Positions 1 through 64,000 of a DNA stretch of 64,000 bases are shown here, piece after piece. A model generated the notes under the pieces. That model did no database searches, was not told the origin of the DNA, and saw only the letters and a list, made by a program, of their open reading frames with translations. Numbering within the stretch: the stretch's first letter is position 1; each line of letters starts with the position of its first letter. The translations under genes and the position numbers were made by a program. The DNA is from Halarcobacter sp. (GTDB lineage: Bacteria > Campylobacterota > Campylobacteria > Campylobacterales > Arcobacteraceae), in the NCBI RefSeq assembly GCF_963676935.1, contig NZ_OY781470.1, forward strand, positions 1 through 64,000. Reading direction: 5' to 3'.

Positions 1-813
1 ATAGATTGTATACTCATCTGAAAGTTTAAATATCGCTTCAGCTGTTTTTACCCCTTCTGCTACTTCTCCTAGCTCTTCTAAAATATCTTCTAAGGATTTC
101 CCTTGAGCTAAACCTAAGCCTACTCTATAGTTTCTACTAAGTGTACTACTTGCAGTTAAAAACAGATCCCCTGCACCACTTAATCCTATAAATGAAGATT
201 TCTTTGCTCCAAATCTTTTACCAAATCTTTGCATCTCAACTAAACCTCTTGATATCAAAGATGCCCTTGCATTATTTCCTAAATGTAAACCTTCACAAAT
301 TCCACTTGCAATAGCTAAAACATTTTTGTATGCTCCTGCAATCTCTGCACCTATTACATCAGCACTATAATATACTTTTATAAAGTCTGGAAAAAAAGGC
401 TTAAATTTATCATATACTTTTTTAGATGTTGAGTTTAAAACTAATGCACAAGGTAGACCTTTTATAACTTCTGCAGCAAAAGATGGACCAGAAATAAAAC
501 CAATTGAGTTTTCAGGTACATATTCAGCATAAATTTCATTTAAAAATTCACCTGTACTTGCTTCAATACCTTTTGAAGCCACTAATACTTTTTGACCTTT
601 TGTATATTTAAAGTTTTGTTCTAACCATTCTCTTATTTGTTGTGCAGGTATAGCAATTACTAGATATTGACAATTTAGAGCTTCTTCTAAAGTTACAAAA
701 TTTTTTATATCTCTTTTTGTTCTTGAAGTGATAAGACACTCTTGATTTTGGCTAAGTGCAAACTGTAAGGCTTGACCCCATTTCCCTGCACCAATAACTG
801 CAATTTTTGCCAT
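1..813 (-). CDS. gpsA: Glycerol-3-phosphate dehydrogenase [NAD(P)+], partial
   Basis: Reduces dihydroxyacetone phosphate to sn-glycerol 3-phosphate in the cytoplasm, the entry step to phospholipid synthesis. The first 271 residues are present; the C-terminus is cut off by the window edge. An N-terminal Rossmann motif GAGKWG lies at about residues 8-13, followed by the family blocks ISGPSFA, the catalytic-lysine region AYKNVLAIASG and the substrate-binding block NNARASLISRG. The start is the ATG at 811-813, the only start that gives the conserved MAKIAVIGAG N-terminus. It is divergent from the MarR gene, with 165 bases between the starts. Family assignment is secure. Confidence 0.95.
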   Translation of the reverse strand, partial: MAKIAVIGAGKWGQALQFALSQNQECLITSRTKRDIKNFVTLEEALNCQYLVIAIPAQQIREWLEQNFKYTKGQKVLVASKGIEASTGEFLNEIYAEYVPENSIGFISGPSFAAEVIKGLPCALVLNSTSKKVYDKFKPFFPDFIKVYYSADVIGAEIAGAYKNVLAIASGICEGLHLGNNARASLISRGLVEMQRFGKRFGAKKSSFIGLSGAGDLFLTASSTLSRNYRVGLGLAQGKSLEDILEELGEVAEGVKTAEAIFKLSDEYTIY

Positions 814-944
814 AAGAAACCTTTTTGTGATTAAATTCTATATGTGATATTATCTAAAAATTGCTTTTAAGTTTTTTCAGATGACTTTTTAATTACAATT
901 TTATAGACAGATTTTTTATTATCCTTTGTTTAAGTTCTTTATAA

Positions 945-960
945 AGTTGTATATGCAACT
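945..960. promoter_or_regulatory. Candidate MarR operator (16-bp palindrome)
   Basis: AGTTGTATATGCAACT is a near-perfect palindrome (14 of 16 positions pair) ending 6 bases before the AAAGGAG ribosome binding site (967-973) of the MarR gene. MarR proteins usually autorepress through palindromes of this size overlapping their own promoter. The position fits this; the binding itself is inferred. Confidence 0.5.
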
Positions 961-978
961 ATATAGAAAGGAGTTTTT

Positions 979-1422
979 ATGAAAAAATTAAAAGATTTCT
1001 CTGTACCTTACAGAGTTGCACAAACAGCAAATAAAATAAATCAATCATTAACTAAAGTCTTAAGAGATTTTGATGTAGCACCTGAACAAAGAGCAATATT
1101 AGATTTTATAGACCAAGATAATACCCTTTCCCAAAATGAATTGAGTAAGAATTTAGGTAAAGATAAAACTACTATATCAAGAACACTTGATGCCTTAGAA
1201 AAAAAAGCTTATATAGTTAGAATACCTACACAAGAGGACAAAAGAGTTAAAACGATTAATCTTACTTCTCAAGGAGAAAGAGTACTTGAAAAAACTAAAA
1301 TTGTAATCGAAAATTTCAGAGAAGCAATGATTAATGATTTTTCTAAAGATGAGGTGGATACTATATTTAAACTTTTAGATAAAATCTCATTTAATATAGA
1401 TAAGTATTATGATGAAAACTAA
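979..1422 (+). CDS. MarR family transcriptional regulator
   Basis: A 147-residue winged-helix DNA-binding protein of MarR type. The helix-turn-helix sits at about residues 50-75 (LSQNELSKNLGKDKTTISRT), followed by a wing with the pattern IPTQEDKRVKTINLT and the usual LTSQG box. AAAGGAG lies 5 bases upstream of the ATG. It overlaps the MFS transporter gene by 14 bases, so the two are translated together. By analogy with other MarR-transporter pairs it probably represses this two-gene operon until the transporter substrate or a phenolic-type ligand releases it. The ligand cannot be read from the sequence. Confidence 0.92.
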   Translation: MKKLKDFSVPYRVAQTANKINQSLTKVLRDFDVAPEQRAILDFIDQDNTLSQNELSKNLGKDKTTISRTLDALEKKAYIVRIPTQEDKRVKTINLTSQGERVLEKTKIVIENFREAMINDFSKDEVDTIFKLLDKISFNIDKYYDEN

Positions 1423-2545
1423 AAAGCTAGGTAAAAATATTACTGTCTTGGCAGTTTTTTTAGCTTTTATGGGAATGGGAGTTGTTGATCCTATATTGCC
1501 AGATATAGCTCTTAAATTAGGTGCAAACCATTGGCAAGTGGAGATGTTATTTAGTGCATATATTCTTATGATGGCTTTTATGATGTTGCCTGCTGGTATT
1601 TTAGCAGTTAAATTTGGTGATAAAGCTATTATGGTAATAGGCTTAGGATTAGTTTCATTTTTTGCAAGTTTATGTGCTTTTTCTAATTCTATTTTTGATT
1701 TATCTTTATTTCGAGCAGGTTGGGGATTTTCAAATGCTTTATTTTTTGCAACTGCTTTGATTGTTTTAATTGCATTATCTAAAGATTATCATAAAGCAGT
1801 TGGTTTGTTTGAAGGTGCAATTGGATTTGGTATTTCTGCTGGACCACTACTTGGAGGTTTTTTAGGTGAACACTCTTGGAGATACCCTTTTCTAGCTACA
1901 GGAGTATTATCTTTTTGTGCTTTCCTTGCTGTATTTTTCTTTGTAAAAGTACCTAAATTAGAAAATAAAAGAAAAACAATTACATTTAATGATCTGAAAC
2001 TACTCTTTACAAATAAAAAATTTATACTTATATCAATTGCTGCAATGTTATATTTCTATGGTTTTATTGTTATCTTGGCATATTCTCCTTTAGTTGTTAG
2101 TTTAAATCCTTTAGAGATGGGCTTACTATTTTTTGGATGGGGTTTAGCTTTAGCCTATGGTTCAATTATTATAAGTACAAAGTTAGAAAAAATATTTGAA
2201 GTAAGAAATATAATACCTTTTTCTATTGCTCTTTTTGCTATTGTGCTTTTGATTATAATGCAAATAGAAACAAAGTCATTAATGAGTATGTTAATTATTC
2301 TATCTGGCTTATTATCTGGTGTTAATAACTCTTTATTAACCTCTTATGTTATGGAAGTAGATTTTGAAAAAAATATTATATCAGGTGGATTTAACTTTTT
2401 AAGATGGATGGGTGCTGCTACAGCTCCTGTACTTTCAGGATTTATAGCAGGTGTTTTTAATGATATGCATTTACCATTTTTATTTGCCGCTATATTTTCA
2501 TTAATTTCATTTGGTTTATTATTTAATTTAAGTAGAGCAAAGTAG
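1409..2545 (+). CDS. MFS drug/metabolite exporter
   Basis: A 378-residue integral membrane protein of the major facilitator superfamily with about 12 hydrophobic segments. The N-terminal half has the DHA1-type opening GMGVVDPILPDIALKLGA and a motif-A-like loop AVKFGDKAIM after TM2. The start lies inside the MarR gene; ATG codons at 1409 and 1412 are both possible. Coupling to a MarR repressor suggests export of a toxic small molecule. The substrate is unknown. It ends in a palindrome shared with the convergent gatB. Confidence 0.88.
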   Translation: MMKTKKLGKNITVLAVFLAFMGMGVVDPILPDIALKLGANHWQVEMLFSAYILMMAFMMLPAGILAVKFGDKAIMVIGLGLVSFFASLCAFSNSIFDLSLFRAGWGFSNALFFATALIVLIALSKDYHKAVGLFEGAIGFGISAGPLLGGFLGEHSWRYPFLATGVLSFCAFLAVFFFVKVPKLENKRKTITFNDLKLLFTNKKFILISIAAMLYFYGFIVILAYSPLVVSLNPLEMGLLFFGWGLALAYGSIIISTKLEKIFEVRNIIPFSIALFAIVLLIIMQIETKSLMSMLIILSGLLSGVNNSLLTSYVMEVDFEKNIISGGFNFLRWMGAATAPVLSGFIAGVFNDMHLPFLFAAIFSLISFGLLFNLSRAK

Positions 2546-2561
2546 AGATATCTCTACTTTG
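2538..2561. terminator. Bidirectional terminator between MFS gene and gatB
   Basis: A perfect 24-base palindrome with arms CAAAGTAGAGAT and ATCTCTACTTTG, containing the MFS stop codon and touching the gatB stop. Its position between convergent genes supports termination on both strands, although the U tracts are short. Confidence 0.7.
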
Positions 2562-3986
2562 TTATGATAATCTTTGTTTTAAAAGTTCATTTACTTTTTG
2601 TGGGTTTGCTGAACCTTTAGATGCTTTCATAGTTTGACCTACAAAAAATCCAATTAGTTTCTCTTTACCAGCTTTATATTCTACAACTTTATCTTCATTT
2701 GCTGCTAAAATTCCATCAATAATCTCTAATAATGCTCCATCATCAGATACTTGTTTTAATCCTAGTTTATCAATTGATGAATCTACATCTAAAGTTTCAT
2801 TTTCAATTAAATAATCAAGAACCTCTTTAGCTGCTTTTCCAGATATTGTGTTATCTTCAATTCTTTTTACAATTGTAGCAAGAGTTTTTGCATCAATAAA
2901 AGAATCTTCAAGTCCTGAACCATCAAGTCTTCCTAGTAGTTCTACTGTTAGCCAAGTAACGCCATTTTTACCCGTAATTCCCTCTTTCATCATCTCATCA
3001 AAATAGTTTGCCATCTCAACAGAAGCTGTTATTACTGAAGCATCATACTCTTTAATTTTATACTCTTTTACAAATCTCTCTTTCTTCTCATCAGGAAGTT
3101 CTGGAATTTGAGTATATTTTTCCATCATCTCATCTGTAATAATTAAAGCTAAAAGGTCTGGGTCAGGGAAATATCTATAATCCGCAGCATCCTCTTTACC
3201 TCTCATAGATCTAGTTTCACCTGAATCTGGATCAAAAAGTCTTGTTTCTTGAACAATCTCTTTATCATGCACTCCATCTTCCCAAGCTTCGATATGTCTA
3301 TTTACTTCATATTTTATTGCTTTTTCAATAAATTTAAATGAGTTCATATTTTTGATTTCACATCTAGTATAAAGGTTTGTATCACCTTTTGGTCTAATAG
3401 ATACATTAACATCACATCTAAATGAACCCTCTTGCATATTTGCATCAGATATACCAAGGTATCTAACTATTGAATGAAGTTTTTTTAGATATAAAATCGC
3501 TTCATCTGCATTTCTCATATCTGGTTCTGAAACTATCTCTAAAAGTGGAGTCCCTGCACGGTTTAAATCTACATGAGAAACTGAACCTGCATGAATATTT
3601 TTACCTGCATCATTTTCTAAGTGTGCTCTTGTTACACCAATTTTTTTACTAGTTCCATCTTCAAAATCTATTACAAGTTCACCTAATCCTACAACAGGTA
3701 CTTCAAATTGTGAAATTTGGTATCCATTTGGTAGGTCTGGATAAAAATAGTTTTTTCTATTAAATATAGATTTTTTATTAATTTGTGATTTAAGTGCAGT
3801 TCCTAACATAATCGCTTTATGTACTGCTTCTTTATTTAAAACTGGTAATGCTCCAGGTAAACCTAAACATGTTGGACATACATTTGTATTTGGTTCTTCT
3901 CCAAAACTTGTTGCACACGAACAAAAAAGTTTAGATTTGGTATTTAGTTGTACATGGACTTCAAGACCAATAATTACTTCAAACAT
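2562..3986 (-). CDS. gatB: Aspartyl/glutamyl-tRNA(Asn/Gln) amidotransferase subunit B
   Basis: Subunit of the GatCAB amidotransferase, which phosphorylates and amidates Glu-tRNA(Gln) and Asp-tRNA(Asn). The 474 residues match the usual full length. The N-terminus [17 protein letters not shown], the zinc-type cysteines in CSCATSF and [15 protein letters not shown], the kinase-domain block [15 protein letters not shown] and the C-terminal YqeY-like tail ([21 protein letters not shown]) are all visible. gatA and gatC are not in the window. It lies 12 bases downstream of the SurA-like gene and is probably transcribed with it. Confidence 0.97.
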
Positions 3987-3998
3987 CTATTTCCTTTA

Positions 3999-4823
3999 TT
4001 ATCTTACTATTCTTATATCTGCAGATAGTTTTAATTTTTCAAAATAATCTTTTAGAAATTTTTGTTCTCTATCTTGCATAATAATATTAAATATCCTATC
4101 TCTTACATTTTCAAAAGCGATAGTTTGTTCATTTTGTTTTTGTAGTATCATAAGTGTAACATACTGGTCACCAGCAGTAAATATAGGTGTAAATTGATTA
4201 TTATTTGTTTCATTAATCATATATCTAAGCTGTGGATTTAAATTTCTTTGATCTAAATCTATAGGTGAACTATTTACATCAGGAAGCTTAATCATTGGGT
4301 TCTGCATTGCACTTTCAAGGCTTTTTCTATTTTTTGAGCTATATTGTACTGCTTTTACATTTGTAGCCATTTTAAACATATTTGCGTTGTTTTCATAATA
4401 TATTTTAAGGTCTTCTTCTGTTGCAATTTTTAAGTTACCTCTTACAAGTTTCTCTGTAAGTTTTTGTTTTAAAATCAATTGTTTTGTTTGTTCTTCATAA
4501 GCATCATAATCTTTGTATTTTTGTTTAATAACTGATTTAAATTGGTATAAATCCATACCATTAGATGCAGCCAATTTTTCTAAATAATTGTTAACATCAA
4601 AAAGATCAACAGTGATATTATGTTCTTTTATTAATTGAGTAAAAAGTGCCTTATCTACTAATTGTGCTATTGCTTCTTCTCTTGGTATATTAAATTGAAC
4701 TTTTACTTTTTCAACATCATATAATGTGATTGGTTCATCGTTTACAGTTAGGGCTATTCCATTTATTAACTCTGCAAATGATACAGAAGCAGCCATAAAA
4801 AGGGCAAGTATAATTTTTCTCAT
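3999..4823 (-). CDS. SurA-like periplasmic chaperone / peptidyl-prolyl isomerase family protein
   Basis: A 274-residue secreted protein with a signal peptide (residues 1-17, ending SVSFA) followed by the SurA N-terminal chaperone fold (INGIALTVNDEPITLYDVEKVK). A degenerate parvulin-like region lies at about residues 150-260 (FKMATNVKAVQYSS ... QFTPIFTAGDQYVTLMI). It resembles the single-parvulin SurA-like protein of Campylobacter (Cj1289 type), which helps outer-membrane protein folding. Classical parvulin catalytic residues are not obvious, so a chaperone role is more likely than isomerase activity. A terminator-like hairpin separates it from the upstream dehydrogenase gene. Confidence 0.8.
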   Translation of the reverse strand: MRKIILALFMAASVSFAELINGIALTVNDEPITLYDVEKVKVQFNIPREEAIAQLVDKALFTQLIKEHNITVDLFDVNNYLEKLAASNGMDLYQFKSVIKQKYKDYDAYEEQTKQLILKQKLTEKLVRGNLKIATEEDLKIYYENNANMFKMATNVKAVQYSSKNRKSLESAMQNPMIKLPDVNSSPIDLDQRNLNPQLRYMINETNNNQFTPIFTAGDQYVTLMILQKQNEQTIAFENVRDRIFNIIMQDREQKFLKDYFEKLKLSADIRIVR

Positions 4824-4843
4824 TTTAATCCTTTCTCATAAAG

Positions 4844-4878
4844 ACAGATATTTTACCAAAAAAATGGTAAATATCTGT
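4844..4878. terminator. Hairpin terminator after the lactate dehydrogenase gene
   Basis: Arms ACAGATATTTTACCA (4844-4858) and TGGTAAATATCTGT (4865-4878) pair over 14 bp with one bulged base and a six-base A loop. It sits between the dehydrogenase stop and the SurA-like start, with short T runs on both sides. Confidence 0.7.
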
Positions 4879-4893
4879 TTTATAAAAAAAAGA

Positions 4894-7734
4894 TTAACAA
4901 TTTTTTGCTTTTGTAACCTTATCAATTAAATAAAATATTGAGTTATAATCTAAATTTGAGTGCTCACTTAAACCAATCTCACAAGTTTTAGAAGTACTAA
5001 ATGCATATTTAGCATTTTTTGTGTTATCTTTTAAAAATCTTAATGCAGAATCGTTAAGTTCTGGGAAGTTAAAACCTCTATCCCCTGCAAAACCACAACA
5101 TTTTACATTATCAGGAACTATTACATTTGTTGAACACATATTTGCAAGTTCAATAAATTTTTCATGTAATCCCATTTTTCTTGAACTGCAAGTTGTGTGA
5201 ATTGTAATAGCTTCATCAATTTTTTCAAAGTCTAATTGAGGGCTTAAGTAATCTAAAGCAAATTCAATTGGTTCATATAGTTTAATATCAGACTTAAAAC
5301 TTTCAATCATTTTTTTAGTACATGGACTGGTATCACAAAGTACAGGATATTGACCAAAATTACTAATCTCATTTAACTCTTTTTCCAATTCATCAGATTT
5401 GATTTGTGCTTGTTCTTTAAACCCTTTTGATGAGAAAGGCATACCACAACATAGATTTTCAAGATTATTAGGAAAAAGTATTTGGAATCCTGCTTTTTTA
5501 AGAAGTTTTATTGTTATATCAAATAACTCTTCATCTACTGTCGTTTTTGCATTTCTTCCCATACTTCTGTTTATACAAGAAGGGAAATAAACAACTTTTT
5601 TATCTAATTGTTGTTGTTCAAAATTTGTATTAATATTAATAGATTTTGGAAGATATGGGCTCCATTTTGGTATTTTCCCATTTGACCAATCTCTAAATGT
5701 AGAAGTGATTGATTCCATACTTGAAGTTCCAAGTATTTTATGAACTAAATTAGCTCCACCCAATCCAACTCTCATACCTTTTAATGTAGTTGAATAATTA
5801 TTTGCAATTTTTGATGCAATATTGTTTGCTGTATCACTTATTTGTTCAGCTCTTAAATATTTAGTTAAACTTCCTGTATCTATTTTTACAGGACATGCAG
5901 TTGAGCATAAAGAACAAGCTGCACAAGTTTCTAAACCATCATATTGATAAGCATCCATATACTCTTTTGCTTCTTCATTTTCCCCTATAGATTCTAGTCT
6001 TGATATCTCTCTATTTACCACAATTCTTTGTCTTGGTGTTAGTGTTATATCATTAGATGGGCAAGTTGGCTCACAAAAACCACACTCTATACATGTATCA
6101 ACTAAATTATTTGTTGCTGGCATAGCTTTTAAATTTTTTATATGTGCTTCAGCATCATCATTTATAATTACCCCTGGATTTAGTAGGTTTTTGGGATCAA
6201 ATAATTCTTTGATTCTTTTCATCATTGAATATGCAGTTTTACCCCACTCTACTTCAATGAATGCAGCCATGTTTCGCCCCGTACCATGCTCTGCTTTTAA
6301 ACTACCTTCATATTTAACAGCAACTTGATTTACTACATCATTCATAAACGCATCGTATCTTTTTACTTCTTCTTCAGTTGAAAAGTCTTGTGTAAATACA
6401 AAGTGGAAATTTCCCTCTAAGGCGTGACCAAAAATCAATGCTTCATTATAATTATGTTTTTTAAATAGCTCTTGAAGTTCAAGTGTTGCTTGTGCAAGGC
6501 TTTCAATAGGATATGCTACATCTTCAATAATTACAGTAGTTCCAATATCTCTTACAGCTCCAACTGCTGGAAATAAACCTTTTCTTATTTTCCAGTACAT
6601 AGTGTATTCTTTTACATCAGTTGTAAAATAGAAATCTCTAACTACTTTAAACTCTTCTAAAAGTTCTTCAATCTCTTTAATTTGTATTTTTAATGCTTCA
6701 TTGCTTACTGCTCTAGTTTCAATTAATAGTGCAGTTACCTCTTCATCAAAATCTTTTATAAAATCTGGCATACTTGGGTCTTCTTCTATACTTCTAAGCC
6801 CTGCCCTATCCATAAGCTCAACCGCATCAACAACTATTGTCTTTGAATCCCTTGCAAGTTTTAATTTTGTAACTGCACTACATGCTTCTTTTACATCTTT
6901 AAAATAGATTAATGCGCTTGCTTTATCTTTTAAGTCTTCAACTGTTTTATAAGTAATCTCTTCAATAAAAGCAAGTGTCCCTTCACTTCCAATGATTAAG
7001 TGTTGTAAGATTTCAAACTCATCATCAAAATCTGTTAATGCATTTAATGAGTAACCACAAGTGTTTTTGATTTTGAATTTTTTTTCAATCTTTTCTTTTA
7101 ATTCTTTATCATTTTTAGTTTCTGTTGCAATCTCTTTTAGTGCAGATAAAAACTCTTTATGTGTTTGTCTAAAACTCTCTTTACTCTTTTCATCTGAGGT
7201 ATCAAGTTTTGTTCCATCTGCAAAAATTAATTTCATTGAATCTAATGTTTTGTATGAGTTTTGAGAAATACCACAACACATACCAGAAGCATTATTTGCT
7301 GCAATTCCACCAATCATAGCTGCATTTATTGAAGCTGGGTCTGGACCAATTTTCTTTGAAAATGGTGCTAATATATTATTTGCTTCTTGTCCTGTAAGTG
7401 CAGGTTGAAGAGAGATTAGTGATTTGTCTTCTGATACTCTAAAATCCCTAAAGTTTCTTGAAGTAACAATTAGAATTGAATCACTAATTGCTTGTCCTGA
7501 AAGGGAAGTTCCTGCTGCTCTAAATGTAACACTTAGTTCCATCTCATTTGATAGTTTTAATATATCTTCAACCTCTTTTGAAGTATCAGTTTTAATAACT
7601 ATTTTTGGAATAAGTCTATAAAAAGATGCATCTGTTCCATAAGCTAAAGTGTGTAATTTATCTGTAAAAATTTTTTTAGTATCAATTTGTTTTGATATTT
7701 GTTTATAAAAATCTTGATATTTACCTTCTAACAT
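4894..7734 (-). CDS. FAD/4Fe-4S D-lactate-type dehydrogenase (GlcD-CCG fusion)
   Basis: A 946-residue membrane-associated respiratory 2-hydroxyacid dehydrogenase, most likely for lactate. Residues 1-510 are the FAD-linked oxidase module (FAD loop TFRAAGTSLSGQAIS, PDPASINAAMIGGIAANNASG, C-terminal KAEHGTGRNM). Residues 550-640 carry two ferredoxin clusters (CIECGFCEPTCPS, CAACSLCSTACP). Residues 690-940 hold two CCG cysteine-rich domains (ENLCCGMPFSSKG, VKCCGFAGDRGF). This fused layout matches the long Dld proteins of Campylobacterota. The neighbouring TRAP transporter and lutABC support lactate, but stereospecificity cannot be read from the sequence; glycolate or 2-hydroxyglutarate are alternatives. 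Confidence 0.85.
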   Translation of the reverse strand: MLEGKYQDFYKQISKQIDTKKIFTDKLHTLAYGTDASFYRLIPKIVIKTDTSKEVEDILKLSNEMELSVTFRAAGTSLSGQAISDSILIVTSRNFRDFRVSEDKSLISLQPALTGQEANNILAPFSKKIGPDPASINAAMIGGIAANNASGMCCGISQNSYKTLDSMKLIFADGTKLDTSDEKSKESFRQTHKEFLSALKEIATETKNDKELKEKIEKKFKIKNTCGYSLNALTDFDDEFEILQHLIIGSEGTLAFIEEITYKTVEDLKDKASALIYFKDVKEACSAVTKLKLARDSKTIVVDAVELMDRAGLRSIEEDPSMPDFIKDFDEEVTALLIETRAVSNEALKIQIKEIEELLEEFKVVRDFYFTTDVKEYTMYWKIRKGLFPAVGAVRDIGTTVIIEDVAYPIESLAQATLELQELFKKHNYNEALIFGHALEGNFHFVFTQDFSTEEEVKRYDAFMNDVVNQVAVKYEGSLKAEHGTGRNMAAFIEVEWGKTAYSMMKRIKELFDPKNLLNPGVIINDDAEAHIKNLKAMPATNNLVDTCIECGFCEPTCPSNDITLTPRQRIVVNREISRLESIGENEEAKEYMDAYQYDGLETCAACSLCSTACPVKIDTGSLTKYLRAEQISDTANNIASKIANNYSTTLKGMRVGLGGANLVHKILGTSSMESITSTFRDWSNGKIPKWSPYLPKSININTNFEQQQLDKKVVYFPSCINRSMGRNAKTTVDEELFDITIKLLKKAGFQILFPNNLENLCCGMPFSSKGFKEQAQIKSDELEKELNEISNFGQYPVLCDTSPCTKKMIESFKSDIKLYEPIEFALDYLSPQLDFEKIDEAITIHTTCSSRKMGLHEKFIELANMCSTNVIVPDNVKCCGFAGDRGFNFPELNDSALRFLKDNTKNAKYAFSTSKTCEIGLSEHSNLDYNSIFYLIDKVTKAKNC

Positions 7735-7842
7735 TTTAAATCCTTTATATATTTTTTTATTTTGAATTTAAAATATTTTATCACTCAAGACGTGGTACGG
7801 TATAGATTCTTTGTTGAGGATCGTTAATAAATGAAAACATTT

Positions 7843-7893
7843 TGTCACACTGTTTTAATATGATGTTTGAAAGAAGTTTAATACAGTGTGACA
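7843..7893. promoter_or_regulatory. Long inverted repeat between dctM and the dehydrogenase gene
   Basis: Perfect 11-bp arms TGTCACACTGT (7843-7853) and ACAGTGTGACA (7883-7893) with partial pairing further inward. On the strand of the flanking genes it is followed by A bases rather than a U tract. It is therefore either an mRNA 3' stem after dctM or an operator for the dehydrogenase promoter, not a textbook terminator. Confidence 0.55.
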
Positions 7894-7901
7894 TTTTATA
7901 C

Positions 7902-9275
7902 CTACATCTCTGCAGTCATTCCAAATAGTTCAGGATAGAAAGCAACTATTCCTAAAACAATTATTTGTATAGCAATAAAAGGTAATACTCCTCTATAGAT
8001 ATGACCTGTTGTAACTCCTGCTGGGGCACAACCTTTTAGATAGAATAGTGAAAAACCAAAAGGTGGGGTTAAAAACGATGTTTGTAAGTTCATCGCAATT
8101 AAAATAGCAAACCACACAGGGTTTATACCTAAGGTATCAGCTACAGGGATTAATATAGGAACAATAATATATGAAATTTCAATAAAGTCAATAAAGAATC
8201 CAAGGATTAATATTGCTAACATTGTAAAGATTATGAATCCCCATTTGTCATCCCCTGGAAGACTTAACATAGCATGTTCAACAATTTCATCTCCACCAGT
8301 ATATGAAAATACCATAGAGAATGCTGTAGCACCAATAAGAATACCAAATACCATTGATGTGATTTTTACAGCTTCTAATGCTGCTTCTTTTACAACATCT
8401 ATAGAAAATGTTTTATATAAAACTGCTAATAAAACTGCACCAATACATCCCACAGCTGCCGATTCTGTTGGTGTAGCTACACCTTCAAAAATAGAACCTA
8501 AAACTAAAATTATAAGTGTTAGTGATGGGATAATATCGATTAGTGCTCTAATAACCTGTTTCTTTTTATTCCCTCTTGATGGATCAGCTGGAATTGCTGG
8601 TGCCATATCTTTTTTTATAAATGAAACTACTAATATAAATAAAATATATGCTCCAACTAACACAAGTCCAGGTATTAATGCGGCTTTAAATAGATCCCCT
8701 ACAGGAACTTGGAAAACATCTCCAAGTATGATTAATACAATTGAAGGTGGAATAATTTGTCCTAATGTTCCAGAAGCACAAATTGTACCGGTGGCAAGCT
8801 CTGTATTGTATTTATATTTCATCATAACAGGAAGTGAAATTACTCCCATCGCTACAACTGAAGCTCCAACTACTCCTGTAGATGCTGCAAGTAAAGTTCC
8901 AACTAATACAGTTGAAATAGCAACACCACCTCTAACTTCACCAAATAAGAATCCCATAGACTCCAATAGTTTCTCTGCTAAACCTGTTTTTTGTAGAATA
9001 ATTCCCATAAAAATAAACATAGGAATAGCCATAAGAATTGTACTTTGCTGAATAGAATAGATTCTAAAAGGCATATAATCAAACATAGAGATACCTTCAA
9101 CCCATCCTTCATGAAGTAAAGAGATTAAAGCTTGACCCTCTTCTGCATAAGAAAATATTTCAATAAAACCTGCAAGTATACCAAAAAATACAGCAACTGC
9201 TGCAAATGTAAACGCAACTGGAAACCCAATAATCAGCATAAATAATGCTGTGAAAAACATCACTATACCAATCAT
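7902..9275 (-). CDS. dctM: TRAP transporter large permease subunit DctM
   Basis: The 457-residue transport subunit of a tripartite ATP-independent periplasmic transporter, driven by an ion (usually Na+) gradient. The whole length is hydrophobic with about 12 segments. Family blocks are FPVAFTFAAVAVFFG, PMFIFMGIILQKTG, the loop ASGTLGQIIPPSI near residue 165, and FIDFIEISYIIVPILIPVADTLGI near residue 365, followed by TSFLTPPFG. Its start overlaps the dctQ stop by 4 bases. With dctP and dctQ it forms a complete transporter, here next to lactate-oxidising genes. Confidence 0.95.
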   Translation of the reverse strand: MIGIVMFFTALFMLIIGFPVAFTFAAVAVFFGILAGFIEIFSYAEEGQALISLLHEGWVEGISMFDYMPFRIYSIQQSTILMAIPMFIFMGIILQKTGLAEKLLESMGFLFGEVRGGVAISTVLVGTLLAASTGVVGASVVAMGVISLPVMMKYKYNTELATGTICASGTLGQIIPPSIVLIILGDVFQVPVGDLFKAALIPGLVLVGAYILFILVVSFIKKDMAPAIPADPSRGNKKKQVIRALIDIIPSLTLIILVLGSIFEGVATPTESAAVGCIGAVLLAVLYKTFSIDVVKEAALEAVKITSMVFGILIGATAFSMVFSYTGGDEIVEHAMLSLPGDDKWGFIIFTMLAILILGFFIDFIEISYIIVPILIPVADTLGINPVWFAILIAMNLQTSFLTPPFGFSLFYLKGCAPAGVTTGHIYRGVLPFIAIQIIVLGIVAFYPELFGMTAEM

Positions 9276-9901
9276 TTATTAACATCCTTTTTAGTATCTT
9301 CATCTTTTCCATCTATATCTACAACATGAAACTTATGCTCTTCAAGTTCACATTGCACATGATGCATATCCTCTTTTAAATTATAGTTACTATACTCTTT
9401 ACTGATACCTTTAAACACATTTAGATTTTTAATAAAAAATCCAATTGTAGTGATAATTAAAAGTAAAAATGATAATGGTATTAAAGATTTTACAATCCAT
9501 CTATATGGTAGACCACCTGGGTCACCACTTTGTTCCATCATTGTATATGATTCTACAACTGTATCTATTGAACTTAAACCAACAAGTATTGATATAGGTA
9601 AAATAAATAATACAGACCCTACCATATTAATTAAGGCTTTTTTTCTTGGAGTTAATTTATCATAAACAAGGTCTACTCTTACATGCCCATCCTCTTTTAG
9701 AGTATACGCAATACCAATTAATATAATTACAGAGAATAGATGCCACTCCATCTCTTGCATAGCAATTGAACCTGTTTTAAAGAAGTATCTCATAACTACA
9801 TCATAAAACACATTTAAAATCATTAGTACCATTGCTATAGCAGTTATACTTCCAATAATATCAGCGAATTTATCAAAACCACGTTCTAACTTTAACAACA
9901 T
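9272..9901 (-). CDS. dctQ: TRAP transporter small permease subunit DctQ
   Basis: A 209-residue membrane protein with four hydrophobic helices (about residues 12-32, 50-65, 92-112 and 133-155) and a charged cytoplasmic C-terminal tail of about 45 residues. The family signature NVFYDVVMRYFFKTGSIAMQEMEWHLF and the loop EDGHVRVDLVYDKL are present. It joins DctM in the membrane and contacts the binding protein. It is preceded by a hairpin that separates it from dctP and overlaps dctM by 4 bases. Confidence 0.92.
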   Translation of the reverse strand: MLLKLERGFDKFADIIGSITAIAMVLMILNVFYDVVMRYFFKTGSIAMQEMEWHLFSVIILIGIAYTLKEDGHVRVDLVYDKLTPRKKALINMVGSVLFILPISILVGLSSIDTVVESYTMMEQSGDPGGLPYRWIVKSLIPLSFLLLIITTIGFFIKNLNVFKGISKEYSNYNLKEDMHHVQCELEEHKFHVVDIDGKDEDTKKDVNK

Positions 9902-9980
9902 TAAAATTCCTTTGGATATTTTTTAATAAGTAAGATAAATATAATTTTTTATATTTACATTGCTTATTAGTATATAGCAA

Positions 9981-10000
9981 ACCCCCTTAAAAAAGGGAGT
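9981..10000 (-). terminator. Partial terminator/attenuator between dctP and dctQ
   Basis: Read leftward, ACTCCCTT and AAGGGGGT form an 8-bp stem (one G-U pair) just after the dctP stop, followed by only three Ts. Such hairpins after the binding-protein gene are a known way to make more DctP than membrane subunits. The attenuation is inferred. Confidence 0.55.
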
Positions 10001-10008
10001 TATTGTTT

Positions 10009-11079
10009 TTATAAATTATCTTTTAAGTAGATATAATCAGACATCTCTGTCCATTTTCTAACTTTTTTCTGATAAGCTTCTTGAGAGTCTAAAATCTCTT
10101 TTAGTAAAGGATTATTTTTTGTCATCTCTTCTCTTAACTCAGCATTTGCTTTTTTCATAGCATCCATTACTGGTTTTGGGAAAGTTTTGATTTTGATATT
10201 TGGATAATCTTTTTCAATTGAAGCCCAAGCTTCAGCACTCATGTGATAATTTTGTAAATACATATCAAAAGCACTTGCTTTCATTGCAACAACTAAAATC
10301 TCTTGTAAATCTTTTGGTAACTTTTTATATGCTCTTTCGTTAACTAAAAATTGTAAATCTAATCCTGGTTCATGCCATCCTGTATAATAGTATGGAGCAA
10401 TTTTGTTGAATCCCATGTTAATATCCATACCTGGTCCAACCCATTCTAAAGCATCAATCGTTCCTCTTTCAAGTGAAGTATATAATTCACCTGGAGCAAT
10501 ATTTGTAACTGTTAATCCTAATTTTGACATAATCTCACCAGCAAAACCTGGAATTCTCATTTTAAGACCTTTTAAGTCATCAACAGTTTTAATCTCTTTT
10601 CTAAACCATCCACCCATTTGGTTCCCTGAACTTCCACCAGGGAATGATAATACTTTGTGTTTTTTATAAACTTTTTCCATTAATTCTTTTCCACCACCAT
10701 AGTAGAACCAAGAATATTGTTCAGGTGTAGTCATACCAAATGGCATAGTAGAAAATGGTAATGTATTGATATCTTTACCTTTCCAGTAATATGATGCTGA
10801 GTGTCCCATGTCATATTGACCACCCTTTACCATATCTAGAACTCCAAGTGGAGCTTTGTGTTTATTTGCTGCATCAACTCTGATGATTAGTCTACCATCA
10901 GACATCTCTTCAACCATTTTTGCCATCTTTGTAGGTGCATCAATAAATGGATGTAGTGTTGGTCCCCATGTTGTAGCCAATTTCCATTTATAAACTTTTT
11001 TTGCTAATGCTGATGTCCCTAATCCAGCAACAAGTGCTGCAGCAACTAGCAGTTTAGTAGTATTACCAAACATTTTCAT
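10009..11079 (-). CDS. dctP: TRAP transporter substrate-binding protein DctP (2-oxo/2-hydroxy-acid type)
   Basis: A 356-residue periplasmic binding protein with an Ala-rich signal peptide ending SALA near residue 26. The TakP-like subfamily motifs are MRIPGFAGEI, IAPGELYTSLERGTIDALEWVGP and APYYYTGWHEPG; proteins of this subfamily bind 2-oxo acids or lactate, often with a metal. The conserved arginine of MRIPGFAGE binds the carboxylate in the family. It heads the operon dctP-dctQ-dctM. Flanking dehydrogenases make lactate or pyruvate the likely ligand. Two close paralogs lie at 32.4-34.7 kb. Confidence 0.93.
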   Translation of the reverse strand: MKMFGNTTKLLVAAALVAGLGTSALAKKVYKWKLATTWGPTLHPFIDAPTKMAKMVEEMSDGRLIIRVDAANKHKAPLGVLDMVKGGQYDMGHSASYYWKGKDINTLPFSTMPFGMTTPEQYSWFYYGGGKELMEKVYKKHKVLSFPGGSSGNQMGGWFRKEIKTVDDLKGLKMRIPGFAGEIMSKLGLTVTNIAPGELYTSLERGTIDALEWVGPGMDINMGFNKIAPYYYTGWHEPGLDLQFLVNERAYKKLPKDLQEILVVAMKASAFDMYLQNYHMSAEAWASIEKDYPNIKIKTFPKPVMDAMKKANAELREEMTKNNPLLKEILDSQEAYQKKVRKWTEMSDYIYLKDNL

Positions 11080-11184
11080 TGTGATCTCCTTAGTATTTTT
11101 TTTCTCTCGATTTAAATTGTAACGACACCAAATGAAAAAAGTATGATAATTTTTACATAATTTATATATAAAAGGATGTTTTAA

Positions 11185-11826
11185 TTAACTGTTAAAAATA
11201 TACCCAGTATCAACAACAGTTTGAATATATTCTTTTGGAAGACTTTTTCTTAGGCGTCTAACTAAACTTCTAATAGAATCAATAGATGCAAAAGAACCTT
11301 CCCAAACATAGTTTTCAATCATCTCATATGATAAAACTTGATTTTTTTGTGTTAAAAAAAGATTCATAAGAAGTCTTTCTTTTTTTGTTAATCTTGTAGT
11401 TGTATCATCAATAATTAAAGTTGAAGATTTATAATCAAAAAATGAGTTTTCATCAAATTTAACTCGTTCATCTTTTATTTGACAAAGTCTTTCTATTTTT
11501 ATCTCTAACTCATCAATAAAAAAAGGTTTTTTTAGATAATCATTGCATCCAAAATCATAGGATTCTTTAATGATATCCAATTCAACAGAAGCACTTATGA
11601 TTATTACTGGTACATCTTTATAGAATTCACGTATTTTTTTTAGTATTTTTATCCCATCAACATTTGGAACATTTATATCAAGTATAAAACAGGAAAAACC
11701 CTCTGTTATATTATCATATGCCTCTTGTCCATCTTCAAAATTAAATACTTTATAACCTTTTAATTCTAATCTTTTCTTTATAGTAGTATTTAGTTTTTTA
11801 TTATCTTCTAGAAGGAGTATTTTCAC
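11185..11826 (-). CDS. Two-component response regulator, OmpR type
   Basis: A 213-residue regulator. The receiver domain (residues 1-115) has acidic residues LLLEDN, phosphoacceptor Asp in CFILDINVP near residue 51 and Lys in YLKKPF near residue 100. A winged-helix DNA-binding domain follows (residues 130-213, TKKERLLMNLFL ... SLVRRLRKSL ... VVDTGYIF). Its start lies 3 bases after the sensor kinase stop, so the pair is co-transcribed. It is encoded directly upstream of the TRAP operon in the same direction, which suggests control of lactate uptake. Confidence 0.93.
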   Translation of the reverse strand: MKILLLEDNKKLNTTIKKRLELKGYKVFNFEDGQEAYDNITEGFSCFILDINVPNVDGIKILKKIREFYKDVPVIIISASVELDIIKESYDFGCNDYLKKPFFIDELEIKIERLCQIKDERVKFDENSFFDYKSSTLIIDDTTTRLTKKERLLMNLFLTQKNQVLSYEMIENYVWEGSFASIDSIRSLVRRLRKSLPKEYIQTVVDTGYIFNS

Positions 11827-11829
11827 TGT

Positions 11830-14019
11830 TTATCCTTTATTATGATGCAATTTAAGGGTAAATACAACATATTTACCTTTATTTTGGGCTGTAATTAATC
11901 CACCCATTTTATCTTCAATAATTACTTTTGCCATATAAAGACCAAATCCTGTTCCATCACTTTTTGTTGTAAAATATGGTTCAAAGATTTTATCTATTAT
12001 TTTTTCATCAATATTTCCACCATCATCCATTATCTCAATTGTTGTAAAATTTTCACAACTTGAAATATTAATGATTAGATTATATTTTTTTTCAGAATTT
12101 TTTTCAATGATTTTATTTTTTGCATTATTAATTAGATTTAATAAAACCTGTTTAAATTCATTTTCATAACCATATATAAGAAGTTCGGACTCTTCATGGT
12201 CATAGTTTAGTTTTAACTTAATATTTGAGTAATAGATTTGTTTTCCAAGTATCTCAAAAATCTCTTGAAATGATTCTCTAATTGAGAAAAGTGTTTTTGT
12301 AGTAGAGGGTTTCAAAAAGTTTCTAAAGTCAGTTAATGTTTTTGACATATATTTTAATTGAATCATTGAATCATTTACAAACTCTTCAACTTGGGTATCT
12401 TTTAACTCATTTAACAAAAATGAAGTTTGTATATCTTGAACTTGTGCAGACAATTCTACTAAAGGTTCATTCCATTGGTGTGCTATTGCAGCAACCATAT
12501 CTCCCATCTCTGCTAATTTAGCTTGCTGAATAATAAATTGTTTTTGTTGAATTCTATCTGTAATATCATCCATAACGCATACTATTCCCCCTATTGAGCC
12601 ATCATTATTTAGATAAACTGCTTTATTTATAATTATGTGTTTCATATGATTGCTAGGGGTATGCAAAGTCATCTCTGAGGTGTTTGTTCCTAGTGTTGCC
12701 ATAATCTCCTCATCAATTCTTGCATTTTTAAATGCAATCTCTGGTGGGAAAAAGTCCTTAGCTGTTTTTCCTATAACTTCATTTTTACTCATATTTACTA
12801 ATTCAGAAAAAGCTTTGTTACAGCCTAAAAATTTACCCTCTTTATTTTTATAATAGATTGGGTTTGGCAGGGTATCAACAAGAACTTTATCAAATTTAAT
12901 TCTATTTTGTAATGCTTTCTCTACAACTTTTCTTCTTTGGATATTTGCTCTCATAGAAAAAACCATAATTAAAAGCACACCTATGATAGTAATAGTTATC
13001 ACTACAAGTTTAGTATATTTTTTTATAAAACTATGGGGTTCATTAATTATCTCATAGTTTTTAACTACCCCTTTGATATCCAAATCAAATCTATTTGTTT
13101 CATCATAATCAAAAAGGTATCTATTAGGTGATTTTTCAAGGATTGGAATATTTTTTATTTTTGTCCCATTTAAAATTCTCAAAGCCATATTTGATACAGC
13201 TTCACCTTGTGCTACAGCAGAAGTCATAAGTCCACCTACAACTCCATAATCTAAATAAAAATCCCATAATCCATAAATAGGTACTTTACTTGCCTTTCTA
13301 ATCTGCATAACACTTTGTTTATATGTAAAGAATTTACCTGTACTATCTTTAAATAATAAAACTAAAAGTATTGCTGTATCATTAACATTTAGATTTGTTA
13401 TTTTTGTTTTTAGATGTTCAATATCCATATTATCAATATATTCTATATTAACTTTTTTTGAATATTTCTCCATTATAGGGGCAAGGTCTTTTTTCATAGC
13501 AAGACCAGTTTTAGATTGATCATTTATGATAATTAGATTTTTTATATTTGGTTGAAGGTTTAAAATAAGTTTGAAATTTTTTTCTAAATCTACTTGTTCT
13601 ACAACCCCGCTTATATTATCTAATAAGTTTTTATCTTTTGGAAGTTCATTTTTTTTAAAATTGTTGATTCCACAAAAAAGAAGGGGTGTATCTTTAAAAA
13701 GTTCTTTATAGTATTTCACTGCAAAATCAAAAGCATTGTTATCACTAGCTATTATTAAATCAAACTTTCTATTGGCTAATTGCTCTTTATATAAAGCATA
13801 AAGTTTGTCAATATAACTTGAACTTTCTACCCTTTTTGTATCCATATAAAGGACAGTAAGTTCAACATCTTCTAAGTCCTTAAATTTTTTCTCAACTTCA
13901 TTTATTATATCATCACTCCATTTATACCCTTTGTGATATGAGTTTAAAAATAGTACTTCTTTACTTTGGGCATAAAGGAAGTTGATAAAAATAAAAATGA
14001 TAAGTAAAAGTTTTTTCAT
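11830..14019 (-). CDS. Sensor histidine kinase with periplasmic ABC-type substrate-binding domain and PAS
   Basis: A 729-residue sensor. A signal peptide (1-17) leads into a periplasmic binding-protein-like domain of the ABC_sub_bind class (about 20-320; SYHKGYKWSDDIINEV, DLIIASDNNAFDFAVKYY, LLFCGINNF). A membrane helix lies at about 338-358, a PAS domain at 370-490 (YYKNKEGKFLGCNKAFSELV), the phospho-acceptor in MVAAIAHQWNEPL near residue 527, and an ATPase domain with NLINNAKN, DDGG and GTGFGLYMAK. Its binding-protein-like input domain probably reads a small ligand outside the cell. It is paired with the response regulator 3 bases downstream. Confidence 0.9.
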   Translation of the reverse strand: MKKLLLIIFIFINFLYAQSKEVLFLNSYHKGYKWSDDIINEVEKKFKDLEDVELTVLYMDTKRVESSSYIDKLYALYKEQLANRKFDLIIASDNNAFDFAVKYYKELFKDTPLLFCGINNFKKNELPKDKNLLDNISGVVEQVDLEKNFKLILNLQPNIKNLIIINDQSKTGLAMKKDLAPIMEKYSKKVNIEYIDNMDIEHLKTKITNLNVNDTAILLVLLFKDSTGKFFTYKQSVMQIRKASKVPIYGLWDFYLDYGVVGGLMTSAVAQGEAVSNMALRILNGTKIKNIPILEKSPNRYLFDYDETNRFDLDIKGVVKNYEIINEPHSFIKKYTKLVVITITIIGVLLIMVFSMRANIQRRKVVEKALQNRIKFDKVLVDTLPNPIYYKNKEGKFLGCNKAFSELVNMSKNEVIGKTAKDFFPPEIAFKNARIDEEIMATLGTNTSEMTLHTPSNHMKHIIINKAVYLNNDGSIGGIVCVMDDITDRIQQKQFIIQQAKLAEMGDMVAAIAHQWNEPLVELSAQVQDIQTSFLLNELKDTQVEEFVNDSMIQLKYMSKTLTDFRNFLKPSTTKTLFSIRESFQEIFEILGKQIYYSNIKLKLNYDHEESELLIYGYENEFKQVLLNLINNAKNKIIEKNSEKKYNLIINISSCENFTTIEIMDDGGNIDEKIIDKIFEPYFTTKSDGTGFGLYMAKVIIEDKMGGLITAQNKGKYVVFTLKLHHNKG

Positions 14020-14041
14020 GTTTACCTCTGTTAGGTATATA

Positions 14042-14626
14042 TTATTCTACAAATATAACATATCCAGACTTAGGTCCATGCGCTCCTATAACTAATGATT
14101 GTTCAATATCTGCAGTTTTAGAAGGTCCACTTATAAATGCACCATATGTAGAATCATCAAAACTAATTTTTTCATAAGCTTCATGCATATTATGAACAAT
14201 ATTGTTTTTATCTACAACAATAATTATATTTTGTGCAATAAAATATAAACTTCTATGTCTATTATCTTTATTGCTAACCCAAACAGCACCATTTTCAGCT
14301 ACTGCAAATTCACCTTTAATAATTGCTAAATCTATATCTTTTAGGTTATGTGGGTCAAGCTCTTCATTTGCTTTAAAGTTATCATTTGTAAAATATTCAC
14401 TATTTGATGCAATCATTTTTTCATCGGGATATAATGTTGATACTGTTTTTTCAAGCTCTTCTTTTTTTATAAATAGTGCATTTCCCCCTACACTTTCTAG
14501 CATCGTAGAGAACTTTTCATAAGGATTATCAAATTTAATTCCAAAATTTGTATAACTTGGTAGCTCACAATCTTTTACTTTGTTTTTGTTTCTTATATTT
14601 GCAAGAATCTGTTCTTTACTTGTCAT
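14042..14626 (-). CDS. lutC: L-lactate utilisation protein LutC (LUD domain)
   Basis: A 194-residue LUD-domain protein, third subunit of the LutABC L-lactate oxidation complex. The start is the ATG at 14624-14626 (MTSKEQILANIR), preceded by AGAGGAA; a longer reading frame inside lutB is possible but lacks a site and homology. Conserved blocks are IASNSEYF, AVAENGAVWV and the C-terminal ISGPSKTADIEQSLVIGAHGP. It overlaps lutB by 11 bases. It probably acts with LutA and LutB to oxidise L-lactate to pyruvate and pass electrons to the quinone pool. Confidence 0.92.
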   Translation of the reverse strand: MTSKEQILANIRNKNKVKDCELPSYTNFGIKFDNPYEKFSTMLESVGGNALFIKKEELEKTVSTLYPDEKMIASNSEYFTNDNFKANEELDPHNLKDIDLAIIKGEFAVAENGAVWVSNKDNRHRSLYFIAQNIIIVVDKNNIVHNMHEAYEKISFDDSTYGAFISGPSKTADIEQSLVIGAHGPKSGYVIFVE

Positions 14627-15995
14627 TTTGAAATTCCTCTTTATATAATTCTTTAAAACTTTTTGTTGGCATATTTGGTATATCTCTTTGTTTCCCCCAT
14701 ACATTCAATCTATTATAGATTAATGACTTTGGAAGAATAGGTACTATTTTTCTAGCAATTTTTCCTAATAATGAAAATAATGTTGGTTTATTCATAAGCC
14801 AAACGGCAGCTTGCATACCCAATCTTTTTTTATTTGAGATTATATTTTGCTCTCTTAAATCTTGTCTATGTGTATATAGTTGTGAGTCTAAATCAATTTT
14901 TACTGGACATACATTTGAACATGAACCACATAAAGAACAAGCAAAAGAAAGGGTTTTGTGTTTTTTAGGATCTCTAAAAGTACTTAGTGTTGAACCAATT
15001 GGTCCAGGTATAACATAGTCATAAGAGTGTCCACCACTTCTTCTATAGATAGGACAAGTATTCATACAAGCACCACATCTAATACAATTCAAGGCTTTTT
15101 TATATGATTCAGATTGTAAAAATGGTGTTCTTTTATTATCAACTATTACAATATGCATCTGTCCACCTTTAATTGGTCCATGAAAATGTGAAGTGTAAGA
15201 AGTAATAGGTTGTCCTGTTGCACTTCTTGCTAGTAATCTTGTAAATACACTTAAATCTTCAAGTCTAGGGATAATTTTTTCTATTCCCATGCAAGCAATA
15301 TGAAGATTAGGAACACTTGCTCCCATATCTGCATTTCCTTCATTTGTACAAACTACAACTCCACCTGTTTGTGCAATTGCAAAGTTCACACCAGTGATAC
15401 CAGCATCAGCATCTAAAAACTTTTCCCTTAAGTGCCCTCTTGCTGCTCTTGTTAAATATGTTGGATCAGAGTTGTTCTCATCTGTTCCAATTTTTTCATG
15501 GAAAGTTCTTGCAACATCCTCTTTTTTTAGGTGAATTGCAGGTAAAACAATATGAGAAGGGGGTTCTTGTCTAAATTGAACAATTCTTTCTCCTAAATCT
15601 GTATCAACAACCTCTAAGCCTTTTTCTTCTAAAAATGGATTTAGATGACACTCTTCTGTTAACATAGATTTTGATTTAACTACTTTTTTTACACTGTTTT
15701 CTTTTAATATTTTATATACAATTTCGTTGTGCTCTTGGGCATCTTTTGCAAAATGAACTTTTATACCTCTTTTATTTGCATTCTCTTCAAACTCTAAAAG
15801 GTATTTATCAAGGTTTGCCATTGTATGGCTTTTGATTTGGTCTGCATATGTTCTTAAGGTTTCCCATTCAGGGATAGATTTAGAAGCTAAATCTCTTTTT
15901 TCTCTTACAAACCATAGAGCCTTGTCATGCCAATGCATTCTTTCATCATTTTTTACAAACTCTTTGGCTTTTAGTGGGTGATTATGAATACTCAT
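14616..15995 (-). CDS. lutB: L-lactate utilisation iron-sulfur protein LutB
   Basis: A 459-residue protein joining an N-terminal LUD domain (about residues 60-290; KSKSMLTEECHLNPFLEEKG, ITGVNFAIAQTGGVVVCTNEGN) with a two-cluster ferredoxin region (CIRCGACMNTCP near residue 300, CSLCGSCSNVCP near residue 350) and a helical tail. It is the central electron-transfer subunit of the LutABC lactate dehydrogenase. It shares one base with the lutA stop and overlaps lutC. The order lutA-lutB-lutC equals that of Bacillus lutABC and the Campylobacter Cj0075c-Cj0073c genes. Confidence 0.94.
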   Translation of the reverse strand: MSIHNHPLKAKEFVKNDERMHWHDKALWFVREKRDLASKSIPEWETLRTYADQIKSHTMANLDKYLLEFEENANKRGIKVHFAKDAQEHNEIVYKILKENSVKKVVKSKSMLTEECHLNPFLEEKGLEVVDTDLGERIVQFRQEPPSHIVLPAIHLKKEDVARTFHEKIGTDENNSDPTYLTRAARGHLREKFLDADAGITGVNFAIAQTGGVVVCTNEGNADMGASVPNLHIACMGIEKIIPRLEDLSVFTRLLARSATGQPITSYTSHFHGPIKGGQMHIVIVDNKRTPFLQSESYKKALNCIRCGACMNTCPIYRRSGGHSYDYVIPGPIGSTLSTFRDPKKHKTLSFACSLCGSCSNVCPVKIDLDSQLYTHRQDLREQNIISNKKRLGMQAAVWLMNKPTLFSLLGKIARKIVPILPKSLIYNRLNVWGKQRDIPNMPTKSFKELYKEEFQNDK

Positions 15996-16735
15996 TAGAA
16001 TTCTCCTGCTAGTATTTCAGTTATATGCATAACTTTTAGAGGTTGTTTATCTCTATTGATTATCCCTTCCATATGCATAAGACAAGACATATCGGCACCT
16101 GTAATTATTTGTGCATTTGAATCAAGATGGTCTTTTATTCTATCTTTTCCCATAGCTACTGAGATATCTTCTTCTGTTACACAAAAAGTTCCTCCAAATC
16201 CACAACACTCATCTTCTCTTTTTAGTTCAACAATCTTTATATCTTTTATTAGGGATAAAAGGTTTTTTAACTTATTGTTATAAGGAATATTTAATTCACT
16301 TGCACTACCTAACTCTAAAACTCTATGTCCATGACATGAGTTGTGAAGTCCTACTTTATAAGGGAAACTTGTATCTAGCTCTTCAATTTTTAATACATCA
16401 TGTAAAAATTCACATATCTCATATATAGAAGTTTTTACTTTATTATAATCTTCATTTTCATCAAAAAATGGCTCATAGTGTTCTTTTACCATAGTAACAC
16501 AAGAACCAGATGGTGCAACAATATAATCATAATCTTTAAAAGTATCTACAAACTTGTATGCTAAACTTTTCATATCTTTTGAACATCCAGAATTTGCCAT
16601 AGGTTGTCCACAGCATGTTTGTTCCATTGGATACTCAACATCTAAATCAAATTTTTTTAATAGTTTTAAAGTTGCCATACAGCTATTTGGGTAAAGTTCA
16701 TTCATAAAACAGGGAATAAATAGTCCAACTTTCAT
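15995..16735 (-). CDS. lutA: L-lactate utilisation protein LutA (CCG domain)
   Basis: A 246-residue protein with two CCG cysteine-rich domains: GLFIPCFMNELYP plus EQTCCGQPMANSG in the first half, and HNSCHGHR plus EDECCGFGGTFCV in the second. The domains resemble heterodisulfide-reductase HdrB and GlpC and bind an Fe-S cluster. First gene of lutABC, with the start ATG at 16735 preceded by AAGGAAA. Known for lactate oxidation in Bacillus and Campylobacter; here also supported by the neighbouring TRAP and Dld genes. Confidence 0.93.
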   Translation of the reverse strand: MKVGLFIPCFMNELYPNSCMATLKLLKKFDLDVEYPMEQTCCGQPMANSGCSKDMKSLAYKFVDTFKDYDYIVAPSGSCVTMVKEHYEPFFDENEDYNKVKTSIYEICEFLHDVLKIEELDTSFPYKVGLHNSCHGHRVLELGSASELNIPYNNKLKNLLSLIKDIKIVELKREDECCGFGGTFCVTEEDISVAMGKDRIKDHLDSNAQIITGADMSCLMHMEGIINRDKQPLKVMHITEILAGEF

Positions 16736-16800
16736 CTGTTTTCCTTAGGTATTATTTTAGAATTATATTTTATTACGAATATATGAAAAAGTTATGATAT

Positions 16801-17364
16801 TTATTTTTTTAAATATATTGTTGCATCATTTTGTAAGTAATTTGTATTAAGATCTATCTTATTTGTAAAATTTCTAGAATATTTAAGTATCTCTTCTATT
16901 GTTAGATTATGTAAATTGTTTTTAGTAAGAAAATTAAAAATTAAACCTTTTTTTACTATCTTGAAAGAGTTTTCAATCGCATTTATAAATTCAACCTTAT
17001 TCATAAGATTATATCCCCCACTACAGATTACATAATCTACTTTCTCTAAGTCATCTTCTAATATATTGGCTTTGAGAAATCTATTATTTGGGTATCTCTT
17101 TTTTGCTGTTTCAATCATAAACTCTTCACAATCTATACCAATATATTTTTTGCAAGTAATTTTATTTATTTCTAAATAGTTTAAATATTCTGCAAAACCA
17201 CACCCTAAATCTAATAAGGTATGATTTTCTATTTTTTCTAAAAACGAAGTTAAAACTTCAAATCTTATATATTGGCTTTTTTTTGATTGCCAGTGAACAC
17301 CTTTTGCACTTATTCCATACTTTAAATATGAATTATAATAGAATTTATGATTAAGTGTTTCCAT
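16801..17364 (-). CDS. SAM-dependent class I methyltransferase
   Basis: A 187-residue methyltransferase. SAM-binding motif I is LLDLGCGFAEYL near residue 55, followed by the acidic loop YIGIDCEEFMI and motif IV-like VDYVICSGGYNLM. Its start shares one base with the stop of the dCMP deaminase gene, so the two are translated together. The substrate is not recognisable; no nucleic-acid or ubiquinone-specific motif is seen. Confidence 0.8.
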   Translation of the reverse strand: METLNHKFYYNSYLKYGISAKGVHWQSKKSQYIRFEVLTSFLEKIENHTLLDLGCGFAEYLNYLEINKITCKKYIGIDCEEFMIETAKKRYPNNRFLKANILEDDLEKVDYVICSGGYNLMNKVEFINAIENSFKIVKKGLIFNFLTKNNLHNLTIEEILKYSRNFTNKIDLNTNYLQNDATIYLKK

Positions 17365-17801
17365 TATCTTTGTAGTTGCTCTATGGTTACTCCATTGTCT
17401 TTAATAAATTTAGATACTACTTCAGAATTAGTATGTTCATATGCTTTATCATAAACAATTCTTTTTATACCTGCGGCTATTAAATTCTTAGAACATTCAC
17501 TACAAGGTTCTAAGGTTACGTAAATTGTTCCACCTTCAATGGAAATACCTTTTCTTGCTGCCCAGATTAAAGCATTCATCTCTGCATGTATTTCGTATGT
17601 TTTTGACCAATCGTGGTGATCTTTTGTATATTCGTTATCCCAATGTTCACTACAATTAATATACCCTGCTGGAGTACCATTGTATCCAGTAGATAATATT
17701 CTTCCATCTTTTACAATTACTGCACCAACTTGTTTTGATACACATTTTGAAGCACTTGCTATTTCATGTGCTATATTTATAAAGTTTAAATCACTTATCA
17801 T
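17364..17801 (-). CDS. dCMP deaminase (ComEB-like cytidine/deoxycytidylate deaminase)
   Basis: A 145-residue zinc deaminase that converts dCMP to dUMP for dTMP synthesis. The catalytic HAEMNAL motif (His, Glu) and the zinc cysteines PCSECSKNL are present with the usual spacing. The N-terminus ISDLNFINIAHEIASASKC and QVGAVIVKDGRILSTGYNGTPAG match the dCMP deaminase branch rather than tRNA adenosine deaminase. It is divergent from accB, with a 220-base AT-rich region between. Confidence 0.9.
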   Translation of the reverse strand: MISDLNFINIAHEIASASKCVSKQVGAVIVKDGRILSTGYNGTPAGYINCSEHWDNEYTKDHHDWSKTYEIHAEMNALIWAARKGISIEGGTIYVTLEPCSECSKNLIAAGIKRIVYDKAYEHTNSEVVSKFIKDNGVTIEQLQR

Positions 17802-18021
17802 TATGGTTCCTCATAGAATTCATATAAATTTCATGTAAATTATATAAAAATTACAAAAAATAAAATTTCTAGATTTTGCTAAATTTTTATCAATTTTACT
17901 CTAAAAATTAGTAATTTTTGATAAAAAATGGATTCAAAACGATTTTTTTTTAAATTTAATAAAAGATTTTATAACAAAAAATATGGTAATATTCGAACAA
18001 ATTTACAAAAAGAGGTAAAAG

Positions 18022-18483
18022 ATGGATTTTAAAGAGATAAAAGAATTAATAAGAGTTTTTGATAAAAGTGAATTAAATAAATTAAAAGTTAAAGAGGGTG
18101 AATTTGAAGTTGCTATGCAAAAAGGTTTTGAAGGTGGTACAGTTGTTACAACTTCAGCACCAGTTGCACAAGTAGCTGCTCCTGCAGCACCTGCACCAGT
18201 TGCTACTCCTGCTGCGCAAGAGAGTGCACCTGCAGCAATTAGTGGAGATACAATTAATTCTCCTATGGTTGGAACTTTTTATGCATCACCATCACCAGAA
18301 GCTCAACCTTTTATAAAAGAGGGGGATACAGTTAAAAAAGGTCAAACTTTATGTATTTTAGAAGCTATGAAGATTATGAATGAAGTTGAAGCGGAGTTTG
18401 ATTGTAAGATAGTAAAAGTATTAATTGAAAATGCATCTCCTGTAGAATACGATATGCCAATGTTCGTTGTAGAAAAATTATAA
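18022..18483 (+). CDS. accB: Acetyl-CoA carboxylase biotin carboxyl carrier protein
   Basis: A 153-residue biotin carrier of acetyl-CoA carboxylase, first step of fatty-acid synthesis. The N-terminal dimerisation region (1-38) is followed by an Ala/Pro-rich linker (44-72) and the biotinyl domain. The biotinylated lysine is Lys117 in EAMKIMNE. AGAGG lies upstream of the ATG. It is followed after 13 bases by accC. The 220 bases upstream contain a TATGGTAATATT stretch at about 17981-17992 that could be its -10 region. Confidence 0.95.
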   Translation: MDFKEIKELIRVFDKSELNKLKVKEGEFEVAMQKGFEGGTVVTTSAPVAQVAAPAAPAPVATPAAQESAPAAISGDTINSPMVGTFYASPSPEAQPFIKEGDTVKKGQTLCILEAMKIMNEVEAEFDCKIVKVLIENASPVEYDMPMFVVEKL

Positions 18484-18496
18484 TAGAGAATAGATT

Positions 18497-19849
18497 ATGG
18501 CAGAAATTAAAAAAATTCTAATTGCTAATAGGGGAGAAATAGTTCAAAGAGCTATAAGAACTATTAGAGAGATGGGTAAAAAATCTGTTGCTATTTATTC
18601 TATCGGAGATAAAAATGCAGCATATTTAAAACATGCTGATGAAGCGATATGTATTGGTGATGTTAAATCAATCGATTCATATTTAAATATCCCTGCAATT
18701 ATTACAGCAGCTGAAATTACTGGTTGTGATGCAATTTTCCCAGGTTATGGTTTCCTTTCTGAAAATCAAGACTTTGTTGAAATCTGTAGATTACATAATA
18801 TTAAATTTATTGGACCATCTGTTGAAGTTATGGAAAAAATGGCTGATAAATCTAAAGCAAAAGATGAGATGATTAAAGCTGGTGTACCAGTTGTACCTGG
18901 TTCTGATGGTGCAGTTCATTCCGTAGAAGAGGGTAAAGAAGTTGCTGATGAGATTGGGTATCCAATTATGGCAAAAGCTGCTGCCGGTGGTGGTGGTAGA
19001 GGAATGAGACTTATTAAAAATCCTGCGGACTTCGAACAACTATTTATGGCAGCTTCTTCTGAAGCCTTAGCTGCATTTGGTGATGGTACAATGTATTTAG
19101 AAAGATTTATCAATAATCCTAGACATATTGAAGTTCAAGTTATTGGAGATTCTCATGGAAATGCAATCCATATTGGGGAAAGAGATTGTTCTTTACAAAG
19201 AAGACACCAAAAAGTTATTGAAGAATCACCAGCAATTTTATTAAATGATGAAACAAGAGCAAAACTTCATGGTGTAGCAGTAAAAGCAACTAAATATTTA
19301 AAATATGAGGGTGCGGGAACTTTTGAATTCTTAGCTGATGATAAACAAAACATCTACTTTATGGAGATGAATACAAGACTTCAAGTTGAACACCCAGTAT
19401 CTGAAATGGTATCTGGTATGGATATTATTGAATGGATGATTAAAGTAGCAGAGGGTGAAAAATTACCTGCACAAGAAGAGATTCAATTCAATGGACATGC
19501 AATTGAAGTAAGAATTACTGCAGAGGATTCAAATACATTCTTACCTTGCCCAGGAAAAGTTAAACAATGGTTTGTTCCTGGTGGAAGAAATGTAAGAGTT
19601 GATTCACATGTTTATGCTGGCTATGATGTACCACCATATTATGATTCAATGATTGGTAAACTAATTGTATGGGGTAGAGATAGAGAAAAAGCTATTAATA
19701 TCATGAAAAGAGCTTTAAATGAGTTCGAGGTTGAAGGTATTAAAACTACAATTCCTTTCCACAAAAAAATGATGGAAAATAAAGATTTTATCTCAAATAA
19801 TTATGATACAAAATACTTAGAAGACTATAAAGGTCTTGATAGTATCTAG
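18497..19849 (+). CDS. accC: Biotin carboxylase subunit of acetyl-CoA carboxylase
   Basis: A 450-residue ATP-grasp enzyme that carboxylates biotin on AccB. Present are the N-terminal preATP-grasp block KKILIANRGEI, the glycine-rich ATP loop KAAAGGGGRGMRLI (about residue 158), the catalytic region GERDCSLQRRHQKVIEESP, and FMEMNTRLQVEHPVSEM near residue 290. The length is standard. It follows accB in the same operon and ends before a hairpin terminator. The carboxyltransferase subunits are not in the window. Confidence 0.96.
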   Translation: MAEIKKILIANRGEIVQRAIRTIREMGKKSVAIYSIGDKNAAYLKHADEAICIGDVKSIDSYLNIPAIITAAEITGCDAIFPGYGFLSENQDFVEICRLHNIKFIGPSVEVMEKMADKSKAKDEMIKAGVPVVPGSDGAVHSVEEGKEVADEIGYPIMAKAAAGGGGRGMRLIKNPADFEQLFMAASSEALAAFGDGTMYLERFINNPRHIEVQVIGDSHGNAIHIGERDCSLQRRHQKVIEESPAILLNDETRAKLHGVAVKATKYLKYEGAGTFEFLADDKQNIYFMEMNTRLQVEHPVSEMVSGMDIIEWMIKVAEGEKLPAQEEIQFNGHAIEVRITAEDSNTFLPCPGKVKQWFVPGGRNVRVDSHVYAGYDVPPYYDSMIGKLIVWGRDREKAINIMKRALNEFEVEGIKTTIPFHKKMMENKDFISNNYDTKYLEDYKGLDSI

Positions 19850-19850
19850 A

Positions 19851-19874
19851 AAATAGGGGCTCTCGCCCTTATTT
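19851..19874 (+). terminator. Terminator of accBC
   Basis: AAATAGGGGC and GCCCTTATTT form a 10-bp stem (one G-U) with loop TCTC, starting two bases after the accC stop. The following T run is short. Confidence 0.6.
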
Positions 19875-20062
19875 AATAAAAGCTTAAATTTATCTAAAAT
19901 TGGATATAATCCGCGAAACTATACACAAATATACTGTAAATACTTTGAGTATCGAATTTCAAGGCCTTGTTTTAGCATTTTAAAATCAGTTTTTAATTTT
20001 CTACTTTTTAAAACACCAGCTTATTAGTGTATGTTTTACTATTTAAATATATAAGGAAAATA

Positions 20063-21520
20063 ATGACTTTTAATGATTTCAGTTTCAAAGAGAAATTACA
20101 AAAAGCGATTTTAGATGCAGGTTTTAAAGAACCAAGTCCTATTCAAAGAGATGCGATTCCAGTTGTTCTGTCGGGAAAAGATATAGTTGGACAAGCGCAC
20201 ACAGGTACAGGAAAAACTGCTGCTTTTGGTTTACCAATCATAAATATGATGGAAGGTAATAAAGAAGTAGAGGCTGTTGTAATTGTACCAACAAGAGAAC
20301 TTGCAATGCAAGTTTCAGATGAACTTTTTAGATTTGGTAAACATTTATCAATAAATACGGCAACAGTTTATGGGGGTCAATCATATTCTAGACAGTTAAA
20401 ACATATTGCAAATGCAGGAATAGTTGTAGCTACACCAGGTAGATTTTTAGACCTTTTAAGAGATAAAAAAATTGTGATTAACCCATCTTATGTAGTTTTA
20501 GATGAAGCTGATGAGATGTTAGATATGGGATTTTTGGATGATATCAAAGAGATATTTACATATATGCCATCTACTAGACAAACTTTACTTTTCTCTGCAA
20601 CAATGCCTAATGCAATCAAGGCTTTAGCAAAAACAATTTTAGTTGAACCAGAGTTTATAACTATCACTAAATCAGAGATTACTAACTCAAAAATTACTCA
20701 AACATACTATGTTGTTGATGAGCATGAAAGAGATGATGCATTAATTAGATTATATGATTTCAAAAATCCTGATAAATCAATTATCTTCTGTAGAACAAAA
20801 AAAGAGGTTGATAGATTATCTACTTTCTTAGTATCGCAAGGTTTCTCAGCAAAAGGACTACATGGTGATATGGAGCAAAGACAAAGAGAAGAGGCTATTA
20901 ACTCATTTAAAAAGGGTAAATTAGAGGTTTTAATTGCTACTGATGTTGCAGCAAGAGGTCTTGATGTAAATGATGTATCTCATGTATTTAACTATCATTT
21001 ACCATTTGATTCTGAATCTTATGTTCACAGAATTGGAAGAACAGGTAGAGCAGGTAAAGATGGTATGGCTGTATCAATTGTTACGCCTCATGAGTTCAAA
21101 ATGTTACAAAAAATACAAAAAGATACAGGTGGAAAACTAGAAGCAAAAGTTATTCCAAATATTAATTCAGTAAAAGAGAAAAAAACTGATTCTCTTAAAA
21201 GTAAAATAATTGAACAAAAAATTTATGATTCAGGTATAAATATTGTTGAATCTTTAAAAGAAGAGTATGATTTAACTACTATTGCACATAAATTAGCATC
21301 TATTTTGACAAATGACACTTATGTAAAAGGTAATAATTACATTGGTAAATCACAAATTGATATTGAAAGACTTATTGAAAGACTTAAAAATGATAAGGGT
21401 GATAGAAGTAATAGAAATAGAAGAGGTGGTTACTCAAATTCAAGAGGTAGAAACAACAATAGAAGAAGAAATTCTTCAGGTGGTGATAATAGAAAGTCAT
21501 CAAGAAGTAGAAGAGGGTAA
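20063..21520 (+). CDS. DEAD-box ATP-dependent RNA helicase
   Basis: A 485-residue RNA helicase. The start is the ATG at 20063 (MTFNDFSF), preceded by AAGGA; an upstream in-frame ATG at 20027 lacks a ribosome binding site. Motifs are Q motif PSPIQRDAIP, Walker A AHTGTGKT, PTRELAMQ, DEAD in VVLDEADEMLDMGF, SAT, and HRIGRTGRAG. After about residue 440 comes a basic Arg/Asn/Gly/Ser tail (RNRRGGYSNSRGRNNNRRRN), typical of RNA-annealing tails. It probably remodels rRNA or mRNA structure, as in cold adaptation and RNA decay. Confidence 0.94.
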   Translation: MTFNDFSFKEKLQKAILDAGFKEPSPIQRDAIPVVLSGKDIVGQAHTGTGKTAAFGLPIINMMEGNKEVEAVVIVPTRELAMQVSDELFRFGKHLSINTATVYGGQSYSRQLKHIANAGIVVATPGRFLDLLRDKKIVINPSYVVLDEADEMLDMGFLDDIKEIFTYMPSTRQTLLFSATMPNAIKALAKTILVEPEFITITKSEITNSKITQTYYVVDEHERDDALIRLYDFKNPDKSIIFCRTKKEVDRLSTFLVSQGFSAKGLHGDMEQRQREEAINSFKKGKLEVLIATDVAARGLDVNDVSHVFNYHLPFDSESYVHRIGRTGRAGKDGMAVSIVTPHEFKMLQKIQKDTGGKLEAKVIPNINSVKEKKTDSLKSKIIEQKIYDSGINIVESLKEEYDLTTIAHKLASILTNDTYVKGNNYIGKSQIDIERLIERLKNDKGDRSNRNRRGGYSNSRGRNNNRRRNSSGGDNRKSSRSRRG

Positions 21521-21530
21521 TCCCTCTTTT
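21512..21530. terminator. Terminator whose loop is the helicase stop codon
   Basis: AGAGGG and CCCTCT pair with loop TAAT, which contains the TAA stop of the helicase, followed by TTT. It lies between convergent genes, 3 bases before the end of the next gene. Confidence 0.65.
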
Positions 21531-21532
21531 AC

Positions 21533-21742
21533 TTATTTATAGTAATTTTTTAAAGCTTTTTTAGCTCTTTTATAAGCTGCTTTTGTATCTCTACCAAACC
21601 CTCTAAAAGCACCATCTTTATTGAAAAATTCAATAATATTTAAATTCCCTTTTTTCATAGATATTACTCTGAAAATATCGAACTCTTTTTTTACTTTAGA
21701 GATTTTTGGAGAACTTTCGTCTGTAAGTATTGTAATACTCAT
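21533..21742 (-). CDS. Conserved small protein of unknown function
   Basis: A 69-residue basic protein (MSITILTDES ... KRAKKALKNYYK) with no signal peptide or membrane segment. The ATG at 21740-21742 is preceded by AAAGGAG. The C-terminal 20 residues are Lys/Ala-rich and probably helical. It is convergent with the helicase gene and shares its terminator. I do not recognise a family; the good ribosome binding site and the compact fit between neighbours support a real gene. Confidence 0.7.
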   Translation of the reverse strand: MSITILTDESSPKISKVKKEFDIFRVISMKKGNLNIIEFFNKDGAFRGFGRDTKAAYKRAKKALKNYYK

Positions 21743-21951
21743 TTTTTACTCCTTTTTTATTTATAAACTCTATATTTTATGACTATTGTATAGAAAAAAC
21801 ATTTCTTTGTCAAGAATTTTATTTAAATTATATAAAAAATTTTGAAATTTTGATATTTTTTTGGAATATTTTATAGAGAATGCTGATAATTTAAATATTT
21901 TAGTAATAAATATTTTAAGTTTACTTAAAGTCTAAGTAAATAAAAAACCAA

Positions 21952-21957
21952 TATAAT
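21952..21957 (+). promoter_or_regulatory. Candidate -10 box of the Pit transporter gene
   Basis: TATAAT lies 42 bases before the TTG start at 22000, in an AT-rich 257-base intergenic region that holds no other recognisable signal. No clear -35 is visible, which is common in Campylobacterota. Confidence 0.4.
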
Positions 21958-21999
21958 CCTAAAATATTTTAGTTTCAAAATGGTTACAAAAGGAAAAAA

Positions 22000-23583
22000 T
22001 TGGATATTCAAACTTTAGACACAATAGATAGGGCTACAGAAAAGACCTTACCTTCTTTTGCTAAGTTTTCATTGGCATTGCTTTTTGTTGTAATAGTTTT
22101 TATTTGGAGTTATGCATCTCATGGTGCAATGCATAATAATATGTTTTTAGTTATTGGAGCAGTATTTGGTGCTTACATGGCTATGAATATAGGTGCAAAC
22201 GATGTTGCTAATAATGTAGGACCAGCAGTTGGTTCTAAGGCAATGACTTTAATGTGGGCAATTATTATAGCTGCTGTTTTTGAAGCTGCTGGAGCTTTTA
22301 TTGCTGGTGGGGATGTTGTTAAAACTATTAAAAAAGGGATTATTGACCCTGCTTTAATTTCAAATCCTGAAGTTTTTATTTGGGCTATGACGGCTGCCTT
22401 ATTATCAGCAGCTTTATGGTTAAACTTTGCTACTTCTATTGGTGCACCTGTATCAACTACTCATTCTATCGTTGGGGGAGTAATGGGTGCAGGAATTGCT
22501 GCTGCTGGATTTTCTATTGTATCATGGGGAACAATGGGGAAAATTGCTGCTTCTTGGATTATTTCTCCTATTTTAGGTGGAGTTATAGCAGCAGGCTTTC
22601 TTTTTTTTATTAAGAAAAAAATCATGTTTAAAAAAGATTTGATTACTTCTGCGCAAAAATTTGTACCAATATTAGTTGCAGTTATGAGTTGGGCTTTTTC
22701 AACATATCTTATTTTAAAGGGTATTAAAAAGATAATTAAATTAGACTTTTTTACAGCAACTATTTTAGGTGTAATTTTTGCTATAATCGTGTATATTTTA
22801 GTAAAACCAATAATAGCAAAAGCTTCGCAAAAAATAAAAAATGATAGAGAAGGGGTAAATACTTTATTTACAATACCTTTAATCTTTGCAGCTGCACTAT
22901 TATCTTTTGCCCATGGTGCAAATGATGTTGCAAATGCAATTGGACCTTTAGCTGCTATCAATGATGCTGTTACAAGTCATGCAATCTCATCAAAAGTTGG
23001 TATTCCATTTTGGGTTATGGCTGTTGGAGCAGTAGGTTTAGCAATAGGTTTGGCTTTATATGGTCCAAAACTTATCAAAACTGTTGGTTCTGAAATTACA
23101 GAACTTGACCAAGTTAGAGCATTTTCTATTGCTATGGCTGCTGCTATTACTGTTATTATTGCAAGTCAGTTAGGTTTACCTGTTTCTTCTACTCATATTG
23201 CTGTTGGTGGGGTATTTGGTGTAGGATTTTTAAGAGAGTGGCTGGATTCTAGTGAAGCTAAGTTTATAAGTGATACTAGAAAAAAATTTAAAAAAGACAA
23301 GAAACTTTTAGAATCTTATGAAGAAGAGTTGATTAAGTTAGAAGATTTAGAGAAAAAAAATAAATCAGATTATGTAAGAATTGCTGAATTGTATAAAGCA
23401 ATTGATGAAAAAATTGAACAAGTTAAAGAGGATAAAAGAGAGTTCAAAACAGCAAAAAGAGTTAAATATGTAAAAAGAGATGCTGTTAAAAAGATTATAG
23501 CTGCTTGGGTTATAACAGTACCTGCTGCTGCATTTTTATCTGCTTGTGTGTTCTTTATGATTAAAGGTTTTATGGCTTCTTAA
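22000..23583 (+). CDS. Inorganic phosphate transporter, PiT family
   Basis: A 527-residue membrane protein of the PiT family, which takes up metal-phosphate or Na+/phosphate. The duplicated family signature is clear: GANDVANNVGPAVGSKA at about residue 66 and HGANDVANAIGPLAAI at about residue 305. A charged cytoplasmic stretch (about 425-495) is rich in Lys and Glu and probably coiled-coil. Translation starts at TTG (22000-22002), preceded by AAAGGAAA; a nearby ATG at 21980 is out of frame. No PhoU-like partner follows. Confidence 0.92.
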   Translation: MDIQTLDTIDRATEKTLPSFAKFSLALLFVVIVFIWSYASHGAMHNNMFLVIGAVFGAYMAMNIGANDVANNVGPAVGSKAMTLMWAIIIAAVFEAAGAFIAGGDVVKTIKKGIIDPALISNPEVFIWAMTAALLSAALWLNFATSIGAPVSTTHSIVGGVMGAGIAAAGFSIVSWGTMGKIAASWIISPILGGVIAAGFLFFIKKKIMFKKDLITSAQKFVPILVAVMSWAFSTYLILKGIKKIIKLDFFTATILGVIFAIIVYILVKPIIAKASQKIKNDREGVNTLFTIPLIFAAALLSFAHGANDVANAIGPLAAINDAVTSHAISSKVGIPFWVMAVGAVGLAIGLALYGPKLIKTVGSEITELDQVRAFSIAMAAAITVIIASQLGLPVSSTHIAVGGVFGVGFLREWLDSSEAKFISDTRKKFKKDKKLLESYEEELIKLEDLEKKNKSDYVRIAELYKAIDEKIEQVKEDKREFKTAKRVKYVKRDAVKKIIAAWVITVPAAAFLSACVFFMIKGFMAS

Positions 23584-23604
23584 AAGCTAAACAACTACTT
23601 TTAT

Positions 23605-24555
23605 TTGATAAAATACTCCTTTTTAAAGGAATATTTTATCGAAGCATTATTATCTGTCGCAACAATTTATCTTTTTATTATAATTGGTTTCATTTATAAA
23701 AAAGTATTTCAAAGCCAAGTAAATGAAAGAAGTTTTGTTTTACTTAATCTATATTTTCTTCAACCAATACTTATTTTTTGGGGATTAACGAGAGCTAAAT
23801 TAAATGAAAATTTTTTAATCTCTCCACTTATATATTTTGTAGCAATTTTTATAACATTAGCTATTTCATTTATTTATGCCAAAAAACTATTTAAACAAAA
23901 ACCACAAGATAAATCGGTGTTTTTAGCATGTTCTTTAGTTGGAAATACTGGAAATTTAGGTATCCCTTTAGGTATAGCTTTATTTGGTGAAGCTAGTGTA
24001 CCTTATACCTCTATTTTAAATATTGCAAATGTTTTCTTTATCTATATATTTTCTGTTTACTTTTTTGCTGGGGATAAATTTAAATTTATTAATGCAATTA
24101 AAGAGATTATAAAAATACCAGCAATTCATGTTACAGTTATTGCAATAGCTTACAACTATTTTGATTTTACTTTGAATGAGGACTTTGATAAACTGTTTAC
24201 TATGGGGGCATATGCAGCTATAGTTATGCAGTTGGTTGTCTTTGGTATATTTATGTCTCAAGTAAAAATAAAAACAGCGAATTGGAGTTTATCTATAAAT
24301 GTAGTATTATTTAAACATATAGTATTGCCATTAATAGGTCTTTTTGTAATTTTATATTTTAATATAGATCCTTTTATTGGTTCTATTATATTCTTAGAGT
24401 TAATTGTACCTTTAGCTGTAAATAATGTTAATCTAGCTTCTTTATACAATTGTAAACCTGTAGATACTACATTTTCTATTTTGATTAGCAGTATTACATT
24501 TATAGTTTTAATATATTTATATATTTTGATTATTCATACTTTTTTTGGGATTTAA
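23605..24555 (+). CDS. AEC (auxin efflux carrier-like) family transporter
   Basis: About 305-316 residues with roughly ten membrane helices and the AEC-type motif CSLVGNTGNLGIPLGIALFGE in the middle. Members export small organic or amino-acid-like anions; the substrate here is unknown. The first possible start is TTG at 23605, but it has no ribosome binding site. AAAGGA at 23625-23630 points instead to an ATC codon at 23638 in the correct frame, giving a protein beginning IEALLSVATIYLF. It ends one base before asnB. Confidence 0.85.
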   Translation: MIKYSFLKEYFIEALLSVATIYLFIIIGFIYKKVFQSQVNERSFVLLNLYFLQPILIFWGLTRAKLNENFLISPLIYFVAIFITLAISFIYAKKLFKQKPQDKSVFLACSLVGNTGNLGIPLGIALFGEASVPYTSILNIANVFFIYIFSVYFFAGDKFKFINAIKEIIKIPAIHVTVIAIAYNYFDFTLNEDFDKLFTMGAYAAIVMQLVVFGIFMSQVKIKTANWSLSINVVLFKHIVLPLIGLFVILYFNIDPFIGSIIFLELIVPLAVNNVNLASLYNCKPVDTTFSILISSITFIVLIYLYILIIHTFFGI

Positions 24556-24556
24556 T

Positions 24557-26335
24557 ATGTGTGGTATTTTAGGTACAAATTTTTATTCAAACAATTTCAA
24601 AGAAGCTTTAGAAAATTTAAATAATAGAGGTCCAGATTTTAATTCCCATTTAGAAGTAGGTGGGGCTAATTTTGGACATACTAGGTTATCTATTATTGAT
24701 TTATATGAAGAAGCTAACCAACCAATGGTTTTTGATGATATTTTAATTGTATTTAATGGTGAGATTTATAATTACAAAGAGTTGATTGAAGAGGAAAAAC
24801 TTATTTGTAAAACCTCTTCTGATACAGAAGTTATAATTAGATTATATCAAAAGTATAAAGAGGATTTTTTAAATAAATTAAATGGTATGTTTTCATTTTG
24901 TATTTATAATATGAAAGAGAAAAGTTTTTTTTGTGCAAGGGATAGATACGGTAAAAAGCCATTTTTTTATTATTTTAAAGAGAATAAATTTATCTTTTCT
25001 AGTTCAATTAATTCTATTATAAAAATACTAGGAACTACTCCAAGTATAAATAAAGTTGCTATATCTCAATATATGCAATATTTTGTTCCCCTTGAAGATA
25101 ATACCTTTTATAAAGATATAAATGCATTAGAAGCTTCCTATTATATGGTTTTTGATGGTAAAACAATAACAAAAAAGCGTTTTTATAAAATTAATACATA
25201 TAAAAAGATTAAAGATGAAAAGGAAGCTTTACTTGGTATTGAGGAGTTACTTTTTAAAAGTGTTGAATCAAGATTAGTATCTGATGTAGAGGTTGGAAGT
25301 TTACTTAGTGGTGGTATTGATAGTTCATTGATATCTGCTTTATATTCTAAGATTACAAATAAAAGAATAAATACTTTTTCAATTGGATATAAAGAGTATA
25401 AAAACTATTGTGAGTTGGATTATGCAAAGATTACTTCAAAACATATAAACTCTTTGCACACTCCTGTAGAGATAGGAAAAGATGATTTTATAAATAATCT
25501 TGAAGATACAATAGAGGCTTTAGAACAACCCCATGGAGACAGTGCTGCAATCCCTTTAAATATATTAACAAAAAAAATACATAGCTTGGGTATAAAAACA
25601 GTATTAAGTGGGGAAGGAAGTGATGAACTGTTTTTAGGTTATGACAATTATGCAAAATTTTTAAAATATTATGAGTTTGAAAAAACTTTATCTGATGAGC
25701 AAAATAGTTTTTTAGATTCAATAATCAGTGCTTTACAAAATAATACTAAAGAGAGTGAATATTTAAGAAGAATTATTAAAAAACAAAATCTTTATAATTC
25801 ATTTGGAGAAGTTTTTACAGATATTCAAAAGAAAAAGTTATTTAAAAAAGTTCCAACTTTTAAATCTGATTCACCCAAAAAAGATCCAGTTGATTGGATG
25901 AGTTATATAGACTTAAAAATATGGTTAGGTGAGGCTTTATTAAGTAAAGTTGATAGAATTTCGATGAGAAACTCTTTAGAGGTTAGAACACCTTTTTTAG
26001 ATTATAGATTAGTAAATTATATGTTTAGTATTGATTCAAATATAAAAGTAGGGGATACTAATAAATATTTATTAAAGAAAATCGCATCAAAATATATACC
26101 TAATGAGATAATTAACAGAACAAAAAAGGGCTTTAATTCCCCTTTTAATGAATGGATTCATGAAGAGTATAAAGATTCTATCTTGGAGCTAATTTTAAGG
26201 GTAAATAAAAATACAAATTTTTTTAATGATGAGTATCTAAAACAAATATATGAATTGTCCAAAAAAAGAAAGTTTAAACAACATCTATGGTCACTTTTTG
26301 TTTTTTCTAAATGGTATGATAAAATTTATTTATAA
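24557..26335 (+). CDS. asnB: Asparagine synthase (glutamine-hydrolysing)
   Basis: A 592-residue enzyme making asparagine from aspartate, glutamine and ATP. The start is the ATG at 24557, giving MCGILG with Cys2 as the glutaminase nucleophile after Met removal; four residues upstream in frame are not used. The glutaminase domain (1-190) has NNRGPDF and FNGEIYN. The synthetase domain has the PPi loop SGGIDSSL near residue 255 and VLSGEGSDELFLGYDNY near residue 355. It follows the AEC gene by one base. A role in surface polysaccharide or peptide amidation is possible, but the family default is asparagine synthesis. Confidence 0.93.
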   Translation: MCGILGTNFYSNNFKEALENLNNRGPDFNSHLEVGGANFGHTRLSIIDLYEEANQPMVFDDILIVFNGEIYNYKELIEEEKLICKTSSDTEVIIRLYQKYKEDFLNKLNGMFSFCIYNMKEKSFFCARDRYGKKPFFYYFKENKFIFSSSINSIIKILGTTPSINKVAISQYMQYFVPLEDNTFYKDINALEASYYMVFDGKTITKKRFYKINTYKKIKDEKEALLGIEELLFKSVESRLVSDVEVGSLLSGGIDSSLISALYSKITNKRINTFSIGYKEYKNYCELDYAKITSKHINSLHTPVEIGKDDFINNLEDTIEALEQPHGDSAAIPLNILTKKIHSLGIKTVLSGEGSDELFLGYDNYAKFLKYYEFEKTLSDEQNSFLDSIISALQNNTKESEYLRRIIKKQNLYNSFGEVFTDIQKKKLFKKVPTFKSDSPKKDPVDWMSYIDLKIWLGEALLSKVDRISMRNSLEVRTPFLDYRLVNYMFSIDSNIKVGDTNKYLLKKIASKYIPNEIINRTKKGFNSPFNEWIHEEYKDSILELILRVNKNTNFFNDEYLKQIYELSKKRKFKQHLWSLFVFSKWYDKIYL

Positions 26336-26450
26336 ATATTTTTTATTTGTAATATTTTAATAAGCTGTAAAAATATATAATAATTTTTCATTTTAAAGAT
26401 TATCAAAGACAAAATTGATAATATTTTCAAAAGTGAAATGAAGGACTAAA

Positions 26451-26753
26451 ATGAATTTATTAATACCTGTTGATTGTAACAGTAGACATGAGGCACTTTT
26501 AACAACTTTGGATGCATTAAAATATTGGGCATTTATTGAACTTGATGCTGGACAAATAGCTACTTGTAAATTTTATAAAGATAGAAATGATATTGAAGCT
26601 TGGGTTGAAACAGTTGTTGTTATAAACGAACAAGAATATGTATGGCAATTTATTGAAGAAAATATTGCTGTATTAGTCGCTCCTACACAAAGAAGTATTG
26701 ACGAGATAGTTGAAGCTTTTCTTTTTAAAGAATTACACGACTTAAACGTTTAA
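26451..26753 (+). CDS. Small conserved protein, possibly NifX/NifB-like fold
   Basis: A 100-residue acidic cytoplasmic protein (MNLLIPVDCNSRHEALLTTL ... FLFKELHDLNV). The LIPVD start, a central ELDAGQIATCKFYKD strand pair and the C-terminal IAVLVAPTQRSIDEIVEAFL block resemble the dinitrogenase Fe-Mo-cofactor-binding fold, but cluster ligands are not obvious and the match is weak. AAGGA lies before the ATG. Its stop is only 6 bases before tRNA-Val, so gene and tRNA may share one transcript. Confidence 0.6.
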   Translation: MNLLIPVDCNSRHEALLTTLDALKYWAFIELDAGQIATCKFYKDRNDIEAWVETVVVINEQEYVWQFIEENIAVLVAPTQRSIDEIVEAFLFKELHDLNV

Positions 26754-26758
26754 TTTAA

Positions 26759-26844
26759 TGGTCGTATAACTCAGTGGTAGAGTGGCACCTTGACATGGTG
26801 TTGGTCACTGGTTCAAATCCAGTTACGACCACCATTGGATTTAA
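26759..26844. repeat. attL-type direct repeat (86 bp, whole tRNA-Val gene)
   Basis: Identical at every base to 32196-32281. It begins one base before the tRNA gene and continues 10 bases past the CCA end (ATTGGATTTAA block). It marks the left junction of the integrated element. Confidence 0.9.
26760..26834 (+). tRNA. tRNA-Val (anticodon GAC)
   Basis: A 75-base cloverleaf with encoded CCA. The acceptor stem is GGTCGTA/TACGACC, the T arm ACTGG-TTCAAAT-CCAGT and the anticodon loop TTGACAT, giving anticodon GAC. It follows the 100-residue protein gene by 6 bases and keeps the chromosomal upstream sequence, so this copy is the likelier to be expressed from the native promoter. Confidence 0.95.
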
Positions 26845-26937
26845 CCTTGTAGATACCTTCAAATCGAACTTTCAAGTTCAAAACTTTAACATTTACAATC
26901 TTAATATAAACTTAAATATAGCTGAATGATACACACT

Positions 26938-26990
26938 TTTTTGTGTACCTTTTGCCTTTTTGTGTATCGTTTGTGTGTATCTTTTGATAC
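26938..26990. promoter_or_regulatory. Left integrase arm-type sites
   Basis: Two related motifs, TTTTTGTGTACC (26939-26950) and TTTTGTGTATCGTTTGTGTG (from 26958), the second closely matching TTTTGTGTATCTTTTGTGTG at 32141 near the right end. Direct copies at both ends of a tyrosine-integrase element are typical arm-binding sites; binding is inferred. Confidence 0.55.
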
Positions 26991-27167
26991 CCAACGGGGG
27001 AGAATTAATTTGCTCTAATACGTATATGTCCTTTCAGATATTTTTACTATTTTTTATTAAACTATTATATAAATACAATGAGATAAACTTTAGAATAACT
27101 GTAGTTAGATTTAGTTTTTATCTGATATAATTACATTTGAGTGGATTATCCACCACACTTTAAGTAA

Positions 27168-27195
27168 GAGGCTACGCCGTCCAAGCTTTAGCCTC
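27168..27195 (-). terminator. Candidate terminator of the element's leftward operon
   Basis: GAGGCTA and TAGCCTC pair perfectly over 7 bp with a 14-base loop, 35 bases past the Rha-like gene stop. The T run is weak (TTACTT). Confidence 0.4.
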
Positions 27196-27229
27196 ACTTT
27201 AAGCACTACTTTCATAGTAACTCCTAAGT

Positions 27230-27535
27230 TTATTTTTGACCCTTAGCCTTCTCTAGTTCCTCTAGTCTATCTATAACCTTCATCAGTAACTTATTGTTTA
27301 ACTTTGCTCCAACTGCTATAGCCTGTTTCTTGTTTAATGAGTAGGTTTGGATAGTTTCAACTCTTCCTTTACCGCTTGTATATTGGAAATCCATTTTGGC
27401 TACCCAACCAAAACTTGGCTCTTCAGCTAACTTTGCTACCTTCTTCATAGCTTTACTATGTTGAACTTTAATCAAATCTGTAATCTCTTTAAGGGTGATT
27501 ACAACCTCTCCATTGTTTGAATTAATTAACTCCAT
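27230..27535 (-). CDS. Rha-like phage regulatory protein
   Basis: A 101-residue protein resembling the phage Rha/antirepressor family: VVITLKEITDLIKVQHSKAMKKV at the N-terminus (regulator recognition helix), an aromatic middle with MDFQYTSGKGRVETIQTYSLN, and the tail KLNNKLLMKVIDRLEELEKA. Rha proteins are phage lysogeny or growth regulators. ATG at 27535 is chosen because AGGAGGTGA lies just upstream; a GTG at 27541 overlaps that site. It is the last gene of the element's leftward operon. Confidence 0.6.
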   Translation of the reverse strand: MELINSNNGEVVITLKEITDLIKVQHSKAMKKVAKLAEEPSFGWVAKMDFQYTSGKGRVETIQTYSLNKKQAIAVGAKLNNKLLMKVIDRLEELEKAKGQK

Positions 27536-27544
27536 AGTCACCTC

Positions 27545-27685
27545 CTAAAAGCCACTATCGCTACTACTTGAGTAGCTACTATCAGAACTACTATAAGATG
27601 ACCCTCCACTGTAAGAGCCTACAGTAGGATTATATGAACAGTTCCAGTCATCTTCAACTGTGTCATAGGTGTCCTCTTTAGTCAC
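27545..27685 (-). CDS. Small Ser/Tyr/Gly-rich protein (46 residues), uncertain
   Basis: A reading frame from GTG (27683-27685) to TAG (27545-27547), beginning MTKEDTYDTVEDDWNCS and ending in the low-complexity tail GGSSYSSSDSSYSSSSDSGF. Its stop is 9 bases before the Rha-like ATG, so the two would be coupled. The open frame continues upstream without ATG to about 27788, with hydrophobic and Tyr-rich codons, which may mean a truncated or non-AUG-started membrane protein. No ribosome binding site is clear; the call rests on the tight spacing and the protein-like tail. Confidence 0.35.
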   Translation of the reverse strand: MTKEDTYDTVEDDWNCSYNPTVGSYSGGSSYSSSDSSYSSSSDSGF

Positions 27686-28059
27686 TGTAATGTCATCAAA
27701 TAAAAGGTAATAGTAAAAGAAATAGGTAGTATAAAAGACACACGTAGTGAAGTAGTTACTTAAAGTCAGTCTATAGTTATATCTTAAGTCTTAACTCTAA
27801 GTCTATGATTATTTAGAAATGAGATTAAGGTCTAGCTATAGATATACTTTTAACTCTCCTATAGCTCTAACCTAAGCTCATTTCTATATTAATTAATTCA
27901 TAGGTCATCTAGATTAACCATCCACTAAAGTTATTCTAAAGTCTCTACTTAAAGTAAGATTGTTGTTCTTTACAGATAAACCTCTGTAGATACCATCAAT
28001 AGGAGCTTAATTTTCATATTGGACACTTTTAACTTCATACTTTGTGTCCATTAGTAATT
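27686..28059. other. Non-coding stretch between helicase and small frame
   Basis: No convincing gene on either strand. It holds a long imperfect hairpin (27815-27885), a stem TGGACAC/GTGTCCA (28020-28050) just after the helicase stop that may be a terminator, and TACAGA/TCTGTA (27971-27988). The structure density suggests a replication or regulatory region. Confidence 0.5.
27815..27885. repeat. Large imperfect inverted repeat in the element
   Basis: Two 27-base arms (27815-27841 and 27859-27885), both with AGAAATGAG/CTCATTTCT at the outer end and CTATAG at the inner end, separated by 17 bases. Most positions pair. Confidence 0.6.
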
Positions 28060-29310
28060 TTAGTTGTGTCTACACCACTCTTTAAGTAACTCTCTCATCC
28101 TCTTTGAAGGGATATAAACACTTATAGATTTACCATCTCTTAGTCTAGACCTAAATAACCACTGTAGCATACTGTTAAGAGCATAAGTATCTTCATCAAC
28201 ATTTACACCATACTTATTAAAGTATTTAGTGATGTTTGGATTTAGAAATACATTGAACAAGTAAGCACAGTTTTTAACTTGTCTATATTCGTTAGAGCCT
28301 CTTATATTAAAAGGTACAAATCCTTTCTTCCACCCATTAACACCTAAGTCATCTTTAGCACTACCTAAACAAGTCCACATTCTATCTTCTCCATCATTCC
28401 AAACTCTTTTCCTTAGATGGTTTAGATTTGCTTTGAGGTCTCTATTCTCTCCCTCAGATAACTTCCTAGTTCTGTTTGAAGATAAGAAGTTAGGGCTATC
28501 TCCAATGGCGTTTAGTCTTTCATCTTCAATGATATTGATTAGGTCTCCATACTTTACATTAGGCTTTGGTTTGTACTGTACTTCATACTCAATCCCTTTA
28601 GCTTTTAAAAACCACATCAAAGGAGAACCTTCAAACTGATATGTAAGTATATAAACTTCTGTAAATGAGTTGAAGAGACTCTCTGACATTTCCCATAGAT
28701 AAATACTACCATCTAAAAGGATTAAGTTGCTACTATCAATCAACTGTTTCTCTTTGTAGAAGTTATCTCCCTTCTTTCTATCAGGGTATTTCTCATAGTT
28801 CCAACATAAGGTTACTCCATCATCAGATAGATAGACATACTCATGCTCAAAGAGTTCCTTTTTGTTGTTTGATGTAATCTTATACTCTTGTATAGGGTCT
28901 ACAACTTCATCAAGTACAGCTACATAAGACAACTCAGAGATTATCTCTTGTACATCTGAACCTATATTAGTTAGCATTTGATGGGTTGTAACTATGTTTT
29001 CTCTTTGTTTAAGAAGTTCTATTAAGTCCTCTTTTTTCTGTCCTCTACCTTTCCTTAGAGGGTGCTTGAACTCTAGCTCTGAACAGTTAAACTCTGAGAG
29101 TTCATCATAGATTAAACTTCCATCTTTGAGTCTCTTTGGTTCATCATTCTTCTTAGATATAGGTTGAGTTCCTGCATATCTATGACATTCACTAATGAAC
29201 TGAGTAAAACATATCCACTTCTTAAAACTTTGTTCTTTCATTTGCTTTATAATGCCTTGACTCTTACCTGAGCCACATACACCATCAATTATAGTAATCT
29301 TAGTATCCAT
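28060..29310 (-). CDS. SF2-type P-loop NTPase / replication helicase-like protein
   Basis: A 416-residue P-loop protein of phage or plasmid type. Walker A is DGVCGSGKSQG near residue 10, a Walker B/DEAD-like box is VAVLDEVVDP near residue 130, a motif III-like block is LILLDGSIYLWEMS, and a motif VI-like arginine-rich segment near the end is QWLFRSRLRDGKSISVY. Together they indicate a divergent superfamily 2 helicase. The ATG at 29310 has GAGGTG 6 bases upstream; GTG at 29319 overlaps that site. It overlaps the RNase HI gene by 11 bases. It is probably the replication protein of the element, though its exact role is unknown. Confidence 0.7.
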   Translation of the reverse strand: MDTKITIIDGVCGSGKSQGIIKQMKEQSFKKWICFTQFISECHRYAGTQPISKKNDEPKRLKDGSLIYDELSEFNCSELEFKHPLRKGRGQKKEDLIELLKQRENIVTTHQMLTNIGSDVQEIISELSYVAVLDEVVDPIQEYKITSNNKKELFEHEYVYLSDDGVTLCWNYEKYPDRKKGDNFYKEKQLIDSSNLILLDGSIYLWEMSESLFNSFTEVYILTYQFEGSPLMWFLKAKGIEYEVQYKPKPNVKYGDLINIIEDERLNAIGDSPNFLSSNRTRKLSEGENRDLKANLNHLRKRVWNDGEDRMWTCLGSAKDDLGVNGWKKGFVPFNIRGSNEYRQVKNCAYLFNVFLNPNITKYFNKYGVNVDEDTYALNSMLQWLFRSRLRDGKSISVYIPSKRMRELLKEWCRHN

Positions 29311-29779
29311 AATGAACACCTCTATTACTATGTAACTTTATAGCCTCACTTCTAGCTATATCATCTACAAGTTCATTCTCATAGATACCACTATGAGCTT
29401 TAACCCATATAGCTTTAACTTGATGTTTAGCTGATACCTCTAAATACTCTTTCCAAAGGTCTACATTAGCAACCTTCCTAAAGTTCTTTCTTATCCAACC
29501 TTCAAGCCATTCATTAATAGCTCTTACAGTAATGTTTGAGTCACTATAGACTGTAACTCTTGAAGGCTTTTTAATTGCCTTTAGTCCTTCAATGATAGCT
29601 GTTATTTCCATACGATTGTTCGTAGTATCTAACTCACTACCTTTAATTATCTTTTGATGTTTCTTGTTTGGTGTCTGTAGTAATGCACAGTATCCTCCAG
29701 TTCCATTTCTGCCATTATCTAAACAAGAGCCATCAGTAAACATCACAACTTCTTTTAGTTGTACTTTATTGTTGTTCAT
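29300..29779 (-). CDS. rnhA: Ribonuclease HI encoded on the element
   Basis: A 159-residue RNase HI that cuts RNA in RNA-DNA hybrids. The catalytic carboxylates are complete: Asp in MFTDGSC, Glu in NNRMEITAI, Asp in VYSDSN and Asp in ELVDDIAR; the active-site-loop His lies in KAHSGIYEN. The ATG at 29779 is preceded by AGGAGG. It is translationally coupled to the helicase gene (11-base overlap). Pairing with a helicase suggests RNA-primed or R-loop-based replication of the element. Confidence 0.93.
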   Translation of the reverse strand: MNNNKVQLKEVVMFTDGSCLDNGRNGTGGYCALLQTPNKKHQKIIKGSELDTTNNRMEITAIIEGLKAIKKPSRVTVYSDSNITVRAINEWLEGWIRKNFRKVANVDLWKEYLEVSAKHQVKAIWVKAHSGIYENELVDDIARSEAIKLHSNRGVHYGY

Positions 29780-30208
29780 CTGAACCTCCTTTTATGATAT
29801 TGATTTTAGTTTTGGATTGTTTATTCCTAGAGTCAGCACTCTTGATTTACTCCTATGTGAGTACCCCTTAAGAAAAAGCCTTAATAAAGGTGTTTTTAGA
29901 AGTTGATAAGTTAAACTCTCTTCCTAGGTTTGTCCCTCTTAAGAGAAGTACCTAATTAAGGGATTTGTTGAGATTGTTAAATTAGGTTCCCTCCTATAGG
30001 TCGTTATCTTTAATAAAATATTCTGTGAGGAGGCTACAAAGCTTTTTAGTTGTTAGGTAATAAAAGTATTAGGGTAAATTAAAAGAAGAGCTGTAAGGTG
30101 GACTTACTGACCTCTTTTCTTTAAGTAACAATATAGGTATTATATATTTTTTTCTAATTCTTTATTTTGTAAAATTACATACTTAATTATATTATCAAAG
30201 GAGTAAGA
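29780..30208. other. Central non-coding region of the element
   Basis: No gene seen in these 429 bases between the divergent RNase HI and winged-helix genes. It contains an imperfect 70-bp tandem repeat (29851-29991). By position it must hold the divergent promoters and is the best candidate for a replication origin. Confidence 0.5.
29851..29991. repeat. Imperfect 70-bp tandem repeat, origin-like
   Basis: Two diverged units (29851-29921 and 29922-29991), each beginning TCCTA, then a C-rich CCYCTTAAG block, CCTWAT-rich middle and a GTTRA...TTAAA segment; a third TCCTATAGG follows at 29992. Units agree over roughly half to two-thirds of positions by eye. Confidence 0.5.
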
Positions 30209-30541
30209 GTGAATATAAATCAAGCTATAATGCTTTTAAAAGGTACAGACAAACTTGAACCTATGAACCATAAAACCAAAAGTTTAAAAGGATTTCAGCT
30301 AAGAACTATATTACTACTTATTGTAATTGCACAAAAAGAAGGAGAAAATCAAGCATATTTCAAAGAAAATCTTAATTGGACTTTCAATAGCGTGTCAACA
30401 CATACAAGAACATTAATTGAGTATGGATTTATTGTACAAGGGGATGACGAAAGAGACCCTAGATACCAAAGTAAAAGACTCTATTTAGCACCTAAAGTCA
30501 GAAAAGTTTTAGAAGAACAACTTAGTTTAGAAATTAACTAA
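30209..30541 (+). CDS. Winged-helix (MarR-like) regulator of the element
   Basis: A 110-residue DNA-binding protein. The helix-turn-helix is at about residues 48-75 (YFKENLNWTFNSVSTHTRTLIEYGFI), followed by a wing DDERDPRYQSKRLYLAP. Translation starts at GTG (30209) with AAAGGAG 5 bases upstream. It is the only rightward gene of the element and faces the replication operon across a repeat-rich region, the position expected for a phage-type repressor or a copy-number/excision regulator. Confidence 0.75.
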   Translation: MNINQAIMLLKGTDKLEPMNHKTKSLKGFQLRTILLLIVIAQKEGENQAYFKENLNWTFNSVSTHTRTLIEYGFIVQGDDERDPRYQSKRLYLAPKVRKVLEEQLSLEIN

Positions 30542-30542
30542 A

Positions 30543-30561
30543 GCAGACTCTTAAAGTCTGC
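30543..30561. terminator. Bidirectional terminator
   Basis: GCAGACT and AGTCTGC pair perfectly over 7 bp around a CTTAA loop, between the convergent winged-helix and 85-residue genes. Confidence 0.65.
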
Positions 30562-30563
30562 CT

Positions 30564-30821
30564 CTAAGCCACTTCTCTAGCCTCATCTATAACTCCCTCT
30601 AACTCATTTCTTTTAACCTTATCAATAGCAATCTCTTTAAGCTCTGTAAGGGCACCTACAAGCTCTTTTTCTAATTTGGTTACTCTTTTATATAGTTCAC
30701 AACCTTTAGAGCCTCTAAGGTCATCTACATAAATACCTTCATCATTTTCATTACCAATACATAGACTACCATCTACAACTCTCAGCATTTGTCCTATACT
30801 TTCTAATTCAATATACATCAT
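30564..30821 (-). CDS. Hypothetical 85-residue element protein
   Basis: An acidic protein with a helical, probably coiled-coil C-terminal half (LYKRVTKLEKELVGALTELKEIA). The N-terminal part contains DGSLCIGNENDEGIYVDDLRGSKG. Start codons at 30821 and 30818 are both ATG; AAAGGAT lies upstream. It is probably co-transcribed with the integrase gene, whose start region is separated from it by the integrase itself. No family is recognised; a small accessory or recombination-directionality protein is possible but unproven. Confidence 0.6.
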   Translation of the reverse strand: MMYIELESIGQMLRVVDGSLCIGNENDEGIYVDDLRGSKGCELYKRVTKLEKELVGALTELKEIAIDKVKRNELEGVIDEAREVA

Positions 30822-30893
30822 TGTTTTATCCTTTGTATTTAATTGGTCTTAGTGACCTTATAGAAATTAGATTAACCTAACCTCTATAAGAGA

Positions 30894-32108
30894 CTATAGA
30901 CACTCTATAGCCTCTCTAAGGGTTTCAATAGGGTAACCTTTAACATATCTACTCATAGTCATTGTAGAGTGTGAGTGTCCCATAAGCTCAGATATAACTT
31001 CAGGATTAACTTTATTGGCTATGAGATTAGTAGCAAATGTATGTCTTAGGGAATATAAAGACTTACCTTTAGTATCTTTAAATGACCTCTTAACTAATCT
31101 ACTGAAACTATTACTAATCCAGTCAGCTTTAGTATTCTCTATAATGTTCTTAAACTCATTTATTCTATAAAGTAACTTACTATGGATAGGTATAAGTCTA
31201 TAACTTGAACTTGTCTTTAGTTTTTCTGTAATGTTCTTTAGGTCAAAGCATAAAACACCTTCATAGTCTACTATATTACATTTATACAACTCTGACCTTC
31301 TCATCCCTGAGTAATAAGATACTTCATATAGATACTTAAGGTCATCATTAGTGTGACTAAAGACTATCTCTAGGTCATCCTTTGTTAGTATTGCTTTCTC
31401 TCCTCTTGATGAGGTATCCCCTTTACGATTGATTACAAGTGTTTTAGGTATGTTATGACTATAGCAATTAAGTTCTTTTGCAAAAAATAGTAGTGACTTT
31501 ATCCTCTTTAGGTTCTTGTTTATTGTATCTTCTGATAGTAAATGTTCTTTAGCTATCTTTAGAGTTCCTTTATTGACTTTTGAGACTAATTCTAGTTGAT
31601 TTACAACTCTGTACTTATAAAAGTTTCTACTAGGTAGCTTCATAAACAATGTTCTTATCTTTAAGAGCTTGTCATAAGTAAGTTCTTCTATATCTAAATC
31701 TCTTTTCTTGAATAAAACCTCCATAAGTAATGGTAAGTATTCATTAAAGAAATACTCTCTATATCTATACTCTTTATATGTCACATTAGATTGTTCAAGA
31801 TATAACTTAATGAAATATGATAGTTTCTTTTTCTGTTCTTTAGTTTTCTTTGTTGTTAGTTTTAGTTCACTCTTTAGTAGCTCTACAATAGTCTCTTTAG
31901 GTATAGACTGTATCTTACTTAATTCAACTGCTTCATTGATAAGGTTATTAAGTTTAATTGCTTTAGTAATAGCTTGAGTTTCATTTGTACCTAGTGCTTT
32001 AACTACTTCTCTTGCACCTATAATCTCTTCAAGTGGTTTAGGGGTTCTTCTTCTATACTTAAAAAAGCCATTAGTTGATGACTTCAAATATGATAGGACA
32101 GTGCTCAT
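30894..32108 (-). CDS. int: Tyrosine-type site-specific integrase
   Basis: A 404-residue phage-type integrase. The N-terminal part (FFKYRRRTPKPLEEIIGAREVVKALGT) is the arm-binding domain of the P4/DUF6538 style, followed by a core-binding SAM-like domain and the catalytic domain. Catalytic residues are Arg in SGMRRSELYKC, His-x-x-Arg in SLRHTFATN, the second His region in LMGHSHSTMTMSRYVKGYP with the Tyr nucleophile in RYVKG. It starts 88 bases from the right tRNA-Val copy and reads into the element, as expected for the gene that inserted it. Confidence 0.95.
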   Translation of the reverse strand: MSTVLSYLKSSTNGFFKYRRRTPKPLEEIIGAREVVKALGTNETQAITKAIKLNNLINEAVELSKIQSIPKETIVELLKSELKLTTKKTKEQKKKLSYFIKLYLEQSNVTYKEYRYREYFFNEYLPLLMEVLFKKRDLDIEELTYDKLLKIRTLFMKLPSRNFYKYRVVNQLELVSKVNKGTLKIAKEHLLSEDTINKNLKRIKSLLFFAKELNCYSHNIPKTLVINRKGDTSSRGEKAILTKDDLEIVFSHTNDDLKYLYEVSYYSGMRRSELYKCNIVDYEGVLCFDLKNITEKLKTSSSYRLIPIHSKLLYRINEFKNIIENTKADWISNSFSRLVKRSFKDTKGKSLYSLRHTFATNLIANKVNPEVISELMGHSHSTMTMSRYVKGYPIETLREAIECL

Positions 32109-32140
32109 AAAATAACTCCAAGTGTTTATTCTTGAAGTTC

Positions 32141-32172
32141 TTTTGTGTATCTTTTGTGTGTACCTTTAGTAC
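32141..32172. promoter_or_regulatory. Right integrase arm-type site
   Basis: TTTTGTGTATCTTTTGTGTG followed by TACC, matching the left-end motif at 26958 in the same orientation. It lies between the integrase start and the right tRNA copy. Confidence 0.55.
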
Positions 32173-32195
32173 TTACAGTCTACCAAACGTCGAGC

Positions 32196-32281
32196 TGGTC
32201 GTATAACTCAGTGGTAGAGTGGCACCTTGACATGGTGTTGGTCACTGGTTCAAATCCAGTTACGACCACCATTGGATTTAA
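32196..32281. repeat. attR-type direct repeat (86 bp, whole tRNA-Val gene)
   Basis: Identical to 26759-26844. Upstream sequence differs completely from the left copy, and downstream sequence diverges after the shared ATTGGATTTAA, which fixes the repeat limits. Confidence 0.9.
32197..32271 (+). tRNA. tRNA-Val (anticodon GAC), second copy
   Basis: Base-for-base identical to the copy at 26760-26834, including the encoded CCA. It was created by insertion of the element. Its upstream sequence belongs to the element, so expression would need a promoter there. Confidence 0.93.
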
Positions 32282-32355
32282 TTTTAAAACACTTTTTATT
32301 AATACTAATATTATAATCTAAAATTATACTTACTAAAAATTATTTTAAAAATAAT

Positions 32356-32366
32356 TATGATAAAAT
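32356..32366 (+). promoter_or_regulatory. Candidate promoter of the first orphan dctP
   Basis: TATGATAAAAT in the context AATTATGATAAAATTT; the same string occurs at the matching distance upstream of the next dctP (33595), suggesting a duplicated -10 region. Confidence 0.5.
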
Positions 32367-32431
32367 TTTTACATCTTGATAAAACGATTCTTCCAACCTA
32401 TTTTATCAAATAATAATCTTAAAGGACAGTG

Positions 32432-33484
32432 ATGAGATTACTTCTCAAAATTACAATACTTGTTTCACTATTATTTAGTTTTTCTAATGCAAAAAGAGTT
32501 TATAAATTAAAGATGGCAACTACTTGGGGACCTACTTTATCTCCTCTTTATGATGCTGCTGAAAATATGGCAAAACTTGCTGAAGAGTTATCTAATGGTG
32601 AAATTAAAATCAGAGTTGATGCTGCAAATAAGCATAAGTCACCATTTGGTGTTTTAGATATGGTTAAAGGTGGTCAGTATGATTTAGGACACTCGGCATC
32701 TTATTATTGGAAAGGTAAAGATATTGCTACTTTACCATTTACTTCAATGCCATTTGGTTTGACTGCACCTGAACAATATGCTTGGTTTTATGAAGCTGGG
32801 GGTTTAGAGCTTATGCAAAAAGTTTATACTAAACATGGTGTATTATCATTCCCTGGTGGAAGTACTGGTGTACAAATGGGTGGGTGGTTTAGAAAAGAGA
32901 TTAAATCACTAGATGACCTAAAAGGTTTAAAAATGAGAATTCCTGGATTTGCTGGAGAGATTATGGCTAAATTAGGTGTTCAAGTTACTAATATTGCACC
33001 AGGAGAACTTTATACCTCTTTAGAAAGAAACAATATTGATGCTTTAGAGTGGGTAGGCCCATCTATGGATATTAAAATGGGATTTCATAAAATTGCACCA
33101 TATTATTATACTGGTTGGCATGAACCAGCTTCTGAAATGCATTTCATTGTAAATAAAAGAGTTTTTGATAAGTTACCAGCTCATTTACAAAAAGTTTTAA
33201 CAGTTTCGATGAGATTAGCAGCTTATGATATGTATATTCAAAACTATGATATGAATGCTACTGCTTGGGAAAAAATGAAAAAAGATTATCCTAATATTCA
33301 AGTTAAAACTTTTCCAAAACCTGTAATGGATGCTATGAAAAAAGCTAATCAAGAACTTAGGGATGAATTGTCTGCTAAGTCACCATTATTAAAAGAGGTT
33401 TTAGACTCTCAAGATGCTTATATAAAAAAAGTTAGAGAATGGTCTAAAATGTCTGATTATCTTTATTTAAAAGATAATATCTAA
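32432..33484 (+). CDS. Orphan TRAP substrate-binding protein DctP, copy 1
   Basis: A 350-residue periplasmic protein with signal peptide (residues 1-20, ending FSNA). It has the same TakP-like motifs as the DctP at 10.0 kb: MRIPGFAGEI, IAPGELYTSLERNNIDALEWVGP, APYYYTGWHEP. AAAGGA precedes the ATG at 32432; GTG at 32429 is too close. No dctQ or dctM is adjacent. It either feeds the DctQM pair encoded 23 kb away or serves as a ligand sensor. A hairpin terminator follows. Confidence 0.9.
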   Translation: MRLLLKITILVSLLFSFSNAKRVYKLKMATTWGPTLSPLYDAAENMAKLAEELSNGEIKIRVDAANKHKSPFGVLDMVKGGQYDLGHSASYYWKGKDIATLPFTSMPFGLTAPEQYAWFYEAGGLELMQKVYTKHGVLSFPGGSTGVQMGGWFRKEIKSLDDLKGLKMRIPGFAGEIMAKLGVQVTNIAPGELYTSLERNNIDALEWVGPSMDIKMGFHKIAPYYYTGWHEPASEMHFIVNKRVFDKLPAHLQKVLTVSMRLAAYDMYIQNYDMNATAWEKMKKDYPNIQVKTFPKPVMDAMKKANQELRDELSAKSPLLKEVLDSQDAYIKKVREWSKMSDYLYLKDNI

Positions 33485-33487
33485 ACT

Positions 33488-33507
33488 ATCCCCTTATTGG
33501 GGATTTT
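33488..33507 (+). terminator. Terminator of orphan dctP copy 1
   Basis: ATCCCC and GGGGAT with loop TTATT, followed by TTT, four bases after the stop codon. Confidence 0.7.
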
Positions 33508-33594
33508 AGATTGATATATTTATTTTATAAAATATTTAATTACACTCTTTTATAGTTTTATTTAGTAACCATTAAAAATAATTTTAAAATAAAT

Positions 33595-33605
33595 TATGAT
33601 AAAAT
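33595..33605 (+). promoter_or_regulatory. Candidate promoter of the second orphan dctP
   Basis: TATGATAAAAT identical to the string at 32356-32366, at a similar distance from the start codon, so copy 2 has its own promoter. Confidence 0.5.
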
Positions 33606-33677
33606 TATTTCCTCTTTGATTGAAATGTATTTCCTTACACATTTTTTTTCAAACAATTAAATATCTAAAGGATAGTT

Positions 33678-34730
33678 ATGGGACAACTATTAAAAATTGT
33701 ATTACTTTTTTCTCTACTTTTTAGTTTCTCTTATGCCAAAAAGGTTTATAGATTAAAGATGGCTGCTTCTTGGGGGCCAACACTTTCACCTTTAATTGAC
33801 ACAACTAAACATATGGCTAAGTTAGCAGAAGAGTTATCAAATGGAGAATTAAAAATTAGAGTTGATGCTGCAAATAAGCATAAAGCACCTTTATCTGTGT
33901 CAGATATGGTTAAATCAGGTCAATATGATTTAGGACATACGGCTTCTTATTATTGGAAAGGTGTAGATCCTGCTGTTATGCCTTTTACTTCTTTACCATT
34001 TACTTTTACTGCACCTGAACTTTATAGTTGGTTTTATTACGGTGGTGGTTTGGAACTTATGAAAAAGGTTTACTCAAAACACCATATGCTTTCTTTCCCT
34101 GGTGGAAATACTGGTATGCAAATGGGTGGATGGTTTAGAAAAGAGATTAAATCACTTGAAGATTTAAAAGGTTTAAAAATGAGAATTCCAGGTTTTGCAG
34201 GAGAAGTTTTAGCTAAGCTTGGTGTTTTAGTTGTAAATATCCCAGGAGGAGAACTTTATACTTCTTTAGAGAGAAATACAATTGATGCTTTAGAGTGGGT
34301 TGGACCATCTATGGATATTAAGATGGGATTTCATAGAGTTGCACCATACTATTATACTGCTTGGCATGAACCAGCTTCAGAGATTCAATTTCTTGTAAAT
34401 GAAAGAACTTTTAATAAGCTTCCAGAACATTTGCAAAAAGTTTTAGTTACTTCTTTTAGATTAGCTGCATATGATATGTATATTCAAAATTATGATATGA
34501 ATGCAACTGCATGGCAAGAGATGACAAAAGAGTATCCAAATATACAAGTTAAAACTTTTCCAAAAGATGTAATGGATGCTTTAAAGAAGGCTAATCAACA
34601 GTTAAGAGATGAAATGGCAGCAAAAAATTCTGAATTAAAAGAGATTTTTGAAAGTCAAGATGCTTATATGAAAAAAGTTAGACCTTGGACTGAAATGTCA
34701 GATTATCTTTATTTAAAAGATAATATCTAA
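33678..34730 (+). CDS. Orphan TRAP substrate-binding protein DctP, copy 2
   Basis: A 350-residue close paralog of the preceding gene: signal peptide ending SYA near residue 20, then MRIPGFAGEV, IPGGELYTSLERNTIDALEWVGP and APYYYTAWHEP. The ligand-loop residues differ (VNIPGGE versus TNIAPGE in copy 1; TAWHEP versus TGWHEP), so the ligand may have changed. AAAGGA precedes the ATG. It has its own promoter-like sequence and terminator. It lacks membrane subunits nearby. Confidence 0.9.
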   Translation: MGQLLKIVLLFSLLFSFSYAKKVYRLKMAASWGPTLSPLIDTTKHMAKLAEELSNGELKIRVDAANKHKAPLSVSDMVKSGQYDLGHTASYYWKGVDPAVMPFTSLPFTFTAPELYSWFYYGGGLELMKKVYSKHHMLSFPGGNTGMQMGGWFRKEIKSLEDLKGLKMRIPGFAGEVLAKLGVLVVNIPGGELYTSLERNTIDALEWVGPSMDIKMGFHRVAPYYYTAWHEPASEIQFLVNERTFNKLPEHLQKVLVTSFRLAAYDMYIQNYDMNATAWQEMTKEYPNIQVKTFPKDVMDALKKANQQLRDEMAAKNSELKEIFESQDAYMKKVRPWTEMSDYLYLKDNI

Positions 34731-34755
34731 GAATTCTCCTTTTGGAGATTCTTAG
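34727..34755. terminator. Bidirectional terminator between dctP copy 2 and sdhB-like gene
   Basis: CTAAGAATTCTCC (34727-34739) pairs with GGAGATTCTTAG (34744-34755), one bulge, TTTT loop. It overlaps both stop codons. Confidence 0.75.
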
Positions 34756-35489
34756 AAACTATTAGGATTAAAACCTCCAAAGTTATCAAATCCTGTATCA
34801 AATCCACCATTAAATGAGTTTATTGATTTATCTTCATATCCATTTTGTACAGATTTCATTCTTAGGTTCATTATATCTGTCTTTGGGTCTATAAATTGTG
34901 GACATACAATTGTACAGTTACCACATAGGGTACAATCCCATATTCCATTATTTTGTATTTTTTCAAGAGTAGGGCTAGGGTTAGCTTCTTTTTTGTCTTC
35001 TACATACCTTAACGATCTTGTAAGGGCATAAGGTCCTAAGAATTTTTCATTTACTTCAAATACAGGACATGAGCTAAAGCAACTTTGGCATAAAATACAA
35101 TTACTTTGTCTATCAATAAGCTTTTCATCTTCTGCGGTGATTTCTACATCACTTAATTGATTTAAAAATGAGTTACTGTTCTTTAGTACTCTTCCTTCAT
35201 AATCTAGATTTACAACTAAATCTTTAATCACTTGAGTATTTTTTATAGGTTCAATAATATCATTTTCATTTAAGTGAGTTTTACAAGCTAATTTTTCAAT
35301 ACCGTTTACTCTTATGGCACAGCTTCCACAAATTCCAGTTTTACAACCACATCTAAAAGCTAAAGAGTTATCATGTTTTGTTTTTACTTCAATTAAAGAA
35401 TTTAAAATCGTTTCTTCATGTTTTACATCAAATTCTTCAAAGTAGTTTTCTTTATTTGATGCTTTTTTTCTTTGAATTTTAATTTTCAT
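34752..35489 (-). CDS. Succinate dehydrogenase/fumarate reductase iron-sulfur subunit
   Basis: A 245-residue three-cluster subunit. The 2Fe-2S ligands are in FRCGCKTGICGSCAIRVNG plus CKTH, and the two ferredoxin-type motifs are CILCQSCFSSCP (about residue 132) and CTLCGNCTIVCP (about residue 190). The C-terminus is an unusual Gly/Phe/Asn tail (GGFDTGFDNFGGFNPNSF). It overlaps the flavoprotein gene by 4 bases. No cytochrome b or SdhE-type membrane subunit is adjacent, so anchoring and the electron partner are open. Confidence 0.9.
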   Translation of the reverse strand: MKIKIQRKKASNKENYFEEFDVKHEETILNSLIEVKTKHDNSLAFRCGCKTGICGSCAIRVNGIEKLACKTHLNENDIIEPIKNTQVIKDLVVNLDYEGRVLKNSNSFLNQLSDVEITAEDEKLIDRQSNCILCQSCFSSCPVFEVNEKFLGPYALTRSLRYVEDKKEANPSPTLEKIQNNGIWDCTLCGNCTIVCPQFIDPKTDIMNLRMKSVQNGYEDKSINSFNGGFDTGFDNFGGFNPNSF

Positions 35490-37093
35490 TTTAAATCCTC
35501 AAAATAGAATTCCAAATTGTTATTTTCTAATTTACATATTGATATTTTTTCATAAGTATTGTTTTCAATTTCAAAATCAGTTCTATAATGCGCACCTCTG
35601 CTCTCTTTTCTTTCATAGGCACCTTTTGCTATTGTTTTACTCAACAGATACATATTTTCATATTCTAAATAATCTATTAAGTTTCTGTTATAAACTTTAT
35701 TTTTATCTTCTATACCTATTTGAGTCATTTCATTTTTTATATGTTCAAGATAATCTAATACTTTTTTGATTCTTTTTTCTTCTCTAAATAAACCTAGATT
35801 GTTAAAAAGTAGTTTTCCTAACTCTTTTTTAGTTTTGTATAAATCTTTTTTATTTTCTCGTTTTAATATCTCTTCTAATCTTTTTATTTCTTTATCTTGA
35901 TTTTTTTTATTTGATTGATAGTTATACTCTAGTTCTTTAGCTCTTTTAGCTGCAACTTTTCCTGATAATCTCCCTAATGTTACAATTTCTAGTAAAGAGT
36001 TACCACCTAATCTATTTGCGCCATGTATGCCGCTTTGAGCACATTCACCACAAGCATAAAGATTTTTTATAGAAGTTTTTGTCTCACTGTCAGTTAAAAT
36101 CCCACCCATAGTGTAATGAGCTGATGGATTGATTGGTATTAGATCTTCTTCCATTTTTAATTTCATAAAATCTAATATAAGTCTTCTTTCTTGTGGCATA
36201 ACTTCTTCTATTTTTTCTTTGCCAAGATGTCGTAAGTCTAAGTATACTTTTTCGTGTTTGTGTGTTTTTTTAAATATTGCTCTAGCAACTTCATCTCTAG
36301 GTTTTAATTCATCTATAAATCTATTTCCATCTTTGTCAACTAGATATCCACCTTCGCCCCTTGCACTTTCACTCACTAAAATATTTTTACTTTCAAGTGA
36401 AGTAGGGTGAAATTGTACAAATTCCATGTTTGATAAAAGTGCTCCTGCATTTAATGCTGCAGCTATGCCATCTCCTGTTGAAGAATATGAATTTGTTGTT
36501 GACTGATGATATATTCCAGCATATCCTCCAGTTGCTAATATAATTGTTTTTGCTTCAATCTCTACAATTTCGCCTGAAACCATATTCAAAAACAATGCAG
36601 CCTTTGCACAGTTCTCTTCAACTACTAATTTAAGTAAGAAGTATTCGTTTAAAAACTTTATCTCCTCTTTTATGCATTGGTCATATAAAGTATGTAAAAT
36701 TTTCAATCCTGTGTAATCTGAACTATAGCAAGTTCTTTTTGCTTTTGTTCCACCAAATTTTCTTTGTGCAATATTGTTTTTTAAATCTTTGCTAAAAGGT
36801 ACACCAATTGAAGATAACCAATCTATTGTATTTTTTGACTCATTGCATAGATATTTAATATTGTTTTTATTTGCTAGATTATGTGAAGCCTTGTAAGTAT
36901 CATTTATGTAATTTTCTACAGAATCATCTTTTGTAGTTTCAATCACAGCATTTATTCCACCTTGTGCTTGGCAAGTTTGTGAGTGAGTAGGGTAGGTTTT
37001 AGATACTACTAATACATTTGAATTCTTTTTTTTTGCTTCTAAAGCAGCACTTAATCCTGCTCCTCCTGAGCCAATTATTAATACATCAATCAT
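35486..37093 (-). CDS. Succinate dehydrogenase/fumarate reductase flavoprotein subunit
   Basis: A 535-residue FAD subunit interconverting succinate and fumarate. The FAD loop IIGSGGAGLSAALEA is at the N-terminus, the flavin-linking His region is SKTYPTHSQTCQAQGGINA, the active-site block is MEFVQFHPTSL with RGEGGYLVDKDGNRF, the catalytic Arg is in PRDEVARAI, and HYTMGGI follows. The length is shorter than typical SdhA (about 570-600). No Tat signal is present, so it faces the cytoplasm. It begins directly after the stop of the Phd-like gene and shares an operon with the Fe-S subunit. Confidence 0.92.
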   Translation of the reverse strand: MIDVLIIGSGGAGLSAALEAKKKNSNVLVVSKTYPTHSQTCQAQGGINAVIETTKDDSVENYINDTYKASHNLANKNNIKYLCNESKNTIDWLSSIGVPFSKDLKNNIAQRKFGGTKAKRTCYSSDYTGLKILHTLYDQCIKEEIKFLNEYFLLKLVVEENCAKAALFLNMVSGEIVEIEAKTIILATGGYAGIYHQSTTNSYSSTGDGIAAALNAGALLSNMEFVQFHPTSLESKNILVSESARGEGGYLVDKDGNRFIDELKPRDEVARAIFKKTHKHEKVYLDLRHLGKEKIEEVMPQERRLILDFMKLKMEEDLIPINPSAHYTMGGILTDSETKTSIKNLYACGECAQSGIHGANRLGGNSLLEIVTLGRLSGKVAAKRAKELEYNYQSNKKNQDKEIKRLEEILKRENKKDLYKTKKELGKLLFNNLGLFREEKRIKKVLDYLEHIKNEMTQIGIEDKNKVYNRNLIDYLEYENMYLLSKTIAKGAYERKESRGAHYRTDFEIENNTYEKISICKLENNNLEFYFEDLK

Positions 37094-37537
37094 TTATTCC
37101 CAAAACTCCTTTAATGGTTCTTTTTCATCTTTTTCTTTTTTATCTTTTTCTTTTTTATCTTTATTTGTTTCACTATTTAACTCTTCAATTTCTAAGTTTT
37201 CTATCTCTTTTAAAGCACTAGCTAAATCTTCATCATCAAGTTCTTTTGTAGTTGGTTCTGATTCAACAATTTTAATATTATCTTCATATTCGTAAACTTT
37301 TTTTATTTTATTAGTTTTTAGATTTTTGTTTTGTATTGATTCTTTTAAGCTTATGTATTCGTGCATTAGTTCTTCATATTTTGAAAACTCTAATAACATA
37401 AAACTAGGTTTCCCATCTCTTAGTATAATTGCCTTGTCAATTTCATTTTTAGATAACTTGTCAAAAATCATTTTATTTTTTCTAATTAGCTCAGTTGATG
37501 AAAACATCTCTTTTGATGTATATTGTAAAGGATTCAT
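37094..37537 (-). CDS. Phd/YefM-like N-terminal domain protein with charged tail
   Basis: A 147-residue protein. Residues 10-65 (FSSTELIRKNKMIFDKLSKN, then KAIILRDGKPSFMLLEFSKYEELM) look like the Phd/YefM antitoxin fold. The rest is acidic, ending in a Lys/Glu/Asp repeat (KDKKEKDKKEKDEKE) encoded by a near-tandem polypyrimidine run. No toxin gene is adjacent: upstream is a 2-hydroxyacid dehydrogenase and downstream sdhA. It may be a solitary DNA-binding regulator of the sdh-like operon rather than an antitoxin. Function uncertain. Confidence 0.7.
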   Translation of the reverse strand: MNPLQYTSKEMFSSTELIRKNKMIFDKLSKNEIDKAIILRDGKPSFMLLEFSKYEELMHEYISLKESIQNKNLKTNKIKKVYEYEDNIKIVESEPTTKELDDEDLASALKEIENLEIEELNSETNKDKKEKDKKEKDEKEPLKEFWE

Positions 37538-37566
37538 TTTAACTCCAATTTGTATTTTTATACGTA

Positions 37567-38496
37567 TTATACTATGTATTCTTTTACATTGTCAAATACT
37601 AAATTAATTAATCTATTTCTTGACTCAACTGAACCCCATCCTATATGAGGTGTAATTATAATTCTATCTTTATTTTTAACTTTATTTAGAGGATTACTTT
37701 TTTCTATCGGTTCTTTTTCTAATACATCAATCCCACAATAAAAGCTTTTGTTACTATCAATCTTGTTTGCAAGGTCAGCTTCATTTATAATTCCACCTCT
37801 ACCAACATTAATCAATATTGCATCTTCTTTCATCATATCAAGATATGTTTTATTTATCATATTATATGTCGTATCATTTAATGGAGAATGTATGCTAACA
37901 ATATCTGATTCTTTCATTAATTCCTCTAAACTTGTTTGATTGTATTTTGTATTATTATTCTTTCCTGAAGTTGAATAGTAATTAACTTCACAATCAAAAC
38001 TTTCTGCTATTTGTGCAACTTTTGTTCCAATGCTTCCCAATCCTATTATTCCCCATTTTTTGTTTTTTAATTCGTAAAATGGTACATCTATATATGTGTA
38101 GATATCTGACTTTTCCCAATTCTTTTTTTCTACATAATTTATATATGAATTTAATTTTTGCATAAAATGCAATACTAAAGAGATTGTTACTTGTGCAACA
38201 CTAGAAGTTGAGTACCCAGCAACATTTTTAACTTCTATACCTTTTACTGTAGCGTGTTTTAGGTCTACATTGTTAGTTCCTGTTGCAGCGATACATATTA
38301 GTTTTATATCTGAGTTATCCATTATTTCTTTATCAATTACTACTTTATTTGTAATAACAATATCTGCATCTTTAACCCTAGTTAGTGTTTGAGTTGGTAG
38401 AGTAGTTTCATATATTTCTACTTGACCTAAAGTATTGAATCTATCAAGATTTATATCTTTACCTAATGTTTTTCTGTCTAAAAATACTATTTTCAT
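37567..38496 (-). CDS. D-2-hydroxyacid dehydrogenase, NAD-dependent
   Basis: A 309-residue dehydrogenase of the D-isomer 2-hydroxyacid family (hydroxypyruvate/glycerate or D-lactate type). The Rossmann motif is GLGSIGTKVAQIAES near residue 150, the catalytic Arg lies in INVGRGGIINEADL, the Glu in the EKEPIE region, and the His in TPHIGWGSVESRNRL. It would reduce a 2-oxo acid with NADH in the cytoplasm. The ATG sits 5 bases from a 32-base palindrome that covers the expected ribosome binding site. Confidence 0.88.
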   Translation of the reverse strand: MKIVFLDRKTLGKDINLDRFNTLGQVEIYETTLPTQTLTRVKDADIVITNKVVIDKEIMDNSDIKLICIAATGTNNVDLKHATVKGIEVKNVAGYSTSSVAQVTISLVLHFMQKLNSYINYVEKKNWEKSDIYTYIDVPFYELKNKKWGIIGLGSIGTKVAQIAESFDCEVNYYSTSGKNNNTKYNQTSLEELMKESDIVSIHSPLNDTTYNMINKTYLDMMKEDAILINVGRGGIINEADLANKIDSNKSFYCGIDVLEKEPIEKSNPLNKVKNKDRIIITPHIGWGSVESRNRLINLVFDNVKEYIV

Positions 38497-38501
38497 TTTG
38501 C

Positions 38502-38533
38502 ATACCTTTACATATTTTAATATGTAAAGGTAT
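38502..38533. promoter_or_regulatory. 32-base palindrome over the ribosome binding site of the dehydrogenase gene
   Basis: ATACCTTTACATATT (38502-38516) pairs perfectly with its mirror up to 38533, 15 bp with a two-base centre. It lies between phoH and the 2-hydroxyacid dehydrogenase, with the AAAGG of the ribosome binding site inside one arm and the ATG a few bases beyond. No U tract follows, so it is more likely an operator or an RNA hairpin that hides the site than a terminator. Confidence 0.6.
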
Positions 38534-38555
38534 CAAAAGTGTTATAAATTCTTAA

Positions 38556-39974
38556 TTATTTGTTTTTACTTGAGAATATTTGTTCAGCCCATTCTGTAAT
38601 TGGACCTCTTAAAACTTTTTGTAGTTTTATAGCAAAGATATTTACTAATTCACTATTTTTCTTTGTAGATTTTAAAAGTGTAGTTAATGAGTTGGTGTGT
38701 TTATTTACGTAGAAGTTATCAATTTGTTTATTACTTCCTAATACTACAACTTTACAGGTACTATCTATTCTTGAAAGTACCATTTGCATTGTTTTATTAG
38801 ACATATTTTGAGCCTCATCTATTATAACAAAAGAGTTAGAAATGGTTCTTCCTCTCATCTCTCCAACCCACATTGTTTCTATTCCGTAGTTTTGTATCAT
38901 TTGTTCTACTCTTTGATTAACTTCTTGGTCATCAAGTTCTGGAATATTTTCAATATTTTTTTTATTAGCTCTTTTTTTCTTATATTCACTTCTTATAATA
39001 TAGTCTAAACTGTCCATTAATGGATGATTATATATTTTAAACTTTTCTTCTAATCCTGGCAAATACCCTACATCTTCACCTTTATCCAACGACTCTACCG
39101 AGTTTCTAATATATATTATTTTTTGGTAATGTTTTTGTCTTACAAGTTTTAATGCTCCACTTAAAGCTAATAGTGTTTTACCTGATCCAGCTTTTGCTTC
39201 AACTATTAAAACATTATAAAAATGAGATAAAATTGCATTTGAAAAAAATAGTTGCTCTTTATTTAAAGGTGTTATTACTTGGTCTCTAACTTCTCCTTCA
39301 TTTAATAAAATTATTCTTTCATTTTTTATTGCAGCTAGTATTATTTGATCTGAACTTTTAACTTTGAAACAATAAGAGAAATTATAAGGTGAATAGTCTT
39401 CATCAAAATCTTTAATAAGTGCATCTTGCAAAAATTCTGTATCTTCAAAAGCCACTTCAATTGTTTTAATAAACTCATAATTGAATTCATCTTTATTTGA
39501 ACCTATAAGAGAATCTGTTTTTATATCTAAACTTACAGCTCTAGTTCTTGCCATAATATCTAGCGAAAGAAAAGTTGTTTCACTATTTTTATAGTATTCA
39601 TCACAAAATGAAGCTATTTCTAGAATTTTTCTATCATTTATTATATTAGGAGCTACATTTTTAATGTTTATTGTATATTCTTCTTTTGATATTACATCGA
39701 TTATAGCACCTTTAGTTCCATATACTTCTAATCTAATAATCTTATATGAGCCAACTTTTTCTGAAATTAATATTTCAGAATTTTCTAAAATTCTAGCAAA
39801 CTCTCTTGCTTGGAAATTTATCTCATCAAAACCACTTTTTTTTGTGTCTATCTCATCTAAAACTGTTTCTGGTAATACTATTAAGTTTTTATTGTCATCA
39901 CTAATTTTAAATATATTTGAAGCATCTTCTAATAATATATTTGTATCTAATACATATACTTTTTCAAAAATCAT
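38556..39974 (-). CDS. PhoH-like ATPase with N-terminal PIN domain
   Basis: A 472-residue PhoH2-type protein. Residues 1-140 form a PIN ribonuclease domain (YVLDTNILLEDASNIF, later MARTRAVSLDIKTDSLI). Residues 230-460 are the PhoH P-loop ATPase/helicase with Walker A VEAKAGSGKTLLALSGA and Walker B FVIIDEAQNMSNKTM. Such fusions act as RNA helicase-nucleases in other bacteria. It shares one base with the hemJ stop. Confidence 0.92.
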   Translation of the reverse strand: MIFEKVYVLDTNILLEDASNIFKISDDNKNLIVLPETVLDEIDTKKSGFDEINFQAREFARILENSEILISEKVGSYKIIRLEVYGTKGAIIDVISKEEYTINIKNVAPNIINDRKILEIASFCDEYYKNSETTFLSLDIMARTRAVSLDIKTDSLIGSNKDEFNYEFIKTIEVAFEDTEFLQDALIKDFDEDYSPYNFSYCFKVKSSDQIILAAIKNERIILLNEGEVRDQVITPLNKEQLFFSNAILSHFYNVLIVEAKAGSGKTLLALSGALKLVRQKHYQKIIYIRNSVESLDKGEDVGYLPGLEEKFKIYNHPLMDSLDYIIRSEYKKKRANKKNIENIPELDDQEVNQRVEQMIQNYGIETMWVGEMRGRTISNSFVIIDEAQNMSNKTMQMVLSRIDSTCKVVVLGSNKQIDNFYVNKHTNSLTTLLKSTKKNSELVNIFAIKLQKVLRGPITEWAEQIFSSKNK

Positions 39975-40498
39975 TATTTAGTTTTCTCTTCTTGTTTAAA
40001 TACTTTGTATATTACAAAAGCCGATAAAGCAATTGTAATCAGAGTAAAAGCCAATGAAAATGTTTTTGTTACAACATAACCTACTATTAGTATTGCTAAA
40101 AATGTTGGTACCTCGTTATAGGCTCTAAAAAATTTTCCACTTTTTGTATATTCACCTTTTTCTAATTGTTTTCTAAAATATTCTAATGAAAATGAATATG
40201 CGACTAACAATACTACAAAAAATATTTTAGCATGCATCCAACCATCACCTTTAAGTAAATCTGGTCTTAAATATAGCATTAATATTCCACTTACAATAGT
40301 TGCCCACATAGCTGGTAAACCAATATATTTGTACATCTTGTATTCTTGAATTTTTACAACTTCTACAAACTCTTGTTTGTCTTTATGTTCAGTATGATAA
40401 ACATATAGTCTTGGTTGATAAAATAACATTGCCATCCATGACATTACTGCCATAATATGAAAAACAACAATCCATAAATAATAATCTAGTATTTCCAT
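39974..40498 (-). CDS. hemJ: HemJ-type protoporphyrinogen IX oxidase
   Basis: A 174-residue membrane protein with four to five helices. The HemJ/CopD signature HIMAVMSWMAMLFYQPRLYVYH, with a conserved His in the first helix, is clear, followed by LPAMWATIVSGILML and GWMHAKIFFVVLL. It oxidises protoporphyrinogen IX to protoporphyrin IX in heme synthesis. Located in a compact leftward operon between rarA (16 bases) and phoH (1-base overlap). Confidence 0.88.
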   Translation of the reverse strand: MEILDYYLWIVVFHIMAVMSWMAMLFYQPRLYVYHTEHKDKQEFVEVVKIQEYKMYKYIGLPAMWATIVSGILMLYLRPDLLKGDGWMHAKIFFVVLLVAYSFSLEYFRKQLEKGEYTKSGKFFRAYNEVPTFLAILIVGYVVTKTFSLAFTLITIALSAFVIYKVFKQEEKTK

Positions 40499-40514
40499 CT
40501 CTTTTCCTCAAGTT

Positions 40515-41702
40515 TTAGTGAGATTCACCTTTTATTTTTTTTAGCCAATCATTTAAAGTTTTTTCATAGCCTACATTATTTGATTCATATAACTTTAAAT
40601 CTTCTTTTAAATACTCTTGCTCTACCCAACCACCATAATCGTGTGGATATTTATATCCTATATGTTGATCTCTTAGATGTTTAGGTATCTCTAAGATTTT
40701 ACCATTTTGTACTTCATTAAGTGCTTTAGCAATCCCCATGTAAGATGAGTTTGATTTTGGACATGAAGTTAAATAGATAATACATTGAGCTAATATAATA
40801 CGACTCTCTGGATAGCCTATTTTTGAACACGCTATCATTGTATTTACTGCAATATTTAAGGCATTTGGATTTGCATTTCCTATATCTTCGCTGGCATGTA
40901 TTACTAATCTTCTAGTTATAAACTCTACATTCTCTCCCCCATCTATTAGCCTCGCAAGATAGTATAAAGCTGCGTCAACATCTGAACCTCTGATTGATTT
41001 AATCATGGCACTAGCTAAGTCGTAATGGCTATCTTTAGAACTAACTCCATCGCCTATTGGATTACTTCTTAACTCTTTTAATAACTCAATTGTTATATTA
41101 GAATCAATTTTAATAACAAAATTAAGTAGATTTAACATAGCCCTAGCATCACCACTACTTGAAAGAATTAGATACTCTCTAGCCTCTGTATCAATGTTAA
41201 AATCTATATAAACTTCTGCTTTTTTTAATACTAGTTCTAATTCATCTTTTGTAAAAGCTTTAAATTCATAAAGGAATGATCTTGACCTAATTGCATTTGT
41301 AAGTGTGAAAAATGGATTCTCTGTACTTGCACCTATGATTATTGCTTCATAGTTTTCCATTATTGGTAATAAAACTTCTTGTTGATTTTTTGATAATCTA
41401 TGAACTTCATCAATAAATACTATTGGTTTTATAAATGAGTTTTTATATTTAATAAATATTTTTCTTAAATCTTCAACTTTAATAGATGTTGCATTAAAGT
41501 AGTAGTAATCTGTATCTATCTCTTTTGAAATGATTTTTGCTAGTGTTGTTTTTCCTGTTCCTGGCTTTCCATAAAAAAAGAGATGTGGAATCTCTTTTTT
41601 TTGAATCAATTTATATAAGGCACAGTTTTGCCCAATAATATGTTTTTGTCCAATAAATTCTTTTAGGTTTTTAGGTCTTAATATATTTGATAAGTCAGTC
41701 AT
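40515..41702 (-). CDS. rarA: Replication-associated recombination protein RarA (MgsA)
   Basis: A 395-residue AAA+ ATPase related to clamp loaders and acting at stalled replication forks. Walker A is FYGKPGTGKTTLAK near residue 45, Walker B FIDEVHRLSKNQQ near residue 97, sensor 1 GASTENPFFTLTNAIRSRS. The C-terminal MgsA block DVDAALYYLARLIDGGENVEFI and KYPHDYGGWVEQ complete the family. It overlaps rluB by 8 bases. Confidence 0.94.
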   Translation of the reverse strand: MTDLSNILRPKNLKEFIGQKHIIGQNCALYKLIQKKEIPHLFFYGKPGTGKTTLAKIISKEIDTDYYYFNATSIKVEDLRKIFIKYKNSFIKPIVFIDEVHRLSKNQQEVLLPIMENYEAIIIGASTENPFFTLTNAIRSRSFLYEFKAFTKDELELVLKKAEVYIDFNIDTEAREYLILSSSGDARAMLNLLNFVIKIDSNITIELLKELRSNPIGDGVSSKDSHYDLASAMIKSIRGSDVDAALYYLARLIDGGENVEFITRRLVIHASEDIGNANPNALNIAVNTMIACSKIGYPESRIILAQCIIYLTSCPKSNSSYMGIAKALNEVQNGKILEIPKHLRDQHIGYKYPHDYGGWVEQEYLKEDLKLYESNNVGYEKTLNDWLKKIKGESH

Positions 41703-42498
41703 TACTATTTAAAAAAAGTCTTAGGTCTTTGTACTCATCTTTTGTTAAATATCTTGATTTTCCTGTTGGTAGGTTGTTTAATGATATACCACCAAATTCA
41801 AAACGTTTTAAATCTAATATTTCTAAACCAAAATGTCCAAAAAATCTTCTAAGCTCTCTATTCTTACCCTCAGAAATTGCAACTTTTAATTTTGAAAAGT
41901 TTTTATTATTTGAAATTATTTGATAAGCTATAAATGGTTCAAAATTCATTGAAGTGATTTTAGATTTTTCATGCCCTCCAACTCTTGCATCTTCTAGCTC
42001 TAATCCATGAATCATTGCTTCTTCAACTTTTGGTTGAATCTCTCCATTTACTTTTAACTTGTAAATTCTTTCTAGGTTTGAGTGCATAAGTTTATTTGCT
42101 ACTTCTACTGAATCTGTTAAAAGAATTAGACCTTCACTAGCATAGTCTAGTCTTCCAATTGGTAAAAAGTGTTTATATTTTTTATCTAAAGTATCATATA
42201 TAACTTTTCTTCCTTGAGGGTCATTTTTTGTTACTAGTTCCCCTTTAGGTTTATTATACATTATTACTGTATACATTTTATTTTTATCTTCTTTGATAAG
42301 TTTCTTACCAATTCTAACTACATCATTCGCAGCTACTTTTGTTGCAAGATTTTTAACAGGTTTATTGTTTATTGTAACTTTTCCCTCTTCAATTAACTTA
42401 TCAGCTTCTCTTCTAGAATAGTTACTATTGTGTGAGATAAATTTGTTTAGTCTTGTTTCTTGACTTTGAGTTTCATCTTCTTTTATTTCTTTTTTCAT
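41695..42498 (-). CDS. Pseudouridine synthase RluB/RsuA family
   Basis: A 267-residue RNA pseudouridine synthase. The S4 RNA-binding domain (residues 15-70: RLNKFISHNSNYSRREADKL) is followed by the catalytic domain with the Asp motif GRLDYASEGLILLTD near residue 118 and the family end GKNRELRRFFGHFGLEILDLKR. Most similar in layout to RluB/RluF, so 23S rRNA is the likely target. It overlaps both kpsF (4 bases) and rarA (8 bases). Confidence 0.9.
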   Translation of the reverse strand: MKKEIKEDETQSQETRLNKFISHNSNYSRREADKLIEEGKVTINNKPVKNLATKVAANDVVRIGKKLIKEDKNKMYTVIMYNKPKGELVTKNDPQGRKVIYDTLDKKYKHFLPIGRLDYASEGLILLTDSVEVANKLMHSNLERIYKLKVNGEIQPKVEEAMIHGLELEDARVGGHEKSKITSMNFEPFIAYQIISNNKNFSKLKVAISEGKNRELRRFFGHFGLEILDLKRFEFGGISLNNLPTGKSRYLTKDEYKDLRLFLNSND

Positions 42499-43460
42499 TT
42501 TATTCCTGCTTCAATTAAATCATGGATATGTAATACACCTATTATCTCATTATTTTCATTAGTAATAATTAAAAGCTGTATTTTATAGTTTTCTACAATC
42601 TTTAAAGCATCACTTGCCAATAGATTTTTGTTGTTAATAGTTTTAGGATTTTTAGTTGAGATTGTTTCTACACTGTTTTCTATAGAGAAGTTTTCACTCA
42701 TCAATGCTCTTCTTAAGTCACCATCACTTAATACCGAATGTAGATGCTTGTTTTCATCAACAACTAAAACATTTCCTAGTCTACCTTCACTCATTGTTAC
42801 TATTGCATCTTTAATTTTAGTTTCACGTGAAACAATAGGTAGATTATCTTTTTTTAATAGGTCATCTACTTTGATAAAAAGCTTTTTCCCTAAACTTCCC
42901 CCTGGATGAAATGAAGCAAAATCTTCTTTTTGGAAATCTCTTTTTTTCATAAGACATACTGCCAATACATCCCCCATAGCTAAGGTTAAAGTTGTAGAAG
43001 AGGTTGGGGCAGTATCTAATGGACAGGCTTCTTTTGTAACACTTATATCTATAAATATATCAGAATATTTACCTAAAGTTGATTCAGCATTTTTTGCCAT
43101 AGCTATCAATGGGATATCAAATCTTTTTATATGAGGTAATAGTTGAATTAACTCTTCACTTTCACCACTATATGAGATACCAAGAACTATATCATCCTTT
43201 CCTATCATCCCTAAATCGCCATGCATGGCTTCTGTTGGATGAAGGAAAAAAGATGAAGTACCTGTGCTTGCAAGTGTTGCAGCAATTTTTGCACCTATAA
43301 GTCCAGATTTACCTACACCTGTTACAATCACTTTCCCTTTACAATCATAAATTAAATCTATTGCTTTTTCTATATCAAAAGAGGAGATATTATCAGAAGC
43401 TATTTTTAGTTCATTTGCTTCAATATCTAAAACCTCTTTTGCTATTTTATTAAAATCCAT
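42495..43460 (-). CDS. Arabinose-5-phosphate isomerase, KpsF/GutQ/KdsD family
   Basis: A 321-residue sugar isomerase making arabinose 5-phosphate for Kdo and lipopolysaccharide. The SIS domain (residues 25-180) contains GVGKSGLIGAKIAATLASTG and EAMHGDLGMI with ISYSGESEEL. Two CBS domains follow (about 205-320). A 16-base parS-like sequence lies inside the coding region at 42819-42834, encoding VSRET of the first CBS domain. Upstream is rnj (9 bases). Confidence 0.92.
   Translation of the reverse strand: MDFNKIAKEVLDIEANELKIASDNISSFDIEKAIDLIYDCKGKVIVTGVGKSGLIGAKIAATLASTGTSSFFLHPTEAMHGDLGMIGKDDIVLGISYSGESEELIQLLPHIKRFDIPLIAMAKNAESTLGKYSDIFIDISVTKEACPLDTAPTSSTTLTLAMGDVLAVCLMKKRDFQKEDFASFHPGGSLGKKLFIKVDDLLKKDNLPIVSRETKIKDAIVTMSEGRLGNVLVVDENKHLHSVLSDGDLRRALMSENFSIENSVETISTKNPKTINNKNLLASDALKIVENYKIQLLIITNENNEIIGVLHIHDLIEAGIK
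42819..42834. promoter_or_regulatory. parS-like ParB binding site 1
   Basis: AGTTTCACGTGAAACA matches the bacterial parS consensus TGTTTCACGTGAAACA at 15 of 16 bases, with a perfect 14-base palindromic core. It lies inside the kpsF-type gene. Intragenic parS sites are normal. Confidence 0.8.
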
Positions 43461-43469
43461 TCTATTTCC

Positions 43470-45413
43470 TTATTGAACAAATAGTGTAGGTACAATCATT
43501 GGGTATTTTTTGTATTTTCTAATACAGTGTTTTCTTACAACTTTTCTAATCTCATCTTCAACTATTCTATTGTTTTTGAAAATAGCTTCTTTTGCATTTT
43601 TTAAGAATGTAACTAATAAATCTTCAATCTCTTTTGAAAAGTATTTGTCACTTTTATCTGGAACTAAACCAAAAGAAGTAACTCTAGGTCTCTCTTCTAT
43701 ACTTCTATCATTTGCGTTGATTTGTGCAACAATAATAACCACACCTTCATTTGCCATAGTTTGTCTATCTATTACAATATCATCTGCAATTTTGTGGTTT
43801 AATTGATTGTCAATATAAACTTTTCCAGTTTTAACTGATTTTACTTTTTTAAGATATTTAGGAGTAACTTCAACTTGTTCCCCATCACTCATAATATATG
43901 TATTTCTTTCAAGTACACCACAGTCTACACCAGTTTTTGCATGTTTAACTGCGTGGTTATATTCACCATGAATTGGCATAAAGAATTTTGGTTTAATAAG
44001 TCTTAACATCAATTTTTGTTCTTCTTGTGCTGCGTGTCCAGATACATGAATTTCACTAAAGTCTTGGTATGCAACTGTTGCACCAGCTTTTAACAAGTGG
44101 TTGATAATACCAGATACACTAGCTTCATTTCCTGGAATTGCTTTTGCTGAAAGAATAATTTGATCTCCTGGTTTAATTTTAATATGTCTGTGTTCATGGA
44201 TAGACATTCTGTATAAGGCACTCATTGATTCACCTTGACTACCTGTTGTTACAATTAAAACTTCACTATCTTTATATTTATTTACTTCATGTGCATCAAT
44301 AAATTGATCTTTTGGGAATTTAATATATCCAAGGCTCATAGCAACATCAAGGTTTTTTTCCATTGATCTACCAATAACACAGATTTTTCTTCCATATTTT
44401 AATCCATGTTCTATTGCTTGAGCAACTCTATGGATATTTGAAGAGAACGTTGACATAATAACTCTACCTTTTGATGTTGCAAAAAGTCTATCAAAAGTTG
44501 GTCCTACAGTTTTTTCAGATTTAGTAAAACCTGGTGAGTGAGAGTTTGTTGAATCCGACATTAATAATAAAACACCTTGTTCTCCATAATGTGCAAGTCT
44601 ATGTAAGTCTGTTGGATATCCATCCATTGGTGTATGGTCAATTTTAAAGTCACCTGTATGAATTATTGTTCCAGCTTCAGTTTTAATAGCTAAAGATGAT
44701 GAATCAATAATTGAATGAGTTATATGTATCCATTCAATTTCAAAATCACCAATTTTAATTGGTACTCTTTTTTCAATAGGTCTAAATAGTTTTCTGTATT
44801 CTTTTATTTTATGTTCATCAAATTTTGAACCAATCATCTCTAATGGTAATGATGTCCCATAAATTGGGAATTGCATCTCTTTAAATAAATACGGCATTGC
44901 ACCAATATGATCTTCATGTCCATGTGTAATAAGTACCGCAGCAATTTTATCTTTAATCTGTCTGATATAAGTAAAATCAGGTACTAAAATATCAACACCA
45001 TGCATATCTTCATCAGGGAAACTCATACCAACATCAACAATTACTGCCGACTTCTCAGTCTCAATAACCATCATATTCCCACCAATTTCACCTAATCCTC
45101 CAAGTGGAGTGATTCTAACTTTAGCATTTGTAGAAAGATTTAATTTATTATGTGGATTCAATCTTTCTTTATGAGATCTTTCATTTATGCTGTGAGCTTT
45201 TCTTAAATCGTTAATCCATGAACTATTTGTTTTGTTAGAGTTTGTTTTAGCTCTAGTATTAGAGTTTCTTCTTCGTCTATTTTGAGGATTTTGTTTACCT
45301 TGAGGTTGCTCTTTTTTTGGAGCACTTTTCTTTTGTTCGGTTTGTTTTTTTTCTATATTTGTATTTTTATTAGCTACTTCATTTACTTGATTATCAGCTT
45401 TGTTGTTTTCCAT
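43470..45413 (-). CDS. rnj: Ribonuclease J
   Basis: A 647-residue metallo-beta-lactamase/beta-CASP ribonuclease for RNA maturation and decay. A charged Asn/Lys/Gln-rich extension (residues 1-75) precedes the core, as known for Helicobacter RNase J. The metal motif HGHEDHIGAMPYL is near residue 160, GDFKIDHTPMDG near 255, the beta-CASP block TTGSQGESMSALYRM near 395, and HVSGHAAQEEQ, PIHGEYNH follow. It overlaps ksgA by 20 bases. Confidence 0.95.
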   Translation of the reverse strand: MENNKADNQVNEVANKNTNIEKKQTEQKKSAPKKEQPQGKQNPQNRRRRNSNTRAKTNSNKTNSSWINDLRKAHSINERSHKERLNPHNKLNLSTNAKVRITPLGGLGEIGGNMMVIETEKSAVIVDVGMSFPDEDMHGVDILVPDFTYIRQIKDKIAAVLITHGHEDHIGAMPYLFKEMQFPIYGTSLPLEMIGSKFDEHKIKEYRKLFRPIEKRVPIKIGDFEIEWIHITHSIIDSSSLAIKTEAGTIIHTGDFKIDHTPMDGYPTDLHRLAHYGEQGVLLLMSDSTNSHSPGFTKSEKTVGPTFDRLFATSKGRVIMSTFSSNIHRVAQAIEHGLKYGRKICVIGRSMEKNLDVAMSLGYIKFPKDQFIDAHEVNKYKDSEVLIVTTGSQGESMSALYRMSIHEHRHIKIKPGDQIILSAKAIPGNEASVSGIINHLLKAGATVAYQDFSEIHVSGHAAQEEQKLMLRLIKPKFFMPIHGEYNHAVKHAKTGVDCGVLERNTYIMSDGEQVEVTPKYLKKVKSVKTGKVYIDNQLNHKIADDIVIDRQTMANEGVVIIVAQINANDRSIEERPRVTSFGLVPDKSDKYFSKEIEDLLVTFLKNAKEAIFKNNRIVEDEIRKVVRKHCIRKYKKYPMIVPTLFVQ

Positions 45414-46197
45414 CTTTTACCTTTGTATACAATTGGCTATACAAAGATACATCAACTTCATGAGGTCGTAAAGTCTCTTTTATATTAAGTTCATTATAGA
45501 TATTAGATAAAGCCTCTTTATTATAGAGTGCTGTTAAGTTCTTAAAAAGTTTTTTTCTTGGTTGTGAAAAGCAAACTTTTAAAAATTTTAAAAAACCTTT
45601 ATCTAATTCTACATCCTTCTTTTTAGATATAAATAATATTGAAGAAACCACTTTTGGTGGTGGATCAAAAGATTCAGGAGGTACATCAAACAGTATTCTT
45701 GCCTCTTTTGAAACTAATTGAGTAATTATAGAAAGTGAAGAATACTCTTTATCATTTACTTTTGCAGCAAATTTTTGGGCAACTTCTCTTTGTATCATTA
45801 CGATTATATTCTCACAATTTATATCTTCAAATGCTCTTAATATAATATTTGTTGCAATATAGTAAGGTAAGTTTGCAATTAAATCATAACTAGATTTATG
45901 CAAACTACCTTTTTCTTCCCAAGCTTCTAAAACATCTGTGTGGATAAGTTTAAAACGCTCGTTTTCAATATCTATTGCAAATTTTGACTTTAATACAGCT
46001 ATTAAATCTGTGTCGACTTCATATGCTGTTGTATCTTTGTACTTGACTAAATTTTCCGTCAAATCACCTAATCCAGGGCCAATTTCTACAATATGATTAT
46101 TGTTATTGGGCATCGATTGGATGATCTTTGATAATACGGTCTTGTCTTTTAAGAAATTTTGTCCAAATTTCTTTTTTGCTATTATTGTTTTTTCCAT
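45394..46197 (-). CDS. rsmA: 16S rRNA dimethyladenosine transferase
   Basis: A 267-residue methyltransferase (KsgA) that dimethylates two adjacent adenosines in helix 45 of 16S rRNA. Characteristic blocks are KKFGQNFLKDKTV, SAM motif VEIGPGLGDLTENLV and catalytic NLPYYIATNI. It overlaps the RNase J gene by 20 bases, linking ribosome maturation and RNA processing. Divergent from hisF across 74 bases, which must contain the promoter of the leftward operon. Confidence 0.95.
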   Translation of the reverse strand: MEKTIIAKKKFGQNFLKDKTVLSKIIQSMPNNNNHIVEIGPGLGDLTENLVKYKDTTAYEVDTDLIAVLKSKFAIDIENERFKLIHTDVLEAWEEKGSLHKSSYDLIANLPYYIATNIILRAFEDINCENIIVMIQREVAQKFAAKVNDKEYSSLSIITQLVSKEARILFDVPPESFDPPPKVVSSILFISKKKDVELDKGFLKFLKVCFSQPRKKLFKNLTALYNKEALSNIYNELNIKETLRPHEVDVSLYSQLYTKVKDGKQQS

Positions 46198-46271
46198 TAG
46201 AACAAAGAGTATATCTGCTTTTAACTTACAATTAGATAAGATAATTTTTTATTATAAAGAAGGATTAAAAT

Positions 46272-47033
46272 TTGAGTAATTTTGCAAAAAGAATTATACC
46301 TTGCTTAGATGTTAAAGACGGAAGAGTTGTTAAGGGTGTAAACTTCGTTGGATTAAGAGATGCAGGTGATCCAGTTGAAGTGGCAAAAAGATATAATAAT
46401 GAAGGTGCAGATGAAATCACTTTTTTGGATATTACTGCAAGTCATGAAAATAGAGATACTATTGTTGATATAGTTAGAGATGTAGCAAAAGAGGTTTTTA
46501 TCCCTTTAACAGTAGGTGGAGGGATTAGAAAACTTGATGATATATATAAACTATTAAATGTAGGATGTGATAAAGTTTCAATAAACTCTTCAGCTGTTGT
46601 AAACCCTGGATTTATAGATGAGGGTGCAAAAAGATTTGGAAGTCAATGTATAGTAGTTGCTATAGATGTAAAGAGAGTTGAAGATGGTTCATATCACGTT
46701 TTTGTAAAAGGTGGTAGAGAAGATACAGGACTTGATGCAATTCAATGGGCAAAAGAGGTTTATAGTAGAGGTGCTGGTGAGATTCTTTTAACTTCTATGG
46801 ATACAGATGGCGCAAAAACTGGATTTGAACTTAATATTACAGAGCAAATTTCATCAATTGTAGATATTCCTGTAATTGCTAGTGGTGGAGCAGGTACTAT
46901 GGAACATATAAAAGAAGCATTTGAACATGGTGCGAGTGCAGCATTAGCAGCTTCAATATTTCATTTTAAAGAGATTGATATAATGGAATTGAAACATTAT
47001 TTAAGAGAGAACAACATACCAGTAAGGATTTAA
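46272..47033 (+). CDS. hisF: Imidazole glycerol phosphate synthase cyclase subunit
   Basis: A 253-residue beta/alpha barrel that closes the imidazole ring in histidine synthesis. Both catalytic Asp regions are present: [18 protein letters not shown] at the N-terminus and [12 protein letters not shown] near residue 127, with phosphate loops LTVGGGIR and [12 protein letters not shown]. Translation starts at TTG (46272) after AGAAGGA. hisH is not adjacent. Confidence 0.96.
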
Positions 47034-47034
47034 T

Positions 47035-47703
47035 ATGAAGTTTTTTAATCTATTGTTTTTGCCAGTTATTGGTTTTTCTTTTCAATTAGAATTTACAAAA
47101 GAGTTTACACATCAATTACCTCATGATACATTAATTGCAAATGTAATGATTACGATTGAAGATGAATCAGAAAGTATTGTAAATGATAGATTTAAAGTAT
47201 TCAATAACAAAATAAAGAACTTCGATATAGTTGAAAGAGAACTAGAAAAATTTAATATAAGACCTAAATATCGTCATATATCTAGTACTCCAAAAATTAC
47301 TGGATATATTGGAGAATTAAGGTATAAAGTGAATTCATATAAAGCAAAAGATATGCATATGTTTATTTCTGAACTTACAGAGTTAAAACGATTTAGAGAT
47401 ACTACAGTGTCTGTAAGTAATTTATCTTGGAGTGTTAAAGAGGAAACATATAATGTAACTTTAGATTTATTAAGATTTGAGGCAATAAGTTGGGGTAATA
47501 CTTATGCAAATAATTTATCAAACGATTTAAAGAAAAATTGTGTTCTTGAAAAAGTTAAAATTGCTAGAGATAAAATAAATGATAATAGTAATGTAAATAT
47601 ACTTTATAGTAATACTTTAAACAATTCTAAAGATGTAGATGTTCCTGATGCTAAAGAGGAAAGAGTGACAATATACCCTAAATATTTTTTGGAGTGTAAA
47701 TGA
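47035..47703 (+). CDS. SIMPL-domain (DUF541-like) periplasmic protein
   Basis: A 222-residue secreted protein with a short signal peptide (residues 1-15, FLPVIGFS). The mature part resembles the SIMPL/DUF541 family (LPHDTLIANVMITIEDESES, then NIRPKYRH, GYIGELRYKVNS and VSVSNLSWSV). It begins one base after hisF and overlaps the next gene by 4 bases. The family is periplasmic with poorly known function. Confidence is moderate because the sequence is diverged. Confidence 0.7.
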   Translation: MKFFNLLFLPVIGFSFQLEFTKEFTHQLPHDTLIANVMITIEDESESIVNDRFKVFNNKIKNFDIVERELEKFNIRPKYRHISSTPKITGYIGELRYKVNSYKAKDMHMFISELTELKRFRDTTVSVSNLSWSVKEETYNVTLDLLRFEAISWGNTYANNLSNDLKKNCVLEKVKIARDKINDNSNVNILYSNTLNNSKDVDVPDAKEERVTIYPKYFLECK

Positions 47704-48245
47704 TAGTTTGTGCAGGAAGAAATGAAACTTTTAATTTTGCTCAACCAATAGGAGTTGGTTTAATTGAAAGTGCTATTAATTTAACAAGACAATGTTTATT
47801 TGATAAACCCGAATTTTTACTTTTTATTGGTAGTGCTGGAAGTTATGGAAATCACAATATTTTTGATATAGTTGAATCTAAAAGAGCAGCTAATATTGAA
47901 CTTTCATTTTTAAATGATGATTCATATACTCCTTTAGACAATGTTTTAGAATCTGAAAATAAGATGGTTAAAAATGATACTATTGTAAATAGTTCAAATT
48001 ATATATCTAAAAATTTTGAATTATCTAAGCAGTTAAATCAATATGGAATTGGTATTGAAAATATGGAGTTTTTTTCAATAGTACAAGTTGCACGTGAATT
48101 TGAAATACCAGTTGCAGGGATATTTGTAATTACAAATTTTACAAATGAAAATGCACATAAAGATTTTATGGCTAATCACAAAGAAGCTATGGGAAAGTTA
48201 ACTAAGTATCTAGAAGAAAAGAAAATTATAAAAAGTTTCACGTGA
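47700..48245 (+). CDS. Nucleoside phosphorylase superfamily protein
   Basis: A 181-residue protein of the PNP/UDP phosphorylase superfamily, shorter than usual (about 230-270). The glycine-rich phosphate-binding area FLLFIGSAGSYGNHNIFDI and the nucleoside-site block GIGIENMEFFSIVQVAREFEIPVAGIFVITN (described in pieces: IENMEFFS with the ribose-binding Met-Glu) are present. It is probably a purine nucleoside phosphorylase or nucleosidase. The last five codons and the stop are part of a parS-like site. Confidence 0.7.
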   Translation: MIVCAGRNETFNFAQPIGVGLIESAINLTRQCLFDKPEFLLFIGSAGSYGNHNIFDIVESKRAANIELSFLNDDSYTPLDNVLESENKMVKNDTIVNSSNYISKNFELSKQLNQYGIGIENMEFFSIVQVAREFEIPVAGIFVITNFTNENAHKDFMANHKEAMGKLTKYLEEKKIIKSFT

Positions 48246-48249
48246 AACA
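48234..48249. promoter_or_regulatory. parS-like ParB binding site 2
   Basis: AGTTTCACGTGAAACA, identical to the site at 42819 and 15/16 to the parS consensus. It spans the stop codon of the nucleoside phosphorylase-like gene. Confidence 0.8.
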
Positions 48250-48253
48250 CCGT

Positions 48254-48421
48254 TAAGAAAACGTAAACAGTTTTACGTTTTTAGGTGTTGAAAGCGAAGT
48301 GGTATGCAAAGCATCCACGAAGCTCGAGGAACGTCGTAAAGAAAATATGAACTGCTTCACATTTTTAGGTGTTGAAAGCGAAGTGGTATGCAAAGCATCC
48401 ACGAAGCTCGAGAAACGCATA
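48254..48421. repeat. Two tandem 84-bp units, each with two hairpins
   Basis: A 56-base core (48278-48333 and 48362-48417) is identical except for one base. It contains the stem GTGGTATGC/GCATCCAC (48299-48318 in unit 1) with loop AAA, and CTCGAG. Each core is preceded by a second hairpin (48258-48281; 48342-48365) whose sequence differs between units while pairing is mostly kept. Confidence 0.85.
48258..48281 (+). terminator. Intrinsic terminator after the nucleoside phosphorylase-like gene
   Basis: AAAACGTAAA and TTTACGTTTT form a perfect 10-bp stem with loop CAGT and a following T. It is the first hairpin of tandem unit 1. Confidence 0.65.
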
Positions 48422-48636
48422 AGGAAAAGGCAAACAAGTTTTATACTTGAAAGTTAAAAAGAGACAAGGAAAACAACCAACAAAAAGGTAACTAAGTTCT
48501 TATAAAGTAAAGTAGTTTATAGTATCTCCAAAATTCAAGGAATACGTTAAAAAAAACAAAACAAAATCCTTTCAAAAGAGAGTGATAAAAACAGATATTA
48601 AAAAATATCAAATCTAAAATAAATGAAAAGGTAAAT

Positions 48637-49704
48637 ATGAATTCTATTTATGACTACACATTAGATGAATTAAAAGGAAAATTAAAACCTAGTTTTAGAG
48701 CAAAACAAGTTTATAATTGGATATATAAAAAATATGTAACTTCATATGATGAGATGAAAAATATTCCAAAAGATTTAATTCAAGAGTTGAAAGAAAACTA
48801 TCCATTAGATATTTTAGAAATAGTAAAAAAAGAAAAAAGTACTGATGGAAGTATAAAATATTTATTTAAATTAAGAGATGGGCATACAGTTGAATCTGTA
48901 CTTCTTTTAATGAAGAAAAAAATAGTAAATGATGATGGAAGTGTTGAGCAAAGTGAAAAGTTTACTGTATGTATTTCAACTCAAGTTGGATGTAAAGTAG
49001 GTTGTACTTTTTGTCTTACAGCAAAAGGTGGATTTGTTAGAAATTTAATAGTTGGCGAAATAGTAAATCAAATAGTACAAATAAAAAGAGATAACAATAT
49101 TCCTGAAAATAAAACATTAAATATTGTATTTATGGGAATGGGTGAACCACTTGACAATTATGATAATTTTGTTCATTCAGTAAAGGTGTTTTCAGAAGAA
49201 GATGGCTTAGCAATAAACAGAAGAAGACAAACAGTATCAACTTCAGGTTTATCAACAAAAATTGAAAAACTTGCAAATGAAGAGTTAGGAATTCAATTAG
49301 CTATTTCATTACATGCGGTTGATGATGATTTAAGAAGCGAATTGATTCCTATGAATAAAGCTTATAATATTAAATCAATTATCGATGCGGTTAGAAAGTT
49401 TCCAATTGATACTAGAAAAAAAGTTATGTTTGAATATTTGGTAATAAAAGATAAAAATGATGATATTGAATCTGCTAAGAAACTATTAAAACTATTAGAT
49501 GGAATTAAAGCTAAAGTAAACTTGATATATTTTAATCCATATCCAGGTACTTCATATCAAAGACCACAAAGGGATGATATGGTAAAATTCCAAGAATATT
49601 TAACAAGTAGAGGTTTATTATGTACAATTAGAGAATCAAAAGGACTTGATATCTCTGCTGCATGTGGACAATTAAAAGAGAAGGAAACAAATGCAAGCTC
49701 TTGA
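48637..49704 (+). CDS. rlmN: 23S rRNA/tRNA adenine-C2 methyltransferase RlmN
   Basis: A 355-residue radical-SAM enzyme that methylates A2503 of 23S rRNA and A37 of some tRNAs. The Fe-S motif is VGCKVGCTFC near residue 115; the second catalytic Cys lies in ISAACGQL near the C-terminus. VFMGMGEPLDNYDNF and AISLHAVDDDLRSELIPMNK match RlmN rather than Cfr. Its last codons overlap a small membrane-protein gene. Confidence 0.95.
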   Translation: MNSIYDYTLDELKGKLKPSFRAKQVYNWIYKKYVTSYDEMKNIPKDLIQELKENYPLDILEIVKKEKSTDGSIKYLFKLRDGHTVESVLLLMKKKIVNDDGSVEQSEKFTVCISTQVGCKVGCTFCLTAKGGFVRNLIVGEIVNQIVQIKRDNNIPENKTLNIVFMGMGEPLDNYDNFVHSVKVFSEEDGLAINRRRQTVSTSGLSTKIEKLANEELGIQLAISLHAVDDDLRSELIPMNKAYNIKSIIDAVRKFPIDTRKKVMFEYLVIKDKNDDIESAKKLLKLLDGIKAKVNLIYFNPYPGTSYQRPQRDDMVKFQEYLTSRGLLCTIRESKGLDISAACGQLKEKETNASS

Positions 49705-49789
49705 TTATGCAATGTTGATTTTCATTGCTGCTGTTGCAATTTTCTCTGCAATAGGCTTTTATATAAATAATAAAGATAAAAAAGAATAA
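49691..49789 (+). CDS. Small single-span membrane protein (32 residues)
   Basis: An ATG at 49691 inside the end of rlmN, preceded by GAAGGA, opens a 32-residue frame: MQALDYAM, a hydrophobic helix of about 18 residues (LIFIAAVAIFSAIGFYI), then a basic tail NNKDKKE and TAA at 49787-49789. It is 8 bases before gltX, so it fills the rlmN-gltX gap exactly. The helix plus positive inside tail is typical of real small membrane proteins. Function unknown. Confidence 0.6.
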   Translation: MQALDYAMLIFIAAVAIFSAIGFYINNKDKKE

Positions 49790-49797
49790 GGAATACT

Positions 49798-51210
49798 ATG
49801 GCTGTAACTAGATTTGCTCCAAGTCCAACTGGATATTTACACATTGGAGGATTGAGAACTGCACTTTATAGCTATTTATGGGCTAGAAAAACAAAAGGAA
49901 CTTTTAGATTAAGAATAGAGGATACTGATACACAAAGAAATAATGAAGCCGCAATGGATGCTATCTTAGAAGCATTTAATTGGGTAGGTTTAAGTTATGA
50001 TGGAACAGTAGAATATCAATCTAAAAGATTAGATATTTATAAAAAATATATTCAACAACTATTAGATGAGGGGAAAGCATATCACTGTTATATGTCAAAA
50101 GAGGAACTTGATGCCTTAAGAGAAAAACAGATGGCAAATAAAGAGACTCCAAGATATGATGGAACATGGAGACCAGAAGAGGGTAAAACTTTACCTGAAA
50201 TTCCAGAAGGTGTTGAACCAGTTGTTAGAATCAAATCTCCAAATGAGGGAAGAATTACATTTATTGATGGTGTAAGATCACTTATGAACTTTGAGTGTTC
50301 AGAGATTGATGATTTTGTAATTGCAAGAAGTAATGGAATGCCAACATATAATTTTGTTGTTACTATTGATGATGCACTTATGGAAATGACTGATGTAATT
50401 AGAGGTGATGATCACTTAACAAATACAGCAAAACAAATTGTAATTTATGAAGCATTAGGTTTTAATGTTCCAAAATTTTACCATGTACCTATGATAAATA
50501 ATCCTCAAGGTAAAAAATTATCAAAAAGAGATGGTGCACTTGATGTTATGGATTATAAAAGAAAAGGGTTTTTACCTGAAGCATTATTAAACTTTTTAGT
50601 AAGACTTGGTTGGTCAAATGGAGATCAAGAAATTTTTTCTATGGAGGAGATGTTAGAACTTTTTGATCCAGAGAATATAAATAAATCTGCATCATCATAT
50701 AATGAAGAGAAACTTTTATGGTTAAATGCTCACTATATAAAGAATGTTTCAAATGATAGATTATGTAAAGAGTTAGAATTTTTTGATTGTTATTTAGAAG
50801 GGCATGATAAAAAAGAGATGCTTTTAGATTTATCAAAAGAGAGAGCTCAAACACTAATTGAACTAAAAGAAGCAATTGAAAAGATTTTAAATGTACCAAC
50901 TTCTTATGAAGCAAAAGGTAGTAAAAAATTTGTAAAAGAAGATACTATTAAAATTCTTGAAATCTATATGCAAACTCTGGAAGAAGTAAAAGATACATTA
51001 CATTTAGCGTGTGATTATGAAACAGTTACTAAACCTTTTATTGAAAAATTTGAGTTAAAGTTCCCACAATTATTCCAACCAATTAGAATCGCATTAACAG
51101 GTGGAACGCAAGCGCCATCAGTTTATGACATAATGGCAGTATTAGGTTATAATGAGGTAAAAAGTAGAGTTTTTACCGCAATTGAAAGAAATTTTGACAA
51201 AGAAGCTTAA
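49798..51210 (+). CDS. gltX: Glutamate-tRNA ligase
   Basis: A 470-residue class I aminoacyl-tRNA synthetase charging tRNA with Glu. The HIGH motif is in PSPTGYLHIGGLRTAL at the N-terminus and the KMSKS-equivalent is KKLSKRDG near residue 240. Because gatB is present in the genome, it may be the discriminating or the non-discriminating form; Campylobacterota often carry two GltX. The ATG at 49798 is preceded by AAGGAA. Confidence 0.95.
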   Translation: MAVTRFAPSPTGYLHIGGLRTALYSYLWARKTKGTFRLRIEDTDTQRNNEAAMDAILEAFNWVGLSYDGTVEYQSKRLDIYKKYIQQLLDEGKAYHCYMSKEELDALREKQMANKETPRYDGTWRPEEGKTLPEIPEGVEPVVRIKSPNEGRITFIDGVRSLMNFECSEIDDFVIARSNGMPTYNFVVTIDDALMEMTDVIRGDDHLTNTAKQIVIYEALGFNVPKFYHVPMINNPQGKKLSKRDGALDVMDYKRKGFLPEALLNFLVRLGWSNGDQEIFSMEEMLELFDPENINKSASSYNEEKLLWLNAHYIKNVSNDRLCKELEFFDCYLEGHDKKEMLLDLSKERAQTLIELKEAIEKILNVPTSYEAKGSKKFVKEDTIKILEIYMQTLEEVKDTLHLACDYETVTKPFIEKFELKFPQLFQPIRIALTGGTQAPSVYDIMAVLGYNEVKSRVFTAIERNFDKEA

Positions 51211-51277
51211 GATTACTTGCCAAAAATAAATTAAAAAGGCATAATGTTCATACTTATTTGAAAAGGAAAGATTAAGA

Positions 51278-51544
51278 ATGAACATTTATGTTGGAAATTT
51301 GTCATATAGAACGGATGACAATGGTTTGAAGAGTGCTTTTGAAAAGTTTGGTGAAGTAAAAAGTGCAAAAGTAATTACAGATAGAGAAACAGGAAGATCA
51401 AAAGGTTTTGGTTTTGTTGAAATGATGACTGACGTTAGTGGAGGTCAAGCTATCGAAGAACTTAATGGTAGTGAACTTGACGGTAGAACTTTAAGAGTAA
51501 ATGAAGCTAGACCTAGAGAAGAAAGACCAAGAAGACAATACTAA
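51278..51544 (+). CDS. RNA-binding protein with single RRM
   Basis: An 88-residue protein made almost entirely of one RNA recognition motif: RNP2 NIYVGNLSY at the start and RNP1 SKGFGFVEM at about residue 48, with a short Arg-rich tail RPREERPRRQY. Related to cold-inducible glycine-rich RNA-binding proteins of cyanobacteria and proteobacteria. AAAGGAAAG precedes the ATG; CATAAT at 51239 could be its -10 box. Probably an RNA chaperone. Confidence 0.92.
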   Translation: MNIYVGNLSYRTDDNGLKSAFEKFGEVKSAKVITDRETGRSKGFGFVEMMTDVSGGQAIEELNGSELDGRTLRVNEARPREERPRRQY

Positions 51545-51597
51545 TCTGCAAACAAAAATATAATCAACAATCACTTATCAAGATTTTTTAACTTTTT

Positions 51598-51682
51598 TAT
51601 ATAATGAAACTTGCAAAAGGAGAAAATCTTGTAGGTTGTTGGTTTAGTCGTTAGTTAGTTTAAACGCAAGTTTCATTATATA
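51598..51682. repeat. Perfect 17-bp inverted repeat with 51-base spacer
   Basis: TATATAATGAAACTTGC (51598-51614) and its exact reverse complement (51666-51682), in the 211-base gap between the RRM gene and the leftward cusA. The spacer includes AAAAGGAG and GT-rich sequence. It could be a structured RNA, a small mobile remnant or a complex terminator. Confidence 0.75.
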
Positions 51683-51755
51683 TCGTTTAGCTGTGAGAGA
51701 ATTATACAAATTAATCGTGTAGTAATCGTGTGCTTTCAATCTATCCTACTAAAAA

Positions 51756-54700
51756 TTAGTGAGATAAACTTTCTTGAACTATATTTTCTTTTTTAATTAA
51801 TACAATAATATAAAAAATAGATGGAATAATAATAAGTGTTAACAGTGCTGATGATGTCATTCCACCAATCATTGGTGCAGCGATTCTTTGCATAACTTCA
51901 CTACCTACGCCATCGATGTACATAATTGGAATAAGACCACCTAATATAGCAAATAGGGTCATAAGTTTTGGTCTTAATCTTAATACAGCACCTTTGTAAA
52001 TAGCCATGGAAATATTCTTTTTACTAAATTCCATAGTTGATTTTTTTAATTCAATCATCGCTTCATTTAGATATACAATCATTACAATTGAGGTTTCAGA
52101 AGCAACTCCAAGTAAGGCAAGGAATCCAACAATAACTGCAATAGAGATATTAAAGTTTAGATAATCTAGATAAAATAATCCACCTGAAAGTGCAAAAGGT
52201 AGAGTGAAAAATATTATCATTGTATATGTAATATTTCTAAGTGCAAAATATATAAGAATGAAAATAATTAAAAATGTAAGAGGAATGATATAAATAAGTC
52301 TATTCATAGCAGACTCTAAATACTCACTTTGTCCTGACCATTCATAATAAAAACCATCAGGAAGTTTTAAATCACTTAATAACTCTTGGGCTTCATCTTT
52401 ATATTGTTTTGTTGAAACATTACTTTTAGGAGTAATATATACAAAGTTTACATTTAATGCTTTTTCAGATTTTATAACTGATGGCCCCTCTTCATAGTGT
52501 AAATTTGCAAACATTGACAGTGGTTGGAATCCAAGTTTAGTTTTTATTTTAAGATTATTTAATGATGTTATATTTTCTCTTTGCTCAGCTTTAAATCTTA
52601 AAGATATTGGGTATCTTTCTAATCCATCAAAAAGTGTAGAGATTTTTGCCCCTGCTACACCTAATGATATAGTAGATAAAACATCATTTTTAGTAATACC
52701 GAATCTATCTATCAAATCATCTTTTAAATAGATATTTAAGTAATAACCAGAATTTATTTTATCTGTTGAGACTGATAAGGTTTTATCAAATTTTTTTAAT
52801 TTTTGTTCAATTTTATTTGCAGTATCTTCTAAAACTTGGTGGTCATTTCCATATAGTTTTATACCAAGTGGAGTTCTAATACCTGTAAGAAGCATATCAA
52901 TTCTTCCTCTAATTGGATAAGTCCAAGAATTGATTAAACCTGCAACTTGAAGTTTTTTATCCATCTCATCCATTAACTTTTTATATGTCATACCTTCTCG
53001 CCATTGATCTTCTGGTTTAAAAGTTATAATTGTTTCAATCATAGCAAGTGGTGCAGGATCAGTTGCAGTATCTGCACGACCAGCTTTCCCAAATACTGTA
53101 TCAACTTCTGGGAAAGACTTTATGATTTTGTCTGTTTTTTGAGTTAACTCTTTAGCTAAATCAATACCAATTCCATATGGAGTTACAGGCATATACATAA
53201 AAGTTTGCTCATTCATCATAGGCATAAACTCCCAATTGAGTTTTTTGTATGCTGGGTAAATTGAAATAACTGTAGCTAAGAAAATTAATACAATAAGATA
53301 TCTAAATTTTAAAGAGATATTTAAAAGTGGAGAGTAAAGTGCAATAAAAAATCTATTTATATAGTTCTTCTTCTCGTCAAGTATTTTTCCTTTGATAAAA
53401 AGTATCATTAAAATAGGCACAAGTGTAATTGATAAAATTGCTCCGGCTATCATTGCAAAAGATTTTGTAAATGCTAAAGGTGAAAAAAGTCTTCCCTCTT
53501 GTCCTGTTAAAGCAAAGATTGGTAAAAAAGAAACAACAACTAAAATTAGTGCAAAAAATATTGGTCGACCAACTTGCTTTGCTGATTTGATTATTATCTC
53601 AATTCTTTGTTTATTTGAAATATGATTTTTACCTTGAAGATATTTATGGGCATTTTCAACCATTACTATTGTTGCATCAACCATTGCTCCAATAGCAATT
53701 GCAATACCACCTAAACTCATAATATTTGAACCAAGTCCAAATAGCTTCATAAATAAAAATGTAAATAATACAGTTATTGGAAGTGTAATTATAATAATAA
53801 GGGCACTTCTTAAATGGAAAAGAAATAGTGCAGAAACTAGCATTACAATTATAGATTCTTCTACAAGAGTATGTTTTAAAGTATCAATTGCCTTATCGAT
53901 AAGTGAAGTTCTATCGTAAGTCTCGACAACTTCGACCCCGTCAACTTTTAGTGTTTTGATTTTTTCTTTTACTCTTTTGATTACATCATAAGGATTTTCA
54001 CCATATCTTACAACAATAATTCCACCAACAGTTTCACCTTGACCATTTAAATCTGCCATTCCTCTTCTATTTGTAGGCGTAATATTTACTTCGGCAATAT
54101 CTTTTACTAATAGTGGAATAGAATCATTTGTTTTAACAGTAATATTTTCAATATTTTCACTTGTTTTCAAAAAAGCTTTTGCTTGAATCATGTGTTCAAA
54201 ACCATTTTCTAAAATGATTCTTCCACCTTTTTCATCATTATTATTTTCTAAAGCTTTTTTAACATCTTTTATACTTAAATCATATTGTACCAATTTATCT
54301 TGGTCTAAAGTTATCTCATAGTTTTTGATAAACCCACCGACAGAAGCAACTTCACTTACTCCATCAACTCCTAAAAGTGCAAATTTATAATAATAATCTT
54401 GCAAGGTTTTTAGTTCATCAAGAGATTTTGTATCAGATTTTAATGCATACTCATAAGCCCAACCAACACCTGTAGCATCTGGACCAATTGCAACATCAAC
54501 TCCTGCAGGAAAAGAACCTTGAAGTTGAGATAGTTGCTCTAATATTCTGTTTCTTGAATCATATAAATCTGTACCATCTTTAAATATTATATATATAAGG
54601 GCATTTTGAAATGAACTCATTGCCCTAACAGTTTCAATATTAGGAAGACTCATTAGATTGGAAATCAAAGGGTAAGAAACTTGGTCTTCGATTGTTTTGG

Positions 54701-54872
54701 GACTTTGTCCTGGCCATTTTACTTGTACAATAACTTGTGGAGGAGAAAGGTCAGGTAGTGCATCTAAGCTACTATTTTTAATAGCCCAAAAAGAGGCAAC
54801 AATTAAAATAAGTGTTGTAATAAGAATAAAAAATTTATTTTTTATACTATATGAAATAATTGATTCAACCAT
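51756..54872 (-). CDS. cusA: CusA-type heavy-metal RND efflux pump
   Basis: A proton-driven inner-membrane RND transporter of about 1038 residues, expelling metal ions through the CusB and CusC partners. The fourth-helix signature GAMVDATIVMVENAHK is of the Cu(I)/Ag(I) type, unlike the Zn/Co type of CzcA. WPGQSPKTIEDQVSYPL and YEYALKSDTKSLDEL match CusA porter loops. I choose the ATG at 54872 (MVESIISYSIKNKF); a TTG at 54887 would add five residues. It is the last gene of a leftward operon. Confidence 0.92.
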   Translation of the reverse strand: MVESIISYSIKNKFFILITTLILIVASFWAIKNSSLDALPDLSPPQVIVQVKWPGQSPKTIEDQVSYPLISNLMSLPNIETVRAMSSFQNALIYIIFKDGTDLYDSRNRILEQLSQLQGSFPAGVDVAIGPDATGVGWAYEYALKSDTKSLDELKTLQDYYYKFALLGVDGVSEVASVGGFIKNYEITLDQDKLVQYDLSIKDVKKALENNNDEKGGRIILENGFEHMIQAKAFLKTSENIENITVKTNDSIPLLVKDIAEVNITPTNRRGMADLNGQGETVGGIIVVRYGENPYDVIKRVKEKIKTLKVDGVEVVETYDRTSLIDKAIDTLKHTLVEESIIVMLVSALFLFHLRSALIIIITLPITVLFTFLFMKLFGLGSNIMSLGGIAIAIGAMVDATIVMVENAHKYLQGKNHISNKQRIEIIIKSAKQVGRPIFFALILVVVSFLPIFALTGQEGRLFSPLAFTKSFAMIAGAILSITLVPILMILFIKGKILDEKKNYINRFFIALYSPLLNISLKFRYLIVLIFLATVISIYPAYKKLNWEFMPMMNEQTFMYMPVTPYGIGIDLAKELTQKTDKIIKSFPEVDTVFGKAGRADTATDPAPLAMIETIITFKPEDQWREGMTYKKLMDEMDKKLQVAGLINSWTYPIRGRIDMLLTGIRTPLGIKLYGNDHQVLEDTANKIEQKLKKFDKTLSVSTDKINSGYYLNIYLKDDLIDRFGITKNDVLSTISLGVAGAKISTLFDGLERYPISLRFKAEQRENITSLNNLKIKTKLGFQPLSMFANLHYEEGPSVIKSEKALNVNFVYITPKSNVSTKQYKDEAQELLSDLKLPDGFYYEWSGQSEYLESAMNRLIYIIPLTFLIIFILIYFALRNITYTMIIFFTLPFALSGGLFYLDYLNFNISIAVIVGFLALLGVASETSIVMIVYLNEAMIELKKSTMEFSKKNISMAIYKGAVLRLRPKLMTLFAILGGLIPIMYIDGVGSEVMQRIAAPMIGGMTSSALLTLIIIPSIFYIIVLIKKENIVQESLSH

Positions 54873-54880
54873 GATATTTT

Positions 54881-55882
54881 TTACCAATCCCCATCATCGG
54901 AATTATATAAGCCATTTGTAATGGAATCTGAATCTAATAAGAATAGGGCATTATTAATAACTTCTTCATTTTCTTCTAAGCCACTTATTATTTCATATTT
55001 ATTTGAAGAGATTCTTTTTGCTTCAATCTCTATTGGTTCAATTTCAGTTTTAGATAACATTTTGAAAACATATTTTTTGTCACCTTTTAACAGTACAGCA
55101 GTTTTAGGAAGAGTTAGCATGGGCTTTTTATTTTTTTGTAATAGCACTTTTCCAAACATATTTGGGAAAAATATTAAATCACTATTTTCTACTATAAATC
55201 TTACATCAATACTTTTTGTTTCACGGGTAACAATTGGATAGATTTTGTCAACTTTTGTTTTAATAGGAGTTTGAACTCCATCAATATAAATTTTTGCTTC
55301 CATATTTTTTTTAATGAACTGTAAATCTTTTTGATAAACTGAAGCTATAAACCATAATTTATCTAAGGATGCCAATTGAAAAAGAAGATTTCCTTTTTTT
55401 ATTGAACTACCATTATTTAAATTCTTTTTTAATATAACTGCATTTACAGGAGAATAAACAGGAATATCTTTTATAAGAGTTTTTGATTTCCTAATTTTGT
55501 TTATTGTTGAGGTTGGGATATCTAAAGATTTTAATTTTTCTATATTACTATTTAAAAGTTGTTTATTAAATTTTTTTGATAATTGAATCTCTTGTTGTAT
55601 AGATAAAACTTCATCAGAATAAAGAGAAAAAAGTTTTTCACCTTTTTTTACAGATTTATATTGTTCATTTGCTTGTAGATTTGTAACATAACCATCAAAT
55701 CTACTAACAATATCAAAAATTTCTCTTTCATCAAAAGTGATACGTCCATAAAAGCTTTTTAAAGTACCTATTTGCTCTTTTTTTACTTTTACAAGCTTTT
55801 TATTGAACAACTGCTCAACTTCAAGGATTTGAGCATTTAGTATTGTAAAGCCTACTAGTAGGGCACTCATAATAAGTTTCAC
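54881..55882 (-). CDS. CusB-type periplasmic adaptor (membrane fusion protein)
   Basis: A 333-residue adaptor with a signal peptide (1-17) and the order beta-barrel/lipoyl/helical hairpin of RND membrane fusion proteins: ITFDEREIFDIVSRFDGYVTNL, a short helical hairpin (IQQEIQLSKKFNKQLL), IPVYSPVNAVILKK and LWFIASVYQKDLQFIK. It joins CusA to the outer membrane channel and may hand over metal. It overlaps the outer-membrane gene by 4 bases and is followed after 8 bases by cusA. Confidence 0.88.
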   Translation of the reverse strand: MKLIMSALLVGFTILNAQILEVEQLFNKKLVKVKKEQIGTLKSFYGRITFDEREIFDIVSRFDGYVTNLQANEQYKSVKKGEKLFSLYSDEVLSIQQEIQLSKKFNKQLLNSNIEKLKSLDIPTSTINKIRKSKTLIKDIPVYSPVNAVILKKNLNNGSSIKKGNLLFQLASLDKLWFIASVYQKDLQFIKKNMEAKIYIDGVQTPIKTKVDKIYPIVTRETKSIDVRFIVENSDLIFFPNMFGKVLLQKNKKPMLTLPKTAVLLKGDKKYVFKMLSKTEIEPIEIEAKRISSNKYEIISGLEENEEVINNALFLLDSDSITNGLYNSDDGDW

Positions 55883-57081
55883 TTTGTAATCCTTGTAAAA
55901 TAGTATGATTTTGCCAAAGATGAAAAATATTTCTCTTTTTCATCAATGGCTTTTAATTTATATTTGATAACTTCATTTTGATTTTTTATTAGTTGTCTTG
56001 TGTCAATATTTGTTTTCAATAAGTAGCTATTATTTTTTTCTAAAATTTTTTGTAGTTCATCATATTTGGGAATGATTGTTTTTTCTATGATATTATATGT
56101 ACCAATAGCATTATCAATATTTTTTTGTAAGGTATCAATTGAGATTAAAAATTTATTTTTTAAATCATCAAGTTGATTTTTAACTTGTTGAGATTGAAAC
56201 TTTGCTTTTGTTTCTTTTATTGATTCTCTTCCATAAATTGGAAGGGGAAAAGAGATAGAAAAATTCATATAATCTTCATACTCTTGACTTCTCTCAAAAT
56301 ATGTCACATTTAATTTTATATCAGGTATTTTTTTCTCATTCTCAAGTTTAGAGATATTTATAAATTTATTTGTTGTTTGTTTAAAAGATAAGATTTTTGG
56401 ATGATTAGAAATCTCTTTAGAAAGAACTATATTTTTAATATTTGTATTTACATCTATATTTGAAATTTTTTCATATGAAAGCTCTTCAAGCTTTAAGAAG
56501 TTTGTATCTAAAAAAGTTTGAAGTTGTTTTTGTTTTAGATTAAGTTCATTATAAAGGATTTGCACATTTAATATATCACTTTGTTTTGCTTTTCCGTATT
56601 TATAAAAGCTTTTTAATAAAGATTCCAGGTCAATTACATTTTTTTTAAATTTTTTAAAAAGAAAAATCCTCTCTTGTAAAAGTTTTATTCTGTAGGCATA
56701 TTCATATATATTTGATTGTAATTCAAGTTTTTTATTTTCAAGATTATATTTTGAGATAGAGTAGTCATTGTTTGCAACTTTTTTCGCAAACTCTAATCTA
56801 TTACTTAATGGAATAGCTTGAGTCAATCCTACAAATTGAGCTTGCATAGCTTCTTTATTTCTTGTTTTATAATCATTAAACTGAATATCTGTAGCACCAA
56901 TATTTACAATAGGATTATCCCATTTTGTTGAAAGTTCTATTTGTTTTTTTGTAATATTAATAGAAGATTCTAGTGCTTTAAGAGATGAATTTTTCTCTAA
57001 AGCACTAGTAACAATATTATCTATTGATTTGGCATTTACAAATAAAGGTAAAAGAACAGTTAATAGATATTGCTTTTTCAT
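55879..57081 (-). CDS. TolC/CusC-type outer membrane efflux protein
   Basis: A 400-residue outer-membrane channel with a signal peptide (1-17, FVNA). Two long helical repeats of the OEP family are visible (ALEKNSSLKALESSINI ... and ISFPLPIYGRESIKETKAKFQ ...). It completes the tripartite pump with the adaptor and cusA downstream. It shares one base with the Met-rich protein gene upstream and overlaps the adaptor by 4. Confidence 0.87.
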   Translation of the reverse strand: MKKQYLLTVLLPLFVNAKSIDNIVTSALEKNSSLKALESSINITKKQIELSTKWDNPIVNIGATDIQFNDYKTRNKEAMQAQFVGLTQAIPLSNRLEFAKKVANNDYSISKYNLENKKLELQSNIYEYAYRIKLLQERIFLFKKFKKNVIDLESLLKSFYKYGKAKQSDILNVQILYNELNLKQKQLQTFLDTNFLKLEELSYEKISNIDVNTNIKNIVLSKEISNHPKILSFKQTTNKFINISKLENEKKIPDIKLNVTYFERSQEYEDYMNFSISFPLPIYGRESIKETKAKFQSQQVKNQLDDLKNKFLISIDTLQKNIDNAIGTYNIIEKTIIPKYDELQKILEKNNSYLLKTNIDTRQLIKNQNEVIKYKLKAIDEKEKYFSSLAKSYYFTRITK

Positions 57082-57461
57082 TATAGATTTACACTAGATC
57101 TGATTTTGTGAACTTTTCCATCTGCTGTTTTAAATAACAGATGGTATTGCCAAGTTCCACTCATAGATAGATTTATTTGTAGTTTATATTTTCCATCAAT
57201 TAATTTTGCTTTACCAACATATTCCATATATGGCATACCTGGCATCTCTGGCATAAAAAATTTAGCTTTTACTTTTGCATCTTTGATTGATGAACCATCT
57301 TTTTCAAGTGTTACAAAAAAAGTATTGTCACCTACAACTAAAGAACTTTCTGATTGAAGTTTAACTTCATACCCATCTTTCTTACCTTTTAAATCGATTG
57401 GTTCTGCATTTAAAAGTATGCAAGAGAAAACTAAAATAGAAACTATTTTTAATAATTTCAT
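57081..57461 (-). CDS. Periplasmic FixH/YtkA-like Met-rich protein
   Basis: A 126-residue secreted protein with signal peptide 1-19 (CILLNA). The mature part is a single immunoglobulin-like YtkA/FixH domain (residues 30-125). It carries a Met cluster MPEMPGMPYMEY at about 70-81, a motif suited to binding Cu(I) or Ag(I). It is the first gene of the cus-like operon, and its ribosome binding site lies in a hairpin. Probably a periplasmic copper carrier for the pump. Confidence 0.75.
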   Translation of the reverse strand: MKLLKIVSILVFSCILLNAEPIDLKGKKDGYEVKLQSESSLVVGDNTFFVTLEKDGSSIKDAKVKAKFFMPEMPGMPYMEYVGKAKLIDGKYKLQINLSMSGTWQYHLLFKTADGKVHKIRSSVNL

Positions 57462-57464
57462 AAA

Positions 57465-57490
57465 GACTCCTTAAAAAATTTTAAGAAGTC
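57465..57490 (-). promoter_or_regulatory. Hairpin covering the ribosome binding site of the cus operon
   Basis: A 26-base imperfect palindrome (GACTCCTTAAAA paired with TTTTAAGAAGTC, one mismatch). Read leftward it contains the AAGGAG of the Met-rich protein gene, so folding would hide it. Confidence 0.5.
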
Positions 57491-57520
57491 TATAACTTTA
57501 ATAAGGAAGAAGTGTGGAAA

Positions 57521-58729
57521 TTAAAATTTTAGGGTAAAGCAACTTCCGATATCTAATTCAGAGTTAATATCAATTTTAATTTTATATTTTTCACAAATAT
57601 TTTGAACGATATTTAAGCCTATACCAAAACCACCACTAAAATCTGTTGCCCTATAGTATCTATTGAATATATCTTTTAGTTTGCTTTTTTCTATTCCTAT
57701 ACCGGAATCTTTTATTGTAAGTGTATTATTTTCTAAAAGGATAGTTATGGTTCCTTTTTGTTTATTGTATTTAATTGCATTTGACAAAATATTGTTAAAG
57801 AGTCTTATGAAATCATTCTCATCAATAGTAAAAAAAGTATCCCTAAGTTCACTATTTATTGTGATTCTCTTTTTTAAAGCTAAGGCTTCAAAATATTTTA
57901 GTTGAGATTCAATTAGTTTTTTTAGATTAAACTCTTTTGCAACAGTTAGATTTTGTTTGTTTTCTAAAAAAATAAAAGTTAAGTCTTTGTATACTTCTGA
58001 AATTCTTTGGGCAGCTAGTTTTATTCTTTTTACTTGTTTTGGTGTTAAATTTTCTTCATCTTCAGAAGACATCAAAATAGCACTAATTGGAGTATTTAAT
58101 TCATGTGTAGTATCTTTTATAAAGTTATTTAGTCGATCTCTTTCATCTTTTATAGGTTTTAAAAAAAGCCTTGCTAGAAAAAATCCTATTAAAGAGATAA
58201 AAAAATAGATAATAAAAAATAAAAATACAATCTCTTTTTGTAAGCTTGTTAATCTATTAAAAAATAGATTCTCTTTTATTGCAATATAATAGATATCTAA
58301 GTGTCCATAAGTTGATTTATCTATTAAGATAAAATTTTCTTTTTGCATAATTATATTTTTTGAAAAGTCTATATCTTTATCTTTTAGATTTCCAAAAAGA
58401 AGCTTTTTGTTTTTATCATAAAATGAAATTTGATATAAATCTGTTTTTAAAAATTGATTCATATCTAAGGAGTTTCCACTCATATGGGCAAAAATTATTT
58501 GTGAAGAGATATTTGATACTACATTTCTCATTTTTGTTTTTGCTAAATCAAAATATAGTTTTTTTTCATTTTGATAGTATAAAAGGGCAATTAATACCAT
58601 AAGTATAAAAGATCCCCCTAGATAAAGAGTAAAAAATCTTATAAATGTTTTTCTTTCGCTTTGTGTTAATTTTATATCAATATCCTTTTTGTGATTATAA
58701 CATAAATTTTTTCCATAAAATTTACACAA
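57521..58729 (-). CDS. CusS-like sensor histidine kinase 1
   Basis: A sensor kinase with two membrane helices (about 36-56 and 175-197) around a periplasmic region of about 120 residues. The phospho-acceptor lies in FIKDTTHELNTPISAIL near residue 220; the ATPase domain has NNILSNAIKYN, IKDSGIGI and FGIGLNIVQ. The frame is drawn from the ATG at 58729, but an extended -10 box (58694-58702) lies downstream of that codon, so translation probably begins near the LTQSER motif (AUU 58681 or AUA 58675). Divergent from its probable partner regulator; upstream of the efflux operon. Confidence 0.88.
   Translation of the reverse strand: MCKFYGKNLCYNHKKDIDIKLTQSERKTFIRFFTLYLGGSFILMVLIALLYYQNEKKLYFDLAKTKMRNVVSNISSQIIFAHMSGNSLDMNQFLKTDLYQISFYDKNKKLLFGNLKDKDIDFSKNIIMQKENFILIDKSTYGHLDIYYIAIKENLFFNRLTSLQKEIVFLFFIIYFFISLIGFFLARLFLKPIKDERDRLNNFIKDTTHELNTPISAILMSSEDEENLTPKQVKRIKLAAQRISEVYKDLTFIFLENKQNLTVAKEFNLKKLIESQLKYFEALALKKRITINSELRDTFFTIDENDFIRLFNNILSNAIKYNKQKGTITILLENNTLTIKDSGIGIEKSKLKDIFNRYYRATDFSGGFGIGLNIVQNICEKYKIKIDINSELDIGSCFTLKF
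58694..58702 (-). promoter_or_regulatory. Extended -10 promoter of sensor kinase 1
   Basis: Read leftward, TGTTATAAT is a perfect extended -10 box. The predicted start of transcription near 58687 is followed at once by AAAAAGGA, a ribosome binding site. Confidence 0.65.
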
Positions 58730-58750
58730 AGTTATACTATACTTAAGGTT

Positions 58751-59410
58751 ATGAAAATATTACTTTTAGAAGATGACACCCTCTTAAATGAGATAATTAT
58801 AGAGTATTTAGAAGAATTAGACAATGAAGTCATTAGTACTTTTGATGGACAAGAAGCATTAGAATCTATATATGAAAATAGATTTGATCTACTTATTTTA
58901 GATGTAAATGTACCTAGTTTAAATGGATTTGAACTTTTAAAAGAGCTAAAATCAAACTCTATAGATATCCCTACAATATATATAACCTCTTTACACACTT
59001 CAAAAGATATGGAAGATGGTTTTCAAGCAGGTGCAGATGATTATATAAAAAAACCATTTCATTTAAGTGAATTAAAACTTAGAATAAACAATATAAAAAG
59101 ACTTAGGCAAATTGATGTAAGTGGAGTAGTAAAACTTTCAGAAGAGATTTTTTATGATAATGATGAAAAAATCATAAAAGTAAATGGAATCTCTTCTTAT
59201 TTATCTAAAACAGAGGCTAAAGTTTTTGAGTATTTTATAAAAAATAAAAATAAATCAATCTCTATCGATGAAATATCTTTAAACAATTGGATATATGATG
59301 AGGTTCCAACTGCAACCACAATAAGAACATATATAAAAAATCTTCGTAAAATTCTAGGAAAAGATAAAATTACAACAATAAAAGGAGTGGGCTATAAACT
59401 TAATCTTTAA
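58751..59410 (+). CDS. CusR-like response regulator 1
   Basis: A 219-residue OmpR-type regulator: receiver with LLLEDD, phospho-Asp in LLILDVNVPSLNG near residue 51 and Lys in YIKKPFHL; winged-helix output domain (TEAKVFEYFIKN ... TIRTYIKNLRKILG ... KGVGYKL). TATACT at 58733-58738 may be its -10 box. It is divergent from sensor kinase 1 by 21 bases and overlaps the convergent sensor kinase 2 gene by 11 bases. About two-thirds identical by eye in key blocks to regulator 2. Confidence 0.92.
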   Translation: MKILLLEDDTLLNEIIIEYLEELDNEVISTFDGQEALESIYENRFDLLILDVNVPSLNGFELLKELKSNSIDIPTIYITSLHTSKDMEDGFQAGADDYIKKPFHLSELKLRINNIKRLRQIDVSGVVKLSEEIFYDNDEKIIKVNGISSYLSKTEAKVFEYFIKNKNKSISIDEISLNNWIYDEVPTATTIRTYIKNLRKILGKDKITTIKGVGYKLNL

Positions 59411-60563
59411 AGGTTAGTATAAAAGTTGTTCCAATATTTTCTTCTGATTCAACTTTAATATCAATATCATACGTTTTACAAATATGATATACAATATTTA
59501 ATCCAATACCAAAACCACCTTGCTCTTTTGTAGCTCTATAATATCTAGAAAAAATATCTTTAACTCTATCTTTTTTTATTCCGATACCTGTATCTTTTAC
59601 AGTAAGTACTCTATTTTTTAAAGAGATATCAATATCTCCCTCTATTTTATTATATTTAATAGCATTTGATATTAGGTTATTAAATAATCTTGTGAAGTTT
59701 TCTTTATCAATTTTAAATATAGTAGGTTCTATCGTAGCAGTAATTTTTAGACGCTTTTTTTGTGCAAAAGAGTCAAAATAATCAAGTTGTTCTTTAATAA
59801 TTCTATCTAGTTGTAGATTTTCTATTGCAGGTTTTTTACTTGCATCCTGTAAAAATAGATATACTAAATCTTTATATATTTCGGAGATTCTTTTTGCACT
59901 TAGATTTATCCTTTGTAGATTTTTTTGTGTTAATGGTGCATCTTTTCCTGTACTCATAAGAATAGCTGTAATTGGAGTGTTTAACTCATGGGTTGTATCT
60001 TTTATAAAGTTGTTTAGTTTTTTTCTTTCATTGATAATTGGACTAATAAATAAACTAGCTAAATAGTAACCAATTACTGCAATAGTTGAATATATTAGGA
60101 AAAAAGAGAAAATTAATCTTTCTTTTAAATCGGTGATAATATCATGATAAATGTTTTCTCTAATTACAATATGATACACACCTAAGTGTCCCCTTGGAGT
60201 ACTATCAACCAAAACATAATTATCATCTATTTTTTGTAATTTTTTAGATAAATCGATTTTATCTCTAATATTTCCAATAAGTTTTCTATGTTGTTTATCA
60301 TATAAAGCATAATCATATTTAATAAAATTTGCCATTTTTGCAGTATTTATTGAAAGACCTGATAGATGGGCATAAACTATAGTTGAAGAGACTTTTGAAG
60401 CAACATTTTGCATATTTGAAGTTATTAAATCGTATTGCAATCTTGATTCCATTTTATAAAAAAGGAAAAAGATTATTGATAATAAAATAAAAGATGAACC
60501 TAGATATAAACCTAGGAATTTACGAAATGTGATTCTTTCACTTCTTGTTAAATCTATAACCAA
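59400..60563 (-). CDS. CusS-like sensor histidine kinase 2
   Basis: A paralog of sensor kinase 1 with the same layout: helices at about 15-35 and 155-177, phospho-acceptor in FIKDTTHELNTPITAIL, ATPase blocks NNLISNAIKYN, VKDTGIGI, FGIGLNIVYH. The frame is drawn from TTG at 60563, but that codon touches the AAAGGAG site (60564-60570); the optimally spaced codon is AUA at 60557, giving DLTRSERITF. It overlaps regulator 2 by 26 bases and is coupled to it. Confidence 0.9.
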   Translation of the reverse strand: MVIDLTRSERITFRKFLGLYLGSSFILLSIIFFLFYKMESRLQYDLITSNMQNVASKVSSTIVYAHLSGLSINTAKMANFIKYDYALYDKQHRKLIGNIRDKIDLSKKLQKIDDNYVLVDSTPRGHLGVYHIVIRENIYHDIITDLKERLIFSFFLIYSTIAVIGYYLASLFISPIINERKKLNNFIKDTTHELNTPITAILMSTGKDAPLTQKNLQRINLSAKRISEIYKDLVYLFLQDASKKPAIENLQLDRIIKEQLDYFDSFAQKKRLKITATIEPTIFKIDKENFTRLFNNLISNAIKYNKIEGDIDISLKNRVLTVKDTGIGIKKDRVKDIFSRYYRATKEQGGFGIGLNIVYHICKTYDIDIKVESEENIGTTFILTFKD

Positions 60564-61197
60564 CTCCTTTGATTGTCTCTATATATTCTTCCCCTAATAT
60601 TTTTCTAATATTTTTAATATATGTTCTTATTGTTGAAGAGGTAGGCAAACCTTCATAAGTCCAGATATTTGAACTTAGTTCATCTTGTGAAATACATCGG
60701 TTTGCATTGTTTACTAAATATTTCAGGATTTGGGCTTCTTTTAAAGGAAGTTTTGTCTTAATAGAGTTGTTGTTTACATAATTTAGTTTACTGTTAAAAG
60801 TTATATTTTCTGTAATTTCTATCTCATCACTATCTAAGTGTAAAAGTCTTTTTATATTATTAATTCTAAGTTCTAACTCTTTTAATTCAAAAGGTTTTTT
60901 TAGATAATCATCAGCTCCTGAATTAAACCCTTCTTCTATGTCATCTACAGAGTTTAAAGAGGTTATAAAAATAGCTGGTGTAGTTATATTGTTTTCTCGA
61001 AGATTTTTTAAAAACTCAAACCCTGTCATATTTGGTACATTTACATCTAAAATCAATAAATCAAAATGGGTTTCATATATTATCTCACTTGCATTCATCC
61101 CATCAAATACACAAGTAACTTCATATCCTAAGTCTTGTAAGAACTCTTCAATAATTTCATTTAAAATTAAATCATCTTCTAATAGTAGTATTTTCAT
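60538..61197 (-). CDS. CusR-like response regulator 2
   Basis: A 219-residue OmpR-type regulator (LLLEDD, phospho-Asp in LLILDVNVPNMTG, Lys in YLKKPFEL, winged helix TIRTYIKNIRKILGEEY). The start is the ATG at 61197 (MKILLLEDD); an upstream in-frame ATG at 61239 would add an unrelated hydrophobic stretch. There is no ribosome binding site; an extended -10 box lies 7 bases before the ATG, which suggests a leaderless mRNA. Divergent from the YceI/RiPP operon, which it may control. Confidence 0.92.
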   Translation of the reverse strand: MKILLLEDDLILNEIIEEFLQDLGYEVTCVFDGMNASEIIYETHFDLLILDVNVPNMTGFEFLKNLRENNITTPAIFITSLNSVDDIEEGFNSGADDYLKKPFELKELELRINNIKRLLHLDSDEIEITENITFNSKLNYVNNNSIKTKLPLKEAQILKYLVNNANRCISQDELSSNIWTYEGLPTSSTIRTYIKNIRKILGEEYIETIKGVGYRFNKK

Positions 61198-61204
61198 GGG
61201 TATA

Positions 61205-61213
61205 AGTATAACA
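61205..61213 (-). promoter_or_regulatory. Extended -10 promoter of response regulator 2 (leaderless)
   Basis: Read leftward, TGTTATACT with 7 bases between the box and the ATG at 61197, placing the predicted transcription start at or next to the A of the ATG. Confidence 0.55.
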
Positions 61214-61263
61214 TAGAAAAGAAAAAATAGTCCCCACACTCTCTACACAAAAACTTAACAAAA

Positions 61264-61269
61264 TATAAT
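61264..61269 (+). promoter_or_regulatory. Candidate -10 box of the YceI/RiPP operon
   Basis: TATAAT 39 bases before the yceI ATG, with AAAAGGAG at 61294-61301 as ribosome binding site. CCCCACACTCTCTACACAAA just upstream (61233-61252) is a possible regulator site. Confidence 0.45.
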
Positions 61270-61307
61270 TAAAATGATAATACAAAAATTATTAAAAGGA
61301 GTTAGAG

Positions 61308-61877
61308 ATGAGTTTTTTAGGCAGAATGATTTTAGGGATATTTTTTGGTTTTTCGTTGTTAAATGCAGCACCATATATGATAGATAAAGCACACAGTGAA
61401 GTTGGATTTTCTGTAAAACATTTAATGATTTCAAATGTAAAAGGTGATTTTACAAAATATGAAGGTGAGATTGATTTTGATCCAAAATCAAAAACATTTA
61501 ATAAGTTAAATGCGGTAGTAAGTGTAAATAGTATTGATACAGGTATAGAAGATAGAGATAATCACTTAAAAAGTGCAGATTTCTTTTATGCACAAAAGTT
61601 TCCAAATATTATCTTTAATATGAAAACATATGAAGATGGAAAAGTAATTGGTGAGCTTACTATGAGAGGTGTTACAAAAGAAGTAGAACTTGAAGTTGAA
61701 GAGTTAGCTACAGTTAGAGACCTTAAAGGTAATAACAGAGTAGGTTTTTCATTAAAAGGAAAAGTAAATAGAATGGATTATGGTTTAAAATGGAACAAAG
61801 CTCTTGAATTTGGTGGAGTAGCAGTTGGTGAAGATGTGAAAATACTTATTGAAGTTGAAGCAGTAGAAAAAAAGTAA
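61308..61877 (+). CDS. YceI family periplasmic protein
   Basis: A 189-residue secreted lipocalin-like protein with a signal peptide (1-20, FSLLNA). Family blocks are YMIDKAHSEVGFSVKHLMISNVKG, NSIDTGIEDRDNHLKSADFF, and GELTMRGVTKEVELEVE. YceI proteins bind polyisoprenoids or amphiphiles in the periplasm. It is the first gene of the operon, 25 bases before the Cys-rich precursor; its role in that pathway is unknown. Confidence 0.92.
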   Translation: MSFLGRMILGIFFGFSLLNAAPYMIDKAHSEVGFSVKHLMISNVKGDFTKYEGEIDFDPKSKTFNKLNAVVSVNSIDTGIEDRDNHLKSADFFYAQKFPNIIFNMKTYEDGKVIGELTMRGVTKEVELEVEELATVRDLKGNNRVGFSLKGKVNRMDYGLKWNKALEFGGVAVGEDVKILIEVEAVEKK

Positions 61878-61902
61878 ATAATAGATATTAAAAGGATTAT
61901 GC

Positions 61903-62211
61903 ATGAAAAAAAATCAAAAAATAAAGTTAGCGGGGATGCTTTTAGGAGCAGCGCTAACTAGTACAGGTGCTTATGCAGCAAGTGGTTCTTGTGGAGCTGG
62001 AAAATGTGGAAGTGAACCTAAAAAAGTAGAAAAAAAGGGTTCTTGTGGGGCTGGAAAATGTGGTTCTTCTGATAAAAAAATGATGCCAAAAAATGATGAG
62101 ATGTCAGGCAATTCTGGTAAAAAAACTATTGCCTCTTGCGGTTCTGGGAAATGTGGATCTGATACAAAGAAAAAAGTTGAAGGTTCATGCGGTGCTGGAA
62201 AATGTGGTTGA
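61903..62211 (+). CDS. Secreted Cys-rich RiPP precursor with four xGKCG motifs
   Basis: A 102-residue precursor with an N-terminal export signal (hydrophobic residues 9-23, cleavage likely after GAYA) and a Lys/Ser/Gly-rich mature part. Four SCG(A/S)GKCG motifs place Cys pairs at 30/35, 48/53, 79/84 and 96/101; the last ends the protein. These resemble the EGKCG motifs of HvfA/oxazolin-type and other bufferin-like precursors, in which an MNIO enzyme turns cysteines into heterocycles that bind copper. AAAAGGA precedes the ATG. MNIO and DUF2063 genes follow directly. Confidence 0.85.
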   Translation: MKKNQKIKLAGMLLGAALTSTGAYAASGSCGAGKCGSEPKKVEKKGSCGAGKCGSSDKKMMPKNDEMSGNSGKKTIASCGSGKCGSDTKKKVEGSCGAGKCG

Positions 62212-62226
62212 TAGAAAGATTGTCTA

Positions 62227-63048
62227 ATGAAAAATCTTCAAGGATGTGGACTAGGACTTAGAAGCAGTTTTTTACTTGATGTTAAAAAGAGTGATTTCCA
62301 ACCAGATTGGTGGGAAGTTACTCCAGAAAACTGGATGCATATGCCCAAAATATATGAAAAAGCATTTGAAGAAGCAGTTTTTTCAAGACCAACAGTTGCC
62401 CACGGGTTATCTTTATCTATTGGTTCAGTGGAAAAAATTAATAAAAAATTTGTAAAACAGATAAAAGAGTTTTTAGACAGATACAAAATAGAATATTATT
62501 CTGAACATCTTTCATTTTCATCTTTCAATGGAAAACAAAGTTATGAACTTTTACCAATACCAATGACTAAAAAAATGGTAAATACTGTTAGTGATAAGCT
62601 AAAAGAGGTTGAGGATATTATTCAAAGAAATTTGATACTTGAAAATGCTACTTATTATTATGTTCCTTATGCAGAGATGGATGAGGTAGATTTTATAAAT
62701 GAGGTATTAGATAAATCTGGTGCAAAAATGCTGTTAGATATTAATAATGTATTTGTTAACTCTGTAAATCATTCTTTTAAAGCAAGAAAATTTATTGATA
62801 ATCTAGAAAAAAAATATATTTCATATATGCATATGGCAGGGCACTATTTTGATGAAGAGGCAAATATTAGAATTGATTCACATGGAATGCCAATTTGTTC
62901 AGGGGTTTGGAAGTTATTAGAGTATACTTTAAAACAAGTTGATTCCCCTGTAATGATAGAAAGAGATAATAACATTCCACCATTAGAAGAGTTAGCTAAA
63001 GAGTATGAATCAATGAAAAAAATTGTACAAAGAGTTAGATATGCCTAA
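62227..63048 (+). CDS. MNIO family (DUF692) peptide-modifying iron oxidase
   Basis: A 273-residue TIM-barrel multinuclear non-heme iron oxidase. Metal-binding and family blocks are LGLRSSFL, WWEVTPENWM, VAHGLSLSIGS, YYSEHLSFSS, LILENATYYY, LLDINNVFVNSVNH, YMHMAGHY and DSHGMPI with MIERDNN. Relatives (MbnB, BufB, HvfB) modify cysteines of a precursor peptide. It lies 15 bases after the precursor and overlaps its partner gene by 8 bases, so the three are made together. It acts in the cytoplasm before the peptide is exported. Confidence 0.93.
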   Translation: MKNLQGCGLGLRSSFLLDVKKSDFQPDWWEVTPENWMHMPKIYEKAFEEAVFSRPTVAHGLSLSIGSVEKINKKFVKQIKEFLDRYKIEYYSEHLSFSSFNGKQSYELLPIPMTKKMVNTVSDKLKEVEDIIQRNLILENATYYYVPYAEMDEVDFINEVLDKSGAKMLLDINNVFVNSVNHSFKARKFIDNLEKKYISYMHMAGHYFDEEANIRIDSHGMPICSGVWKLLEYTLKQVDSPVMIERDNNIPPLEELAKEYESMKKIVQRVRYA

Positions 63049-63727
63049 GTTAGAAAAAGAGGTACAAATAAGATTTCTAGACAATCTTTTAGACCAAAGT
63101 AAGAAGTTTGAATCTTCTCCTATCTCTATTTATCAAAGACTAGTTTTTCAAAGATATGAAGAGGTACTTAGAAATAGTTTTCCACTTTTTATAAAAGAAG
63201 TTGATGAAGAACTTTTTGAAAATTCAATTAAAGATTTTATGAAAAAAACTCCAAGTACACCTTTTCTTTGGAAGGTTCCAAAAGATTATATAAAATTTGT
63301 AAAGAGAAATAAGTTATTTAATAAACAAAAATATCTTTACGAACTTCTTTATTTAGATTGGATAGAAATAGAGATTTATATGAGAGAATATAAGTTTTCT
63401 AAGAAAAAGAGATTTTCTTATAAAGATACTTATAAACTATCTAAAAGTGCAAGGATTAAGAAGTTTAAATATGATATTTTAAACAAAGAATATACGATAA
63501 GAAGAGAAAACTTTGTAGTTATATATTATGATTTTGAAACAAATGAAGTTGTTTATAGAGAGATAAATCATTTAATATATGAATTACTAAAAAGATTAGT
63601 TAAAAAACAAGAAATTGGCAAAATTCTACGAGAACTTTGTCTCGAAAATGAGATAGACTTTAAAGAGGCAAAAAAGCTTCTAAAAGAGCCTTTATTGGAA
63701 CTTTTATTGAATAAAGTATTTCTTTAA
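63041..63727 (+). CDS. DUF2063-type MNIO partner protein
   Basis: A 228-residue protein starting at ATG 63041 (MPKLEKEVQIRFL), overlapping the MNIO gene by 8 bases; a TTG at 63023 is a less likely start. The DUF2063 block ISIYQRLVFQRYEEVLRNSFPLF (in two pieces) and FPLFIKEV, then a helical middle ELLYLDWIEIEIYMRE and a winged-helix-like C-terminus (LIYELLKRLVKKQEIGKILREL). Partners of this kind (MbnC, BufC, HvfC) recruit the precursor to the MNIO enzyme. Confidence 0.85.
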   Translation: MPKLEKEVQIRFLDNLLDQSKKFESSPISIYQRLVFQRYEEVLRNSFPLFIKEVDEELFENSIKDFMKKTPSTPFLWKVPKDYIKFVKRNKLFNKQKYLYELLYLDWIEIEIYMREYKFSKKKRFSYKDTYKLSKSARIKKFKYDILNKEYTIRRENFVVIYYDFETNEVVYREINHLIYELLKRLVKKQEIGKILRELCLENEIDFKEAKKLLKEPLLELLLNKVFL

Positions 63728-63731
63728 AGAA

Positions 63732-64000
63732 TTACTTATATTCAATTCTATCTCTTCCACTATTCTTTGCATTATACAGTGCTATATCGGCTCTATTTAG
63801 GATAGACTTTACTGTATCTTCTTTTTTAGAAATAGTTACTCCAAAGCTTGCCGTTTTATTTTCAACTCTATAAAATGGATATTCAGAAATTTTATTTTTG
63901 ATAGATTCCATTAGTTTTAATGTACCCTCAAGATCTGATTCTGGACAAATTATCACAAACTCTTCCCCACCATATCTGCCTACAAAATCTGTTTTTCTTT
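63732..64000 (-). CDS. GGDEF-domain diguanylate cyclase, C-terminal part
   Basis: The last 89 or so residues of a GGDEF domain; the N-terminus lies beyond the window. The active-site motif RYGGEEF is intact and followed by ASFGVTISKKED and ADIALYNAKNSGRDRIEY, so cyclic-di-GMP synthesis is expected. Convergent with the DUF2063 gene; AAGTATTTCTTT and AAAGAATTACTT (63716-63739) pair across the junction and may terminate both. Confidence 0.9.
   Translation of the reverse strand, partial: RKTDFVGRYGGEEFVIICPESDLEGTLKLMESIKNKISEYPFYRVENKTASFGVTISKKEDTVKSILNRADIALYNAKNSGRDRIEYK

Follow-up and report, generated by a model that had tools for sequence, protein, structure and literature searches.

A Dispersed Family of Two-Hairpin DNA Elements, Seemingly Undescribed, Is Widespread in Relatives of Campylobacter

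Introduction

REP and BIME elements of the GTAG class, which are accompanied by RAYT proteins, are small dispersed palindromes that lie mostly behind genes, are possibly mobile and may act on transcripts (PMC3733652, in the portion available to us). The same portion lists REPs of a second class, CGTC, for Sulfurovum sp. NBC37-1, a member of the phylum that is studied here; these have no associated transposase, and their features are stems of 8–9 bp whose first two positions are AT, loops of 4–5 bases and a tail reading CCA (PMC3733652). Miniature elements of the IS200/IS605 group carry hairpins, a bulged T and a motif in the left flank and are not known to have terminal inverted repeats (see also PMC6006769). 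Intrinsic terminators consist of a stem and a T-tract and often stand right behind genes and tRNAs. The BOX elements of Streptococcus, from another phylum, are built of modules, one of which is repeated in tandem.

In the open-licence literature of PubMed Central, we found no comparable family of small elements in the phylum Campylobacterota. The nearest reported ones are the CGTC and GTAG REPs of Sulfurovum, as far as the available part of the source goes (PMC3733652). In this study, we analyzed two tandem units in a stretch of 64,000 nucleotides from Halarcobacter sp., called the window throughout. The units are copies of a dispersed noncoding DNA element that measures about 85 bp and contains two unlike hairpins. 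This family is widespread in relatives of Campylobacter and apparently undescribed, and it adds a widespread family of small elements to the phylum.

Results and Discussion

Two Tandem Units Overlapping a parS Site

The two units occupy positions 48241–48324 and 48325–48408, with a spacing of 84 and an identity of 86% when aligned. Their 56-base cores (48278–48333 and 48362–48417) show a single difference, 48329 G against 48413 A. In the inner stem of the first hairpin, the pair 48262 C–48277 G of unit 1 is replaced by 48346 T–48361 A in unit 2, and 48265 A–48274 T by 48349 G–48358 C; the sole mismatch left over in the hairpin of unit 2 is 48347 A/48360 C. An earlier note on this DNA had described the 84-bp units and their cores correctly to the base, and the two compensatory changes and the one mismatch that it had reported stand in the sequence as it gave them. 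It had further seen a second stem, which is present and longer than given there, and had placed the units next to a parS site, which indeed overlaps the start of unit 1.

This second stem reads AGC[GAA]GTGG(T)ATGC-AAA-GCATCCAC[GAA]GCT in both units. An outer arm around hairpin 1 had been overlooked: AACACC pairs with GGTGTT in unit 1, and AACGTC with GGTGTT, including two G-T pairs, in unit 2. The order of the fold within a unit is an outer arm, an unpaired GTTAAG, a 10-bp A-tract/T-tract stem closed by a loop of four bases, then the other outer arm, and a separate stem 2. The features of the locus are as follows.

47700–48245, plus strand: upstream gene, nucleosidase-like; futalosine hydrolase matches it weakly, well short of the cut-off
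48235–48248, no strand assigned: parS palindrome GTTTCACGTGAAAC, the right half of which, GTGAAAC, is the 5' start of unit 1
48244–48248 (GAAAC), 48328–48332 (GGAAC) and 48412–48416 (GAAAC), plus strand: GAAAC near-direct repeats bounding the units, read from the sequence
48246–48289, plus strand: unit 1, hairpin 1, with outer arm 48246–48251/48284–48289 and bulge GTTAAG at 48252–48257
48258–48267/48272–48281, plus strand: unit 1, inner stem of hairpin 1, with loop CAGT at 48268–48271
48293–48324, plus strand: unit 1, stem 2, with a 3x3 GAA/GAA internal loop and one bulged T
48330–48373, plus strand: unit 2, hairpin 1, with outer arm 48330–48335/48368–48373 and bulge GTAAAG at 48336–48341
48342–48351/48356–48365, plus strand: unit 2, inner stem of hairpin 1, with one A-C mismatch and loop CTGC at 48352–48355
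48377–48408, plus strand: unit 2, stem 2, identical to stem 2 of unit 1
48637–49704, plus strand: downstream gene rlmN

The three GAAAC-like repeats are likely the slippage points of a tandem duplication, and similar repeats bound the element in relatives, too. RNA folding of the two-unit stretch yields z −4.4 on either strand, with none of 200 shuffles as stable. Folded alone as single-stranded DNA, unit 1 reaches z −4.0 and −3.6, and unit 2 only −1.1 and −1.8, so that unit 2 is partly decayed. 

No ORF of at least 80 aa covers the units. The unit length of 84 is divisible by three, and of the six frames, two are open across most of both units; within 48241–48420, a short minus-strand frame opens with ATG. 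A coding repeat, which stops do not exclude, is disfavoured by unit lengths in relatives (G013 and others) that are not multiples of three. Integron attC sites were considered and dropped as a candidate.

A Dispersed Family with Covarying Stems

Sequence and covariance searches of the same genome revealed no further units besides the tandem pair. The core, for which the earlier note had proposed to search, and its pairing are both present in relatives; the outcome that this note had named as refuting, a core confined to the locus and lacking conserved pairing in relatives, did not occur. In a DNA search of 60 genomes including this one, 24 were matched at E 0.01, some of them weakly. A covariance model, likewise proposed there, was built from 17 copies and matches 155 of the 398 genomes of the order, presumably Campylobacterales, from 51 of 87 genera, at E 0.01; counting the listed best E-values, 145 of the 398 reach 1e-4 or better. 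The model scores unit 1 with 105.2 bits (48244–48330) and unit 2 with 99.1 bits (48328–48414), both copies belonging to its training set. Two distant comparisons gave 3 of 286 genomes in the phylum of the Ca. Campbellbacteria seed and 2 of 291 in the class of the Clostridiales seed at 1e-4, the seed genome included in each case. The highest number of matches in one genome is at least 12; numbers per genome are lower bounds, with about 11–15 candidates per genome scored in the large searches. The reading as a REP-like family in the earlier note was thus right in substance, as the element is dispersed, hairpin-forming, present in many genera and often found behind genes.

The exact hairpin pattern occurs in 59 stretches of a collection of 84,980 species, which by title comprise 52 of Campylobacterota type, five of Patescibacteria type, one of Clostridiales and one "bacterium". 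Viral contigs contain no match to this pattern, and a virus origin was set aside on this count, plasmids and named phages lying outside that search. Rfam comparisons of the window and 16 loci give no family at its gathering score for the element; there are just matches at chance level, e.g., ctRNA_pT181 with E 1.6.

The outer arm of hairpin 1 is locus-specific and the GTTAAG-like unpaired stretch is conserved. Within the outer helix, 57 of 79 distinct copies have GTTAAG, GTTAAA or GTAAAG as this foot. The loop of hairpin 1 is CTGC in 56 of the 79, and its inverse, GCAG, in none. At three loci (L006, L008, L053), an extra small AGAGAGTGCAAGCACAAG-like hairpin lies behind hairpin 1, as if modules had been added.

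Among the 17 copies of the model, 93.9% of the cells are paired, compared to 33–45% in slid controls, and 19 of the 27 pairs are altered on both sides. An alignment of 112 distinct copies (A4), which was fitted to the model and whose counts lean towards structure, shows 93.8% of cells paired and double changes in 26 of 27 pairs. Its covariation amounts to 0.572, against 0.130 when shuffled and at most 0.067 when slid, and none of 500 shuffles reaches the observed pairing.

A check free of fitting used 57 copies of the exact pattern, whose arms lie outside the pattern; copies at contig ends, duplicates and copies containing N were dropped. The mean Watson-Crick run is 4.54, compared to 1.58 with swapped partners and a maximum of 2.07 in 1000 swaps. 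The variable inner 4-mers, of 21 kinds, are complementary in 52 of the 57 copies. In the outer arm, pairing at positions 2, 3 and 5 is 0.89, 0.86 and 0.68 (swap 0.34, 0.36 and 0.35), falls to 0.19 at position 6 (swap 0.26), and is 0.47, 0.67 and 0.37 at positions 7–9 (swap 0.22, 0.33 and 0.22). Outer pairing runs have a length of exactly 5 in 27 copies and of 9 in seven. The family is real, and its covariation is strong.

Comparison with Described Elements

By the tests made, the family belongs to neither the GTAG nor the CGTC REPs, and it is REP/MITE-like in behaviour. It shares with the GTAG REPs a dispersed, extragenic and hairpin-forming nature and a location mostly downstream of genes (the nearest upstream ORF presents its end in 38 of 52 copies). 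It differs from them in its two unlike hairpins per unit, in the GT[AG]G foot, which is not found directly at the stem here, in the Y1/RAYT gene, which copies flank at none of 39 loci, and in number, the most matches in any genome being the at least 12 given above. From the CGTC REPs it is set apart by a 10-bp stem opening with an A-tract, the GTTAAG bulge, the outer arm and the second stem; their tag, stem and CCA tail were not found here, a separation based on the textual description of that class (PMC3733652).

Unlike the miniature IS200/IS605 elements, the units lack a neighbouring transposase at the loci examined, and GAAACA flanks the element on both sides. Of the hairpins with bulged T at both ends of those elements, the bulge recurs in stem 2, and the ends of the element are not fixed to the base. 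IS200/IS605 elements are not known to make such repeats on both sides. The likeness to the BOX elements is one of architecture and concerns the tandem module: at the parS locus of G006 (C1, about 167300–167800; L005/L026/L195), eight stem-2 cores at 60-bp spacing follow a single hairpin 1. In contrast to intrinsic terminators, the conserved paired parts of the element continue beyond the T-tract.

On balance, we favour a family of DNA hairpins that is new and REP/MITE-like, which may also terminate transcription and whose pairing is kept mainly at the DNA level. Such an element would spread, or would once have spread, in the manner of the small mobile DNAs classed as REPs and MITEs, and its insertion would take a GTGA-like sequence on the left. 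Since parS would offer this left target on both strands, copies could come to lie on either side of parS with the same half-site polarity. Once placed, the A-tract/T-tract hairpin would probably terminate the upstream gene. The tandem at this locus would have arisen by duplication between GAAAC repeats. Two processes, alone or together, would maintain the pairing, mainly at the DNA level: recognition of the DNA in its folded form and correction of the palindrome by template switching.

Gene Ends and the Level of Pairing

An alternative that we rate as rather unlikely places the selection on host RNA: the element would be an elaborate intrinsic terminator or 3'-UTR structure, shaped by selection on the RNA of the gene strand and inherited vertically behind certain genes, such as groEL-like ends and tRNAs. 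Gene positions were counted for 52 pattern copies, some of them neighbours in one array. Within 60 nt upstream, a gene end is found in 20 copies and a gene start in one, which agrees with this reading as well as with the favoured one; the other 31 copies lie further off, with 18 gene ends and 13 starts. At any distance, the nearest upstream ORF presents its end in 38 cases and its start in 14. A TGA at one fixed place before the arm occurs in 21 of 57 copies, against 9.4 expected from column frequencies, and is often the stop codon of the upstream gene. Several copies follow groEL-like ends, as judged by eye. The host-RNA reading further agrees with the T-tract behind hairpin 1 (fixed in the search pattern), with the strong RNA folding, and with a loop and bulge kept in one orientation.

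Among the Patescibacteria-side copies checked for tRNAs, seven of 12 lie directly behind a tRNA gene (L140, L150, L154, L166, L223, L231, L232), again in favour of a host RNA. The other five do not (L142, L182, L222, L224, L233), L142 and L222 coming from a genome titled "bacterium". In all seven, the 3' arm of the element pairs by eye with the tRNA end (Lys, Leu, Ala, Glu), and one Ala case, L150, needs a two-base bulge for this.

What weighs against selection on a host RNA is, in part, the architecture of the element, as two conserved parts, the outer 3' arm and stem 2, follow after the T-tract, at which a terminated RNA has already stopped. The terminator scan flags nothing at the units here, though its rule needs three G-C pairs. 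One copy (L017, 1494–1584) precedes a 16S rRNA gene, between direct repeats of about 20 bp, which is an odd site for a terminator. It is one of three equal-scoring copies on G039:C1 (the others at 810166 and 1646663), two of which were checked and are identical.

The pairs themselves also bear on this question. Selection on an RNA leaves G-U pairs, not A-C. The 112 copies contain 44 G-T and 50 A-C cells beside 2556 Watson-Crick cells, with G-T/A-C counts of 9/6 in the outer arm, 5/5 in the inner stem (beside 1106 Watson-Crick), 9/29 in stem2a and 21/10 in stem2b. The acceptor and T stems of 44 unique tRNAs, chosen by ARAGORN, which disfavours A-C, served as a control and show 499 Watson-Crick, 29 G-T and no A-C cells. 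The difference to this control is significant over all helices (p 2.7e-8) and for hairpin 1 alone (14 G-T, 11 A-C; p 4.7e-5). The strand test is not clean, as 29 of the 50 A-C cells lie in stem2a, the helix with the least certain alignment; without it, 35 G-T stand against 21 A-C (p 0.08), and the difference to tRNA persists (p 3.7e-5). In stem2b alone, the lean towards G-T (p 0.07) has the direction expected of an RNA or of one DNA strand and gives a little support to a strand-specific fold.

A clear excess of G-U over A-C, as expected of structured RNA, is not found over all helices. Because non-Watson-Crick cells of both kinds are rare and near-equal, unlike those in tRNA stems, the pairing looks largely DNA-level. 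The compensatory changes are real, yet by themselves they do not point to RNA. The earlier note had taken such paired changes as direct evidence of a kept fold; the changes stand, but the conclusion is too strong, as replication template switching can alter both arms together (PMC8794818). Its suggestion of a tandem regulatory RNA finds no support, given that Rfam yields nothing at threshold and that strand bias in the pairing is slight or absent. The family offers a natural test of whether paired stem changes must mean RNA function: the near absence of a G-U excess points to DNA.

Further observations concern the neighbourhood of some copies. Four of the copies named above (L140 873–1036, L154 6811–6939, L166 5739–5913, L232 1422–1586) begin a few bases behind tRNA genes, and by eye their stem 2 seems to be followed by a third hairpin, rich in A/T, and by a GTGAC end. 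At L011, L027, L021 and L171, from at least two groups, elements lie within or at the end of CRISPR-like arrays, joined to truncated repeats. The window itself holds two tRNA matches, at 26760–26831 and 32197–32268, both with 71.2 bits and 5.4 kb apart.

Possible Rewriting of the Arms or Template Switching

The tRNA cases allow another reading, in our judgement an improbable one: a mobile hairpin the outer arm of which is rewritten at each site to match the neighbouring gene (tRNA ends in Patescibacteria), with parS half-sites on either strand docking it in Campylobacterota. If true, it would mean re-templating integration by some enzyme common to two distant phyla.

Alternatively, the covariation might result from nothing more than template switching during replication of a palindrome, the element having neither function nor mobility. 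This process is described (PMC8794818, partial source), and it would fit both an inner stem nearly without intermediates and outer arms that match even the ends of different tRNAs. We consider it quite unlikely as the whole explanation. Nearly half of the outer runs end at exactly 5 and pairing drops at position 6, yet positions 7–9 exceed the swap values. Moreover, the GTTAAG bulge and the CTGC loop are kept in one orientation, and for the loop this is not what template switching with loop inversion would favour.

Mobility and Y1 Transposases

Stem 2 was compared among 39 hand-picked loci. Likeness is 0.72 within a genome across loci (36 pairs), 0.59 within a family and 0.43 between families (540 pairs). 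In G170 copies are up to 0.97 alike, most copies within a genome are clearly diverged, and those of G016 are as unlike (0.43–0.57) as copies between families; thus, no recent jump is demonstrated.

Movement by a RAYT or Y1 (HUH) transposase, as for REPs and relatives of IS200/IS605, appears very doubtful. The bulged T in stem 2, a recurrent short motif in the left flank and terminal inverted repeats that were not seen would suit it. At a first look at hand-picked genomes, Y1 occurred in 14 of 19 with the element and in none of 11 without it; over all 398 genomes, it is found in 79 of 155 with and 62 of 243 others (odds ratio 3, p 3.6e-7, kinship uncorrected). Against such a transposase, the surroundings of the Y1 genes, to about 1.5 kb, contain no element at the 39 loci used out of 40, which represent 36 distinct places (L089/L099, L091/L096 and L095/L097 being pairs of the same gene, and L098 omitted as the same gene as L094). 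In addition, 27 of 58 genomes with at least four matches lack a Y1 transposase, and the genome studied here, which has elements, yields no match to the Y1 protein at the thresholds used. The Y1 protein, of about 256 aa with NHYH, YIEQNP and an HTH-like tail, fits subclass 2.1, for which REPs are not reported in the available part of PMC6006769. With a weak association over the 398 genomes and no linkage in the 39 loci, RAYT/Y1 is not supported as the mobiliser. In family f20, many genomes have the Y1 homologue with a single in-frame TAA, which suggests a truncation that is old and shared.

The parS Locus

In Halarcobacter sp., the right half of parS contains the TGA stop of the nucleosidase-like gene. 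By eye, the order nucleosidase, parS, rlmN was followed through the 16 genomes of the genus. The element lies on the rlmN side of parS in six of them (G000, G006, G010, G013, G014, G015), on the nucleosidase side in two (G003, G009) and on both sides in two (G004, G005); G003 has an additional decayed copy on its other side of parS. In G001 only stem 2 is left, the remnants at parS in G008 and G012 are doubtful, and the site is bare in G002, G007 and G011, as it is in other genera. In all cases that were read, the element has the parS half-site as its 5' end. Comparing the rlmN side of the occupied G015 with that of the bare G009, the element sits between two GAAACA stretches, and a bare parS could reflect loss between such repeats. 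Adjacency to parS recurs in two further genera, represented by G024 and by G032 (decayed, with a one-base parS variant). Three genera (g1, g10, g18) consequently share the element-parS locus, on either or both sides; a dispersed element is recurrently found against a chromosome segregation site.

A parS accessory, i.e., hairpins that act with ParB or SMC at a centromere-like site and are hence kept only here in this genome, is highly improbable, for although the shared locus, the constant half-site and the position of the only copies found in this genome would agree with it, bare sites exist within and outside the genus, the second parS of the genome has no element, and the dispersed copies inspected lie away from parS except L062. 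The element is thus not present at parS sites generally.

Support for a position of this parS near the origin was not found: no dnaA was seen by eye among ORFs of at least 150 aa over the initial 4.5 kb of the contig, and parB lies at 2.16 Mb. With up to one mismatch, the 3.1-Mb genome has only one further parS, which is without hairpins; it is located at 42820–42833 of the window, apparently inside a minus-strand coding region.
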